IMG/VR virus record: IMGVR_UViG_3300020160_000328
Location: 33,778-97,777 of that record
Length of the DNA: 64,000 nt
Direction: 5' to 3' (one strand)
From: a virus
Both the position numbers and the translations under genes were made by a program. Of this stretch, positions 1-64,000 are shown piece by piece. Positions within the stretch are counted from its first letter, which is position 1; the number at the start of each line of letters is the position of its first letter. The notes beneath the pieces are model-generated. The model did not search any database. It was not told where the DNA came from and worked only from the letters and a program-made list of their open reading frames with translations.

Positions 1-110
1 TGATTAACTGCCAAAGTCCATGAGTATAAATGAAATTTAGGATTTGCCCAATTAGTTGCTTGTACTAAAGCATTACCACTTGTATTCCAAAAACTAAATA
101 CTGCTTTCAT
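1..110 (-). CDS. N-terminal fragment of an unknown late (probably tail) protein
   Basis: A minus-strand ATG at 108-110 opens a frame that stays open for about 36 codons to the left edge, so only the N terminus (MKAVFSFWNTSGNALVQ...) is present. It starts 3 bases after the stop of the gene at 114-764 and is read in the same direction, so it belongs to the same late transcript. No motif is recognisable in so short a piece; a tail or fibre function is only inferred from position. Confidence 0.5.
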   Translation of the reverse strand, partial: MKAVFSFWNTSGNALVQATNWANPKFHLYSWTLAVN

Positions 111-113
111 ATA

Positions 114-764
114 TTAAGGTGTAAATGTTATACTACCACCTGTACATAAAGTATTATTAGGTGTACTATAAGTTCCTGCTGTAACAACAATTTTACTTAT
201 AGCATTAACACTTACTGGGAAAGGATAGTTACCACTAATTACTGTTGTACCAAAATTTATATAAGGGTTTTGTGCTAATACAGTATTAGCTTGATCAAGA
301 AAAGTAATACTTCCTTGTCCTGCTGTAATACCTGTTTGTGTAAACTCGAAATAAACTTGACCTTCAAATACAGTAAATTTTACTTGTCCAAAAGTACCAC
401 CACAGAAAAATTGGTTACTACTTTGTGTATTAAATAATCTAGCATTTGCCCATGCTTCTACTAATCCACCATCTATTCCTGCTCCACCAGAACCAGAACC
501 ATTTGGATTACTTGAACCACCAGGAGTTACAATAACTTCTTCACAGCAAGTACAATAACCATCTTCAAATGGACCTATTTGTGTTAATTTAGTTTTAACA
601 CCTTTGAAAAGAACAAACTGTTCTTTTACATTTTTATTTTGTAGTACTGTTACTAAGTTAGCATTAGTACATTTACCATTAAGTTTGAACTTAATTTGTG
701 TTGTAATCAAATCTTCATTACAACATATTAATTTTTGTAAGTCTTTTATTTTTATAACATTCAT
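114..764 (-). CDS. Hypothetical virion protein with Gly/Ser-rich hinge (fibre-like)
   Basis: 216 residues. The N-terminal third is Lys/Cys-rich and ends in a CTCC cluster, followed by a Gly/Ser/Pro/Asn-rich linker at about residues 80-100 and a C-terminal beta-rich half full of Thr, Gly, Asn and Phe. This layout, a small anchor, a flexible hinge and a beta domain, is common in phage fibre or decoration proteins, but I recognise no family. It is the first gene after a 156-base spacer carrying three direct repeats, so it may have its own promoter. Confidence 0.6.
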   Translation of the reverse strand: MNVIKIKDLQKLICCNEDLITTQIKFKLNGKCTNANLVTVLQNKNVKEQFVLFKGVKTKLTQIGPFEDGYCTCCEEVIVTPGGSSNPNGSGSGGAGIDGGLVEAWANARLFNTQSSNQFFCGGTFGQVKFTVFEGQVYFEFTQTGITAGQGSITFLDQANTVLAQNPYINFGTTVISGNYPFPVSVNAISKIVVTAGTYSTPNNTLCTGGSITFTP

Positions 765-809
765 TATTTTATATTTATTTTTAATTGTTAATTTTAACCC
801 ATGCCCAAA

Positions 810-908
810 CCTACAATCAAGAGGTCAGGGCTAATAACAGAGTTACAATGCAGTTACCTAAAATCAAAAGGAGTCTGCTAGTTATGATCTTTCCTAAAAT
901 CAAAAGGA
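810..908 (-). repeat. Three direct repeats upstream of a late gene
   Basis: On the minus strand the motif CCTTTTGATTTTAGG occurs at 893-907 and 857-871, and a two-mismatch copy (CCTCTTGATTGTAGG) at 810-824. The first two extend to a shared 16-mer. Start-to-start spacing is 47 and 36 bases. The spacer between genes at 764 and 921 holds nothing else obvious. The repeats may be operator or late-promoter elements for the gene starting at 764. Confidence 0.6.
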
Positions 909-920
909 TTGACCTAAATT

Positions 921-1979
921 TTATTTACTTCCTATTTTTGTAATATGTCCAAATATATAAGGTTTATATCCTAAAGAATAATCACTTAAATCTGTTTGAA
1001 AATTACCTATTTTAGGAGTAATGTATATTGGTTGTGATAAATCACTAAAAATTCTTTTTTCATATACACCTGTTTCTGAATTATAAGATTCAGGTACACC
1101 TGCACTTAATCTAAAAAACAGTACAGAATTTCTTTTATAAACTCTATTTGTTTTTGAATTAAATTTAATATCACCTATTTTTTTAACTCTTATAAATCCT
1201 TCAGAATTATCTAATATCATAGGATAACTTAATAATTCTTCACTTATATTAGCTCTTCTTTTAATTTGGAAGAAATCTCTAACATCAATTTCAACAGTTA
1301 TGTTTGGATTGTTTAATCTATTTAATCCACTGCCATTCATGTTATCTCCAAAGGATAAAGCTGTTTCATCTAACAACCATTCAGTTTGTTTAATACCAGG
1401 AAAATAATCACTTCCTATTGCTGTACCACCTGAATAAATAGTATCTACAATATTATTCTTATCATATCCACTATTAGCAGGATGAACAATTGCATTATGG
1501 AAATTATCTTTATTTCCTTTACCTGATATAACTAAATTTGAATTAGCTTGTTGTACACCTATCTTTTTATATGACTTGTTAGACACCATACAAAGTTCAA
1601 TTCTTTTGTCAGGCAAAGATAACCAATTATTAGTATTACTTGCAAATAAATTAAAATAAATATCAAATTGTTCTTTATAATATAATGTTGGAAAAATATA
1701 ACCTAATAAACTTGTAATGTTATTTGTTCTTGTACTTATACTATCTATCTCTTCCCTATTATTTTTTGGATCTATAGGGTCTCTTGGATTTGGTAAAAAA
1801 ATCTTTCTTTTTGCTATTTGAGGTGTAGGTAAATATGATATTACTCCATCAATTAAGTCAGGTATTAAATCAATAATATCCTCCATGTTTTGACCTACAT
1901 CAATTGGAGAGATACTATTTGTTGCTGTTTTAGTTGTAACAGCATTATGTACATTACTTTTTACTTGTGCTTTTGTCAT
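921..1979 (-). CDS. Hypothetical late protein, probably tail-associated
   Basis: 352 residues, read in the virion gene cluster between two other unrecognised late genes. The start codon overlaps the stop of the upstream gene (TAATG arrangement at 1977-1981), so the two are translationally coupled. The sequence is polar, beta-prone and Asn/Ser/Lys-rich with no transmembrane segment or signal peptide; residues ~30-55 (DIIDLIPDLIDGVISYLP) could form an amphipathic helix. A tail or baseplate role is inferred only from position. Confidence 0.6.
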   Translation of the reverse strand: MTKAQVKSNVHNAVTTKTATNSISPIDVGQNMEDIIDLIPDLIDGVISYLPTPQIAKRKIFLPNPRDPIDPKNNREEIDSISTRTNNITSLLGYIFPTLYYKEQFDIYFNLFASNTNNWLSLPDKRIELCMVSNKSYKKIGVQQANSNLVISGKGNKDNFHNAIVHPANSGYDKNNIVDTIYSGGTAIGSDYFPGIKQTEWLLDETALSFGDNMNGSGLNRLNNPNITVEIDVRDFFQIKRRANISEELLSYPMILDNSEGFIRVKKIGDIKFNSKTNRVYKRNSVLFFRLSAGVPESYNSETGVYEKRIFSDLSQPIYITPKIGNFQTDLSDYSLGYKPYIFGHITKIGSK

Positions 1980-2695
1980 TACATAAATGTATTATTAAAT
2001 TCAAATGTATAGATTCCTTGAGGTTCTGTGTAAATTGCACTCTTAATACAAGTTTCATTTATACCTAATTTTTTTATACATTGAATTATTTTATTATAAT
2101 TATATCTTTCTGTAACTACAGATAAATTACCATTAAGTTTTAAATCAGTGTAATAGAATACTAAGTAATAGTAAGCTACTAGTTGTTTCATTAATAGTGT
2201 ATTATCACTACTACCCATTACAGTTTCATGTAAAAGTATACATTGATTTGAATCTAATATATTACATTTAATACAATCATTAGTAGCTGTTAAATATTGA
2301 TTATAAACAGCACCATTAATTATATTATATGATAGTAATTTCATTATAGCAGAAAGATAATCTTTTTCTTTTTTATCACAATCATCACATTCAGAACAAG
2401 CACAACCACACAATATGTATTCTACATCCTCAACAAAAGACTTTAAAAAAGCTGTATATATAGATACATTTATTGTATCAAATAAAGCAGCTTTATCAGT
2501 AATAACAATTTTATATAAATCATCTTTATTAGGTAGAGTTATATTTAATGTACCATTAGTAAATTGCTCAGGAATAAGAACTTCCCATTGATTTGAACCA
2601 CAGTAAGTTTGAGTATATACAGTTACATATATAGCATTAGTGCCAGTTTTTGTAATAGTAAATGTATTATTATTTCTTGTTATTGTATATCCCAT
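1979..2695 (-). CDS. Cysteine-rich hypothetical late protein
   Basis: 238 residues with an N-terminal beta-rich domain (~1-70) and a more helical remainder. It contains a tight cysteine cluster at about residues 95-107 (CGCACSECDDCD) plus several later cysteines, suggesting metal binding or a disulphide knot. It lies directly downstream of the terminator that ends the 405-residue structural gene, so it is made by readthrough or from another promoter. Family not recognised. Confidence 0.6.
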   Translation of the reverse strand: MGYTITRNNNTFTITKTGTNAIYVTVYTQTYCGSNQWEVLIPEQFTNGTLNITLPNKDDLYKIVITDKAALFDTINVSIYTAFLKSFVEDVEYILCGCACSECDDCDKKEKDYLSAIMKLLSYNIINGAVYNQYLTATNDCIKCNILDSNQCILLHETVMGSSDNTLLMKQLVAYYYLVFYYTDLKLNGNLSVVTERYNYNKIIQCIKKLGINETCIKSAIYTEPQGIYTFEFNNTFM

Positions 2696-2710
2696 TTTAT
2701 TTTAAATATT

Positions 2711-2737
2711 AAAAAAGGGGTTATTAAACCCCTTTTT
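2711..2737 (-). terminator. Intrinsic terminator after the 405-aa structural gene
   Basis: On the minus strand the stem AAAAAGGGG/CCCCTTTTT closes a short A/T loop and runs into a T tract, directly after the stop codon at 2739-2741. It would limit transcription of the genes to the left relative to the abundant structural genes to the right. Confidence 0.85.
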
Positions 2738-2738
2738 G

Positions 2739-3956
2739 TTATGCTATACCATCTGTAGCAGCTACCTTATTTTCAGTAGGTTCTACAACAGTTGGATTTG
2801 TATTAGCTGTTGCTGCATCATCTGCCAAAGCATCAAAACCTATAGGAGTGATTAATGTATCTAAGACAGTAGCTAAACCATTTCTAGTTACTGTATCAGT
2901 AGCAGGAACTGCTATAATACTTGCTAAGTTTCTTGTGTACTGTAACCATGCACCTTGTGATTCTTGATCATATGTTAATGCAAATTGATCATATTTCTGA
3001 TTGATATCAGTATTAAATACTCTATCATCAGCTACACCATTAAGTGTAGATAATCTATAAGGACTTTCACTGAATCCTTTAGCTTCATATTCTAACTGTT
3101 TAATATCATAACCTGAACCTTCTTCAAAAGCTACTGTTTGTGTAGTAACTAATGTTCCATTACATTTGAATCCTTCAATAGGAGAAGCTATAATAACTGT
3201 CTCTCTTGGGAAGAAGTATTTCAAGTTTAATGAACCTGCAAAGTTAGCTTGTGCTTGATTAACAGTTTCAATCTCTAAATCTGTATAAACAAAGTTAGCT
3301 GGATCTGTTTGAGTTGCATTAAATGCCATAATAGCAAGTAATTGTGCATCTGTTACAACAGCACCTGCTGCAATAGCAGCTCCACCTGTTTGAGCAGAAG
3401 TTAAAGCTGTTCTAGCTAAAGCTCTTGCTTTTACTAATTTAGTTGGATCATTATTAATATTAATTAATAGTAATCTAGTAATTTCATTTGCATCACCTGA
3501 AGGACAAGTAGGTGCACATCCATCACAACATCCAGTTACAATACTATAAGTTTTTGTGAACTGATTATAACCTTGACTTCTGTATATTTCTTGATTTCTT
3601 AATTCAAGTTTAATACCATACTCTGTTTCACAGTTTGCTGTGTAATCTTTAAGAACTACTTTCATAGGTCTTGAAGCTGTATGAGGTCTAAAGCTATAAA
3701 ATTTTATGTTGTTTTTCTGTACTATACTTCCTGAAGATTTAGCAACTTCATCAGTAATTCCATCCCCATTTAAGTCTAAACCTACTGCCAAATAGAAGTT
3801 TCTAACTCCAGTACCTGTTGTAATAGATAGGTTTGTATTAGCATCAAAAACACCAATTTGACCTGGGCTTAAAGCTGTAATCTTACTACCTGCTGGTAAT
3901 ACAGCTTGGTTGTTTTTAGTTACTAAAACTTTAAATACGTCATTATTTCTTGCCAT
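2739..3956 (-). CDS. Major structural protein (auxiliary capsid or tail component)
   Basis: 405 residues, Ala/Thr/Asn-rich and Lys-poor for this genome, like an abundant virion protein. Residues ~56-66 read GLDLNGDGITDE, an EF-hand/dockerin-type calcium loop (DxNxDGxxD). A CCDGCAPTC cluster sits near residue 145. It lies downstream of the capsid and connector genes and is followed by a strong terminator, consistent with high expression. I cannot say whether it decorates the head or builds the tail. Confidence 0.65.
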   Translation of the reverse strand: MARNNDVFKVLVTKNNQAVLPAGSKITALSPGQIGVFDANTNLSITTGTGVRNFYLAVGLDLNGDGITDEVAKSSGSIVQKNNIKFYSFRPHTASRPMKVVLKDYTANCETEYGIKLELRNQEIYRSQGYNQFTKTYSIVTGCCDGCAPTCPSGDANEITRLLLININNDPTKLVKARALARTALTSAQTGGAAIAAGAVVTDAQLLAIMAFNATQTDPANFVYTDLEIETVNQAQANFAGSLNLKYFFPRETVIIASPIEGFKCNGTLVTTQTVAFEEGSGYDIKQLEYEAKGFSESPYRLSTLNGVADDRVFNTDINQKYDQFALTYDQESQGAWLQYTRNLASIIAVPATDTVTRNGLATVLDTLITPIGFDALADDAATANTNPTVVEPTENKVAATDGIA

Positions 3957-3967
3957 AATTTTTAATT

Positions 3968-4687
3968 TTAATTAATTTGGTTTAAATTTATTTTTGCTTG
4001 TTTTAGTTGGTAATCTCCTGTTTGAAGATCCCCACTTGTTATAAGAACAGCTATATCAACAATTTCTCTATGTGTATGTTCAGGAAGTTCACAATCTTGA
4101 AACCCAGTTAATACAATACCATCAGGTAAGGTATATGATTGAGTAGGAAGAAAATCTTGAGCATTGTGCATATAAGCATGTTTCCTTATATAATTTAATT
4201 TTAATTGTGTTGGAACAAATGTTCCATCTGTAAATATTTTAATTCCTCTTTCAAAGAATCTTATGTTTACTTCTTTCCATTCAAAAGAAGATTTATCAAA
4301 TACACTTAACTCATGTTTATCATCATGTTGTCTTAAAATACAAGTTGCTTCTCTTGGAGAACATCCTGTTTTAGTTATAGTTACATTTGAAGATACATAG
4401 AACATATAATTAGTAGGTAATGGTACATAGTATGTAGTAGGTGTTAAAGCTATTGGTACTATTGAGTAATCATTAATTACTAAGGTTCTTATATCATCTA
4501 TACTTCTTTGTGAAGTTTCAAATCCTAAATGATTACTAACTCTTGGCTCTGCTACTGACTTGATAAAAATATCAATAGCTTCATTCATTTTCCAATCAAT
4601 CTCAGGTACTCTTAAGTTCCTGTATTGTTGAGAATCTAGCTTATTTAGTTTTTGTTTAAAGTCATAGTGAAAACCTCTTGAGTTCAT
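3968..4687 (-). CDS. Probable head-tail connector/ring protein
   Basis: 239 residues in the position where crAss-like phages encode head-tail adaptor or ring proteins, two genes after the major capsid protein. The N-terminal third is helical (an AIDIFIKSV helix with flanking basic residues) and the rest is beta-rich. No enzymatic motif is present. The assignment rests on gene order and size, so it is an inference. Confidence 0.5.
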   Translation of the reverse strand: MNSRGFHYDFKQKLNKLDSQQYRNLRVPEIDWKMNEAIDIFIKSVAEPRVSNHLGFETSQRSIDDIRTLVINDYSIVPIALTPTTYYVPLPTNYMFYVSSNVTITKTGCSPREATCILRQHDDKHELSVFDKSSFEWKEVNIRFFERGIKIFTDGTFVPTQLKLNYIRKHAYMHNAQDFLPTQSYTLPDGIVLTGFQDCELPEHTHREIVDIAVLITSGDLQTGDYQLKQAKINLNQIN

Positions 4688-4693
4688 ATTCTA

Positions 4694-5488
4694 TTAGTTT
4701 ATTTTTTCTAAAATCTGAGCTTTCATAGCTTGATTCTTAGGATCTATAAAGTAGTCAACTGCTGACTCAACATCAAATCCTATTTGATCATCCATGTAGT
4801 ACACTGCTGTACCCTCTTTTCTTAGAACATTTTTATATATACCTTCTAATACTAGAGCATGAATTGAAGTTCTAGTTTTATCTCTTTGAATCAAGTTAAG
4901 TACTTTTTCTGCACCAGCTTGTTCAACAGCATCATCTAGTTTTAAATCTACATAATCATCAGATTGATTTCTCACTGATATACCAAGTATGATTTGTACA
5001 ATTTCAGCTTTTCTAGTTTTAGTCAATTTAGAACTTTCTAAAATTACTTTTCTTTTTACTGAAGCTTTAGAAGCTTTTAGTTCTATTTCTTCTTGCTCAT
5101 CATAAATTACATACAAAGCATTTGGAAATTTACCTTCTTCATATTCTTTCATTGAATTAGCTACTAAATCTGAAGCTTTCATCAACTTGACTTTTATCTC
5201 ATCTTGTGCTATAGAAGTATTAAATATGTTTGTTTTGTATTCTAATTTTACTTGAGCTGCTGGAGAGTTCCAAAATTCATGAGGTTTACCTACCATATAA
5301 TCAGGTGATAAATTATAACCTGTTGCTTTTTGTAATCTTTCTCTATCTTCTTCAGATAGACCTGTAGCAAATTGTCCTGTTCTAAGACTAATTAATGCTT
5401 CAATTGTTGTAGGTCTGGTAAAGACATCTTTACCTTTAACTCCATGCCATCTTTCTCTCTCAATGGGTTTTACTTCTACTATTGCCAT
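4694..5488 (-). CDS. Conserved structural-module protein downstream of capsid
   Basis: 264 residues, charged and mostly helical, with no membrane segment. It follows the major capsid gene after a 95-base spacer that contains a hairpin and a TAnnTTTG promoter element, so it may head its own transcript with the connector and tail genes. It resembles the uncharacterised proteins that follow the capsid gene in crAss-like genomes, possibly a capsid-associated or connector component. Function unknown. Confidence 0.5.
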   Translation of the reverse strand: MAIVEVKPIERERWHGVKGKDVFTRPTTIEALISLRTGQFATGLSEEDRERLQKATGYNLSPDYMVGKPHEFWNSPAAQVKLEYKTNIFNTSIAQDEIKVKLMKASDLVANSMKEYEEGKFPNALYVIYDEQEEIELKASKASVKRKVILESSKLTKTRKAEIVQIILGISVRNQSDDYVDLKLDDAVEQAGAEKVLNLIQRDKTRTSIHALVLEGIYKNVLRKEGTAVYYMDDQIGFDVESAVDYFIDPKNQAMKAQILEKIN

Positions 5489-5523
5489 TTTTCTTTTTTG
5501 TTTAAATTAATATTATTTGCAGA

Positions 5524-5545
5524 GGGAAAGTTTTTATACTTTCCC
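5524..5545 (-). other. Hairpin in capsid gene 3' spacer
   Basis: GGGAAAG/CTTTCCC form a 7-bp stem with an A/T-rich loop just downstream of the capsid gene. There is no T tract on the minus strand, so it is more likely an mRNA-stabilising or processing hairpin than a terminator. Confidence 0.5.
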
Positions 5546-5556
5546 TATTTAGACTG

Positions 5557-5564
5557 CAAATATA
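5557..5564 (-). promoter_or_regulatory. Bacteroidetes -7 promoter element (TATATTTG)
   Basis: The minus strand reads TATATTTGCA in the spacer between the capsid gene and the 264-residue gene, a match to the TAnnTTTG -7 element. No good TTTG element lies 19-21 bases upstream, so the promoter is only half supported. Confidence 0.4.
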
Positions 5565-5583
5565 AGAAATATTTTTCTATTTA

Positions 5584-7053
5584 TTAGACACCAACATTTC
5601 TTTTTAAGATTAACTCTCCACATTTTGTAATATCTTCAATATGTACACCACATTGTTTAGATACGTGCATTGAGTAATATTCTCCTGAGTGACTCATTTG
5701 TCCACCTTTAGAAGGACCATAAGGACCAACTAAACCATTAACATAACCAAATTTGTAACCATCTTTTTTAGATACTAACTGTACATTTGAATTACCACCA
5801 TCACCTGAGAAATCTAAGAAAGTAAATCTCATAGATTCTACTGGGTATCCTGTAATAGGATCAATCTCAAAGTTGATACTTCTATCATCATATAAAGGAT
5901 TGTGAACTAATTCTAACTCAGCACCATTGTGCATTTTGTATTGTACGAATTGGTAACCTACAGAATAAGCATTTGTATGGTATTCTGATTTAGCTTGTTG
6001 TACTGGGTTAAAGTTTTGATTAGCAATAATCCAACCTCTTTTTTCCATTACATCTTGCATAGCTCTATTGAACAAGATCATTCCATACTCTCCAGTAAAT
6101 ACTTTAATTTTTCTACCTGAACCTGGTTTAACTCTTGAGTAGAAGATATCTAATAAGAACTCTTCAATCAATTTAGCTGTTAATTCAGAGTAGTAATGTA
6201 AGTGAGAATCTTCAAGTTTTTCTTGAATACCTGAGAATGAATCTACACTTCTACCACTTGAACCTTCAATACTTCTAGCTTTTCTATTGTACCAATAAGC
6301 TCTTTCAAGCTCTCTGTACCATTGTTGCCAGTATTCTACCTCAGCAAATTTAACCCAAGAATCATGATATCCACCTTTTGAATCAGGTACTTTAACAGCT
6401 AAAACTTCTTCTGAAGCATAATCTGTTACTTGATATTTTTTTCTGAATTTACCCATAGAATCTCTTAGAGTCATAGGCATGCTGTATTGTGTAGAACCAT
6501 CTTCATTTGCACCCTCTTCATAAGTAGAGTACATTTTAGCCCATTGTTGACCTGCTGCTAAGTACACTGGTGGTACAAAAGCTTGGAAATCATCTGATAC
6601 CAATCTTACTGTATATACCCATCCATTACCATGTCTTTCCGGATCTTCCATAATTCTACATTGATATCTTTGTCCTGCTGTACCTGGTGTAATAACATCC
6701 CCAGCTACGAACCAATTTTCATCAAGTTTAATCTTGAATGTAGTTTTACCTTGACCTGGTGTAGTATTAGATGTAGGTTCTACATTCTCAATAGCTACAA
6801 GTGGTCTTGTATTAGCACCTTTTAGTTGCCATTCCCATTCATTTGTTGTAAGAACTTTTTCTGCTCCAGTTCCCCAAGCTATACTAGATAGTGGGTTATC
6901 AGAATAATAATTCTGTGCTGAGAACAATTGATTCATTTTACCTTCAAATACATGAGGTTTAGCAATCAAAGCAGCTCCCAAGTGATTTAACTCAGTCATG
7001 TTAGCATGCCAAGGCATTTGTTTTGTTTTAAATTTACTTCCTAATGTTGCCAT
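5584..7053 (-). CDS. Major capsid protein (HK97-fold, crAss-like)
   Basis: 489 residues, the size and genomic position of crAss-like major capsid proteins: downstream of TerL, portal and a Glu/Lys-rich scaffold-like gene. It starts with a short basic N-terminal arm, has an early region with glycine-rich turns (residues ~110-145, GQGKTTFKIKLDENW and GDVITPGTAGQRY), and a Trp/Tyr-rich core and C terminus, as expected for a large shell protein. I assign it from order, size and composition; no structural comparison was made. Confidence 0.85.
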   Translation of the reverse strand: MATLGSKFKTKQMPWHANMTELNHLGAALIAKPHVFEGKMNQLFSAQNYYSDNPLSSIAWGTGAEKVLTTNEWEWQLKGANTRPLVAIENVEPTSNTTPGQGKTTFKIKLDENWFVAGDVITPGTAGQRYQCRIMEDPERHGNGWVYTVRLVSDDFQAFVPPVYLAAGQQWAKMYSTYEEGANEDGSTQYSMPMTLRDSMGKFRKKYQVTDYASEEVLAVKVPDSKGGYHDSWVKFAEVEYWQQWYRELERAYWYNRKARSIEGSSGRSVDSFSGIQEKLEDSHLHYYSELTAKLIEEFLLDIFYSRVKPGSGRKIKVFTGEYGMILFNRAMQDVMEKRGWIIANQNFNPVQQAKSEYHTNAYSVGYQFVQYKMHNGAELELVHNPLYDDRSINFEIDPITGYPVESMRFTFLDFSGDGGNSNVQLVSKKDGYKFGYVNGLVGPYGPSKGGQMSHSGEYYSMHVSKQCGVHIEDITKCGELILKRNVGV

Positions 7054-7069
7054 AATTTTTTATTAATAA

Positions 7070-8194
7070 TTAATTAAATAAATCAGATAAGCTTCTTCCT
7101 TGTAACGAACTTCCAGAGTTACTTGGTCTCAAATTCTTTCTCTGTTCTAAATTTGTTTTTACTTCTTTTGTTTTTTTAGTTATTACTTCTTTAGCAAATC
7201 CACTCATATCAAAATCACTTTCTACAAGTTTAGCTAAAAGAATCATTTTATTAGTATCTTGAAATGTCTCAGCTAATTTCTTTTGGAAACCTGTTACTGA
7301 TTTAGTATTAGATACTTTGTGTTCTTTCTTAGTTAAGAAATTAAATACTTTAATTTTATCTTGTGCAGATATTTTTAAACCATTAATTTCTTCTGTTTCA
7401 TCTAAAGCTTCTTTTAATGTGTCTTTAAATTCATCTTCAGTTTCTTTTTGTTTTTGTCTATTAATTTCAGCTTGTTTTAAAAGATCTTCTTTTTGTTTCT
7501 CAACTTGTTCTTTTACTTTAGCATCATATTTCAAAGCCATCTTTTCTTTTTTACCTGACTCAGTTAGATAAGCTAATCTATCTTCAACTTCATCCCTATC
7601 CCAACCCTCTTGTAATAGTTGGTATCTAATTACTTCATCTTGGTAATCTTCATCAGCAATGTTACCTATAGGTAATTCAGTTACTTTACTAAAAGCTTTA
7701 AAAAACTCTTCTGTTGAACCACCATCTCTTTTAAATTTAATAAATGCTTGAGCATCTTTATCTAATTCTTCAGTAGCCCATGATTTAAGTCTTTGAGAAA
7801 CTTCTGTTTCATATTCTTCTTCTTGAAGTTCAATGAATCTATCTTCATCTATTTCTTCTCCTTCTTCTAATTGTACATGTTTAAAGATACCTGTATCCTT
7901 TAAATCTTTGTACATATCTCCATAAAAAGAACCTTCATTTTGAGGTGTTTTAGTTTTGTCTTCTAAATCTTCCTCTTCTTCATCACCAAAACTAAACTTA
8001 TCTTCAGTTTCTTTTTCTTTATCCTTTTCAGGAGTTTTAGATTTATCCTCTTCAGGTTCCTTATCTTTCTCAGGATCTTTAGCTGGTTCTTTCTTCTCTA
8101 CTTCTTCAGGTTTTGTAACTCCAAAGAAATCTTCAGTACTATTTTCCCAATCAAAGTTTAATAAATCATTCTGTGTTTCTAATTCTGTTGCCAT
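7070..8194 (-). CDS. Scaffold-like acidic protein
   Basis: 374 residues from the ATG at 8192-8194; the frame extends 4 codons upstream to a TTG, which I reject as start. The N-terminal ~100 residues are runs of Glu, Asp, Lys and Pro, and the rest is a highly charged coiled coil (~140-330). It lies between portal and capsid genes, where capsid scaffolding proteins are encoded. A scaffolding role in prohead assembly is inferred from composition and position. Confidence 0.65.
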   Translation of the reverse strand: MATELETQNDLLNFDWENSTEDFFGVTKPEEVEKKEPAKDPEKDKEPEEDKSKTPEKDKEKETEDKFSFGDEEEEDLEDKTKTPQNEGSFYGDMYKDLKDTGIFKHVQLEEGEEIDEDRFIELQEEEYETEVSQRLKSWATEELDKDAQAFIKFKRDGGSTEEFFKAFSKVTELPIGNIADEDYQDEVIRYQLLQEGWDRDEVEDRLAYLTESGKKEKMALKYDAKVKEQVEKQKEDLLKQAEINRQKQKETEDEFKDTLKEALDETEEINGLKISAQDKIKVFNFLTKKEHKVSNTKSVTGFQKKLAETFQDTNKMILLAKLVESDFDMSGFAKEVITKKTKEVKTNLEQRKNLRPSNSGSSLQGRSLSDLFN

Positions 8195-8275
8195 AATATT
8201 CTGCAAATTTAAGATTAATTATTTAATATATTTAAGTTTTAAACTTAACTTTTTTCATTTTGTAGCTAATAGCTA

Positions 8276-10720
8276 TTATTTACTTGTTCTACTTTTTAAC
8301 TGATTATTTTTTGCTTTAGCTATAGTGTTCTTTTCTTTATCTAACTTAAGCTTTTCTTTATCCATTACTTTTTGATGTTGAAACTTATCTGAATCTAATT
8401 GTATCTTAGCACTTTTTAAGTTAGCATCTACTCCAAACTTAGCTACTTCCATAACATCAGGAGTTCCATCTTTATCAAGATCTTTATCTTCATTAAATCC
8501 AAGAGATAAGATAGTTTGTTTTTGTATCTCTCTATCAGTTTTAAGTTCTTCTTCTCTTTCCATCATAACCATTTCATGATCCCACTCTTCTCTTCTGAAC
8601 TGTCTAGCTTTTTCTTCAGACTCAGCTTGTGCTTTCATTTTTTGTTGCTCAATAGATTGTTCTCTTTCAATTCTTTCTTTCTCTGCTTTCTTAAGTACTT
8701 CTTCTGCTTCTTGTGTAGACTCTGAGTTTAATATAACAAGTAAGTCTGACATTTCTAACATTTGATTTTGCATAGCTGCATGAGATAATTGTTGTATAGT
8801 TTGTAAAGTCTCTCCTGCTTTAGTAGAGTTAGATACAAATAAACCATATGTAGAGTTTTCTAATAAATCATAATCAGGTTGTAACATCTTAATAGACATA
8901 TCATCTAATACATAAGATATACTTGCTGGTTGATATTCAGAATAAGCTACTTTAGCACATTCAATTAATGCTTGTAATACATTTCTTTTTATATTATTAT
9001 GTATATCAAAGTAAGGTTCTAATATATTAGCAGATTGTACTAAAGCTTGTTGTGTATTTCTTACAGCTTCATCACCACTAATTTGACCTTCAATTTGTTT
9101 ATTAATACCTACAGATTCTCCACATCTTCTCTCAAAGTATTCAGCTAACATTTGATACTTTTGTATATCAGATACTAAAGATAAATCTATTTCTTTAGCA
9201 GCTTCTCCCATGTTAGAGTTTCCTTTATTACCTTCTTCAGATGGATCCAATAGACCTATCTTATTTACTTTAAAGTAATACATCCATTTCTCAATGTCAA
9301 GTCCTGCTGACTTAGGTATTAAATTAGAGTTAAGTAACAATGCTTTACCATCATCTGATGCCATAAGTAATTCTACTCTATACCATATAATATTAAACAT
9401 ATATTGGTAGTATTTCATTCTATCTACAAGAGATGTAATTTCAGAGTTTAAGTTATCATATGCAGCACCTATATAAGATAATTTACAAGTGTGTAGATTA
9501 TCTAAATCTTTATGTTGTCCAGGTACTTCTCTTAAGAAAGCATATTTATCTCTATCTATTAAATATCCTTCATATTTAGTAGGAATCCATTCTGTAGTAA
9601 TTTCTGTATCACCTGCTTCAGGATTTAATACATATGCTTCATCTACTATATCTTCATAAGGTAATCCTGTTTCAGGTTCTATACCTTTTAAAAACTTGAA
9701 TGGTTTTAAAGATTTCCATTCAGCATGTAACACTCTAGTTCCTAACATACTATTAGTACCATCATTTCTAAATGTAAATGATTCATTAGGTAATGAACTA
9801 GCATGAGAATAATTTTTATAAATATCATCAATCTCATCTAAAGACAATTCAGATCCAAAGTATTTAACTACTTCAGATGGTGTCATATGTGTTTCATAAC
9901 AAGCCCATTCTCCATCTTCTATATAGTCTAACTCTGGAGATTTATCATAATCAAATCTTAAAGGATTAACTACTTTTACAGTAGGTTCACCATTGTAAGC
10001 TCCAACCCAAAAGATTTCTCTTCCTGATATAAGACCATGTTTCCAAGCTTTGTTAAATTTCATTTTAATATCTTCTTTTTGTATAAGATATTGTAACAAC
10101 TGATGTGATAAAGCTTCTGCTGGATCTTGATGTTCCCTCTCCATATATTTCTTTACTTCATCAGGAGTCATTGTTTGTAGTTCTTGTTGAACTTGTTCTT
10201 GTATTTTTTGTTCTTCATCTGGAGTTAATTTCTTACCATCAGTTGAAGCATATTTCTTTTCTATCTCAAGTTTGATAGGTTGCATTATTGAGTTTTGTAC
10301 AAAATCTTTTAATCTACCAAATTCTTCTTGTTCTTTTCTTGTTGTAGCTTCTTTATTAGTAGCTACTATTTTCCAAGAGAAAGGTCTTTTCATTTCCATA
10401 CCAAGTAAAGCTTTAATCTTTCCTGATATAATATCCTTATTAGTAAAGTCAACAGGTAATTCACCTACTCCTTCACCAAATGGACTACATACTTTTTCAA
10501 AGTCTGCTTTATTAATTATGTTATTAAACAAATCATAATTAATTTTCATTCTTCTGTATTCACTAATTCCTGTGTTAGTTTCATTAAATCCAAACACACC
10601 TCCTTTAGTAAATGATACTTTATCTAAGGTATTTATATTATCCTTAAACCATTGTTTATCATCTTTATTCTTCTGTGCTCTTGTTAATCTTTGTTCAGGA
10701 TTAAATATTGTTTCTGACAT
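8276..10720 (-). CDS. Portal protein
   Basis: 814 residues, adjacent to TerL with its start one base from the TerL stop. It has the size of crAss-like portal proteins, which form the dodecameric DNA channel at one capsid vertex. The C-terminal ~170 residues are a long charged coiled coil (~645-730) followed by a calcium-loop-like stretch, DLDKDGTPD, at about residue 758. Assignment is from gene order, length and the helical/coiled-coil profile. Confidence 0.85.
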   Translation of the reverse strand: MSETIFNPEQRLTRAQKNKDDKQWFKDNINTLDKVSFTKGGVFGFNETNTGISEYRRMKINYDLFNNIINKADFEKVCSPFGEGVGELPVDFTNKDIISGKIKALLGMEMKRPFSWKIVATNKEATTRKEQEEFGRLKDFVQNSIMQPIKLEIEKKYASTDGKKLTPDEEQKIQEQVQQELQTMTPDEVKKYMEREHQDPAEALSHQLLQYLIQKEDIKMKFNKAWKHGLISGREIFWVGAYNGEPTVKVVNPLRFDYDKSPELDYIEDGEWACYETHMTPSEVVKYFGSELSLDEIDDIYKNYSHASSLPNESFTFRNDGTNSMLGTRVLHAEWKSLKPFKFLKGIEPETGLPYEDIVDEAYVLNPEAGDTEITTEWIPTKYEGYLIDRDKYAFLREVPGQHKDLDNLHTCKLSYIGAAYDNLNSEITSLVDRMKYYQYMFNIIWYRVELLMASDDGKALLLNSNLIPKSAGLDIEKWMYYFKVNKIGLLDPSEEGNKGNSNMGEAAKEIDLSLVSDIQKYQMLAEYFERRCGESVGINKQIEGQISGDEAVRNTQQALVQSANILEPYFDIHNNIKRNVLQALIECAKVAYSEYQPASISYVLDDMSIKMLQPDYDLLENSTYGLFVSNSTKAGETLQTIQQLSHAAMQNQMLEMSDLLVILNSESTQEAEEVLKKAEKERIEREQSIEQQKMKAQAESEEKARQFRREEWDHEMVMMEREEELKTDREIQKQTILSLGFNEDKDLDKDGTPDVMEVAKFGVDANLKSAKIQLDSDKFQHQKVMDKEKLKLDKEKNTIAKAKNNQLKSRTSK

Positions 10721-12943
10721 TTATCTTCTTTTATTAAAATTATCTAACATTTTCATCATACTTTCTATAGCTTTATTACCTTTACTTGATACATATTCTT
10801 TTCCTAACTCATCTTCTTGTACTTGGAACATACACATCATAAATGCCATAACCCTATCAAAGTTACCTTTTCTATTATACTGTATCAGCTCTTCTAATAA
10901 ACCAATAGAGTAAATTGTTTCTAAATTTAGAATAGGATTACCATGTTCATCATAATCTCTAACTTCTAACAACCAATCTTTTATATACTTTTCTCCTGCA
11001 TCTTTTAATTGGTCTACCATGTGTATACCATATATCCTTGCTACAGTAGAGTTCTTTACATTTTTAGAAATAACAGCATCAGGTTGTACAGCTAATTGAT
11101 TTAATCTCTTTATTCTTCTAAAGTAATTCTTAACATGTGTTACCTCATTCTCGTGCATTATCTCAGCATTGTATAATTCAGCTAACATAGAACCTATTCT
11201 ATTTACATCATCTGCTTCTTGAGGTCTACCCACATACTCAGCTACTATTTTGTTATTAGTAAATGAACCTTTATGTGTAGTCTTATAAACATAAATTGCA
11301 GCAAGTGAAACACCTGAAGATAAATCTTGTCTATAAGGGTCATACCCAATCTTATACAAACCTTTAGGAGGTAAATCTACTGGATACTCATAAATTAAAG
11401 GACATCCACTTAAGTCAGTTACTTTAGGTTTATAATCTAAAATAGGAGTTAACTTATTATTCAAATCTGGTTTAGCTATTACTTTACCTTCTTGTCTTTC
11501 TAATGTTACAGGTGTACCTTTCTTTAACTGTAGTTTCTCATGCTTTATTTTATTTAATTGATTTCTTAATTCTATTACTGGGAAGTTATTGGAACTTACA
11601 GTTAAGAATGCTTCAGCAGGTCCAAATGGAAACTCCTGTACATGTTTCTGTAATTCCATAGAAGAGGATGCTTTTTCAAGTATCTCTTTTCTTCTTTCCA
11701 TTTCATATTCTGTAGCTCCTTCAATATCTGAGTTACCTTGAGCATCATAGAATCCTTCCATATTCCATGTTACAGGGTGAAAGAATCCACATACTGTATT
11801 CTCTGCACCTTCATCCCATATATTCATAAAAGGCATTAATCTATAAGCTTCAGGACTATAGAACATATCAGCATAATCTACTGTACCAGACTCCATATCT
11901 CCACCTGTTCCAAATATAATAATTTGTCCAGTGATATATGAACCTCCTGTTAAGGCAGGGTAAATAGCATTGTATGCTTCTTTTAAATTAGGAAAAGCTC
12001 CAGCTTCTTCTAGTAATACAATTTTACCATCTTTACCCCTAGCAGCATCAGGATTATCTCTAAATGATAGAGCCATTACTTCAGACTTGTAACCTTTAAT
12101 AATCTTTACTCCATTTACTACTTCTTCATATCCTGACTTCTTGTGATCTTGTTTATCTACAAGCATAGATTTAGACCAACCTGTATGTTGATTTAAGTAA
12201 TTCAGATAATCTGAAGTCATACCCATAGTTCCTTTAGGATATAAGAACTTCTTCTCAAAAGCTCCTATAATAATCTGTGCATCCCTAACAGTGTTATATA
12301 TATTTGCACATATAGCTCCATCTTTATAAGAATACCCTTTCCTTCTAGATTTACCTACAATCATATGATAACCACCACTTACATAATCTAAATGTGGTTT
12401 TACTTTTAATGCTAGTCTATTAAGAACTTTTTGAGATACTTTATCTCTAGCTTCTTTTAATGTATAATAATCTGTAGACTTTTTATAGTCTGAACCAAGT
12501 TCTTTTTTTAAGTTTTTAAGTTGTCTTTGATAACTTCTATATTCTAATTTCTCTTCATCTGTAGAAGGTACTTGAGAACTCTTAGTAAATAAACCATTCT
12601 TAGCTATTTCTAAACTCCAAAAGTAATCATAATCTCCATCCCAAAAGTCAGGGTTTCTAGTTTCTTTTGTAGCTACTACTGAATCCTCATCTTCTTCATC
12701 TTCAACAACTATTTGTATTTGAGTAAAGTTTAAATAAAAGTAATGGTTTCCTGTTATCTTATGTCCTCCAACTTCATATCCTACAATACATCTTTTAAGT
12801 TGTTCTTCCCAATAAGCATACCAATCAGGAGTACCTGTAGGAGAAGAACAATAAGAACCATTCTTTTGGAACCTTATAGCTTCTTCTCTAAATACTGCTG
12901 AGTTTAACCACTTACCATTATTATCTCTAATCTCTAATGACAT
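10721..12943 (-). CDS. terL: Terminase large subunit
   Basis: 740 residues. The packaging ATPase has an atypical Walker A at residues 197-205 (GKSRRKGYS) and a Walker B with catalytic Glu at ~309-313 (LLEEA). The C-terminal RNase H-like nuclease starts with IGYDPYRQD near residue 525. It cuts concatemeric DNA and drives it through the portal encoded next. Its start overlaps the GroES-like gene by 17 bases. Confidence 0.93.
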   Translation of the reverse strand: MSLEIRDNNGKWLNSAVFREEAIRFQKNGSYCSSPTGTPDWYAYWEEQLKRCIVGYEVGGHKITGNHYFYLNFTQIQIVVEDEEDEDSVVATKETRNPDFWDGDYDYFWSLEIAKNGLFTKSSQVPSTDEEKLEYRSYQRQLKNLKKELGSDYKKSTDYYTLKEARDKVSQKVLNRLALKVKPHLDYVSGGYHMIVGKSRRKGYSYKDGAICANIYNTVRDAQIIIGAFEKKFLYPKGTMGMTSDYLNYLNQHTGWSKSMLVDKQDHKKSGYEEVVNGVKIIKGYKSEVMALSFRDNPDAARGKDGKIVLLEEAGAFPNLKEAYNAIYPALTGGSYITGQIIIFGTGGDMESGTVDYADMFYSPEAYRLMPFMNIWDEGAENTVCGFFHPVTWNMEGFYDAQGNSDIEGATEYEMERRKEILEKASSSMELQKHVQEFPFGPAEAFLTVSSNNFPVIELRNQLNKIKHEKLQLKKGTPVTLERQEGKVIAKPDLNNKLTPILDYKPKVTDLSGCPLIYEYPVDLPPKGLYKIGYDPYRQDLSSGVSLAAIYVYKTTHKGSFTNNKIVAEYVGRPQEADDVNRIGSMLAELYNAEIMHENEVTHVKNYFRRIKRLNQLAVQPDAVISKNVKNSTVARIYGIHMVDQLKDAGEKYIKDWLLEVRDYDEHGNPILNLETIYSIGLLEELIQYNRKGNFDRVMAFMMCMFQVQEDELGKEYVSSKGNKAIESMMKMLDNFNKRR

Positions 12944-13181
12944 AAAACATACTAGATTCCAAATCTCTTAAATAAAGAAATTCTCTGTTATCAATTGTTA
13001 TAGGTTCTGTAAAGGATTCTCTAAATACTACTTTACAACCTTTTAAATCTGTATGCACTTCTCCTGCATACACTATAATACCTGTATTAGGTTTCTTATC
13101 TTCAACACCTAAAATCAAAGATTTAGTTGCTGGAATATCTCTCTCAATTATTACTGAATGTTTTGGTAATTCTATATTCAT
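12927..13181 (-). CDS. GroES-like co-chaperonin
   Basis: 84 residues with the Cpn10 pattern: an N-terminal strand with a conserved Pro, a mobile-loop-like segment, then GIIVYAGEV...DLKGCKVVF...FLYLRDLESSMFYVI. Phage GroES-like proteins such as T4 gp31 adapt host GroEL for capsid protein folding. Its location directly before TerL, portal and capsid genes fits that job. It is about 10 residues shorter than E. coli GroES. Confidence 0.7.
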   Translation of the reverse strand: MNIELPKHSVIIERDIPATKSLILGVEDKKPNTGIIVYAGEVHTDLKGCKVVFRESFTEPITIDNREFLYLRDLESSMFYVIRD

Positions 13182-13201
13182 TATTTACTTATTAAGAAAT
13201 G

Positions 13202-13209
13202 CAAAGATA
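13202..13209 (-). promoter_or_regulatory. Bacteroidetes -7 element ahead of the packaging/capsid operon
   Basis: The minus strand reads TATCTTTG 21 bases before the ATG of the GroES-like gene, matching TAnnTTTG. A TTTG lies only 12 bases upstream, which is too close, so the -33 region is weak. It sits in the only real spacer (32 bases) between the small early-late genes and the packaging genes. Confidence 0.5.
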
Positions 13210-13213
13210 CACT

Positions 13214-13768
13214 TTACATTTCAAATGGGTTAATTACTTTGTTACTTTTTGTTTTAGTTTGTTCAAACAATTCCTGTTCTACTTTATCTTTCATACTATT
13301 TAAGTTCTGTAAAACTTTATCAGTATCTGTCATAGCAGAGGTAATATCTCTAGGTTTATAAATAGGTAAACCTGTTCTTTCACTTCTTTCTGTAATATCA
13401 AATGTATTAAAGAAGTTTTTCATCTTCTCTGCTGCTTGTAATACTGATGTATAGTAAGAATAAGTAGGTGAAGCTTCTTTATGAAATTCACTCATCTTAA
13501 TTAAACCTTGCTCTAATAATGTATCAGGTTGCCACTCACTATCAAAGTATATTTGTTGCAGTTTCTCAAATCTTATTTCATCAGAATATCCTGCATAAGG
13601 ATTACTCTTTTTCTTTGAAGACATTAACTCTATAAAAGTAAACTCCTTTATAGCTCTAGATTTATCTGATGTTGTATCTCTCTCCCATATCTCCTTGAAG
13701 GGAGATATGAGTAGAGTTTCTACATTTGGTTTTGCTACTGCATTTTCTACTACAAATAAAAATGCCAT
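13214..13768 (-). CDS. Hypothetical late protein (184 aa)
   Basis: Helical, charged, no membrane segment or known motif. It is the last of a run of tightly packed minus-strand genes that precede the packaging operon, with its ATG one base from the stop of its upstream neighbour. It could be a small terminase-like or assembly factor, since no TerS is otherwise visible, but nothing in the sequence shows this. Confidence 0.55.
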   Translation of the reverse strand: MAFLFVVENAVAKPNVETLLISPFKEIWERDTTSDKSRAIKEFTFIELMSSKKKSNPYAGYSDEIRFEKLQQIYFDSEWQPDTLLEQGLIKMSEFHKEASPTYSYYTSVLQAAEKMKNFFNTFDITERSERTGLPIYKPRDITSAMTDTDKVLQNLNSMKDKVEQELFEQTKTKSNKVINPFEM

Positions 13769-13769
13769 A

Positions 13770-14141
13770 TTATAGTTCTGGGTTTGTTAAAGCTTTAACT
13801 ACAAAATAAGTTGATTTCTCTACTTCTGTTTGTGCTAATGAGACTTCTCTAAAGAAGTCTGCTGATATAGCTTTAAATGATTGTTCATCCATTTCATAGA
13901 ACTTATATGCAAAATCATTTTTCTTAGCTTCTAAATAATCTATAAGATTAGCAGCTCCTTCTTTTACTTTATATACTTCTGATTCATCTTCAGAGTTATA
14001 AGTAATTCTCATTCTTCTCTCTCCTAAAGTAGGTTTATATACTTCAGTTTCTACTACTTCATTTTCTTTTTGTTCTTGAAGTTTAGCTAGCATCATTAAG
14101 AATGCTATAGCTTTCATTTTTTCTTCTACTTGTGTGTTCAT
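13770..14141 (-). CDS. Hypothetical small late protein (123 aa)
   Basis: Acidic and mainly helical; residues 1-35 form a predicted amphipathic helix rich in Met, Leu and Glu. Packed between the endolysin gene (2-base gap) and the 184-residue gene. No family recognised. Confidence 0.55.
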   Translation of the reverse strand: MNTQVEEKMKAIAFLMMLAKLQEQKENEVVETEVYKPTLGERRMRITYNSEDESEVYKVKEGAANLIDYLEAKKNDFAYKFYEMDEQSFKAISADFFREVSLAQTEVEKSTYFVVKALTNPEL

Positions 14142-14143
14142 AA

Positions 14144-14626
14144 TTATAAATTTATAAAATTAGTTCCTGTTATAAAATCTTTGTTTTTGTGTTTTGTTTT
14201 TATTTGTTGTAGTGTTAAACCTTTTGTTTTCTCAAAGTGTGGCATATCTTTAAATGTTCTCCAATCTCCACCCCATGAATATCCTGCTTTCTTAAATACC
14301 TGTACTACTTCCATCCAATCAGATTGTTGATCTTTATCCCAATCTTTCTTAGTATCCCATGAAGCTTCTTTACCATTTATAATTAACACAATGTCTATAG
14401 CTAATCCATAATTATGAATACTATCTCCACCTTTAGCATTAGTTACTTTAGGTACTTGTTTAAACAAAGCATCCTGTTCTGCAAAGGTTCTTAAACCTTG
14501 AGCAATTCTTACTTTAGAATTTCCTGTTAGTACAGTACTATTAATATTATCTACTAATTTAGTTACTTCATTTTTTATTAAAGGATGAAGCTTTCCTATT
14601 TTTTCTTGTGATGCTTTATCTACCAT
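14144..14626 (-). CDS. Endolysin, M15-type L,D/D,D-peptidase
   Basis: 160 residues with the VanY/M15 pattern: QGLRTFAEQDALF near residue 44, the zinc-ligand segment SIHNYGLAIDIV around residues 68-80 (His and Asp ligands) and the third ligand in DMPHFE near 131. These enzymes cleave peptidoglycan stem peptides, as in the T5 endolysin. No signal peptide is present, so release needs a holin or spanin; a spanin-like candidate lies at 53,762. Confidence 0.88.
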   Translation of the reverse strand: MVDKASQEKIGKLHPLIKNEVTKLVDNINSTVLTGNSKVRIAQGLRTFAEQDALFKQVPKVTNAKGGDSIHNYGLAIDIVLIINGKEASWDTKKDWDKDQQSDWMEVVQVFKKAGYSWGGDWRTFKDMPHFEKTKGLTLQQIKTKHKNKDFITGTNFINL

Positions 14627-14928
14627 TACTTTGTTACTTTAGCTGTAAAACTTAATATTTCTTGACTGCTATCTTTATATGTTATAGTTATAACTTTTCT
14701 TATATCCTGCCAACCAGGATTATGTATTAAATGTTTAGGTATACTTTGTGCATGATACTCTACAACAAGTTTAGTATCATCATAAGTTTTAACTGTAGTA
14801 CATGAACCACAGTTAGGTGTAATACTAAATACATCTTCTATCTTTAGTTCATTAAGATAATATATTAATGTATGTCTAGTATTTTCTTTTATGGTCCCTA
14901 AATTTATGTAGTAATCTTTCCATTTCAT
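14626..14928 (-). CDS. Hypothetical small protein (100 aa)
   Basis: Beta-rich, with a CGSC motif near residue 40. It overlaps the upstream gene by 4 bases and the endolysin start by 1, so it is in the same translationally coupled set. No family recognised. Confidence 0.5.
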   Translation of the reverse strand: MKWKDYYINLGTIKENTRHTLIYYLNELKIEDVFSITPNCGSCTTVKTYDDTKLVVEYHAQSIPKHLIHNPGWQDIRKVITITYKDSSQEILSFTAKVTK

Positions 14929-15284
14929 TTTCCTAATACTTTAAAGATTAGTTTATCTTTATTTAGATTCCAAATAATATTGTTCTTTTTATCAAACCAC
15001 ATACCACCTAATTTTAACCATTTCCAATTAGATTTATTCTGCATTACAGGATAGCAAGGCTTATCACATTCCTTATTACTCATTTGTAATGCTGTAGTAT
15101 TACAACCACACAATTTACATTGACCTGTAGTGTAACAATCTAAATCCATAGAGTTTATTCTATATTGTATTTGTTCTCTAATATGTTTAGGTATTAAGAA
15201 ACTAAATTTAGAATAATATAATTGGTATCTTATATTTCCTTGTATATAAGCTTTTATGTTTTTTAAATTAATTTGTGCTTTCAT
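14925..15284 (-). CDS. Cysteine-rich small protein, possible zinc binding
   Basis: 119 residues, basic and Trp/Tyr-rich. The central segment (about 52-79) contains CKLCGC...CDKPC, arranged like a small zinc finger. Overlaps both neighbours by a few bases. Function unknown; a nucleic-acid or protein-binding role is possible. Confidence 0.5.
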   Translation of the reverse strand: MKAQINLKNIKAYIQGNIRYQLYYSKFSFLIPKHIREQIQYRINSMDLDCYTTGQCKLCGCNTTALQMSNKECDKPCYPVMQNKSNWKWLKLGGMWFDKKNNIIWNLNKDKLIFKVLGK

Positions 15285-15567
15285 AACTATCTAATACTTT
15301 AAGTCTTTCTAAATATCTTCTTTCTGATATTAAACCATTCTTGTAATTTTCTTCAATTACACTTCTACTATATTTGATTCTACTTTTAGATACCTCAAAT
15401 ACACCAAAATATTGTAATCTAATATCTCTTAGTATACCACTTGTAAATGCTTTTCTAACCATCTTAAAAGGACTAGAGCATATTAATCTAAATTCTTCTA
15501 TATCTATAGAATCATTAAACTCACTTAGTTCATAGTATTCTTCTATTGTAGTTAGAGTTGATTCCAT
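15268..15567 (-). CDS. Hypothetical small protein (99 aa)
   Basis: Charged, helical, no motif. Overlaps the next gene by 17 bases and abuts the previous one (TAATG-type junction at 15567). Part of the coupled minus-strand operon. Confidence 0.5.
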   Translation of the reverse strand: MESTLTTIEEYYELSEFNDSIDIEEFRLICSSPFKMVRKAFTSGILRDIRLQYFGVFEVSKSRIKYSRSVIEENYKNGLISERRYLERLKVLDSYESTN

Positions 15568-15962
15568 TAGTATATCAATTTACTATTATTCTGATTCTTT
15601 CTTATTTCTGTTTGTGCCATATCATAGATATTAATATCTGTAGGTGTAGCAACTTCTTCTTGAACCTTCTCTTCAGCTCTAGCTTTTAGAGCTACTTGTC
15701 TTAAAGCATCTATATTTTCTATTTCAGTCATAAACTTACTTAGGAAAATCTCTAGTTGTGAGAGTGTAATTCTAAAGAGTAAAGACTCCCAATTGATATC
15801 TACCTCTTCTATACCTTTAGATTCATCTGTAAACTTATAGAATAAATCTTTTCTTTCTGTAGCATTAGCTTTTTCATATAAAGCTTTAGGTCCAATTTCT
15901 TTGATATACTCTAGAATAAACATTCTAGTTATCAGGTTGGATGGGTGTTCTAGTTTAAACAT
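15567..15962 (-). CDS. Hypothetical small protein (131 aa)
   Basis: Helical throughout, acidic, with an Ala/Glu-rich C-terminal half. Overlaps the upstream gene by 8 bases. No recognisable domain. Confidence 0.5.
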   Translation of the reverse strand: MFKLEHPSNLITRMFILEYIKEIGPKALYEKANATERKDLFYKFTDESKGIEEVDINWESLLFRITLSQLEIFLSKFMTEIENIDALRQVALKARAEEKVQEEVATPTDINIYDMAQTEIRKNQNNSKLIY

Positions 15963-16164
15963 TTTCTTCTCTACTTAAATTATCTAATTGTCTTAAAAAG
16001 TCAGCCTGTGTTGTTGGTTGAGTTGTTGGTTGTAATCTTATAAACTTTATAGGTTTATCTTTTGTGTGTCTTGGCTCCTGAAGTAAATCTTCTACCTCTT
16101 TTAGATTAGGAGAGGTTGTGTTGGTAACCCATAGACCATTTGGTATTATAGATACATTATTCAT
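15955..16164 (-). CDS. Hypothetical small protein (69 aa)
   Basis: Contains a Thr/Gln/Pro-rich linker (TTQPTTQ) near residue 50 and no known motif. Overlaps both neighbours by 8 bases, which supports it being a translated gene. Confidence 0.45.
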   Translation of the reverse strand: MNNVSIIPNGLWVTNTTSPNLKEVEDLLQEPRHTKDKPIKFIRLQPTTQPTTQADFLRQLDNLSREENV

Positions 16165-16507
16165 TTATCTCTAGTTTAAATTGATATCCTTGTACTTTCT
16201 CATTAGGTATAAGAATAGGTAAAATCTTTATGTTCTTCTCATCACCATAAATAAATTTCTTATTCTTTAATTGTTCTAAGTAGTTTCCTAAACCACCCGC
16301 AGAGATTCCTAATTTCTCTCTTACTATTTTTCTACCTGAAGTACCAAAAGGTTCTCTAGATATATCTCCTTGTAATGACATGAATGCAGCAAGTACTTCT
16401 GCTTCTTTAGGTGTCATTTGAATTGGAAGAATATGATTTATTAAAAGCAAGTGCTTTTTGTAATACTCTTCTCTGTTTAACTGTAATGCTTTTTTGATTA
16501 TTTCCAT
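16157..16507 (-). CDS. Putative winged-helix DNA-binding protein
   Basis: 116 residues. Residues ~33-85 look like a winged helix: MTPKEAEVLAAFMSL, then GRKIVREKLGISAGGLGNYLEQLKNKKFI (recognition helix), then a KNIKILPILIP wing. As second gene of the first minus-strand transcript, next to the divergent promoter region, it is a candidate regulator of the late genes. Specific target unknown. Confidence 0.5.
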   Translation of the reverse strand: MEIIKKALQLNREEYYKKHLLLINHILPIQMTPKEAEVLAAFMSLQGDISREPFGTSGRKIVREKLGISAGGLGNYLEQLKNKKFIYGDEKNIKILPILIPNEKVQGYQFKLEINE

Positions 16508-16818
16508 TTCATAAATTGTCTTATTGCTTGACTAAACATATTATTGTTTACTTCAAATTGTTTATGGTCCATAACAAACATATAATTACCATCTACAGAT
16601 TCATCATGATATCTTGTGCAATTAATACAATGTATAATTTCCATAACTTCATGACAAATTATCATAAATACTGAGCCTGGGTCTCTATCTAAATGAAGAG
16701 TACCTATAGCTATACTTCTATCTTTAAAAGCAAAGCTTTCACCACCATGTTCTTTATGGTAAGTAACTGTAAATGTCATATGACCTATTTCTACTTTCTT
16801 TGGTAACTTTAATTCCAT
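16498..16818 (-). CDS. Putative zincin-like protein (HExxxxxH)
   Basis: 106 residues from the ATG at 16,816-16,818; an upstream in-frame start at 16,851 would overlap the promoter and is rejected. Residues ~51-62 read ICHEVMEIIHC: HE plus a later His as in SprT/zincin-type active sites, followed by Cys and His that could bind metal. It is the first gene of the leftward transcript, and its ATG falls about where transcription from the promoter at 16,823 should begin, so the mRNA could be leaderless. Confidence 0.5.
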   Translation of the reverse strand: MELKLPKKVEIGHMTFTVTYHKEHGGESFAFKDRSIAIGTLHLDRDPGSVFMIICHEVMEIIHCINCTRYHDESVDGNYMFVMDHKQFEVNNNMFSQAIRQFMKWK

Positions 16819-16822
16819 GCTG

Positions 16823-16852
16823 CAAAGATAATACTTATTTTTAAACTGCAAA
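16823..16852 (-). promoter_or_regulatory. Leftward Bacteroidetes-type promoter
   Basis: Minus strand: TTTG (16,849-16,852), 18-base spacer, TATCTTTG (16,823-16,830). This fits TTTG-N19-21-TAnnTTTG apart from one base of spacer. The expected start point is at or next to the ATG at 16,818. Confidence 0.65.
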
Positions 16853-16941
16853 GAAAAATATTAAAAATATTTAATAAAAATATTAACTGTTCTTATAAAC
16901 TATATAAATGTAGTCTAATTGCTAAAATAATTTTTAAAACA

Positions 16942-16973
16942 CTTGCATCTTAAAAATAAAAGAACTAACTTTG
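16942..16973 (+). promoter_or_regulatory. Rightward promoter of a structured small RNA
   Basis: CTTG (16,942-16,945), 20-base spacer, TAACTTTG (16,966-16,973): near-consensus Bacteroidetes promoter. The next intrinsic terminator is only ~120 bases away and no ATG lies between, so the product should be a short non-coding RNA. Confidence 0.7.
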
Positions 16974-16978
16974 CGTAC

Positions 16979-17117
16979 TCAAGTTTGAGAAACAAACTTA
17001 GAAACTAGCTAGAGTTTCTGAGATAGGTGTGTTTATAAGAGAGGAAAGAACTCTTTGTTAGATATTGTTTTAGTTATAAGAATTGCTAACCTTTGTAGAA
17101 ATACAAAGGTTTTTTTG
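16979..17117 (+). ncRNA. Structured small RNA with own promoter and terminator
   Basis: About 140 nt between a near-consensus promoter and a terminator, with no ATG in it. Perfect hairpins follow one another: AAGTTTG/CAAACTT (16,981-16,999, loop AGAAA), AGAAACT/AGTTTCT (17,000-17,019), a weaker AAGAG/CTCTT (17,037-17,055), GTTAG/CTAAC (about 17,057-17,090) and the terminator stem. It lies in the divergent control region, so a replication-control or early regulatory RNA is possible. Since the phage encodes a Ro60-type protein, a Y-RNA-like ligand is another option, but it lacks the array motif. Confidence 0.6.
17090..17117 (+). terminator. Terminator of the small RNA
   Basis: CCTTTGTA/TACAAAGG, a perfect 8-bp stem with a GAAA tetraloop, followed by eight T residues. 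Confidence 0.88.
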
Positions 17118-17181
17118 TTTTATATAACTAGCCACCAAAATTTTTTAAAATAAAATTATTAGAAAGATTGTGTGTATGTGA

Positions 17182-17436
17182 ATGTCCCTACACCAACCAC
17201 CCCCACTTATTTCAGAACCTAAATACCCCCACCTATGTTTAGTAACCTTAAATAAACTTCCCGTGAAAGATATTCTTACCTATTTATATGTTGTTGTGAT
17301 GTTCTTCCTGAGCTTGTTAGCTTGGTCTTCACAGTCTTGTCTGTTCTACACACTGTTGTGTGTGTGGTGTGCACCCTATGTGGTGTGGTACTGTGTCAAG
17401 CTTTACAAGGATATTGTGTTGTACTTTAATGTATGA
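17182..17436 (+). CDS. Doubtful small hydrophobic ORF
   Basis: 84 codons open from an ATG, with a long hydrophobic stretch (about 30-75) that could span the membrane. However, the frame covers two copies of the direct repeats, and its Cys/Trp/Val-rich composition mirrors the local TG-rich DNA instead of the coding style of neighbours. It may be chance; kept at low confidence as a possible small membrane protein. Confidence 0.2.
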   Translation: MSLHQPPPLISEPKYPHLCLVTLNKLPVKDILTYLYVVVMFFLSLLAWSSQSCLFYTLLCVWCAPYVVWYCVKLYKDIVLYFNV

Positions 17437-17697
17437 TATAATAACCCAATACGCACATATGAATACCCTCACTTATGTGGGATACAATTAACCTAATGTC
17501 TAATCCTTAACACTCTACATCATGCGTACATTCTATGTATTACCTAATGGAGTTATAGCTATCTCAAGAGAGACTGCTATTAACTACAAGAACTAACAGT
17601 ATGTCTAACATACAGTGATTTATACACAACACACATTGCTCATATGTGTGTTGTTATATTTTACATATTAACACACACTAAATACCCTCACTTATTT
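17199..17697 (+). repeat. Four imperfect direct repeats (iteron-like)
   Basis: Copies at 17,199-17,212, 17,224-17,240, 17,464-17,478 and 17,683-17,697 share the core CCC(C/T)CAC(T/C)TAT. The last runs into TATTTTTG, a possible -7 promoter element for the gene at 17,749. Spacings are uneven (25, 240, 219 bases). Confidence 0.5.
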
Positions 17698-17700
17698 TTG
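17693..17700 (+). promoter_or_regulatory. Possible -7 element of the first early gene
   Basis: TATTTTTG matches TAnnTTTG 48 bases before the ATG at 17,749. No TTTG is found 19-21 bases upstream, but the direct repeat covers the region and could bind an activator. Confidence 0.4.
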
Positions 17701-17748
17701 CGTGTAGTACGCAATTAAAATCATTTATAATCTTTAATTAATTACATT

Positions 17749-18174
17749 ATGTCAGTAAAAGTAGTAGCACACCCAGAAACAGGAGCAGTAATAACTCCTT
17801 CAGTTAAAAACCCATTGTGGGGAACATTTAGAGTAGATTCTGAAAATGTATCTATGGAGAATGGTATCTTCAACAAATCTAAAAGATCAGCCTTTATTAG
17901 AGGTAAAATTGAGGATTTGAATTTAGCAGGATTAACTGCGGGTAAAACTCTTCCAGGTAAGATTATCAAAAGAGAGAGCTTTGAGCCTTTCTATGAAGGT
18001 CAACCTGCAAAGATTAACCCTTCAAATGGAGAAACTGTATTAACTAATGGTATGGAAACTTACATTGAGTTTGTTTACACACAAGATGCTAATGCAACAG
18101 ACTATTGGGTAGACCAAGCACCTGCTGAAGTAAGTACTGAAGCAACTAATGCACTAGCAGAACAAACTGCATAG
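17749..18174 (+). CDS. Abundant early protein, function unknown
   Basis: 141 residues: a compact, beta-rich domain (~1-110; motif AGKTLPGKIIKRESFEPF) and an acidic Ala/Glu/Thr tail. It is the first gene of the rightward arm, stands alone, and is closed by a strong terminator, as expected for a highly expressed early product. The basic beta core plus acidic tail would suit a single-stranded DNA-binding protein, but no diagnostic motif is present. Confidence 0.65.
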   Translation: MSVKVVAHPETGAVITPSVKNPLWGTFRVDSENVSMENGIFNKSKRSAFIRGKIEDLNLAGLTAGKTLPGKIIKRESFEPFYEGQPAKINPSNGETVLTNGMETYIEFVYTQDANATDYWVDQAPAEVSTEATNALAEQTA

Positions 18175-18199
18175 TAATAGTATACAGTGCATAGCAAGA

Positions 18200-18235
18200 T
18201 AAAGAGAGTATTAACTTACTCTCTTTATTTTTTTT
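18200..18235 (+). terminator. Terminator after the first early gene
   Basis: TAAAGAGAGTA/TACTCTCTTTA, perfect 11-bp stem with a 6-base loop, followed by eight T residues. Confidence 0.92.
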
Positions 18236-18456
18236 CTTTGAGGTTTATTCAATACTGACAACAAGGCTAACAAATCTTATCCCAATAAGGCACTCATAGT
18301 GCATTCATAGGGATTTTGTTGGGTTTTAATTTAATTTTAAATGGTGTGTTGATAGGGAGGAGTCTTAATCCAACCTTATTTACATCAAATCAAATTTCAT
18401 CATTTCTACAATGATATAATAATATAGCTAAAACATAATCTTATATTCGTACTACA
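18236..18456 (+). other. Untranslated stretch with a long imperfect hairpin
   Basis: No convincing ORF. At 18,269-18,320 nested pairings (AACAAATC with GATTTTGTT, CCC with GGG, GCACT with AGTGC) form an extended hairpin. It may be a leader or a small RNA; no clear promoter is seen. Confidence 0.35.
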
Positions 18457-18671
18457 ATGAAAAGCAAAAGAAAGTTCTTAAGAAACTATCCAAATATGTT
18501 GATAGTATTCTAATAACCCAATTAGATATCTTATTAGGAAATAGTGGTGATACTACCATTATACTACCTTTAGGTAGAATACTTGAACAATGTTCTAATG
18601 AAGATGAACCAGAAATATCTAAATTAGTAACTAAACTAATTAGATTACACTTTAAAAAGCATAATAACTAA
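18457..18671 (+). pseudogene. Small ORF with broken start (frameshift or non-ATG start)
   Basis: The only ATG here (18,457) stops after 18 codons. The frame one base back (from 18,459) is open for 70 codons to TAA at 18,669 and reads like a real protein (KLSKYVDSILITQLDILLG...SKLVTKLIRLHFKKHNN), but has no ATG, GTG or TTG start. A single-base change near 18,460-18,480 would fuse ATG and body. It is either decayed, starts at a non-standard codon, or uses frameshifting. Confidence 0.4.
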
Positions 18672-18709
18672 CAAATAGCCAAATCATATAATCTTTAATA
18701 ATCTATAAA

Positions 18710-18961
18710 ATGGGACAATTTATAACACCAGCAGAATTAAGACTAATATCTGCTAATTATTCAGGAGAGAAAGTAATATCAATGCTTAAATCAATACGCA
18801 AGGTTGCAATAATGCGTAAGATGAATTTAGCAAGACAAAATTCAGTATCTGAATTGAATAACTATTATTCAATTCATAAGTCATTAGATACAGTACAGTT
18901 TAAAATGCTGTATAGACTATGGTTTAACTTTGTATTAATGGATTACTCTGATGTAGAGTAA
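18710..18961 (+). CDS. Hypothetical early protein (83 aa)
   Basis: Basic N-terminal half, helical, no membrane segment. It follows the broken small ORF and precedes a small membrane protein in the early region. Family not recognised. Confidence 0.5.
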   Translation: MGQFITPAELRLISANYSGEKVISMLKSIRKVAIMRKMNLARQNSVSELNNYYSIHKSLDTVQFKMLYRLWFNFVLMDYSDVE

Positions 18962-18993
18962 TCCAAATTGTGTAATATCTAATAAACATTCAA

Positions 18994-19359
18994 ATGAACA
19001 CACTTATATTCTTTATAGCATTACTATTCAGTGTTGCTACAGTATTTCAGATAATACAATTAATAGTTAATGAGAAAAATAGTATATTACCTACAGTATA
19101 TGCTTTTATAGCTTGTATACTATGGTCTGTGTTATATTATAACACAACAGTTAATACTACAGTGCCACCAAAACAAGTTAAAGATAACTCAATACATTTC
19201 GTATGGAATGATGATGAAGAGTCAATACCTAAAGATGGTTCATTAATTACATTAGAAATGACTGATGAAAATACAGTTTATATTGGTCCATATGACCCAA
19301 AAGCAAGTAAGAAGAATATAAGTTGCATAATCATTGAGCAACACACCAAACTTAAATAA
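18994..19359 (+). CDS. Small early membrane protein
   Basis: 121 residues. Two hydrophobic helices at about residues 3-25 and 33-50 are followed by a soluble acidic domain (~60-121). With two N-terminal spans the soluble domain would end on the cytoplasmic side if the N terminus is inside. Early phage membrane proteins often act in superinfection exclusion or host takeover; no specific role can be read. Confidence 0.5.
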   Translation: MNTLIFFIALLFSVATVFQIIQLIVNEKNSILPTVYAFIACILWSVLYYNTTVNTTVPPKQVKDNSIHFVWNDDEESIPKDGSLITLEMTDENTVYIGPYDPKASKKNISCIIIEQHTKLK

Positions 19360-19493
19360 CATTCCAAGTTGTTGAGGACAGCATAGTTTATTATATTCAG
19401 TATAATATAGAAGATAAACAACTCTTCTATATAGTACAAATATAAGTTTCTGCTGTAAAACACATAATCAATTAATAACCAAATAATAACACA

Positions 19494-19877
19494 ATGAAAA
19501 AACTTATTTATTTATTGTCTTTAGTAATGATAATTACTATGGCAAGTTGTACTGCTGATACAGAATCAGCTAGAATAGATGATACTACTACAAGTAATCC
19601 TAAAACATTATATGTAGAATGTAATAAAGTAGCAGATACTATTAAATTAGAAATCTTGAATAGCTCTAATCAAGTTATAGAAACACAAATTGGTTTAAAT
19701 ACATTTAATAAACTATTTACCATTGATAAAGGTGTTAAGTTTAATTTAAGATGTAGAGTTATAAATCAACACTTCGGGGGTAAATACATAATGTATAAAG
19801 ATTATGGTAATACAATAGTATTACAAGATTCTTATACTAGTTGGTATAACCTATTTGAAGCTAGTAGAGAATATTAA
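19494..19877 (+). CDS. Predicted early lipoprotein
   Basis: 127 residues with a lipoprotein signal: KK, hydrophobic core, then MASC lipobox with Cys19. The mature part is a small beta-rich domain. In Bacteroidetes such a protein would be anchored in the inner or outer membrane. Its place in the early operon suggests a role at the cell surface after infection, such as exclusion of other phages; this is inference. Confidence 0.6.
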   Translation: MKKLIYLLSLVMIITMASCTADTESARIDDTTTSNPKTLYVECNKVADTIKLEILNSSNQVIETQIGLNTFNKLFTIDKGVKFNLRCRVINQHFGGKYIMYKDYGNTIVLQDSYTSWYNLFEASREY

Positions 19878-19893
19878 TATTAAATATAAACAC

Positions 19894-20238
19894 ATGTGTA
19901 AGATTGTAATTAACAAAAGTGCTGAAAATCTATTTGAAGCTATTGGTTTAGAAAGTTCAGAAGAAGCTATTAATGAATTTAACAATAAAGCTGCTGCTAT
20001 TTCTATGAAGATGGCAGACATTATGGTTGGAAAAGCAGAACCTGATAGTTATTCTAGAAATGAAGCTATTGATGATATTCAGAACAAATTCTCTCAAGGA
20101 GAGATATTGTTATTAGCTTTAACTTGTATTGAGCAGAGAACTGACAGTGCTCTACAAAGATTAGAGTTTGAACAAATGATGGCAGGTATGCAACAAGAAA
20201 TAGCAGAGGAAACTCCTGTTGAAGAAAGTGCAGAGTAA
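19894..20238 (+). CDS. Hypothetical early protein (114 aa)
   Basis: Start chosen at ATG 19,894 (MCKIVINK); the open frame reaches back to an ATG at 19,855 inside the lipoprotein gene, which is less likely. Helical, acidic, C-terminal Glu-rich. Followed by a terminator. Confidence 0.5.
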   Translation: MCKIVINKSAENLFEAIGLESSEEAINEFNNKAAAISMKMADIMVGKAEPDSYSRNEAIDDIQNKFSQGEILLLALTCIEQRTDSALQRLEFEQMMAGMQQEIAEETPVEESAE

Positions 20239-20240
20239 TA

Positions 20241-20264
20241 AATGGGACTTAGGTCCCATTTTAA
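20241..20264 (+). terminator. Terminator after the 114-aa early gene
   Basis: AATGGGAC/GTCCCATT, perfect 8-bp stem with a TTAG loop, followed by a short T/A tract. Confidence 0.7.
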
Positions 20265-20292
20265 ATTATGTTTAACAATTAATAATTAAATC

Positions 20293-20460
20293 ATGTATAG
20301 ATTTCACATATCATATAAAGACCTTGAGAAGAATGATAAATTCTTAAGAGGTGCTAATGTTATTCTTCAAGAAGATAATATTATAGAAGCATTGCGTACA
20401 TTTCAAAATGAGTATCATAACACAGAGATTCAAGGAGTCTTAAGATCAATTGTAGAGTAA
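20293..20460 (+). CDS. Small ORF upstream of the AAA+ ATPase gene
   Basis: 55 codons from ATG 20,293 (MYRFHISYKDLEKNDKF...) to TAA 20,458-20,460, with the ATPase ATG overlapping the final base. Helical and charged, codon use like its neighbours, and coupled to the next gene, so probably real. No family recognised. Confidence 0.5.
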   Translation: MYRFHISYKDLEKNDKFLRGANVILQEDNIIEALRTFQNEYHNTEIQGVLRSIVE

Positions 20461-21791
20461 TGCACGAAGAAAATAAATACGAAGTAGCAGAAGTAATTGA
20501 AGATAAGGGAACAATAGTACCTGACTTTGATTTAGATAGATTAGCTAAAGACATTGATGATGTCTTTCAAAAGCAATTAGAAAGAAAAATAAGTGAACTT
20601 AGATTAGATTCTAATAAATTGTTACATGAAGTTGATGATAAATTAACTGAACAATTTACAGGATTTAAACAAAGAGTTGACTCTATATTTCCTGATATTA
20701 AAGAAAGATTAGTAGAGGAAATACAAAGAGGTAGAACTATTATTGTTTTACCTAGTACACAAGAAATTAATGTACAACATATGGATCATCCTGTAACTGA
20801 AGGTGCTATTAAATCACTACAGTTACAAAGAAAACTTATGTTAGTAGGTCCAGCAGGAACAGGTAAGACTACAATGGTAGAGAAAATAGCAAAATCATTA
20901 GATATTGCATTTTATAAATACTCTTGTTCTAGAGATTCATCTGTACATGATTTATTAGGTTATAAACAACCAACTTCAGAAACATATTTAGAAACAACAT
21001 TTCTAAATGCTTATGAAAATGGTGGTATATTCCTTGTAGATGAATATGATGCAATGTCTGGAGATATGGCTCTATTCTTTAATGGTGTAGCAGATAATTC
21101 TAAATTCATATCTATTCCTCATAGAGATACTAAACCACAAGCAGAGAAACACAAAGACTTTTATTTAGTTATGTGTGGTAATACTTGGGGTAAAGGTTCT
21201 ACTGATTATTCAGGTAGAGATTTTCAAGATATGGCTCTAATGGATAGATTTAGATTTTGTAGACATCATGTTGGTTATCATCATTTACTTGAAAAAAAGT
21301 TTATGAAACATAATTATGAGAGTATATCAAGATTAAGATCTGCATTAGAAAATGTAGGTTCTTATTTATCTACAAGAAATGTAGAAGATATTGCTATTTT
21401 AATTGAGTGTGATGTACCATTTACTAATATATTGGATATGGTTCTTCAAGATCTTGCAGAAGATGATAAAAGAAGAATTAAAGATTCATTAAGAAGTGAA
21501 AGAGTTACAAAATCAGCACCAGTTCAAAGAGAGGTACAAGAACCACAAAGACCTAATTTTGATCCTACTTTAAATGTTAGAGATGGTCAAGGTAGAATCT
21601 TTAAGTTAACAGATTTAATGAAAGCTTATCCAGTTAATCAACCACATAGAATGGAACAATTAAAGACAAGAGATAAAGTTCTACATGGTAGATACTTAGG
21701 TATGTTAATGCAACAAAGTATACCTACATCTGGTATGGTAAGTAGTGATTGGGAGGACCATAATGGAGTTATTAGATCAAGTAGCTGGTAA
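20460..21791 (+). CDS. MoxR/CobS-like AAA+ ATPase
   Basis: 443 residues. A charged N-terminal coiled-coil region (~1-100) precedes an AAA_5-type ATPase: Walker A GPAGTGKT at 130-137, Walker B FLVDEYD at ~191-197, sensor-1 region LVMCGNTWG near 238, and a DRF arginine-finger region near 267. Such ATPases (MoxR, CobS, NorQ) remodel partners together with a CobT/NorD-like vWA protein. Here the coupled next gene could be that partner, and a vWA protein (the TROVE protein) lies in the same operon. Confidence 0.85.
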   Translation: MHEENKYEVAEVIEDKGTIVPDFDLDRLAKDIDDVFQKQLERKISELRLDSNKLLHEVDDKLTEQFTGFKQRVDSIFPDIKERLVEEIQRGRTIIVLPSTQEINVQHMDHPVTEGAIKSLQLQRKLMLVGPAGTGKTTMVEKIAKSLDIAFYKYSCSRDSSVHDLLGYKQPTSETYLETTFLNAYENGGIFLVDEYDAMSGDMALFFNGVADNSKFISIPHRDTKPQAEKHKDFYLVMCGNTWGKGSTDYSGRDFQDMALMDRFRFCRHHVGYHHLLEKKFMKHNYESISRLRSALENVGSYLSTRNVEDIAILIECDVPFTNILDMVLQDLAEDDKRRIKDSLRSERVTKSAPVQREVQEPQRPNFDPTLNVRDGQGRIFKLTDLMKAYPVNQPHRMEQLKTRDKVLHGRYLGMLMQQSIPTSGMVSSDWEDHNGVIRSSSW

Positions 21792-22600
21792 TGAAACCAA
21801 CATTCTTATATAAGACCTTAGAATCAGGTTCTAAACTTATAAGATTTGATAATCTAGGTGATATATATTATTTTGATGAAGAAGAGAATAATCCTAGAGG
21901 ATTAGGACATAGAGCTTCAGAAGAATACTTTAGAGATAGAAATATCTTAACATCTAGAAAACAGTTAATGATACAGAAAGCTCAAAAAGAGCTTTCTGTT
22001 GATAAAGAGTTCTTAGATTTAGTTTATAAAGCTAAATCAGCTAAAAGAGATTTTAAGTTAAATAAATTTGGAGGTAATTTATCTATGCCACATTATGCTG
22101 CACAAAATGATAAAGTATTTAAGAAAGGAACACCTGGTGCAAAGAAATCATCTTTGAATATGGCATTCCAAGTAGGTACATTCAGTGGTGGTAATTATGA
22201 TGAATCTTTTACAAGGATACTAAAGACTATATTAATGTGTCAAGCAATGAATATTAGTGTAAGTATTGATGTATTTGATTCAGATACTAGAGCAATAGGT
22301 GGTAGAAATGGTTATGTTATATGTAATGTAGCTAAATCTAATGAAAAGATAAACTTCAGAAATATATTAGCTTCATCTCATTCAGATTTCTTTAGTACTA
22401 CATTATTTAATGGTTATAGTGCTTCAGGATGTCAAGAACATATTGGTAGATTTCTTCCACAATCTTTAATTGTGAGAGATTTAGGTCCAATGTATGATGT
22501 CATTGGAGGTAATATGCTATTAGATGGTATGGAAGATGAACAAAAACAAAAACAAATGGTAAGTAAAATTCTTAAAATAGGTATCAATGGGTCAAGATAA
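21791..22600 (+). CDS. Partner of the AAA+ ATPase, possibly CobT-like
   Basis: 269 residues, start overlapping the ATPase stop by one base. The C-terminal half has an alternating hydrophobic pattern (ILMCQAMNISVSIDVFDSD) like a degenerate vWA Rossmann domain but no intact MIDAS. Together with the acidic next gene it may form the CobT-like half of a chaperone complex. Function is inferred from context. Confidence 0.4.
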   Translation: MKPTFLYKTLESGSKLIRFDNLGDIYYFDEEENNPRGLGHRASEEYFRDRNILTSRKQLMIQKAQKELSVDKEFLDLVYKAKSAKRDFKLNKFGGNLSMPHYAAQNDKVFKKGTPGAKKSSLNMAFQVGTFSGGNYDESFTRILKTILMCQAMNISVSIDVFDSDTRAIGGRNGYVICNVAKSNEKINFRNILASSHSDFFSTTLFNGYSASGCQEHIGRFLPQSLIVRDLGPMYDVIGGNMLLDGMEDEQKQKQMVSKILKIGINGSR

Positions 22601-22985
22601 CATTACAATAGACAAAACTTATTTTAAGTTACCAGGAGATAATAACTCTGATAGTTCAGGAAACTCTGAAAAGTCTGATAGTTCAAATAACTATATGGAT
22701 TTCACATCAACACCTAATAAAAAAACTTCAGAACAATTGAGGGAGTTAGATATGATGTCAATGATGGAGGAATTTCAAGAAATTGAGAATAAAAGAAAAC
22801 AAAAAAAACAAGAACAATCATCACCTGTAGAAGATGAAGAGCTAGATGAAGATCTAGAAGATAATGTACAAAATGGAGATGAGCCATCAGGTGAAGGTTC
22901 TTGGCAAAGTGGGAACAATAGTTTAGAGAATGTTCCATCTGAAAGATTTTCAGTAGATAAGAAATTAAGAAATTTCTTCAACTAA
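22587..22985 (+). CDS. Acidic low-complexity protein (132 aa)
   Basis: Ser/Asn/Asp-rich start and a Glu/Asp/Gln-rich middle (about 60-105), largely disordered. Overlaps the previous gene by 14 bases. Acidic linker regions of this kind occur in CobT-like proteins, so this and the preceding gene may be a split equivalent. Confidence 0.45.
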   Translation: MGQDNITIDKTYFKLPGDNNSDSSGNSEKSDSSNNYMDFTSTPNKKTSEQLRELDMMSMMEEFQEIENKRKQKKQEQSSPVEDEELDEDLEDNVQNGDEPSGEGSWQSGNNSLENVPSERFSVDKKLRNFFN

Positions 22986-22992
22986 AATAAAA

Positions 22993-23325
22993 ATGTCCTT
23001 AGATAAAAATAAGAAAGTAATCAGACCCAATAATAGTAAGTCTGATAACAAGCGAAGTAAAGTGCTACAACTTTTACACAAAATATTCATTGCGAAATCA
23101 GGAACTGTATCTTATGTATTTCTTTCTGAAAGAATTAGATTTACAAAAGAGAATCCTAATGGTGAGACTTATGCAAATAAGTCTATTATACATAGTGATA
23201 TCAATCCTTTAATCTTTACAAAAGTAGAGAATGGTAGAACTTACAAGAGAAGTCTTGAAGAAGTAGCTAAAGTGTTAGAAGACACTTGTCATGATTTAGG
23301 TGCGAATTATTTTTTAATTGATTAA
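22993..23325 (+). CDS. Hypothetical protein (110 aa)
   Basis: Basic N terminus, helical core (SKVLQLLHKIFIAKSG), ending in an acidic helix. Could bind nucleic acid. Unrecognised family; part of the AAA+/TROVE operon. Confidence 0.5.
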   Translation: MSLDKNKKVIRPNNSKSDNKRSKVLQLLHKIFIAKSGTVSYVFLSERIRFTKENPNGETYANKSIIHSDINPLIFTKVENGRTYKRSLEEVAKVLEDTCHDLGANYFLID

Positions 23326-23336
23326 TACATAAAGAT

Positions 23337-23594
23337 ATGTCAATAATTATGTTAAAAATGGTAGCTAAAATGATGCCAGTAGAACAACACATTGAGAGAT
23401 TACAAGAAGAACTATTAATTTATAAAATTACTCCTAATAAAGAGAAAAAGAATAATTTGATGTCTTCTTTAATGATCCTTATGACAGCACTTCAAGATGA
23501 AGATAAATCTTTAGAAGATATTATGAAATCTGCTGTAGATGATGAGAGAAAGATGAGTGCTGTGAAGAATATGTTTGATCAAAACACAAACTAA
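23337..23594 (+). CDS. Small helical protein (85 aa)
   Basis: Met-rich, all-helical and coiled-coil-prone. Its stop overlaps the next start (TAATG). Unrecognised. Confidence 0.5.
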   Translation: MSIIMLKMVAKMMPVEQHIERLQEELLIYKITPNKEKKNNLMSSLMILMTALQDEDKSLEDIMKSAVDDERKMSAVKNMFDQNTN

Positions 23595-24235
23595 TGTCTT
23601 ATAGAGATATCAAGAGAGAAGTGAAGGAGTCTATTGTAGACTCCTTCTATAACTGTCATATTGATACTCCTGTTATAGTAACCACATTAGCTGGACCAAA
23701 CTTTGACAGAATTGCTAGTCTAGCTTATCAATCATTAAATCCAATAGAGATTAACTCTTATGAAATTGATCCTGTTATATTTAAACAACAGGAATTTCAA
23801 TTAGATTGTACTCTATTACCAGAGATTGCAGATATATGTAAGATATATTTTCAAGATATTAATAAATGCTTTGTATCTAACTTTATGGATATAGACCTTA
23901 TGGGAACAATATTAACCCAAGGTAACACAATAAGACAACTATTAGAACAACAGTCTTATCTAGAAGGAACAAAAGTATTTATTGGTACATTCTCTTTAAG
24001 GTTAACAGGAATACAAACAACTCTATCTTATATTAGAAATATAATTGGATTAATTCTCAAATCCACAGTGCACATTGATATGACTCCTAGTTGTGAATTA
24101 AAAGCAACAGGTTTACGTCAACCATATAAGTACAATTATAAATCTACTGTAAGTAAAAGAGTTGAAAGTTTAAATGTATATCATTATTTTGACCAAGCAG
24201 GACCTATGGTGACATTTCGTATTATATACAAATAA
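23594..24235 (+). CDS. Hypothetical protein (213 aa)
   Basis: Mixed alpha/beta with no membrane segment or catalytic motif that I recognise; residues ~20-50 and 110-150 are hydrophobic beta/alpha units. It directly precedes the TROVE gene and could be a partner of the RNP, but that is only context. Confidence 0.5.
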   Translation: MSYRDIKREVKESIVDSFYNCHIDTPVIVTTLAGPNFDRIASLAYQSLNPIEINSYEIDPVIFKQQEFQLDCTLLPEIADICKIYFQDINKCFVSNFMDIDLMGTILTQGNTIRQLLEQQSYLEGTKVFIGTFSLRLTGIQTTLSYIRNIIGLILKSTVHIDMTPSCELKATGLRQPYKYNYKSTVSKRVESLNVYHYFDQAGPMVTFRIIYK

Positions 24236-24261
24236 TTGTCAAATAAAATTGAACTAAAAAC

Positions 24262-25953
24262 ATGACTAAATCTAATTCAAAATTAGCTAGTATTATAGGT
24301 GAAAAAAAGCCTAAACAAGAATTAGTAGAAGCTAAAGCTATCCCAAAACCTGATGCTAAGAATCAACAAGGATTACCTGCTTATACACAAGATATGTGGT
24401 TAAAATTACTTACAATGTTAAATACATTGAAGTTACAACCACAATATTACAGAACAGAACAGAAGACATTAAAGGAATTACAAGATCTTATTAAGCTTTG
24501 TGCTACACAAGATTTGTATTTTACTTGTCAATGTATTGTATATTCTAGATGTCTTGGAGAAGGTATGAGAACTATTTCTCATGCAGCAGCAGTATTTGTA
24601 GCTCCTTACATTTCAGGTCAAGAATACTCTAAAAGATTCTATGGACCTTGGGATAAGAAAAAGAAAAGAGGTGGATTAATCTATAGACCTGATGATATGA
24701 GTGAAATCATATCAGGATTTGTAGCTTTAAATGGTGAGTATAAAACTACCACTATTACCACAAAAGAAGGTACTTCTACTACTGTAGATATTTCAGGTAC
24801 TAAGTTAACTAATGCAATGAAGAAAGGTTTTAAAGCTGCTATTGAATCATATGATACATATAGTTTGCTTAAATACAAATCTTCATTAATTGATGTTATT
24901 AATTTAGTACATCCAAAACCTTCAGAATCTCAAGCTACTGTTAAAGTAGAAGGAGAAGATGTTTACACTATTGATGCTATTATGAGAGGTATGAATGTAC
25001 TAGCTGAAACTTGGGAAGTATCTCAAGGTGAAGCAGGTCAGATAGTAGCTAAAGCTGTAAAAGAAGGTAAACTAGATGAAACTGAAGCTAAAGAAGTATT
25101 AACTCAAGCTAAAGCTGATAATTGGGCTGAATTGTTAGATAATAACAAATTACCTATACTAGCTTGTCTAAGAAACTTAAGAAACATTCTTATTAACAAT
25201 CCTACACAGGCTACTGTTGATAAAGTATGTGCATTAGTTTCTAATCCTAAGTTAATACTTGAAGGAAAGATATTTCCTTATCAATTAGATTTATCTAATG
25301 AGATTATGCTTACTGAGTTTAATGATGGTAAAGCAAGACAAATATCACAAGCATTAGCTAAAGGATATGAACTAGCTATACCTAATCTTAAAGCTTTATT
25401 ACCAGGTGATAATGTAATCTATTTAGACCAATCAGGTTCAATGGGTACACCTATTATATTGAGTGGTAAAGATAGAAAGTATGGTAAATCTCAATGTATT
25501 GATAAAGCTGCCCTAATTGCTGCTACAATAGCTAAAGCAACTAATGCTGATATTATTGTATTTGGTTCAACTGCTAAATATGTATCTTATAATCCTAATT
25601 TAGATGTATTCACATTAGCTAAACAATTATCTTCTGCTCATATGGGTGGAACTAATTTGTCTACAGCTTGGAATGCAGCTCAAAACTCTGGTAAGAAATA
25701 TGATAGAGTATTTATCTTATCAGATAATGAAGTAAATCAAGGTAGTACATATAATGCTTATACATCTTATTTAAGAGCTGTAGGTAGTCCTTATGTATAT
25801 TCTGTAGATCTAGCTGCTTATGGTACAAATTGTATTGCAGGTGATAAAGTTAGATATTACTATGGTTATGGATTTAGTATGTTTGATGATATTGCATCAT
25901 CAGAATTTAATGCTAATTATCATATTGAGAAAGTTAAACAAGTAATTATATAA
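24262..25953 (+). CDS. rsr: Ro60 ortholog: TROVE domain plus vWA
   Basis: 563 residues. TROVE HEAT-like ring at ~40-375 with the family signatures LIDVINLVHPKP (~209-220) and KLPILACLRNLRNIL (~296-310). A vWA domain follows at ~383-560 with intact MIDAS: DQSGSMG (Asp389, Ser391, Ser393), GGTNLS and SDNE. Ro60/Rsr rings bind the free end of misfolded RNAs in the central hole and Y RNAs on the outer surface; in bacteria they work with PNPase and RNA ligases. The gene ends 1.2 kb before the tmRNA/tRNA/Y-RNA-like array. Confidence 0.88.
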   Translation: MTKSNSKLASIIGEKKPKQELVEAKAIPKPDAKNQQGLPAYTQDMWLKLLTMLNTLKLQPQYYRTEQKTLKELQDLIKLCATQDLYFTCQCIVYSRCLGEGMRTISHAAAVFVAPYISGQEYSKRFYGPWDKKKKRGGLIYRPDDMSEIISGFVALNGEYKTTTITTKEGTSTTVDISGTKLTNAMKKGFKAAIESYDTYSLLKYKSSLIDVINLVHPKPSESQATVKVEGEDVYTIDAIMRGMNVLAETWEVSQGEAGQIVAKAVKEGKLDETEAKEVLTQAKADNWAELLDNNKLPILACLRNLRNILINNPTQATVDKVCALVSNPKLILEGKIFPYQLDLSNEIMLTEFNDGKARQISQALAKGYELAIPNLKALLPGDNVIYLDQSGSMGTPIILSGKDRKYGKSQCIDKAALIAATIAKATNADIIVFGSTAKYVSYNPNLDVFTLAKQLSSAHMGGTNLSTAWNAAQNSGKKYDRVFILSDNEVNQGSTYNAYTSYLRAVGSPYVYSVDLAAYGTNCIAGDKVRYYYGYGFSMFDDIASSEFNANYHIEKVKQVII

Positions 25954-25955
25954 AA

Positions 25956-26204
25956 ATGGCAGTATTTACAGCAAAGGATAAGATCCAAGAATTAAAAGAT
26001 AAGAGTGCTAATGCACTATCAATCTTTAGAAAGACAGTCTCTGATTTGAATGGAGTTAATAACTCTATTACATCAGAGATTAAAGACAGAGAGAGTAAAA
26101 TAGTTGCATTGAAAGATGAATGTACTTCACTTAGTGGAATACAATCAGAAAACACTCAATTTATTACTAAAATTAATGAGTTCTTAGGAACTCCAAATTC
26201 TTAA
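25956..26204 (+). CDS. Small coiled-coil protein (82 aa)
   Basis: Heptad-like Lys/Glu/Ser repeats from about residue 15 to 60; soluble. Starts 2 bases after the TROVE gene, so it is co-translated with it. Function unknown. Confidence 0.5.
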   Translation: MAVFTAKDKIQELKDKSANALSIFRKTVSDLNGVNNSITSEIKDRESKIVALKDECTSLSGIQSENTQFITKINEFLGTPNS

Positions 26205-26207
26205 GTT

Positions 26208-26534
26208 ATGTTTATAGATTATAAAGATCAAGAATTAGCTTTTAGATTTAGACACAACACAAATCCTTCTATTGATATCCCAAGAGGTACTGAATGTACT
26301 GTTACAGATAGAGAAGGTAATTTTGTAGCTAAATCATTTGCAAAATTACATCCAAAGGATAACTTTGATAAAGCTAAAGGTAGAGAAATTGCCTTTGGAA
26401 GAGCTTTACAAGAGTTTGTACCAAAAGAGGATAGATTCCAATTTTGGGAAAAGTATTCTAATTGGAGAACAGAATTTCCTAGAATAGTTCTAGGAACAAA
26501 GAAACCAGCTAAAGATAAATTAACAATAGTATGA
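26208..26534 (+). CDS. Hypothetical protein (108 aa)
   Basis: Mixed alpha/beta, Phe- and Arg-rich, no motif. Overlaps the lipoprotein gene by 4 bases (ATGA). Confidence 0.5.
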   Translation: MFIDYKDQELAFRFRHNTNPSIDIPRGTECTVTDREGNFVAKSFAKLHPKDNFDKAKGREIAFGRALQEFVPKEDRFQFWEKYSNWRTEFPRIVLGTKKPAKDKLTIV

Positions 26535-26917
26535 AAAAAGTAATTTTCTTAGTGCTTTTAAGCATTATGTTTATCTCTTGTAGTGAAAACTACAGTAATG
26601 GAGAAAGAGTAGGTTATGTAACCAAGTTTTCTGAAAAGGGACTCTTATTCAAATCACATGAAGGTGAATTAAACTTGTCACAAACAGGTATGAACTCAGC
26701 AGGAGTGTTTGAATTTTCCATTGACAATGATAATGTACCAGTAGATGTTGTTAAGAAATTAGATTCAGCTCAGAGGACTGGTGATAGGGTAAAACTTATA
26801 TATCATGAAACTATAGGTTGGAATTGGTTTGGCAACAGAGGAGATACAAATCACTTTGTAACTACTTGTGAAATACTCACAAATAAGTCTGTTGTGAAAG
26901 ATACAATTAAGAATTAA
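26531..26917 (+). CDS. Second predicted lipoprotein
   Basis: 128 residues. Signal peptide KK plus hydrophobic core, with lipobox MFISC (Cys at ~17), then a beta-rich domain reminiscent of OB or SH3 folds (YVTKFSEKGLLFKSHEGELNL). Last gene before the terminator that separates the early operon from the RNA array. Probably exported; role unknown. Confidence 0.6.
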   Translation: MKKVIFLVLLSIMFISCSENYSNGERVGYVTKFSEKGLLFKSHEGELNLSQTGMNSAGVFEFSIDNDNVPVDVVKKLDSAQRTGDRVKLIYHETIGWNWFGNRGDTNHFVTTCEILTNKSVVKDTIKN

Positions 26918-26929
26918 TAAAAATATTTA

Positions 26930-26970
26930 AAATATTTAACCTATCTCTTGGTAGGTTAAATATTTTTCTT
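26930..26970 (+). terminator. Terminator of the early/TROVE operon
   Basis: AAATATTTAACCTA/TAGGTTAAATATTT, a perfect 14-bp stem with an 8-base loop, followed by TTCTT. It overlaps the -33 region of the next promoter. Confidence 0.85.
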
Positions 26971-26978
26971 TAAATTTG
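26948..26978 (+). promoter_or_regulatory. Promoter of the tmRNA/tRNA/Y-RNA array
   Basis: TTG (26,948-26,950), 20-base spacer, TAAATTTG (26,971-26,978), followed 10 bases later by the ATG of a small gene. Near-consensus Bacteroidetes promoter that can drive the whole 5.5-kb RNA array. Confidence 0.7.
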
Positions 26979-26988
26979 CACAGTTGAA

Positions 26989-27192
26989 ATGGAAATAACT
27001 ATTGATAAGACCTATTTACTTAAACCTCTTATAGTTGATGTGAAAGTAGCTAGTGATGGTAAGTTAAGAGATATATTAACTTTAGTAGGACATATGTATC
27101 TATATGGTAGAATAAAAGGTAGATATAGTTATCATAAAATCCTTGATGAAGCAATTGAAGAAGAAACAAAAAGAAGAAAAACAAGGGAGTGA
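26989..27192 (+). CDS. Small leader protein of the RNA array (67 aa)
   Basis: Basic at the C terminus (EEETKRRKTRE), otherwise a compact alpha/beta protein (VDVKVASDGKLRDILTLVGHMYL). It is the first cistron behind the array promoter and ends 3 bases before the tmRNA 5' end. It could be an RNA-binding factor; no family recognised. Confidence 0.55.
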   Translation: MEITIDKTYLLKPLIVDVKVASDGKLRDILTLVGHMYLYGRIKGRYSYHKILDEAIEEETKRRKTRE

Positions 27193-27195
27193 CAT

Positions 27196-27522
27196 GGAAT
27201 TGACTACCTATTATATAGTATATAATTCAGCCTAGAGAGATAACTAGTAAAACTAAGGTGAAATAAGTAAATGGAAAAGATTCAAAACAAATCGAAGCTA
27301 ACATGACTGTAGTACATAACATCTTAAATGGTGGTGTATCAGTTAAATCAACTCAAAGAGTAGAAATGGCATTAGCAGCATAAAACTTATAGGTTAGTAA
27401 GTTCCTTAATACTTACAAAGCATACAAAAATATCTAACTTAAAGATATAAAAGAAAAGTAAGCTGTAAAAAATTATATATCTTGAAGTATGTAACACGGG
27501 AGTTCGAGTCTCCCCACTTCCA
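27196..27522 (+). ncRNA. ssrA: Phage-encoded tmRNA
   Basis: The ends form a tRNA-like domain: acceptor GGAATTG/CACTTCC (6 of 7 pairs), T arm GGGAG-TTCGAGT-CTCCC, no encoded CCA. An extended helix follows (TATATAATT with AATTATATA, CAGC with GCTG), as in tmRNA helix P2. The tag frame starts at GCT 27,297 (Ala-Asn-Met...) and ends GAA ATG GCA TTA GCA GCA TAA at 27,381-27,383: 28 residues ending in the classic ALAA degron. tmRNA rescues stalled ribosomes with SmpB and marks products for ClpXP. Confidence 0.85.
27297..27383 (+). other. tmRNA tag reading frame
   Basis: Resume codon GCT, tag beginning ANMTVVHN and ending VEMALAA, then TAA. At 28 residues it is far longer than the ~10-residue tags of most bacteria. 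Confidence 0.8.
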
Positions 27523-27534
27523 CAATATAATACA

Positions 27535-27649
27535 ATAGGGTAGTTATAGTAAACTTACTTCGTGAAATTGGTATACACATTTGTCTTAAGAACAAACTTT
27601 TGCTGGTTCAAGTCCAGCAGTAATAAATGTTTACTAACTTTCTCCCTAT
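27535..27649 (+). ncRNA. Y-RNA-like element 1 enclosing a tRNA-Leu(TAA)-like module
   Basis: Outer helix ATAGGG/CCCTAT (27,535-27,540 with 27,644-27,649), 3'-side loop ACTTTCT, inner helix TAGTAAAC/GTTTACTA (27,547-27,554 with 27,629-27,636), then TTACTTCG. The enclosed part folds as D arm, anticodon arm (loop CTTAAGA, UAA) and T arm GCTGG-TTCAAGT-CCAGC, but its would-be acceptor pairs at only 5 of 7 positions and the variable loop is far too short for tRNA-Leu. A normal tRNA-Leu(UAA) exists at 29,658, so this looks like a mimic. Confidence 0.6.
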
Positions 27650-27653
27650 AAAT

Positions 27654-27726
27654 GGTCTATAGGTCAAATGGTTAAGATATCCCACTGTCTCTGGGTATGG
27701 AAAGGGTTCGACTCCCTTATAGACTG
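27654..27726 (+). tRNA. tRNA-Asp(GTC)
   Basis: Acceptor GGTCTAT/ATAGACT, anticodon loop CTGTCTC (GTC), T arm AAGGG-TTCGACT-CCCTT, discriminator G as usual for Asp. No encoded CCA. Confidence 0.9.
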
Positions 27727-27728
27727 CA

Positions 27729-27850
27729 AATAAGAATAGTAATAATTAACTTACTTCGTGCTTTTTGGAAAGCATTTCACTTTTAATGAAACAATCAGGT
27801 TCAAATCCTGCGGGAGAGATCCCACTAGTTAATTAAATTTCTTTCTTATT
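27729..27850 (+). ncRNA. Y-RNA-like element 2 enclosing a tRNA-Lys(TTT)-like module
   Basis: Outer helix AATAAGAA/TTCTTATT (27,729-27,736 with 27,843-27,850), loop TAGTAAT opposite AAATTTCT, inner helix AATTAACT/AGTTAATT (27,744-27,751 with 27,827-27,834), then TACTTCG. Inside are a D-like arm, anticodon arm TTTCA-CTTTTAA-TGAAA and T arm CAGG-TTCAAAT-CCTG. A GNRA hairpin (GGGA-GAGA-TCCC, 27,812-27,823) sits where the acceptor strand should follow the T arm, so it is not a standard tRNA. Confidence 0.6.
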
Positions 27851-27854
27851 ATTT

Positions 27855-27926
27855 GCCAAATTAACACAATGGTAGTGTACTGCATTTGTAACGCAGAGGT
27901 TATAAGTTCGAATCTTATATTTGGCT
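27855..27926 (+). tRNA. tRNA-Thr(TGT)
   Basis: Acceptor GCCAAAT/ATTTGGC, anticodon loop TTTGTAA (TGT), T arm ATAAG-TTCGAAT-CTTAT. The anticodon stem has one A-C mismatch next to the loop. Confidence 0.88.
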
Positions 27927-27956
27927 CAATGTGTTCATTGATTTATTGGTTATAAT

Positions 27957-28030
27957 AGCTCTATAGCTCATTAGGATAGAGCAACAGATTTCTAATCTGT
28001 GGGTGGTAGGTTCGAATCCTACTAGGGCTA
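27957..28030 (+). tRNA. tRNA-Arg(TCT)
   Basis: Acceptor AGCTCTA/TAGGGCT (one wobble), anticodon stem-loop ACAGA-TTTCTAA-TCTGT (TCT), T arm GTAGG-TTCGAAT-CCTAC. Reads AGA, the main Arg codon in this genome. Confidence 0.9.
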
Positions 28031-28034
28031 CTAC

Positions 28035-28251
28035 AAGAGTGGTAAAAAATAGGTTACTTCGCAAAAATTCTATGAGAGTTCTTCTCATAAAACTTGATAC
28101 TAATGGTATCTTACTAAACACTATGAAAATTAGACAGTTAAATGGGGTAAATTTAAACAAACGAAATTTAACAAACTTTTACTAATTTAGTTATAAATTG
28201 GAACCTTTATTGGAAGGATAAACCAATAACCCTATTTTTAATTTCCCTCTT
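28035..28251 (+). ncRNA. Y-RNA-like element 3, long form
   Basis: Outer helix AAGAG/CTCTT (28,035-28,039 with 28,247-28,251), loop TGGTA opposite AATTTCC, inner helix AAAAATAGG/CCTATTTTT (28,045-28,053 with 28,231-28,239), then TTACTTCG. The ~170-nt interior has hairpins ATGAGA/TCTCAT, GATAC/GTATC, TAAATTT/AAATTTA and a TTGG/CCAA-closed CCTT/AAGG hairpin. No tRNA module and no convincing ORF. Confidence 0.6.
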
Positions 28252-28256
28252 TTTAA

Positions 28257-28342
28257 GGACTGATAGCCTAGAGGTCAGGCAGCAGACTGTTAATCTGCCC
28301 AAAGGAGCAATCCCTACATTGGTTCGAATCCAATTCAGTCTT
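28257..28342 (+). tRNA. tRNA-Asn(GTT) with unusual extended variable arm
   Basis: Acceptor GGACTGA/TCAGTCT, anticodon stem-loop GCAGA-CTGTTAA-TCTGC (GTT), T arm ATTGG-TTCGAAT-CCAAT. Instead of the normal 4-5 base variable loop there are about 19 bases containing a GGA-GCAA-TCC mini-hairpin with a GNRA loop. Asn tRNAs are class I, so the insertion is abnormal. Confidence 0.8.
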
Positions 28343-28345
28343 CAA

Positions 28346-28412
28346 AGGAATAGTAATATAAGAGTTACTTCGTAAGCTATACAAAAAATAAACTCTTATA
28401 ATTTTCTTTCCT
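28346..28412 (+). ncRNA. Y-RNA-like element 4, minimal form
   Basis: Outer helix AGGAA/TTCCT (28,346-28,350 with 28,408-28,412), loop TAGTAA (28,351-28,356) opposite ATTTTCT (28,401-28,407), inner helix TATAAGAGTT/AACTCTTATA (28,357-28,366 with 28,391-28,400), then ACTTCGTAAGC and an A-rich loop. Only ~67 nt: this shows the core motif without any inserted module. Confidence 0.7.
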
Positions 28413-28416
28413 AAAT

Positions 28417-28490
28417 GGTCTTTTAGCTCAATTGGTTAGAGCAGTCCCCTCATAAGGGAAAGGTTCCAGGTTCAAGTCCTGGGAGGACCA
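28417..28490 (+). tRNA. tRNA-Met or tRNA-Ile2 (CAT)
   Basis: Acceptor GGTCTTT/GAGGACC (two wobbles), anticodon loop CTCATAA (CAT), T arm CCAGG-TTCAAGT-CCTGG. One of two CAT tRNAs here. Since no Ile(GAT) is found, one may be the lysidine-modified AUA reader; sequence alone does not decide. Confidence 0.88.
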
Positions 28491-28491
28491 C

Positions 28492-28562
28492 AAATAGTAT
28501 ACTAAAAACAGCACTACAACAGTAATTTATATAGAGTGTGATTGTTTACTGATGTACTATTT
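28492..28562 (+). ncRNA. Self-complementary spacer RNA
   Basis: AAATAGTA (28,492-28,499) pairs with TACTATTT (28,555-28,562) and CAGTAA with TTACTG inside, giving a closed structured unit between two tRNAs. It lacks the TTACTTCG motif, so it is only a possible relative of the Y-RNA-like elements. Confidence 0.4.
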
Positions 28563-28566
28563 ATTT

Positions 28567-28637
28567 ACCTTGTTTGCATAATGGAAGTGCCATTGTTTTA
28601 CATGCAATAGGAGGTAGTTCGATTCTACCACAAGGTA
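28567..28637 (+). tRNA. tRNA-Val(TAC)
   Basis: Acceptor ACCTTGT/ACAAGGT, anticodon arm ATTGT-TTTACAT-GCAAT (TAC), T arm GGTAG-TTCGATT-CTACC. Confidence 0.88.
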
Positions 28638-28642
28638 CAAAC

Positions 28643-28713
28643 GCATCGTAGCTTATGGAAGCAACAGGTCTCCAAAACCTTGTATGGAGTAGGTTCGATT
28701 CCTACACTTTGTG
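28643..28713 (+). tRNA. tRNA-Trp(CCA)
   Basis: Anticodon loop CTCCAAA (CCA) in a CAGGT/ACCTT stem, T arm GTAGG-TTCGATT-CCTAC. The acceptor GCATCGT/ACTTTGT has two central mismatches, so it is a weak or diverging copy. Confidence 0.75.
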
Positions 28714-28718
28714 CAAAA

Positions 28719-28791
28719 GGGTCTCTGGTGTAACTGGTGTGCACGCTAGTCTGAAGAACTAGAGGATAAGGTTCGAGTCCTCGGGCTTCCA
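28719..28791 (+). tRNA. tRNA-Phe(GAA)
   Basis: Anticodon arm CTAGT-CTGAAGA-ACTAG (GAA), T loop TTCGAGT. Acceptor and T stems are imperfect (GGGTCTC with GGGCTTC, several wobbles), so boundaries are approximate. Confidence 0.78.
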
Positions 28792-28807
28792 CAAATAAAT
28801 TAAAGTT

Positions 28808-28969
28808 ATGGGTTACAAAGATGAAAATATAAAACACAGAGTAGGTGTATTAACACCTAAGAAAGGTTTTAAATGTCCTAAATGTGGGGATGATAAGATC
28901 TATACAAAAGCAAGCCTTGTTGTATGTCCTTCTTGTAAGAAGATAGTTGAAGGTAAAGATTTAAAATAA
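28808..28969 (+). CDS. Zinc-ribbon mini-protein (53 aa)
   Basis: ATG 28,808 to TAA 28,967-28,969. Two CxxC knuckles, FKCPKCGDDK and VVCPSCKK, about 20 residues apart, make a rubredoxin/zinc-ribbon fold; Lys-rich ends suggest nucleic-acid binding. It sits inside the RNA array between tRNA-Phe and tRNA-Met. Confidence 0.7.
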   Translation: MGYKDENIKHRVGVLTPKKGFKCPKCGDDKIYTKASLVVCPSCKKIVEGKDLK

Positions 28970-28976
28970 AATATAT

Positions 28977-29051
28977 TGTGGAGTGGACTGGAAGTGGTGC
29001 CAGCTCAGTCTCATAAGCTGAATTATGTGAGTTCGAGTCTCACCTCCGCAA
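28977..29051 (+). tRNA. tRNA-Met(CAT)
   Basis: Acceptor TGTGGAG/CTCCGCA, D stem CTGG/CCAG, anticodon arm TCAGT-CTCATAA-GCTGA (CAT), T arm GTGAG-TTCGAGT-CTCAC. Confidence 0.85.
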
Positions 29052-29056
29052 CAAAG

Positions 29057-29197
29057 AAGAGTAGTAAAAAGAAAGTTACTTCTATGTGGCAGACGTAGTA
29101 TAGGTTCAAATCCTGTCATACTCCCTAAAGTAATACAAATGGAGTATGTAGTGTAATTGGTTAGCACACGAAAATTACTTTCTTTATTTTCTCTCTT
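29057..29197 (+). ncRNA. Y-RNA-like element 5 with circularly permuted tRNA module
   Basis: Outer helix AAGAG/CTCTT, loop TAGTA opposite ATTTTCT, inner helix AAAGAAAGT/ACTTTCTTT (29,068-29,076 with 29,177-29,185), then TACTTC. The interior is a tRNA in permuted order: hairpin CTATG-TGGCAGA-CGTAG, T arm ATAGG-TTCAAAT-CCTGT, 3' acceptor strand CATACTCC (29,117-29,124), 16-nt linker, 5' acceptor strand GGAGTATG (29,141-29,148, all 8 pair), D arm GTGT...ACAC. Bacterial Y RNAs carry exactly such a permuted tRNA mimic opposite their Ro60-binding stem. Confidence 0.75.
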
Positions 29198-29202
29198 TAA
29201 TT

Positions 29203-29273
29203 CTAGAAACGAAGCTAGGTTTCATGCCACACTTGGACTGTGGAGTACGCAAGTTCGAATCTTGCTTTCTAGA
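29203..29273 (+). tRNA. tRNA-Pro(TGG)
   Basis: Acceptor CTAGAAA/TTTCTAG with the C1-G72 pair typical of bacterial Pro, anticodon arm CCACA-CTTGGAC-TGTGG (TGG), T arm GCAAG-TTCGAAT-CTTGC. Position 8 is C instead of T. Confidence 0.85.
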
Positions 29274-29294
29274 CTAATTTAAAACTAAACTATC

Positions 29295-29486
29295 ATGTCA
29301 AAATCAGAAACATCAAGTAAAGGTATAGGTTTTGGAGGATTATTAACAGTACTATTTATTGGTTTGAAACTTACAAATCATATTGCATGGTCTTGGTGGT
29401 GGGTATTATCTCCACTATGGTTACCTGCTGTAATAGTATTAGGAATAGTCTTAATTGCTTTAATTTTTAAAGCTGTATTAACTTAA
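29295..29486 (+). CDS. Small membrane protein inside the RNA array (63 aa)
   Basis: Polar start (MSKSETSSKG), then two hydrophobic spans (~12-30 and ~40-62) separated by a Trp-rich turn (HIAWSWWW). Small two-span proteins in phages can be holins or exclusion factors; its place among tRNA genes does not help decide. Confidence 0.55.
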   Translation: MSKSETSSKGIGFGGLLTVLFIGLKLTNHIAWSWWWVLSPLWLPAVIVLGIVLIALIFKAVLT

Positions 29487-29489
29487 TAC

Positions 29490-29564
29490 ATTCCCCTGAA
29501 GCTTTAAGGTGAAGCACATCACTTTTAATGATGGGAAGTTGGGTCAGTACCACCCAGGGGAACA
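29490..29564 (+). tRNA. tRNA-Lys(TTT) with abnormal T loop
   Basis: Anticodon arm CATCA-CTTTTAA-TGATG (TTT); acceptor ATTCCCC/GGGGAAC pairs at 6 of 7. The T stem TGGGT/ACCCA is perfect but the loop is CAGTACC in place of the nearly universal TTCRANY, so T-loop/D-loop contacts should be altered. Confidence 0.75.
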
Positions 29565-29567
29565 ATT

Positions 29568-29650
29568 GCAAGAGTGGCTTAATAACGAACTGGTATAGTA
29601 AGTAGTTTTAGAAACTACTAGCTTTGTGGGTTCAACTCCCACCTCTTGTA
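29568..29650 (+). tRNA. tRNA-Leu(TAG)
   Basis: Acceptor GCAAGAG/CTCTTGT, anticodon loop TTTAGAA (TAG) in a GTAGT/ACTAC stem, T arm GTGGG-TTCAACT-CCCAC, 83 nt. Confidence 0.85.
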
Positions 29651-29657
29651 CAACAAT

Positions 29658-29743
29658 GCCTTCATGGTGGAATGGTAGACACGAGGGACTTAAAATCCCT
29701 TCCTCAGAAATGGGGGGTGCAAGTTCGAGTCTTGCTGGAGGTA
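29658..29743 (+). tRNA. tRNA-Leu(TAA)
   Basis: Acceptor GCCTTCA/TGGAGGT, anticodon loop CTTAAAA (TAA), long class II variable arm, T arm GCAAG-TTCGAGT-CTTGC. The regular UUA reader of the array. Confidence 0.9.
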
Positions 29744-29872
29744 CAAGTATTGCAAAGATACTGATTAAAAACCTGTTCCCTGTCCTCATAACAGCTATAA
29801 GGCAGCTAGGAGTTGAATGTACATTCGGGGTTATAAAAAGTACAAGGGTAAGTTAGGGTTCTTACCAAATTT
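29744..29872 (+). other. Structured spacer between tRNA-Leu and tRNA-Ser
   Basis: Hairpins AGTAT/ATACT, the 12-base palindrome GAATGTACATTC and GGTAAG/CTTACC. CAAGGGTA at 29,843-29,850 is complementary to TACCCTTG at 29,969-29,976, so the flanks of tRNA-Ser(TGA) can pair around it, similar in plan to the Y-RNA-like units. Confidence 0.4.
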
Positions 29873-29958
29873 GGAGAGGTGTCAGAGATGGATTATTGTA
29901 TCACTCTTGAAAAGTGATGGGTGTAACAGCCCCCTGGGTTCGAATCCCAGTCTCTCCT
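29873..29958 (+). tRNA. tRNA-Ser(TGA)
   Basis: Acceptor GGAGAGG/TCTCTCC, anticodon arm ATCACT-CTTGAAA-AGTGAT (TGA), class II variable arm, T arm CTGGG-TTCGAAT-CCCAG. Confidence 0.9.
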
Positions 29959-30047
29959 CAACATCCTGTACCCTTGAATCTTTGCTTTATATGTGGATAA
30001 AGCTCCCTGTATAAACATAAAAAGAGTAAACTCGTGAGCAAGTAATA

Positions 30048-30081
30048 TTGTGGCAAACAGGATTAACTTGTGGCAAGCAGG
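30048..30081 (+). repeat. Tandem 14-mer in spacer
   Basis: TTGTGGCAAACAGG (30,048) and TTGTGGCAAGCAGG (30,068), 13 of 14 identical, in the spacer before tRNA-Ser(GCT). The same spacer holds a GGACCT/AGGTCC pairing (30,086-30,119). Confidence 0.6.
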
Positions 30082-30123
30082 TACTGGACCTGAAATAAAA
30101 GGGTAATAGAATAAGGTCCAAAT

Positions 30124-30208
30124 AGAGAGGTGGCAGAGTGGTTTATTGCACAGTCCTGCTAAGACTGCGGGTGTAAAAGCTCCAAGAGTTCGAATCTCTT
30201 ATTCTGCA
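30124..30208 (+). tRNA. tRNA-Ser(GCT), acceptor stem broken or displaced
   Basis: D arm, anticodon arm CAGTC-CTGCTAA-GACTG (GCT), class II variable arm and T arm AAGAG-TTCGAAT-CTCTT are good. The adjacent 5' strand AGAGAGG does not pair with the 3' strand ATTCTGC. A sequence 15-20 bases upstream (ATAGAAT, 30,106-30,112) pairs with it at 6 of 7 positions, as if ~17 bases were inserted after position 7. Possibly non-functional as a standard tRNA. Confidence 0.65.
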
Positions 30209-30215
30209 CATTTTT

Positions 30216-30287
30216 GCTGCGTTAGTGAAGGGGTTAACACGTATCACTTTCTATGATAAGGCATGAGTTCGAATCTCATACGCAGTA
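30216..30287 (+). tRNA. tRNA-Glu(TTC)
   Basis: Acceptor GCTGCGT/ACGCAGT, anticodon arm TATCA-CTTTCTA-TGATA (TTC), T arm ATGAG-TTCGAAT-CTCAT. Confidence 0.88.
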
Positions 30288-30289
30288 CA

Positions 30290-30367
30290 ATAACAGTAGT
30301 AAATGAAAGGTTACTTCGTAAATTTATGGTATTTAACAACACAAACTTTTCAAATCTTCTCTGTTAT
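30290..30367 (+). ncRNA. Y-RNA-like element 6, minimal form
   Basis: Outer helix ATAACAG/CTGTTAT (30,290-30,296 with 30,361-30,367), loop TAGTAAA opposite AATCTTCT, inner helix TGAAAGGTT/AACTTTTCA (30,304-30,312 with 30,344-30,352, one G-T), then ACTTCG and a small TAAAT/ATTTA hairpin. About 78 nt, like element 4. Confidence 0.7.
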
Positions 30368-30370
30368 CTT

Positions 30371-30443
30371 GGGCTTGGAGCATGACTGGATATGCACTAC
30401 ACTTGCACTGTAGATTATGTGGGTTCGAATCCCATCAGGTCCA
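30371..30443 (+). tRNA. tRNA-Ala(TGC)
   Basis: Acceptor GGGCTTG/CAGGTCC, D stem GCAT/ATGC, anticodon arm CTACA-CTTGCAC-TGTAG (TGC), T loop TTCGAAT. Confidence 0.88.
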
Positions 30444-30463
30444 CAAATTAAAACAATAATATT

Positions 30464-31228
30464 ATGACTAAAAAATTATGCGTACAACTTGGATTAAGAG
30501 AAAAAGTTGAGACAAATTTCAAGAATATGCTTGATGATATGTTCAAGAAATTTAAGAACAATCAAGGAATATTCTTTGGAGAAAGAAAAACTTATCAAGC
30601 CTTAGATGGTTTTGCTGATGAACCTACTAAAAGAGGTTTCACTAATGTACAGTCTACTGTAGGAGAGCAATTAGCTTGGATGGAAGAACACACTAAAGAC
30701 TTTATGGATGTAATCTTTAGTATTGAGAAAACAAATGCTTCAGGAGTAGTTGTAGCTGAACTAGTAGTAGATGGAGAATCTTGGGGAACTTATAGCTCAT
30801 TAGAGTTACTTAGATTAAAAACTACATTAGATAATTCTAAATATAAAGAATTATACAAAGAAATTCCTATTAGACCACAAACAGAGTTATGGGCATTATC
30901 TGATGATGAAGCTTTTACAGGTAAATTAGTGTATGAAACTCCTATTGATGAAGGTTATTCTAAAACTACAGTTAAGGAATCTTATATCTTACCTGATTTA
31001 CAACAAGGAAGACCTCCACAAGTTGCGGAGAAATCTAATCAAGTAAATATTGGTAAATATACCACTCAAAGATTTACTGGTGCTATTTCACTACAAGAAA
31101 GAGCAGTAATGCAAAGAAAATATGACACTTTATATAAAGCTGTTATAGAAGCATTAGAAAATGCAAACAATGTTGATTCATTAGAATCAGATTTAGGTAC
31201 AAAAATTATGAAATATCTTCATAATTAA
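30464..31228 (+). CDS. Uncharacterised protein embedded in the tRNA/Y-RNA array
   Basis: 254 residues, alpha/beta, no membrane segment. N-terminal helix (VETNFKNMLDDMFKKFKNN), central segments MEEHTKDFMDVIFS and LVVDGESWGTYSSLELLRLK, C-terminal KYTTQRFTGAISLQERAVMQRKYDTLYKAV. The pattern is like an uncharacterised family I recall from actinobacteria and phages (possibly DUF7873), but I am not certain. Flanked by tRNA-Ala and a permuted tRNA-like RNA, it is a candidate RNA-processing or RNA-binding partner of the array. Confidence 0.65.
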   Translation: MTKKLCVQLGLREKVETNFKNMLDDMFKKFKNNQGIFFGERKTYQALDGFADEPTKRGFTNVQSTVGEQLAWMEEHTKDFMDVIFSIEKTNASGVVVAELVVDGESWGTYSSLELLRLKTTLDNSKYKELYKEIPIRPQTELWALSDDEAFTGKLVYETPIDEGYSKTTVKESYILPDLQQGRPPQVAEKSNQVNIGKYTTQRFTGAISLQERAVMQRKYDTLYKAVIEALENANNVDSLESDLGTKIMKYLHN

Positions 31229-31328
31229 AAAATAAAGACTCTAGCTTTAGCATTAGATTTAGCACTTTGATAGCATTCGTTAGAATAAGTGTTGTGAGTC
31301 AAGCTTTAGTGTGAGCAATGTAGAAAGC

Positions 31329-38918: not shown

Positions 38919-39650
38919 ATGTACGGATACACAGATTCAAATGATGTAGCACCTGGAAAATCAGGTGGAAGATTTGGTTTAAACACAGGAGCTTTTGTAA
39001 CTAAATTTGAGTATAACTCAAATGCTGGAGCAGCTGGAGCAGCAGGTGATGCTATTGACTTAACAGTACAAGTAGGAGAGAAAGAATTTAGACATAGATT
39101 CTTCCCAGTTACTAAAGTCTTTGCAAAAAATAATGGAGGAGAAATTACAGACACTAATTCTGTAGAGTATAAAGAGGAACAAAAGAAAGTACTTGATGTA
39201 TTTAGTGCAGTATTATCTGATGTTGTTAAATGTTTTGTTGATGAGGAAACTCTTAAAGCAGCTTTAGCAACTCCAATTCCTACTTTTAAAGCTTATGCTG
39301 AAATATTACAAAGATTAGTACAAAGTACACCTAATTGGCAAAAAGTACCAGTTGATGTGTTTTTACAATATCAATATAAACCATCAGGTGAGAATGATAG
39401 AAGTTATTTAGAATTACCTAAATATGCTAAAACATACCACGGATTGTTTATTACTAAGTCTTTAGGACAAGGTTTTATTGAAGATAAAACTCCTACTCAC
39501 TTAAGATATGCAACAGCAGAAGGATTAGAACACCCTTTCAAAAGAGGTGAGTGGTTTATGGGTTCTGATTTTGCTAAACAAACTTTTGTAGGTAATGCAA
39601 CACCAACAGGTGCTCCAGCAATGTCTACAGCAGGTGAAACAGCTTGGTAA
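38919..39650 (+). CDS. Probable ssDNA-binding protein of the replication module
   Basis: 243 residues. A beta-rich N-terminal domain (KFEYNSNAGAAG...IDLTVQVGEKEFRHRFFP) and a flexible Pro/Thr/Gly-rich C terminus ending STAGETAW, reminiscent in layout, not sequence, of SSBs with an interaction tip. Located between the Sak4-like ATPase and primase. SSB identity is inferred from context and layout. Confidence 0.5.
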   Translation: MYGYTDSNDVAPGKSGGRFGLNTGAFVTKFEYNSNAGAAGAAGDAIDLTVQVGEKEFRHRFFPVTKVFAKNNGGEITDTNSVEYKEEQKKVLDVFSAVLSDVVKCFVDEETLKAALATPIPTFKAYAEILQRLVQSTPNWQKVPVDVFLQYQYKPSGENDRSYLELPKYAKTYHGLFITKSLGQGFIEDKTPTHLRYATAEGLEHPFKRGEWFMGSDFAKQTFVGNATPTGAPAMSTAGETAW

Positions 39651-39661
39651 GAAAGTAGAAT

Positions 39662-40720
39662 ATGTATGGTTATAATGAATATGTACCTTTAAGTACAGAA
39701 GAAATTTTAAAAAGAGTTTCTCAAGAAGACATATTTAAAATAGTCATAGAAAAAAAGATCATCTTAGATAAGGGTGCTTTGTATAAAGCCCCTTATAGGG
39801 ATGATAACAATGGAGATTGTTATTTTGAGTATTTTGAGAATAAGTTACTCTTTATAGATTTTGGAGATCCTGATAACTTAAAAGCTAGTAGTGATTGTTT
39901 TTATTTTATAAAGAAATGTTTCAAATTAAATAATCTATATGAAGTATGCTTACACATTAATAATCATTTTAAACTTGGACTAGGTGATAGTTCAGGTGCT
40001 GCAAAGCAAATTAATGTAGAAAATAGCATACCAGTAGAAGAGAGTTTTTATAAGAACATTAAAAGGAATAGAACTATCACCTATACTCCAAGAGTATTTG
40101 ACAGCAAAGATAAGAAATTTTGGAGTAAATATGGTATTACCAAACAAAATCTTATTGATGATAAAGTTATTCCTATAACTTTATATAGAGCTTTTTCTAA
40201 GAAAGGAGAACCTTTTATAATAAAACCTTTTGATGAATTATATGCTTATACAGATTTTTCAGATAATAGAGTAAAAATATATAGACCATACTCACCAGAT
40301 AAGCAAGGTAAGTGGTTTACAAATTGTAACCAAGATGATATAGGTTGTATAGATTTTTTACCATTATCAGGAGATTTGTTAGTTATAACTAAAAGTTATA
40401 AAGATTGTAGAGTATTAAGAAACCAAGGACTTAACTGTATATGGTTTCAAAATGAAGGTATGATACCTAATAGCTCTATAATAAAAATGCTGTGTAAAAG
40501 ATTTACAAGAATAGTAGTATGGTTTGATAATGACCAAGTAGGTTTAGCTAAAGGTAGAATGGTAAAGGATTATATAAATTCAATATATCCAAACAAAGCT
40601 ACTACTCTTACATTACCACCAATATTACTATTAGAAGATATTAAAGATCCATCTGATTACACAGCAGCTTTTGGGACTGAGGAGCTAAACAAATTTTTAA
40701 AACAAAATAAATTATTATGA
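39662..40720 (+). CDS. DnaG-type primase (TOPRIM)
   Basis: 352 residues. N-terminal ~1-100 resembles the primase zinc-binding fold but lacks the cysteines. TOPRIM core: LLVITKSYKDCRVLRNQG (~240, Lys in place of the usual acidic motif), RIVVWFDNDQVGLAKG (~290, DxD-like) and KDPSDYTAAFG (~332). Overlaps the UNG start by 4 bases. Supplies primers to the family A polymerase. Confidence 0.82.
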   Translation: MYGYNEYVPLSTEEILKRVSQEDIFKIVIEKKIILDKGALYKAPYRDDNNGDCYFEYFENKLLFIDFGDPDNLKASSDCFYFIKKCFKLNNLYEVCLHINNHFKLGLGDSSGAAKQINVENSIPVEESFYKNIKRNRTITYTPRVFDSKDKKFWSKYGITKQNLIDDKVIPITLYRAFSKKGEPFIIKPFDELYAYTDFSDNRVKIYRPYSPDKQGKWFTNCNQDDIGCIDFLPLSGDLLVITKSYKDCRVLRNQGLNCIWFQNEGMIPNSSIIKMLCKRFTRIVVWFDNDQVGLAKGRMVKDYINSIYPNKATTLTLPPILLLEDIKDPSDYTAAFGTEELNKFLKQNKLL

Positions 40721-41409
40721 ATCCAAAAGAAAAAATACATTCTTCGTGGCTACCATTAATAGATAGTATTATAGAAGCAGATAATATGTTAAAAGAATTA
40801 AATACCTCAGTATTACCTAATGTAAGGTATTACCCTGAAGTACAAGATATTTTTAATGTATTTCAGATGCCTGTAGAGGATATAAAAGTAGTAATACTAG
40901 GTCAAGATCCTTATCCAAATGAAGGTCAAGCTATAGGTTATGCTTTTGCAGTATCAGAAGAAACAACTATACCAGCATCCTTAAGAATAATACAAAGAGA
41001 AGTAGGTCATAATATTGACAAAACACTTCAATCTTGGAGAGAGCAAGGTGTATTTCTTTTAAATACAGCTCTAACAGTAGAAGCTAAAAATGCAGGTAGT
41101 CATTTACAGTATTGGGAGAACTTTACCCAAAAAGTTTTAGAATTTATTTCTAAAACAAACCCTTGTATATGGTTATTGTGGGGTAAAAAAGCACAAGTAT
41201 ACAAGTCTTTCTTGGAGAGTCCTACTGTACAGGTAACTAGTATTAAAACAGTACCTACATTAGGAACAAAAATGAACCACATATTAGTAGCAGCACATCC
41301 TGCTGCTGAAACATATAGTGGAGGAACAGCAGGGTTTCTTGGCTGCAATCACTTTAATATAGTGAATGAAATATTAAGAAACACAAACAAAAGTACAATT
41401 AATTGGTAA
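40717..41409 (+). CDS. ung: Uracil-DNA glycosylase
   Basis: 230 residues, family 1. Water-activating loop GQDPYP with catalytic Asp64, LLNTALTV, and the C-terminal HPAAETYSGG...GFLGCNHF with the catalytic His. Removes uracil from DNA; crAss-like phages commonly carry it in the replication module. Confidence 0.95.
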   Translation: MNPKEKIHSSWLPLIDSIIEADNMLKELNTSVLPNVRYYPEVQDIFNVFQMPVEDIKVVILGQDPYPNEGQAIGYAFAVSEETTIPASLRIIQREVGHNIDKTLQSWREQGVFLLNTALTVEAKNAGSHLQYWENFTQKVLEFISKTNPCIWLLWGKKAQVYKSFLESPTVQVTSIKTVPTLGTKMNHILVAAHPAAETYSGGTAGFLGCNHFNIVNEILRNTNKSTINW

Positions 41410-41428
41410 ATTTAAAAAAATAAATATC

Positions 41429-41728
41429 ATGGCAACAGTAGTAGCAAAACCAACTTATTTAGAATTAATTTCTAAAGATGAAAAATCAGTAAAAGTAGAA
41501 GCTTTAAAATTAAAAGCACAAGAAGCTGGATTAGAAGTAACTAGAGAAATCTTTAACATCAAAACAAGAATCTCTAACAAAAACAATGAATTAGTATCTG
41601 CTCAAAGAGCTATGCCTTATTCAGTAGCTAAAGAATATGCAATCACTAAAGAAGTTGCTGAATTACAAGCACAATTAGAGTTTGTTCAAGCTATCAAAGA
41701 AGAAAGATTCAGTGATGCTGCAATCTAA
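41429..41728 (+). CDS. Small coiled-coil protein (99 aa)
   Basis: Lys/Glu/Ala-rich helices from ~15 to 95. It sits between UNG and the ubiquitin-like gene. No family recognised; may be part of the ubiquitin-like cassette as substrate or cofactor. Confidence 0.5.
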   Translation: MATVVAKPTYLELISKDEKSVKVEALKLKAQEAGLEVTREIFNIKTRISNKNNELVSAQRAMPYSVAKEYAITKEVAELQAQLEFVQAIKEERFSDAAI

Positions 41729-41757
41729 GAAGTAATTAATTATTAAGTATATATACA

Positions 41758-42177
41758 ATGAGAAAGATTAAAATTTATTCTACAGTAGGAGTTTCAGGTA
41801 CAATTGAAACTGATGTTAGAACATTAGCAGAGTTAAAACCTTTGTTAAGACAAAGAGAGATTAACTATGATGGTATGAGATTACTTGTAGGAGATACAAG
41901 AAATGAATTATCTATAGATGAAGCTCAACTTCCTGAAACTGATTTCAAACTTTATTTAATGCCAGAGAAAACAAAATCTGGTGGTAATAAAGAAGATATT
42001 TTAAATGAAATATCAGAAACATTTTCAGATTTAGCTGATGCTTTTTCAAGATTAGCTGATGCAGAGAGTGATGAACCTTCAACACAAGCTTATTCTTCTC
42101 CAAGTGCAACAAAAGCAGTGACTTTTGAAGACATGGAAGCAATGGAGGATATTAAAAGATTGAATGGTGGGTTCTAA
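41758..42177 (+). CDS. Ubiquitin-like (beta-grasp) protein with C-terminal extension
   Basis: 139 residues. Residues 1-72 follow the ubiquitin pattern: MRKIKIYSTV strand, turn, GTIETDV strand, ELKPLLRQ helix, MRLLVGD, then FKLYLMPEK final strand. KSGG occupies residues 73-76, exactly where ubiquitin ends RGG, followed by a 63-residue acidic tail that itself ends RLNGGF. The neighbours are JAB and E1-like genes, so it is probably a precursor processed to expose Gly-Gly. It resembles the Ubl (protein C) of PRTRC-type cassettes. Confidence 0.72.
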   Translation: MRKIKIYSTVGVSGTIETDVRTLAELKPLLRQREINYDGMRLLVGDTRNELSIDEAQLPETDFKLYLMPEKTKSGGNKEDILNEISETFSDLADAFSRLADAESDEPSTQAYSSPSATKAVTFEDMEAMEDIKRLNGGF

Positions 42178-42200
42178 TGAAAATAAGAACTATTAAAATT

Positions 42201-42226
42201 AAGAGAGCTTATTAAGCTCTCTTTTT
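42201..42226 (+). terminator. Terminator between Ubl and downstream cassette genes
   Basis: AAGAGAGCTT/AAGCTCTCTT, perfect 10-bp stem with ATT loop, then a T run. It would make the Ubl message more abundant than those of the enzymes downstream. Confidence 0.88.
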
Positions 42227-42242
42227 TCTTATATTACTTACA

Positions 42243-43355
42243 ATGAATAGAATAGAAAAGGTAGAAAACAGTTTAAAATCCAAAGGAACAATAAGAAACT
42301 TTGGTTTCATATTAAAACAATATGAAAAAGGTAGGTTGTATATAGGAGGTAATAAAGTTAATTCTAAAAGAAAATTTGAACAATTTAGGCTACTAGTTAG
42401 ATTACTAAATGAAGTATATGAAGGTAAATGGGATATAGACTTTAAGATCACTCAGTTAGATGAATCTAAATTAGGTCTTAATGTATTAGGTCCAATCATA
42501 CATTTTCCTGAAGTAACTATAACTAATAGAGATAATAAGTCACATAATATTAAAGACTTATTTGTTAGAATATCAATGGCTACTCATAATAGTAATCTTT
42601 ATATAGCAGAAATACAAGGAGGTAGAACTACTTATACTTATGCAGAAGTATCTTCAGATTATTCACATAGTCATTTGCCTGGAACTCATATAAGTAGTGG
42701 GAGACCATTACCATATTTTAATAGATTTTGTACAGGTTCAGGTCATATAAATGATTTTATAGCTGAGATAAATGCAGGAGAAGTTACAGAAACTAACTTA
42801 ACAAGATTGCTTGTTCAAATAATAGGATTAGTTAGTTATGAATCTATAGAAGGAACTCCACATAGAAATATGAGAAACATTTTTATAAGAACACAAAGTG
42901 GAAGACATTATAGTCATTCTATACAAAGAAACTTAGAGTTATATAGAAGATTAATAGGTTATTATAAAGTTTATGATGGACCTATACCTTTAGAATTTAT
43001 ACTAGAGAATGGTAAATATAAATTAAAAGATGATACTTCATTTGAATCTTTCTTACAAACTATAGAATTTACAGAATCTGAAAAAGGTTATTATCTAGCT
43101 TTAATAGATGAAACAGGACAAGCATATGCTTATGGACAACCTCCAGGTTATGCAGATTTAAGATTACCAGTAGGACAAACTTTCATATTTAGAAATGAAG
43201 TTAAAACATTAGTTGTAACTAATCCTCCTACACAGATAACAAACATTGAATATAAAATACATCCTAAAGTAAAAGAGGATATTAAAAAAGAAATTGAATA
43301 TGATATCAACAAAAAGTCAGTTAGAAAGAGTACAATTGACAGATACTCAAATTAA
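42243..43355 (+). CDS. Ubl-cassette protein, candidate E2-like
   Basis: 370 residues with exactly one cysteine, Cys163, in GRPLPYFNRFCTGSGHI, after a beta-meander (VTITN...LFVRISMATH...LYIAEIQGG) and a HSHLPGTHI segment. A beta-meander, a Pro/His-rich stretch, a Cys and then helices is the order of E2/UBC folds and of the Prok-E2 families found beside bacterial Ubl, E1 and JAB genes. I see no full match to a known E2, so E2 is a hypothesis; a structural partner of the cassette is the alternative. Confidence 0.45.
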   Translation: MNRIEKVENSLKSKGTIRNFGFILKQYEKGRLYIGGNKVNSKRKFEQFRLLVRLLNEVYEGKWDIDFKITQLDESKLGLNVLGPIIHFPEVTITNRDNKSHNIKDLFVRISMATHNSNLYIAEIQGGRTTYTYAEVSSDYSHSHLPGTHISSGRPLPYFNRFCTGSGHINDFIAEINAGEVTETNLTRLLVQIIGLVSYESIEGTPHRNMRNIFIRTQSGRHYSHSIQRNLELYRRLIGYYKVYDGPIPLEFILENGKYKLKDDTSFESFLQTIEFTESEKGYYLALIDETGQAYAYGQPPGYADLRLPVGQTFIFRNEVKTLVVTNPPTQITNIEYKIHPKVKEDIKKEIEYDINKKSVRKSTIDRYSN

Positions 43356-44550
43356 GGTAATAATGCCTGAAAGAATCCTACATCAAATACAATATTTATG
43401 TAGAGATATAGCTAAAGTAGAATGGTCAGGTATATTATTCTATAGTATAGAAGGTTCTATTAAAGATCCAGCAAATATGGTAATTACATTAGAAGATATT
43501 TTACCTATGCACAAAGGAACATCAACTTTTACTGAATATAGTTTTGATGAAAGAGTTGTAGAGCATATGATGGATAATGAACATTTAGAAGATTGTAAAA
43601 TAGGACATATCCATTCACATAATACAATGGGAGTATTCTTCTCAGGTACAGATTGGTCTGAATTAGAAGATAATGCACCTAATCATAATATCTATCTTTC
43701 ATTGATTGTAAATAACTTTATGGATTTTTGTGCTAAAGTATGTTTTATAGCAGAAACAGAAGAAACTAAAGAGTTTAATTTCCAAGCTAAAGATGAAAAT
43801 GGAGGTAAGTATGTTTATAAAACAGAAAACTTTGAAGTTAAAACTAAAAAATTAGTAACTTATGATTGTGCTATTAGTTCTCCTAAAAATGATATTAGTG
43901 TAGATGATAACTTTAAAGAAAAAGTAGCTGCTATTATAGCAAAAGCTGAAATTAAAGTTGCACCTGCTACTACTTACTACACAGGAGCTAAAGATAAAGG
44001 TATGGATGCTTGGGATTCTAGAAGTTTCAATGATATACCTGCTACTAAAGGTGGTTGGAGTAGAAATCAACAACAAGCTCATAACAATAAAAAACCTTCT
44101 TGGGATTGGAGAGATCAATTAAGAGATTTGACTAAACCTACAGAAAAGAAATTACCTATACAAGGTATGATGATATCTGAAGCAGCTTATGATGAAGTAC
44201 TTGAAGACTTTTGTTTGTTTGTATTAAATACAGGTAATAGTACAGAAGACTTTGCTGATATAGAAGATGTAGTTGAGTTTTATGCAAAAAGAAATGTAAC
44301 TCCTAATGCTTTAGCTAAAAATGTTTTAGAGAAATATGTGGATGTTTACAAAAAATATTTTGATAAATTACCTTCAGTAGAAAATCCTAAAACAATTGTA
44401 TCTATAGCTGAATCTGTTATAGAGTTATTACAACATGAAGCAGATACAAGTACTATGATAGGTTTAGAGAACATGCTAAAACCTACAATTGATGGTTTAA
44501 CAAGAATGTGTGTAGAAATAGAGAATTATGAATTATTTACAAGTATTTAA
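43294..44550 (+). CDS. JAB/JAMM metalloprotease (deubiquitinase-like)
   Basis: 418 residues. JAMM motif: Glu43 in VEWSG and HSHNTMGVFFSGTD at 107-120 (His107, His109, Ser117, Asp120; HxHx7SxxD). The JAB domain covers ~15-155. A linker and a helical C-terminal domain (~285-418) follow. The start at 43,294 overlaps the previous gene by 62 bases, but it keeps the first strand QIKVIMP; ATG 43,363 would cut it. It could process the Ubl precursor or remove it from targets. Confidence 0.85.
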   Translation: MNMISTKSQLERVQLTDTQIKVIMPERILHQIQYLCRDIAKVEWSGILFYSIEGSIKDPANMVITLEDILPMHKGTSTFTEYSFDERVVEHMMDNEHLEDCKIGHIHSHNTMGVFFSGTDWSELEDNAPNHNIYLSLIVNNFMDFCAKVCFIAETEETKEFNFQAKDENGGKYVYKTENFEVKTKKLVTYDCAISSPKNDISVDDNFKEKVAAIIAKAEIKVAPATTYYTGAKDKGMDAWDSRSFNDIPATKGGWSRNQQQAHNNKKPSWDWRDQLRDLTKPTEKKLPIQGMMISEAAYDEVLEDFCLFVLNTGNSTEDFADIEDVVEFYAKRNVTPNALAKNVLEKYVDVYKKYFDKLPSVENPKTIVSIAESVIELLQHEADTSTMIGLENMLKPTIDGLTRMCVEIENYELFTSI

Positions 44551-44552
44551 TT

Positions 44553-45290
44553 ATGACAGAAACACAATCAAGTAGATTTAAAGATGCACCTTGGTTTCCT
44601 AAAGAAGACACTTATGTAGTTATAGGTGGTGCTGGTGGAATAGGTTCTTGGTTAACTGTTCTTTTATCAAGAGCAGGTTATTTACCTATCATATATGACT
44701 TTGATACAATTGAAGAGCATAATATGGGAGGACAACTATTTCCTAAAAGGCTTATAGGTAAAACTAAAGTAGAAGCTTTAAAAGAAATTACTAAAGACTT
44801 CACTGATACTGAAATTACAGCTAATAATGAGAGATATGATGTAAATACTATGTCACATCATTATGTATTCTCTGCATTTGACAATATGCAAGCTAGAAAA
44901 GATATGTTTGAAGCTTGGTGTAATTATGTAAGACAATGGCTAATAGATGTAGAAAAAGTAAAATCAGATAGTGGAGAGACTTTTGATGAAGCTTATATAT
45001 CTAATGAACCTGTCTTTATTGATGGTAGACTTACTATGGAACAATTACAAATATTCTGTGTAACTCCTGATAAGATAGCTCAATATAAAGAACATATCTT
45101 TGATGATAAGGAAGTACCAGATGCACCTTGTACATTAAAACAAACCTCTCATAGTGCATCTATGATAGCATCACATATGACAGCATTTTTTACTAATCAT
45201 ATGGCTAATAATGCAGTAGGGGAAAAAGATAGAGCATTACCATTTATGTGGGAATACTTTATACCAATTAACTACATAAACGAACAATAA
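44553..45290 (+). CDS. ThiF/E1-like Ubl-activating enzyme
   Basis: 245 residues. Nucleotide loop VVIGGAGGIGS at ~22-32; then DFDTIEEHNMGGQLFPKRLIGKTK at ~49-72, matching the E1 pattern D...N..RQ...G..K; SAFDN near 107. The candidate catalytic cysteine is Cys193 in APCTLKQTS. E1-like enzymes adenylate the C-terminal Gly of a Ubl and form a thioester. It lies 2 bases after the JAB gene. Confidence 0.85.
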   Translation: MTETQSSRFKDAPWFPKEDTYVVIGGAGGIGSWLTVLLSRAGYLPIIYDFDTIEEHNMGGQLFPKRLIGKTKVEALKEITKDFTDTEITANNERYDVNTMSHHYVFSAFDNMQARKDMFEAWCNYVRQWLIDVEKVKSDSGETFDEAYISNEPVFIDGRLTMEQLQIFCVTPDKIAQYKEHIFDDKEVPDAPCTLKQTSHSASMIASHMTAFFTNHMANNAVGEKDRALPFMWEYFIPINYINEQ

Positions 45291-45291
45291 A

Positions 45292-45975
45292 ATGGTTTTA
45301 AATAATATAATATCTTTTAACTTACCACAAATGAGAAACAGCAATGGTAGTTATGTGAATGGTTTTAGACCAGAAGATTTTAGAACTGATTTAATTGGAA
45401 CTTCAGATTGTAATTTATTTATACCTTTTTTTGGTTTATTAAATCACAATCTTATAACTTTTAACAATAAACCTGATTTAAAAATACTAGAGTATTCTAA
45501 GCCAGTGTATAGAACAGCTAGTTATCATAGAAGTTATGATAGATTAATTAATTATTTTGCAACAGGTAGTACACCTTGCTCTTTTATATTTAAGATAGCA
45601 GGTGTAGAACATAAAGTACATACTCATAGAGGTGTACTTTATGATAATGATGGTGACATCTTAATGTGTTTAGCTATTGAAAAAGAATATGCTTTAAATA
45701 CACCAATAGATGTATTAACTAATAGTTTAGATAATACTAAAATAGTATTGTTTATATCTACAAAGTTTGATTTACCTATTTACAAAAACATTAAGAAGAA
45801 AATGGACACTACATATGTGTCTAATTGTAGAAGAGCAGGAATTGATGTTATGACTACAGTTAGAATAAATGATTGGTTATTTAAAAACAATTTTAAATTA
45901 CCTAAATTCAGAAATGTGTTAGAGTCTATTAAACATTTAAAAGAAGAAGTTCCTAAAAATCTACTAATAGATTAA
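45292..45975 (+). CDS. Ubl-cassette-associated hypothetical protein (227 aa)
   Basis: Alpha/beta, with a central CSFIFKIAGVEHKVHTHRGVLYDNDGDILM segment. It starts one base after the E1-like gene, so it is co-translated with the cassette and may be a further component, such as a target or adaptor. Family not recognised. Confidence 0.5.
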   Translation: MVLNNIISFNLPQMRNSNGSYVNGFRPEDFRTDLIGTSDCNLFIPFFGLLNHNLITFNNKPDLKILEYSKPVYRTASYHRSYDRLINYFATGSTPCSFIFKIAGVEHKVHTHRGVLYDNDGDILMCLAIEKEYALNTPIDVLTNSLDNTKIVLFISTKFDLPIYKNIKKKMDTTYVSNCRRAGIDVMTTVRINDWLFKNNFKLPKFRNVLESIKHLKEEVPKNLLID

Positions 45976-45977
45976 AT

Positions 45978-46388
45978 ATGGAAGAAGTAAAAAAGAAAAG
46001 TTATGGTAAAACTAACAAAAGAAAAGGTTCAGATGCAGAAAGACACTTTGCCAAAATATTCAGAGAGTTAGGTTTTACTCATTGTAAGACCTCAAGAATG
46101 GGTTCTAAGCTACATGATGATGCTGGAATAGATTTGATATTTGTACCTTTAAATGTACAGATTAAAGCAGGAAAACAAGTAGGATTAAATGCTAGTAGGG
46201 AATTAGAATACATTCAAAACAGAATGATAGAGCTTTTTCCTCCAACATCTATAGAACATAGTTTACCTAAAATTTTAATCCACAAGAAAGAAGTAGGTCA
46301 GGGTAAAAAAAGAGGAGAATTTGATGATATAGTAGCTATGTCATTTAAAGACTTCGTATTATTAATTCAAAAGATAGAAAAATGGTAA
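45978..46388 (+). CDS. PD-(D/E)xK nuclease, Hjc/VRR-like
   Basis: 136 residues. KRKGSDAERHFAKIFRELGF (Glu in helix 1), then DDAGIDLIF and VQIKAGK: the E...GxD...QxK arrangement of Holliday-junction resolvase-like nucleases. Likely resolves recombination or replication junctions. Confidence 0.75.
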   Translation: MEEVKKKSYGKTNKRKGSDAERHFAKIFRELGFTHCKTSRMGSKLHDDAGIDLIFVPLNVQIKAGKQVGLNASRELEYIQNRMIELFPPTSIEHSLPKILIHKKEVGQGKKRGEFDDIVAMSFKDFVLLIQKIEKW

Positions 46389-47452
46389 GTGTACAAGAAT
46401 ATTATCAACATCCAAGTGTATCACAATCTGAATTAAAACTAATAGGACTAAATCCTAAACTATATCAACAAATCAAAGAACCAGATTTATACTTTGAAGA
46501 AAAGAAACATTTTGTAATTGGTTCAGCAGTAGATTGTTTATTAACTAGAGGAGCAAGAGCTTTTAATGAAGAGTATCATGTTTCTGATTTAGAAAATAAA
46601 CCAAGTGATACTGTAAAGTCAATTATAAATCAAGTCTTTGATATTGTAAAAGAAAGTTTATTTTCTTCAAATGATTCTATTGGAACAATACAAGATTATC
46701 CTGGTGTAATTCTAGATTGTTGCAATACTCATGATTATTATAATAATCTAAAAGATAACACTAGAATAGCTAAAGTATGTGAATCTTGGGAATATTGGGA
46801 AGACTTAAAGAAAGCTTTAGGTAAGACAGTATTATCTGTAGAAGAAAGTGCAGTTATCTATAACACTGTAATGTCATTACAAACTAATGAAGTTACTGGT
46901 TCTTATTTAAAAGAAACTTTAGGTGAAAGTAGATGGTATCAACTACCTTTATATTTTGAGTATAATGGTATAAACTGTAAAGCTTTATTAGATTTAGTTA
47001 TAGTTAATGAAAGAAATAAAACTATGCAGCCTGTTGATATCAAAACTATAGGAGATAGTTGTTTAAACTTTCCTAAATCTCTAAGACAAAGAAGATATGA
47101 TATACAAGCAGCTTTCTATACAGCAGGTTTACAAGTAGTATATCCTGAATATGAGATATTACCATTTAAGTTTATAGTAGAATCTACTACAGAGCCAGGT
47201 AATCCATTAGTATTTACTTGTAATAATAGATTACTACATATAGGTAAATATGGAAGACCTGAATTAATATTAGAAGGTAATAATACTTTAGAAGGATTTC
47301 ATGATTATAGTGTAGTGTCAGAGATTAAAGGATTTGAACAATTATTAGAACTATTTTCTTATTACAAAGAAAATGGTTTTGATACTGATAGATTAATTAA
47401 GGAGAATAAGTCTGAGTTAACTATTGACTGGTCAGGAATAATAACAGAGTAA
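46382..47452 (+). CDS. PD-(D/E)xK exonuclease, RecE/YqaJ-like
   Basis: 356 residues. The core CKALLDLVIVN...MQPVDIKT (~198-223) gives D...DxK, followed by RQRRYDIQAAFYTAGL (QxxxY motif). Similar nucleases resect DNA ends for annealing recombinases such as the Sak4-like ATPase at 37,859. Overlaps the previous gene by 7 bases. Confidence 0.8.
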   Translation: MVSVQEYYQHPSVSQSELKLIGLNPKLYQQIKEPDLYFEEKKHFVIGSAVDCLLTRGARAFNEEYHVSDLENKPSDTVKSIINQVFDIVKESLFSSNDSIGTIQDYPGVILDCCNTHDYYNNLKDNTRIAKVCESWEYWEDLKKALGKTVLSVEESAVIYNTVMSLQTNEVTGSYLKETLGESRWYQLPLYFEYNGINCKALLDLVIVNERNKTMQPVDIKTIGDSCLNFPKSLRQRRYDIQAAFYTAGLQVVYPEYEILPFKFIVESTTEPGNPLVFTCNNRLLHIGKYGRPELILEGNNTLEGFHDYSVVSEIKGFEQLLELFSYYKENGFDTDRLIKENKSELTIDWSGIITE

Positions 47453-47454
47453 CT

Positions 47455-48084
47455 ATGCAGATACAAAGTGGGAAGTTGTATGAAAATAGAACCTGGATTT
47501 ATCTTTATCCTTCTTTAAAATATTATGGTGATAATCTTATGAATCATTTATCTAGTTTTATTAAACTAGCAGTTGGTATTGGAGATTCTAATTTAAAAGT
47601 AGAAGGTAATTGTATATTTATATTAGTAGATACTTCTATTAAGTTATCTTCAGATTTAGATAGATTAAATTATCAAAGAAACTTTTCTAAGTTTTTAGAT
47701 TGGGTTAGATATCAATATTATTATGTAACAGATTATGTATATGATAATCTAGATAAGAGTGAGAAACATATGATTGTACTTAAAGTACCTTTACAATTAG
47801 ATTCAAGTTATGTACACTTTGTAAAAGGTGAATATAGTGAGATGTACAATAAAGAACAATTAAATAAATTGTTCAATGTAATGAATAATGTATCTAATAA
47901 TCCAAGTATAGCAAAAAGAAATGAAAGAGTTTCTTATGCTAGAAAGGTACTTACAAAGGATAAAAAATATTTACCTCTTTTTGTTGATAAAGTAAACAAA
48001 GATTTTGGTACTGATATAACTTTGTCAGACTATAAAGATGTAGAATTGGATTATCCAATAAATTTAGAAGAAGAAATATTTTAA
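47455..48084 (+). CDS. Hypothetical protein (209 aa)
   Basis: Aromatic-rich alpha/beta protein, no motif recognised. Between a recombination nuclease and a nucleotide-pool enzyme, with 1-2 base gaps on each side. Confidence 0.5.
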   Translation: MQIQSGKLYENRTWIYLYPSLKYYGDNLMNHLSSFIKLAVGIGDSNLKVEGNCIFILVDTSIKLSSDLDRLNYQRNFSKFLDWVRYQYYYVTDYVYDNLDKSEKHMIVLKVPLQLDSSYVHFVKGEYSEMYNKEQLNKLFNVMNNVSNNPSIAKRNERVSYARKVLTKDKKYLPLFVDKVNKDFGTDITLSDYKDVELDYPINLEEEIF

Positions 48085-48085
48085 T

Positions 48086-48898
48086 ATGGAAGAAAATAAA
48101 CACAAAGGAGAAAGATACAACCAGGGGAAATTAAGATTTGATTTAGTGCATCCATATGCACATGAACAAATGGTAAGAGTACTTACAAAAGGAGCTGAAA
48201 AATATGCTTCAAGGAATTGGGAGAGAGGTATGGCATGGTCTAATGTCATAGCTTCATTAAAAAGACACTTACAGGCTATAGAGTCTGGAGAAGATTTTGA
48301 TACAGAAACAGGAGAATTGCATGCAGCACATTTAGCTTGTAATTCTCATTTCTTAACTGCTTATTATAAGATATATCCTCAAGGGGATGATAGACCTCAT
48401 AACTACCTACATTCACCTAAGATAGGTTTGGATATAGATGGAGTTATAGGAGATTTTAATAAGCATTTATGTGATACTGTAGGTATAGATGTACACACTA
48501 TATCACATTGGAATGACCCTATTATAGGAAAACATTATCCTACTGTAAAGGATGATAAAAACTTTTGGTTAACAATGCCAACACTAGTTAATCCTTCAGA
48601 ACTACCATTTGAAGTGCATGCTTATATTACTTCTAGAAGTATAGATGATGCAGTTACTAAAGAATGGTTAGATAAAAATGGATTTCCTGTAGCAGATTTA
48701 TACTGTGTAGGTCATAATGAATCTAAAGTAGAAGTAGCATTAAAATCAGGTATAGATATATTTGTAGATGATAAGTTTGAGAATTTCAAAGAACTAAACA
48801 ATGCGGGTATATGTTGTTTCCTTATGGATGCACCACACAATCAACATTATAATGTAGGTTATAAAAGAATAAAACATTTAAAAGATTTAATAAATTAA
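48086..48898 (+). CDS. Fusion: dNTP diphosphohydrolase-like domain plus HAD nucleotidase
   Basis: 270 residues. N-terminal ~5-95 matches the phage dATP/dGTP diphosphohydrolase-like family (DUF5664): GERYNQGKLRFDLV, LTKGAEKYASRNWERG, and an ETGELHAAH metal segment. C-terminal ~110-268 is a HAD 5'-nucleotidase: GLDIDGVIGDF (DxD), TSRS, and FVDDKFEN. The chain could take a dNTP to dNMP and then to the nucleoside. The fusion is informative about pathway order; the preferred base is not readable. Confidence 0.75.
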   Translation: MEENKHKGERYNQGKLRFDLVHPYAHEQMVRVLTKGAEKYASRNWERGMAWSNVIASLKRHLQAIESGEDFDTETGELHAAHLACNSHFLTAYYKIYPQGDDRPHNYLHSPKIGLDIDGVIGDFNKHLCDTVGIDVHTISHWNDPIIGKHYPTVKDDKNFWLTMPTLVNPSELPFEVHAYITSRSIDDAVTKEWLDKNGFPVADLYCVGHNESKVEVALKSGIDIFVDDKFENFKELNNAGICCFLMDAPHNQHYNVGYKRIKHLKDLIN

Positions 48899-48901
48899 GT
48901 T

Positions 48902-49201
48902 ATGTACGATATTACAAGTAAAAAAGAAGTAGTTCAAATTGTGGAAGACACAAAAAAAGTATCTTTATCTGAATATGTAGGTATAAAAGTAAAAGAACTA
49001 AGAGAAAGCAAAGGATTAAGAGTAGCTGATATTGAAAAAGCTATGTTAACAAATCCTAATATTAAAAATAGTGTATCACATACAACAATAACTAATATAG
49101 AGAAAGGAATTTCTTCTGCTGTTAGATTAGATGTGATAGAATCTATAGGTGTAGTATTAGGTGTTAGTATAGACTATTTTATTCCTAAAGTAATACAATA
49201 A
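48902..49201 (+). CDS. XRE-family HTH regulator
   Basis: 99 residues. HTH at ~27-90: IKVKELRESKGLRVADIEKAM...VSHTTITNIEKGISSAVRLDVIESIGVVLGVS, the Cro/CI fold. It may control the middle genes; the palindrome at 33,165 is one possible target, not proven. Confidence 0.85.
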   Translation: MYDITSKKEVVQIVEDTKKVSLSEYVGIKVKELRESKGLRVADIEKAMLTNPNIKNSVSHTTITNIEKGISSAVRLDVIESIGVVLGVSIDYFIPKVIQ

Positions 49202-49206
49202 TTTTT

Positions 49207-51804
49207 ATGGGAAGTGAGTTATTAGATTACTTTAATGGAGATGAATTAGCTGCAAATGTGTGGCTAAGTAAATATGCACAAGAAGGAGAAAAAACTCCTG
49301 ATGATATGCACAGAAGGTTAGCAAAGGAATTTGCAAGAATTGAAGATAAGTATAAATTAGGTCCTTGTGCTGCTCACAGTATAGAGGATAAAATACTATC
49401 TAAATATGGTATTCAAAGAAAAGGTTTAACAGAAAAAAGTATATATGAATTATTTAAAGATTTTAAGTACATTGTACCTCAAGGCTCCATTATGGCTCAA
49501 TTGGGTTCCAGTAGTATCGGATCTCTCTCTAATTGTTTTGTGTTAGGTCAACCTGTTGATTCTTATGGAGGAATATTCCAGAAAGAACAACAAATGATTC
49601 AACTAATGAAAAGAAGAGGTGGTGTAGGTATAGATATATCTACATTAAGACCTGAAGGTACTGCAACTACTAATGCTGCTAAATCTAGTACAGGAGCTGT
49701 GTCATTTATGCACAGATTCTCTAATGGTACTAGAGAAGTAGCACAAAATGGTAGAAGAGGTGCATTAATGTTAAGTATTGATATAAATCATCCTGATGTA
49801 ATGCAATTCATTAAGATTAAAAGAGATTTAACACAGGTAACTGGAGCTAATATTTCAATTAAGCTTAATAATGAATTTATGGAAGCTGTAGAGAATGATG
49901 AAGATTATCTTTTAAAATTTCCTTGTAACTATAGTACTAGTGATTTACAATCTATTAATAAATTAGATAGTGTTCTTATACAAGGAGAATATAACAAACT
50001 TGAAAAACTAAAAGTTATAGAAGGTTGGGTATATGTAAAAAGAATCAAAGCTAGAGAATATTGGGATGAGATTATTAAGTCTGCACATAATGTAGCTGAA
50101 CCAGGACTTATGTTTTGGGATAATATGACAGGATATAGTCCTGATGGTGTATATCCTCAATTTAAACAAGTAACTACAAATCCTTGTGCTGAGATTGGTA
50201 TGCAACCTTATGATGCTTGTAGGTTAATAGCAGTTAATTTATATAGTTTTGTACATAAACCTTTTACAAAGGATGCAACATTTGATTTTGGTAAGTTCTA
50301 TGCTTATAACTATGAAGCAATGAGATTATCTGATGATTTAATTGATTTAGAATTAGAACATATAGATAGAATACTTACTAAAATAGAGAATGACCCTGAA
50401 GAAGATGATGTCAAAATGGCAGAATATGACTTATGGCATAAAATTAGAAGTACAGCTAAAGCAAGTAGAAGAACAGGTTTAGGATTAACTGCATTAGGAG
50501 ATACTCTTGCTGCACTAGGGTTAAAATATGACTCAGAAGAAGGTTTATATTTTATAGAAGCTTTGATGAAAACAAAGATGGAATCTGAATTAGATTGTAC
50601 TATTGATTTAGCAATCTTAAGAGGACCATTTGAGGGATGGGATAATACATTAGAATATCCTACATCAAACAATGGAAATGCAGGGTATAATGGAAATGAT
50701 TTCTATAGTTTTATAAGAAATAGTTTTCCTGAACAGTATAATAGAATGTATCAATATGGTAGAAGAAATGTATCTTGGAGTACAGTTGCTCCAACAGGAA
50801 CAGTAAGTTTACTTACACAAACTACATCAGGATTAGAACCTTTATTCATGCCATTTTATATGAGAAGAAAAAAGGTAAATCCTAATGATAAAGATGTTAG
50901 AGTAGATTTTACAGACCAAAATGGAGATACTTGGCAAGAGTTTCCTGTTATACATCCTAAATTTCAAGAGTGGATTAAACTATGGTGGAATGATGTAGCT
51001 TGTGGTGCAAAAACATTACAAGACTTAACTAAAGATGATTTAGAAAAAGCTTTTAAATTTTCACCTTGGTATGGAAGTACAGCTAATGATATTAACTGGG
51101 TTAAAAGAGTAGAAATACAAGGTGTTATACAAAAATATATTACTCATAGTATTTCCTCTACTATTAACTTACCTGAGAATGTTACAGAAGCAGAAGTATC
51201 TCAAATATACTTAGAGTCTTGGAAAAAAGGTCTTAAAGGTATTACAGTTTATAGAGATGGTTCTAGAAGTGGTGTATTAGTATCTGAATCTAACAAGGAT
51301 AGAAACTCATTTGATTATGTAGATTCTGTTAAAAGACCTAAAGAATTAGAAGCAGAAGTACATTTAACTAAAGTAGGAGGTCAACCTGTAAATGTATTTA
51401 TTGGTTTATTAAACAATAAACCATATGAAATATTTATAGATACTACAAGTATGGCTAATCAGAAAGGTACTATTGTAAAGAAATCTAAAGGTAATTATAC
51501 TTTTAAATCAGATAATACCACAGCTCATATTATAAGTGATATGAATGATGAACAAGCAGCTATTACAAGATTAACTTCAACTGCACTAAGACATGGGGCA
51601 GATATTAAGTTTATTGTAGAGCAGTTAAATAAATGTGATGGTGATTTATTCTCATTCACTAAAGCTTTAGCTAGAGTTCTTAAGAAGTATATTCCAGATG
51701 GAGAGAAATCTACTGTAAAATGTAATGATTGTGGTTCTGATAATGTAATATTTGAAGAAGGTTGCAGTTCCTGCAAAGATTGTGGAAGCTCTAAGTGTGG
51801 GTGA
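49207..51804 (+). CDS. nrdJ: Class II (adenosylcobalamin-dependent) ribonucleotide reductase
   Basis: 865 residues. Substrate and active-site features: SLSNCFVLG early cysteine, the NPCAE radical-site motif near 328, and a C-terminal swinging tail with CNDCGSDN...CSSCKDCGSSKCG. No NrdB partner is present, as expected for class II. Converts NTPs/NDPs to deoxy forms using host or dietary B12, suited to an anaerobic gut host. Its last codons are echoed at the end of the HNH gene downstream, suggesting an insertion. Confidence 0.9.
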   Translation: MGSELLDYFNGDELAANVWLSKYAQEGEKTPDDMHRRLAKEFARIEDKYKLGPCAAHSIEDKILSKYGIQRKGLTEKSIYELFKDFKYIVPQGSIMAQLGSSSIGSLSNCFVLGQPVDSYGGIFQKEQQMIQLMKRRGGVGIDISTLRPEGTATTNAAKSSTGAVSFMHRFSNGTREVAQNGRRGALMLSIDINHPDVMQFIKIKRDLTQVTGANISIKLNNEFMEAVENDEDYLLKFPCNYSTSDLQSINKLDSVLIQGEYNKLEKLKVIEGWVYVKRIKAREYWDEIIKSAHNVAEPGLMFWDNMTGYSPDGVYPQFKQVTTNPCAEIGMQPYDACRLIAVNLYSFVHKPFTKDATFDFGKFYAYNYEAMRLSDDLIDLELEHIDRILTKIENDPEEDDVKMAEYDLWHKIRSTAKASRRTGLGLTALGDTLAALGLKYDSEEGLYFIEALMKTKMESELDCTIDLAILRGPFEGWDNTLEYPTSNNGNAGYNGNDFYSFIRNSFPEQYNRMYQYGRRNVSWSTVAPTGTVSLLTQTTSGLEPLFMPFYMRRKKVNPNDKDVRVDFTDQNGDTWQEFPVIHPKFQEWIKLWWNDVACGAKTLQDLTKDDLEKAFKFSPWYGSTANDINWVKRVEIQGVIQKYITHSISSTINLPENVTEAEVSQIYLESWKKGLKGITVYRDGSRSGVLVSESNKDRNSFDYVDSVKRPKELEAEVHLTKVGGQPVNVFIGLLNNKPYEIFIDTTSMANQKGTIVKKSKGNYTFKSDNTTAHIISDMNDEQAAITRLTSTALRHGADIKFIVEQLNKCDGDLFSFTKALARVLKKYIPDGEKSTVKCNDCGSDNVIFEEGCSSCKDCGSSKCG

Positions 51805-51811
51805 TAATTAT

Positions 51812-51842
51812 TTTGTTTATTAAAATAAAAATGTTATATTTG
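51812..51842 (+). promoter_or_regulatory. Consensus promoter of the HNH endonuclease gene
   Basis: TTTG (51,812-51,815), 19-base spacer, TATATTTG (51,835-51,842): a full match to the Bacteroidetes consensus, 24 bases before ATG 51,867. A private promoter inside an otherwise packed operon fits a mobile gene. Confidence 0.8.
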
Positions 51843-51866
51843 TATGTTTAATTTAAACACGCAATT

Positions 51867-52391
51867 ATGACAAAGATATTAAAATATGTACCTATAATAG
51901 GACAAACTTACAGAGATTGGACAGTAATATCTGACCAAATTTATAAAAAAGATTCTAACAGGGCAACTTATTGGAAAGTAAGATGTAAATGTGGAACTGA
52001 AGGTTTAAGAAATGCAGCACATTTAGTCAATGAGAAAGTAACATCTTGTAAAAGTTGTGCTGCTCTTAAACTTCCTTTTGAACAATCCTATTTAAGAAAA
52101 ATAGAAGAAAGAGCTATTAAAAAAGGTTTTGAATTTAACTTAACCTTGGAGTACTTAATGTCTATATTTAATGAAAAATGTGCTTTAAGTGGTTTAGAAA
52201 TTCAATTTGGTAAACATTGGAAAATAATGTCAGACCAAACAGCTTCTCTTGATAGGATAGATAATACAAAAGGTTATATTATAGGTAATGTACAATGGGT
52301 ACATAAACAAGTAAATTTTATGAAAGGAACAATGGAACAAAAAGAATTTATTAAATTTTGTAGACTAATAAGTTCAAGTAAATGTGGATAA
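51867..52391 (+). CDS. HNH homing endonuclease, inserted at the nrdJ 3' end
   Basis: 174 residues. Zinc-ribbon-like N-terminal part (VRCKCGTEGLRN...VTSCKSCAALK), then an HNH-type core: NEKCALSGLEIQFG and ASLDRIDNTKGYIIGNVQWVHKQVN. The final six residues SSSKCG and stop nearly repeat the NrdJ end GSSKCG with different codons, so this gene appears fused in frame to the original nrdJ terminus. It has its own promoter, unlike its neighbours. Confidence 0.85.
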   Translation: MTKILKYVPIIGQTYRDWTVISDQIYKKDSNRATYWKVRCKCGTEGLRNAAHLVNEKVTSCKSCAALKLPFEQSYLRKIEERAIKKGFEFNLTLEYLMSIFNEKCALSGLEIQFGKHWKIMSDQTASLDRIDNTKGYIIGNVQWVHKQVNFMKGTMEQKEFIKFCRLISSSKCG

Positions 52392-52392
52392 A

Positions 52393-52800
52393 ATGAAGGA
52401 TTGGATATTTGAACAAAGTGTTAGGGAAGAAATAGAAAAGAAACAATTAAAATTATTTACAATGGATGTAAAGGAATATCAAGAAGTTATTAAGAAAACA
52501 GCAGTGTTTCCTAAAGAAATAGGATTAACATATTGTACAATGGGTTTATGTGGTGAAGCTGGTGAAGTAGCTGAAAAGATGAAAAAGCTTTTCAGAGACA
52601 AAGGTGGTGTAGTTACAGAAGAATTTAAGTATGATATCAAAAAAGAACTAGGTGATGTTGTGTGGTATGTTACTGCATTAGCAAATGAGTTAGGTTTAAC
52701 TTTAGAAGAAATTCTAGAAGCTAACTATGAAAAGCTAATGAAGAGAAGAGCTACAAATACATTACATGGTAATGGAGATAATAGAGAAGAGGGTATTTAG
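52393..52800 (+). CDS. MazG-like nucleotide pyrophosphohydrolase
   Basis: 135 residues from ATG 52,393; the open frame could also start at GTG 52,384 overlapping the HNH stop. MazG pattern: YCTMGLCGEAGEVAEKMKK (EExxE-like metal site) and KELGDVVWYVTALANELG (D-helix). Hydrolyses dNTPs or (p)ppGpp-type nucleotides. A stem-loop terminator includes its stop codon. Confidence 0.85.
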   Translation: MKDWIFEQSVREEIEKKQLKLFTMDVKEYQEVIKKTAVFPKEIGLTYCTMGLCGEAGEVAEKMKKLFRDKGGVVTEEFKYDIKKELGDVVWYVTALANELGLTLEEILEANYEKLMKRRATNTLHGNGDNREEGI

Positions 52801-52813
52801 CCCTCTTCTTTTC
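52786..52813 (+). terminator. Terminator overlapping the MazG-like gene stop
   Basis: GAAGAGGG/CCCTCTTC, perfect 8-bp stem whose loop contains the stop codon TAG, followed by TTTTC. Confidence 0.85.
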
Positions 52814-52833
52814 TAACTAAAATAATAATTAAT

Positions 52834-53526
52834 ATGCCACATAAAAAACTAGATTTAGAACTACTTCCTTATAGAGAATCTTTTTCTAAAGGTAAAGACC
52901 CAGGAGGTTGGGGAAGAGGTTATGGTAAAGGAGTATATAAAAGAATAGGAGATTATTTTCCTTATACAATAGTAAGTAGAGTATTAAAAGAATTTATAGG
53001 TAAACCTGTAGATGATGCTTTTTCTAAATATTGTAAAATTGTACCTGTATATCAACAACAATTCTTTTGGGATGAAATAAAACCTAAAAGACCTAGATGG
53101 AGAAATATTGTATACTATTTCATAGATGAAAATGGGCTTATTCAAAAGAATAATAAAGAAGTAGCTAAGACTATTTACAAAATACCTTCTTTTGATATAG
53201 AGTATGGTTATATTAATTATGAAACAGGTGACACTAAAACTAGAAGAGAACATAATTCTTATATACATTCTAGATACTCTTGGGGTATTATCAAAGGTAA
53301 GCTTTATGAATTTGAACATAAAAACTATTTATACTATAAATGTTTCTATGAACAACAATTTAAAAAGAGAAAACTAATAAAACAAAAAGCAAAAGAACAA
53401 AGAGAAAAACAATACTCATTTTTAACTAAATCAGAACTAGAAATTATTAATAATAGAAAAGATGATATTATTAATAGAGATAGACATGGTTTTGATGATA
53501 TGAGTTTTAAAAATAGAGCAACATGA
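52834..53526 (+). CDS. Hypothetical basic protein (230 aa)
   Basis: Tyr/Lys/Arg-rich with a GGWGRGYGKG glycine stretch near residue 30 and a basic coiled coil at the C terminus. Nucleic-acid binding is plausible. Overlaps the next gene by 4 bases. Confidence 0.5.
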   Translation: MPHKKLDLELLPYRESFSKGKDPGGWGRGYGKGVYKRIGDYFPYTIVSRVLKEFIGKPVDDAFSKYCKIVPVYQQQFFWDEIKPKRPRWRNIVYYFIDENGLIQKNNKEVAKTIYKIPSFDIEYGYINYETGDTKTRREHNSYIHSRYSWGIIKGKLYEFEHKNYLYYKCFYEQQFKKRKLIKQKAKEQREKQYSFLTKSELEIINNRKDDIINRDRHGFDDMSFKNRAT

Positions 53527-53765
53527 CAAGAGAAGCATATATACAATATAGAATCTCTAATCAACTCATTCCTATAGTATATGAACTATACTATAAGGAG
53601 TGTTTACGAAGAGATAAACAACCAATTTCAATAGAAGTATTTGATCATGTATTTCCATTGTATCCATTAGCTAATAAAGTAGTAGATGAATCTATAAGAT
53701 ATTATGATAAGGTATTTGATATTAGGTATTTAGAATTTAAAGAAAAAATAATCAGAATATTATGA
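53523..53765 (+). CDS. Hypothetical small protein (80 aa)
   Basis: Helical, aromatic-rich, no motif. Coupled to both neighbours by 4-base overlaps. Confidence 0.5.
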   Translation: MTREAYIQYRISNQLIPIVYELYYKECLRRDKQPISIEVFDHVFPLYPLANKVVDESIRYYDKVFDIRYLEFKEKIIRIL

Positions 53766-54388
53766 GTAACAACTATAAAAAAATATTTATAGGTATAGTA
53801 GTATTTATACTATGTGTAGGTTTATTACAGAAATGTAATAACAATAAATACAACCAATTAAAAGGTAAGTATGAGATACTTGAGGACCAGTACAAAAAAC
53901 AAAAAGATGGTGTAAAAGTATTTGAAGATTTTAGAATTAAAGAGAAAGACTCTTTAAATTTAGAAATTAAGAAGAGAGAAAAATCAAATAAAGATTTGTC
54001 ATATGATAATCAACAACTAGAATCTAGAATCAATGTAATTAAAAATAGACCACAAAAGATTTATAAAGATGTAACTCCTGAAATTAATGATAAATTAAAT
54101 GAAGGTGATAACTGTATTGAGATTATACCTTTAAAAGATAAACAAATTGAGAATCAAACTGTACAAATTTCTAATTTAGAAAAAGATAAGTCTGATATTA
54201 AGACACAATTAACTACAGCAGAGCAAGATATTCTTAAAAGAAAAGAATTAGAAAAGTCTGCTGAAGATAATATCAACAATTTAAAAAGTCAAGTTAATAA
54301 ATTAAAAACCAAAAGTACTTTAAATAAAATCTTAGTTCCAGTAGCATTTGGAGTTGGAGGATTTTTAGGGTATCAAATAGCTAAGTAA
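53762..54388 (+). CDS. Membrane-anchored coiled-coil protein, spanin-like
   Basis: 208 residues. N-terminal transmembrane span at ~7-23, a long coiled coil (~30-180) and a glycine-rich hydrophobic C-terminal segment (VPVAFGVGGFLGYQIAK). Inner-membrane spanins have an N-terminal span plus a periplasmic coiled coil; the C-terminal hydrophobic end is unusual for them. It is far from the endolysin gene, so this is tentative. Confidence 0.45.
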   Translation: MSNNYKKIFIGIVVFILCVGLLQKCNNNKYNQLKGKYEILEDQYKKQKDGVKVFEDFRIKEKDSLNLEIKKREKSNKDLSYDNQQLESRINVIKNRPQKIYKDVTPEINDKLNEGDNCIEIIPLKDKQIENQTVQISNLEKDKSDIKTQLTTAEQDILKRKELEKSAEDNINNLKSQVNKLKTKSTLNKILVPVAFGVGGFLGYQIAK

Positions 54389-55593
54389 TGGAAGCAGTAA
54401 CAATAGTAACAATTAAGAATAAAATTCCTTTATATAAAGGAGAAGAAGCAGCAAATGCAATTGAGTTAATAGAACTTGAAGAAGTTGGATATGAGTTAGT
54501 AGCAGGAAAGTCTTTATATCAAATTGGGGATAAAGCTGTACTTATTCAACCTGATTATAATCTATCTGATATAGTTCTATTTGAATCATTTATTAGACCT
54601 ATTAATCCAAATACAGGATTACCTGATGAATCTATGTCAAAACTTGGTAAAACAGAAGGTTTACCAAGAAGAATTAGAGCTAAAAAGTTTAATCTTTCTA
54701 AAGTACCAAATGGAGATCCAGTTTATAGTAATGGTATTCTTTTACCTTATAATGAAGTTGTATCTTATATAGGTAGTGTTATATTAGAGAATGTAGATTT
54801 AACTTCAAAACTAGGTATTACTAAATATGAAGAGCCTGAATATACTTCTAAAGGAGGTATAAAAGTAGGTGGTACTTTGAAGTTTCCTAATGGTATTTAT
54901 AAAACTGATGAAGAGAATGTTAATAACCTTTGGAATCATTTAGAAAATAAAATAGGTTATCCTATAACTCTTGTTGGAACAGAAAAAGTAGATGGTTCAA
55001 GTATTACAATAGGAATTACTCCTGAAATACCAGAAGGATTCATTTGTTCAAGAAACATGAGAAAGAAGTTAACTATATCTAAATGGGTAGGTAATTATAG
55101 AAATCCTACTGTTTGGGAATGGATTAAATCTTTATTTGGTATTATACCTGATTTAAAGGAACTAGAAGAAGTTGTTAATGATGATGATTTTGTAAGATAT
55201 GGTTTACCATACTTAAGAGTAATGCAAGAGATGGGAATAACTAACCTTATTCTAAGAGGAGAACTTAATGGTGGTAAACTTAAAGGTTCAGGTAATAAGA
55301 ATAATCCAGCATCTAAACTATCAGCTAATATCAAATTCTTTGGTATGGATAGAATAAATGAAGTTGGACAATCTGAAAAACTTCCTTATGTGTTGTTAAA
55401 TAGAACTAATCAAAAAGTATGTTTTGATATGGTAAAAGAAGTGTTTAATAAAACATTCAATTCTAAAGAAGAAATATTACAAGAATGTAATCAATACTTT
55501 AAAGAAAATATGATTGAAGGTATTGTAATTAGAACTCTTGATAGTAAGTTTAGTGCAAAAGTAATGAATCTAGAATATGATTCTAAAAAATAA
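54388..55593 (+). CDS. RNA ligase, RNL5/DraRnl (DRB0094) type
   Basis: 401 residues. An N-terminal OB-like domain (~1-130: LYQIGDKAVLIQPDYNL, RRIRAKKFNLSKVPNGDPVYSNGILLP) typical of the Deinococcus RNA ligase family precedes the nucleotidyltransferase: motif I EKVDGSS with Lys200, motif III-like LILRGELNGG, motif IV EGIVIRT, and a motif V-like KVMNLEY. These ATP-dependent ligases seal RNA nicks. It could repair cleaved tRNAs or join RNAs of the array. Confidence 0.85.
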   Translation: MEAVTIVTIKNKIPLYKGEEAANAIELIELEEVGYELVAGKSLYQIGDKAVLIQPDYNLSDIVLFESFIRPINPNTGLPDESMSKLGKTEGLPRRIRAKKFNLSKVPNGDPVYSNGILLPYNEVVSYIGSVILENVDLTSKLGITKYEEPEYTSKGGIKVGGTLKFPNGIYKTDEENVNNLWNHLENKIGYPITLVGTEKVDGSSITIGITPEIPEGFICSRNMRKKLTISKWVGNYRNPTVWEWIKSLFGIIPDLKELEEVVNDDDFVRYGLPYLRVMQEMGITNLILRGELNGGKLKGSGNKNNPASKLSANIKFFGMDRINEVGQSEKLPYVLLNRTNQKVCFDMVKEVFNKTFNSKEEILQECNQYFKENMIEGIVIRTLDSKFSAKVMNLEYDSKK

Positions 55594-55596
55594 ATT

Positions 55597-56418
55597 ATGA
55601 TATTAGATTTAAGAAAAGGTTTTGGAGATTTTCCTGAATACAAATTATTCAAATTTCCTGATAACTCAATTAAATTTGAGTTGAAAAGTAATGATATTGT
55701 TACTAGAGTTATTACAACACTTAGAACCAATGATGATATAATTACTTTAGCTTTTGTAAAAGATGTTATAGATCATTCACAGAAAGGTAATCCAATGTTG
55801 ATTATAACTTATATGATGTATCAACAAGATGATAGAAGATTTAAAGCAGAAGAAAGTTTTGGTCTTAAAATAATATCTAATTTTATTAATTCTATGAATT
55901 GGGAAATGGTAATGATTTATCATCCACATTCTGATAAAGTAGAGTTTATTAATAAATGTATTATAAGAAGCAATAGAGAGTTTTTAGAACATTCTATTGC
56001 TGATATTAAAGCTAGTCAAGGTGATGATACACCATTAACATGGGTTATACCAGATTCAGGTGCTTTTAAAACTCAATTTAAACAGATTGAGAAGCTAAAC
56101 TATCCTAACTTTATAACTTGTATGAAGTCAAGAGATCATGAAACAGGAGAGATTAAAACTATTGTAAACACAGAAGATTTACAAGGTAATGATTGTTTCA
56201 TAGTTGATGATATATGTTTAGGTGGTAGAACATTTAAAAATATAGCAGAAGAACTTAAAGCTAAAAACTGTGGTAAATTATATCTAATAGTTTCACATGG
56301 TATATTTAACTATGGAGTTGAAGATTTGTTACAAGTATTTGATACGATCTATACAACAGATAGTATTTGTACTATAGAACATGAAAGACTTAAAGTAAGA
56401 AAACTTGAAAGAATATAA
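55597..56418 (+). CDS. prs: Ribose-phosphate pyrophosphokinase (PRPP synthetase)
   Basis: 273 residues, slightly short for the family. MIYHPHSDKVEF (metal-His loop region), the flexible-loop area DHETGEIKT, and the PRPP/ribose-5-phosphate loop IVDDICLGGRTF near 205-216. Makes PRPP from ribose-5-phosphate and ATP, which is the co-substrate of the Nampt encoded at 60,783. Confidence 0.88.
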   Translation: MILDLRKGFGDFPEYKLFKFPDNSIKFELKSNDIVTRVITTLRTNDDIITLAFVKDVIDHSQKGNPMLIITYMMYQQDDRRFKAEESFGLKIISNFINSMNWEMVMIYHPHSDKVEFINKCIIRSNREFLEHSIADIKASQGDDTPLTWVIPDSGAFKTQFKQIEKLNYPNFITCMKSRDHETGEIKTIVNTEDLQGNDCFIVDDICLGGRTFKNIAEELKAKNCGKLYLIVSHGIFNYGVEDLLQVFDTIYTTDSICTIEHERLKVRKLERI

Positions 56419-56593
56419 TAAATTAATCAAAGAAATTCAAAAGAACAGTAAATTTAAAATAGTAAAGACTAGTGCTACTAAAGCTACTATAAAAGTAGTT
56501 CACATAGAGAGTGGTAGTCTTTACTCTGTTCACCCTGGAAATAATGCAGTATTTCCATTGCGTAAATGGATTTCAAAACAAGAACAATTATGA
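56405..56593 (+). CDS. HicA-like small protein
   Basis: 62 residues with the dsRBD-like HicA layout: KEYNKLIKEIQKNSKFKIVKTSATKATIKVVH...YSVHPGNNAVFPLRKWI. The catalytic His of HicA usually lies in a GSH motif; here HPGN is the closest, so nuclease activity is uncertain. No HicB antitoxin gene is next to it. Overlaps the PRPP synthetase gene by 14 bases. Confidence 0.5.
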   Translation: MKEYNKLIKEIQKNSKFKIVKTSATKATIKVVHIESGSLYSVHPGNNAVFPLRKWISKQEQL

Positions 56594-57390
56594 GAATATT
56601 AGTATGTGGTGATATCCACGGAGGATTTAAGTCCTTAATACAAGCTCTAGAAAGAGCAAATTTTGATAACTCTAAAGATAAGTTAATATTCCTTGGAGAT
56701 TATGTAGATGGTTGGAGTGAAACAGCAGAACTTATAGAGTTTCTAATAGGTTTACAAGAAGAAGCTAATGGAAGACATATCTTTATCAGAGGTAATCATG
56801 ATAAATGGTGTGAAGATTGGATAATAAAAGGATATTGTCCTGAAGGTTGGAAAGTTCAAGGTGGTCAAGCTACTATAGATTCTTATATAAGAACAGGTTA
56901 TTTAGTTTCAGATAAGCATAGAGACTTCTTTAAAAATCTAGTTAACTTTTATGTAGATGAAGAAAACAGAGGATTTGTGCATGGAGGATTTATATCTAAG
57001 AATGGATTAGGTTATGAGCACTATGAATCAGATTACTACTGGGATAGAGATTTATGGAACTTAGCTGTTATACAACATAATAATTTCCACCAAGCTTCTA
57101 AAGAAGTGTTATCTAAAGCTAGAAGATTTGAAAAACATAAAGAAGTTTATATAGGTCATACTACAACAGGAATCTGGTTATGTAAACCTCATTTACCTGA
57201 GTATGGAATGACACAACAAGAATCTAAAAATGGTAGAATTGTAGTTCCTATGCACAGATGTAATGTTTGGAATATGGATACAGGTGGAGGTTATGAAGGT
57301 AAAGTAACAATAATGGATATAGATACAAAAGAATTTTTCCAAAGTGATTTTGTAAATACTTTATATCCTAATGATAGAGGAAGAAACTAA
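56590..57390 (+). CDS. PPP-type metallophosphoesterase
   Basis: 266 residues from ATG 56,590; a GTG/ATG-type extension to 56,566 is rejected because MRILVCGDIHG is the natural start. Motifs GDIHG, GDYVDG, RGNHD and later IGHTTTG match the lambda-phosphatase/PP1-like family. Dephosphorylates proteins or nucleotides. Confidence 0.9.
   Translation: MRILVCGDIHGGFKSLIQALERANFDNSKDKLIFLGDYVDGWSETAELIEFLIGLQEEANGRHIFIRGNHDKWCEDWIIKGYCPEGWKVQGGQATIDSYIRTGYLVSDKHRDFFKNLVNFYVDEENRGFVHGGFISKNGLGYEHYESDYYWDRDLWNLAVIQHNNFHQASKEVLSKARRFEKHKEVYIGHTTTGIWLCKPHLPEYGMTQQESKNGRIVVPMHRCNVWNMDTGGGYEGKVTIMDIDTKEFFQSDFVNTLYPNDRGRN

Positions 57391-64000: not shown

What the first reader, a model, noticed from the sequence alone, without database searches (positions are those of the whole stretch)
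27196..27522. tmRNA encoded by the phage, with a 28-residue tag
tRNA-like ends, long P2-type helix and a tag frame from GCT to ALAA-stop are all present. Phage tmRNAs are rare and this tag (ANMTVVHN...VEMALAA) is unusually long. It may keep trans-translation running during infection or redirect tagging.
Basis: partly seen in the sequence, partly recalled or inferred. Interest (0 to 1): 0.75.

Follow-up and report, generated by a model that had tools for sequence, protein, structure and literature searches.

The report
Phage tmRNA with conserved long tag
This crAss-like phage carries its own ribosome-rescue RNA (tmRNA), one of a large phage-only family whose peptide tag is about four times longer than the bacterial one and contains a conserved helical motif, so the phage probably marks stalled proteins with a signal of its own.

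Summary
It spans 27185-27522: a 7-bp acceptor with G3:U70, a T arm and a P2 helix. Rfam RF00023 aligns full length at 29.2 bits, E 5e-10, below the gathering score of 47; ARAGORN misses it. Alignment places the resume codon at GGA (27273), so the tag is 36 residues, GKDSKQIEANMTVVHNILNGGVSVKSTQRVEMALAA, not 28. Relatives occur in cultured Cellulophaga phages phi14:2 and Calle, Flavobacterium phage FpV4, and at least 119 IMG/VR stretches. Of 50 records tested, 41 carry the Crassvirales capsid protein and none SmpB. The 80 distinct tags are 24-50 residues long; 77 share Q-[VI]-x-A-N-M-x-x-V-[FH]-[SN]-[LI]-[LI], and 75 end in Ala-Ala. The core is conserved as peptide (pN/pS 0.42 in frame; 0.85 and 1.26 out of frame). 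All 41 Flavobacteriia-type host tmRNAs read carry 8-9-residue tags, and the phage 5' motif has no match in about 85,000 prokaryote genomes. Best explanation: a phage tmRNA using host SmpB that adds a bipartite tag, a helical recognition motif plus a C-terminal degron. What reads the motif is unknown.

The parts
27185..27522 (+). tmRNA gene (ssrA-like), 338 nt to the discriminator A; CCA not encoded
   Evidence: RF00023 full-length match 27185-27525, 29.2 bits, E 5e-10; ends and family alignment
27185..27191 (+). acceptor stem 5' strand GGGAGUG (with G3:U70 alanine identity wobble)
   Evidence: pairs with 27515-27521 CACUUCC; intact in 67 relatives, G3:U70 in 69/69; covariation at pairs 4-6
27498..27514 (+). 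T arm GGGAG-UUCGAGU-CUCCC
   Evidence: alignment; covarying T-stem pairs
27515..27522 (+). acceptor 3' strand CACUUCC and discriminator A
27218..27231 (+). P2 helix 5' strand GUAUAUAAUU-CAGC, pairs with 27462-27480 (GCUG ... AAUUAUAUAU)
   Evidence: sequence; inner pairs in the RNAalifold consensus
27232..27263 (+). PK1-region hairpin CUAGAGAGAUAACUAG and the phage-specific motif GAGAUAACU-N-ACUAAGGUGAA
   Evidence: same motif in >=119 IMG/VR stretches, 0 in genome contigs; hairpin stem varies with kept pairing
27273..27383 (+). tag reading frame: resume codon GGA to stop UAA, GKDSKQIEANMTVVHNILNGGVSVKSTQRVEMALAA (36 aa)
   Evidence: alignment with relatives and upstream UAAAU
27288..27326 (+). 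conserved tag core QIEANMTVVHNIL (family Q-[VI]-x-A-N-M-x-x-V-[FH]-[SN]-[LI]-[LI])
   Evidence: 77 of 80 distinct tags contain ANM with Q three residues before it; peptide-level constraint; predicted helix
27366..27380 (+). C-terminal MALAA, degron-like end
   Evidence: 75 of 80 tags end in AA
26989..27192 (+). 67-aa ORF whose stop overlaps the tmRNA 5' end by 8 nt
   Evidence: mechanical ORF, function unknown
27553..32427 (+). tRNA array directly downstream (18 ARAGORN tRNAs, 22 Rfam tRNA matches)

Best explanation
A crAss-like phage of a Bacteroidota host encodes a functional tmRNA that is charged with alanine by host AlaRS, escorted by host SmpB and EF-Tu, enters ribosomes stalled on broken or non-stop mRNA during infection, and resumes translation at GGA. 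It appends a long bipartite tag instead of the host's 9-residue GENNYALAA: an N-terminal helical recognition motif (Q[VI]xANMxxV[FH][SN][LI][LI]), a variable linker, and a hydrophobic-Ala-Ala end of the kind read by ClpXP-type proteases. Supported by sequence here: a tmRNA architecture, an alanine identity pair, and a tag core kept as peptide. Inferred: that it is transcribed and processed, uses host SmpB, and that the tag is a degradation signal whose motif is bound by a host protease adaptor or chaperone common to these hosts. A host reader is favoured because no phage protein family was found to be shared by all four phage genomes compared.
For: Full-length RF00023 match and syntenic tmRNAs in relatives at 67.8 and 34.5 bits; Calle 86.6, FpV4 58.2, phi14:2 46 bits. 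Intact acceptor and T stem in the window copy and 67 distinct relatives with G3:U70 in 69/69, covariation in both stems. Resume context UAAAU/C before GGC/GGA/GAC like host tmRNAs. 80 distinct tags with a conserved core; pN/pS 0.36 for 77 tags and 0.42 for 26 core clusters in frame, versus 0.79-0.85 and 1.07-1.26 in the other frames; 75/80 end in AA. An independent tag-profile scan of IMG/VR returned tags inside tmRNAs. Host tags short in 41/41; phage motif absent from genome contigs. No SmpB in the window's record or in 50 tmRNA-bearing records. AlphaFold helix at residues 2-19, pLDDT about 82 over the first 20 residues. No protein family shared by all of FpV4, Calle, phi14:2 and this phage at pairwise phmmer sensitivity.
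Against: No transcript, charging or tagged-peptide data. ARAGORN misses the window copy and Rfam scores it below gathering. Calle ends AVGV and three tags (L019, L047, L110) lack the ANM core, so neither tag end is universal. Degron function in Flavobacteriia was not tested, and the proposed reader of the motif is unidentified. Pairwise phmmer could miss a fast-evolving phage adaptor.
Confidence: 0.6

Rival explanations
1. Backup rescue: the phage tmRNA mainly boosts or replaces host ribosome rescue during infection (for example when nucleases or defence toxins cut mRNA), and the tag's exact sequence matters little.
For: It lies at the head of a large tRNA array; the rescue parts (tRNA-like domain, G3:U70, resume context) are the best conserved; the C-terminal AA end is kept.
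Against: The tag core is under peptide-level constraint in diverse phages and differs from the short host tags; phi14:2 carries the tmRNA with no tRNA called by ARAGORN in the 8.3 kb around it, so it is not just part of a tRNA set.
Confidence: 0.2
2. Diverted fate: the helical motif sends tagged proteins to a phage- or host-encoded partner for something other than proteolysis, or turns each tagged product into an inhibitor or effector (for example one that occupies a host protease or defence factor).
For: Conserved helix-forming motif separate from the C-terminus; C-terminal variation (AVGV, AMVA, AVAA) and variable linkers; no known domain matches.
Against: 75 of 80 tags keep Ala-Ala at the C-terminus, which fits a degron; no partner was found.
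Confidence: 0.13
3. The conserved core reflects RNA structure or an RNA-binding site rather than the peptide.
For: Nucleotides of the core are well conserved among close relatives.
Against: Third positions vary while amino acids stay (for example many Leu/Ile codons at two core columns); ratios in the other two frames are near neutral; three family members replace the core without losing the tmRNA body.
Confidence: 0.04
4. Decayed or non-functional tmRNA remnant picked up from a host.
For: Low Rfam score and no ARAGORN call for the window copy.
Against: Acceptor and T stems, alanine identity and frame are intact, and the family is large and under selection.
Confidence: 0.03

Closest known systems
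Bacterial tmRNA (ssrA), Rfam RF00023; Flavobacteriia host tmRNAs
   Same: tRNA-like domain with G3:U70, T arm, P2, message-like frame resumed at a Gly codon after a UAA-rich context, hydrophobic-Ala-Ala end
   Different: Host tags are 8-9 aa (GENNYALAA type) in 41/41 read; the phage tag is 24-50 aa with a conserved helical core, and the PK1-region motif is phage-specific in the collections searched
Other phage tmRNAs (mycobacteriophages Bxz1, Cali, Catera, Rizal, Wildcat and others; Bacillus phage G), listed in PMC4131195
   Same: tmRNA encoded by a phage
   Different: Different hosts; their records or tags could not be read here, so whether their tags are long or share a comparable motif was not tested
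tmRNA of Cellulophaga phage Calle (MT732432, PMC8776804)
   Same: Member of the same family: GNNTNAVNAQIEANMEAVNAILNLEVAVGV
   Different: Counted as a tmRNA without discussion of the tag; ARAGORN starts its tag at AQIEANM, eight codons later; it ends AVGV
Bipartite E. coli ssrA tag (AANDENY for SspB, LAA for ClpX) - established knowledge, not tested here
   Same: Two-part logic: an inner recognition segment and a C-terminal degron
   Different: Sequence and length differ; no reader was identified for the phage motif

Membership tests
tmRNA (RF00023) | tRNA-like domain: acceptor stem and T arm closing on each other | tested here: met
   7-bp acceptor plus 5-bp T stem in the window copy and 67 relatives; covariation
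tmRNA (RF00023) | Alanine identity pair G3:U70 | tested here: met
   G3:U70 in 69/69; 35/35
tmRNA (RF00023) | Covariance-model score above the curated gathering score | tested here: not met
   Window copy 29.2 vs 47 bits although full length, E 5e-10; relatives L006 67.8, Calle 86.6 and FpV4 58.2 bits pass. This is a detection threshold that the AT-rich, long-tag copy misses, not a structural requirement
tmRNA (RF00023) | Message-like frame with resume codon and stop, no start codon | tested here: met
   GGA to UAA, 36 codons; UAAAU upstream context as in relatives
tmRNA (RF00023) | P2 helix and pseudoknots | tested here: inconclusive
   P2 found (10 bp plus CAGC/GCUG); PK1-region hairpin keeps pairing through changes, but its second stem and PK2-PK4 were not resolved
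tmRNA (RF00023) | Partner SmpB | not testable with these tools
   Not encoded by the phage or by 50 tmRNA-bearing records; host SmpB assumed
tmRNA (RF00023) | Adds a tag to stalled peptides | not testable with these tools
   Needs RNA and proteome data from infected cells
Known tmRNA tag length (8-35 aa, PMC8012679) | Tag of 8-35 residues | tested here: not met
   Window tag 36 aa; family 24-50 aa, median 35

The most novel reading that the evidence does not exclude
Aquatic Crassvirales and some unrelated flavophages reprogram trans-translation: their tmRNA marks rescued proteins with a phage-specific helical motif (Q[VI]xANMxxVxx[LI][LI]) that is read by a dedicated partner, so stalled products get a fate chosen by the phage rather than the host's ssrA route.
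Probability: 0.35. Interest if true: 0.9.

Novelty: new variant of a known kind. Interest (0 to 1): 0.72.

Why it matters
tmRNA tags are usually treated as short, simple degrons. A large phage family with a long, selected, helical tag core implies an unknown reader of tagged proteins and a phage takeover of ribosome-rescue quality control. Cultured members (Cellulophaga phi14:2, Calle, phi38:1/phi40:1) make it testable now, and most copies seen here are unannotated or carry a tag read from the wrong codon.

Tried and rejected
Resume at GCT (28 aa): rejected, because the family aligns on TAAAY-GGM eight codons upstream, and those codons are open in the relatives. Independent small ORF starting at the conserved ATG of ANM: rejected as the main reading, because residues before it (Q, A, N) are equally invariant and three members lack it. 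Phage-encoded adaptor next to the tmRNA: no neighbour is common to most loci and no protein family is shared by the four phage genomes. Tag core as a known domain: no PDB match and only a Hexapep_2 row at E 0.11 in 3 members in Pfam. Tag motif within longer phage proteins: none found in the held loci. Comparison with mycobacteriophage Bxz1: record not held, and a tag recalled from memory gave no match. First script for finding the ends was too strict and was replaced. A script that printed window sequence under locus names was discarded and rerun.

Full report
What is there. ARAGORN finds 18 tRNAs but no tmRNA in the window, and Rfam at gathering thresholds lists only tRNAs. A local search gives RF00023 over its full length at 27185-27525, 29.2 bits, E 5e-10, against a gathering score of 47. 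The match corrects the 5' end to 27185: GGGAGUG pairs with CACUUCC (27515-27521) over seven base pairs with G3:U70. CCA is not encoded. P2 pairs GUAUAUAAUU-CAGC with GCUG...AAUUAUAUAU. Single-strand folding alone is not remarkable (z -1.45 on a slightly shorter stretch); the evidence is comparative.

Whose genome. G000 is a 97.8-kb virus record with a Crassvirales major capsid protein (PF23898, E 3e-146), portal and terminase. It has no SmpB. The tmRNA stands at the head of a tRNA array and 1.2 kb downstream of a Ro60/TROVE-like gene.

Relatives. Neighbour-based search gave L006 and L011 with tmRNAs in the same place, 67.8 and 34.5 bits. DNA and peptide similarity gave Flavobacterium phage FpV4 (Fipvunavirus; tag found in 29 records), Cellulophaga phage phi14:2 (Steigviridae) and Cellulophaga phages phi40:1/phi38:1/Calle (Pervagoviridae). 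Of these only the Calle isolates had it annotated as tmRNA. Of 50 records tested, 41 carry the Crassvirales capsid protein and none SmpB.

The tag. Relatives align on UAAAU/C or a close variant followed by GGC (43), GGA (24) or GAC (13). The window tag is therefore GKDSKQIEANMTVVHNILNGGVSVKSTQRVEMALAA, 36 aa. Eighty distinct tags run from 24 to 50 aa (median 35), and 75 end in Ala-Ala. A review gives 8-35 aa for known tags (PMC8012679). In 77 of 80, Q, A, N and M are invariant and V nearly so (76 of 77) in Q-[VI]-x-A-N-M-x-x-V-[FH]-[SN]-[LI]-[LI], while third codon positions vary. In-frame pN/pS is 0.36 (77 tags) or 0.42 (26 clusters at 85% nucleotide identity of the core), against 0.79-0.85 and 1.07-1.26 in the other frames. 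These are pairwise counts without a tree, so they are a guide and not a formal test. The loci were chosen by an RNA motif outside the tag, so the tag conservation is not a product of that search. The converse scan with the tag profile returned tags inside tmRNAs, including some with a divergent 5' motif. The region between core and C-terminus varies from a few to over 20 residues, so the tag has two conserved parts and a linker. AlphaFold predicts a helix over residues 2-19 (pLDDT about 82 in that part, 70.7 overall). There is no usable Pfam match and no PDB match.

Structure. The window copy and 67 relatives have intact acceptor and T stems, with G3:U70 in 69 of 69 scored. RNAalifold on 35 sequences recovers both stems, with double-sided changes in 18 of 28 predicted pairs overall. 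The ends were chosen as the best-pairing candidates in a script, which favours pairing; the Rfam match gives the same window ends independently.

Host contrast. Twelve Flavobacteriia-type genomes and 29 further genomes of one of their families all have 8-9-aa tags of the GENNYALAA type (the one odd ARAGORN call, L348, also reads GENNYALAA). The phage resume context resembles the host's, so a Bacteroidota origin followed by tag elaboration is the simplest history (inference).

Mechanism. Shown by sequence: tmRNA architecture, alanine identity, frame, peptide-level conservation of the tag. Inferred: transcription, host SmpB/AlaRS use, addition to stalled peptides, degradation through the Ala-Ala end, and a host reader of the core. 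A phage-encoded reader is not supported: no protein family is shared by FpV4, Calle, phi14:2 and this phage at pairwise phmmer sensitivity, and neighbours differ. Fast-evolving adaptors could be missed.

Literature. tmRNA is listed for a handful of phages, mostly mycobacteriophages (PMC4131195). Calle's tmRNA is only counted (PMC8776804). A survey of gut crAss-like phages has no mention of tmRNA (PMC7886860, counts). I found no description of this tag family in the searched library, which lacks most subscription papers.

Verdict. A member of the tmRNA family by structure, a new variant by its tag, widespread in Crassvirales-type phages that appear to infect Bacteroidota. The function of the tag core is open and testable in cultured phages.

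Noticed in passing
window 24262-25953: Ro60/TROVE-like protein (PF05731, vWA_Ro60) just upstream of the tmRNA; related phages L006 and L011 show sub-threshold YrlA (Y RNA-like) matches in their tRNA arrays (L011 18551-18671 42.3 bits, L006 14471-14565 34.9 bits). A phage Ro60-Y RNA pair seems possible.
   Followed up: partly
window 27237-27263: Strikingly invariant RNA motif GAGAUAACU-N-ACUAAGGUGAA in the PK1 region; its hairpin stem keeps pairing through changes, but the second pseudoknot stem could not be identified in the common form.
   Followed up: partly
window 27760-27810, 29203-29273, 29492-29562, 29568-29650, 31506-31580: tRNA-like matches by Rfam that ARAGORN does not call; some may be degenerate or unusual tRNAs.
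   Followed up: no
L013 (KC821624 3912-4519): Four small 'hypothetical protein' genes of phi14:2 (gp011-gp014) are annotated over or beside the tmRNA and are probably spurious.
   Followed up: no
L011 18726-18802: ARAGORN reports a tRNA with a CUA anticodon (called tRNA-Pyl), a possible amber suppressor, in a close relative.
   Followed up: no
window 20460-21791 and loci such as L049, L048: AAA+ ATPase (CobS/MoxR-like) in the window; in several tmRNA loci an AAA+ gene and a vWA-like gene lie a few kb upstream of the tmRNA.
   Followed up: no
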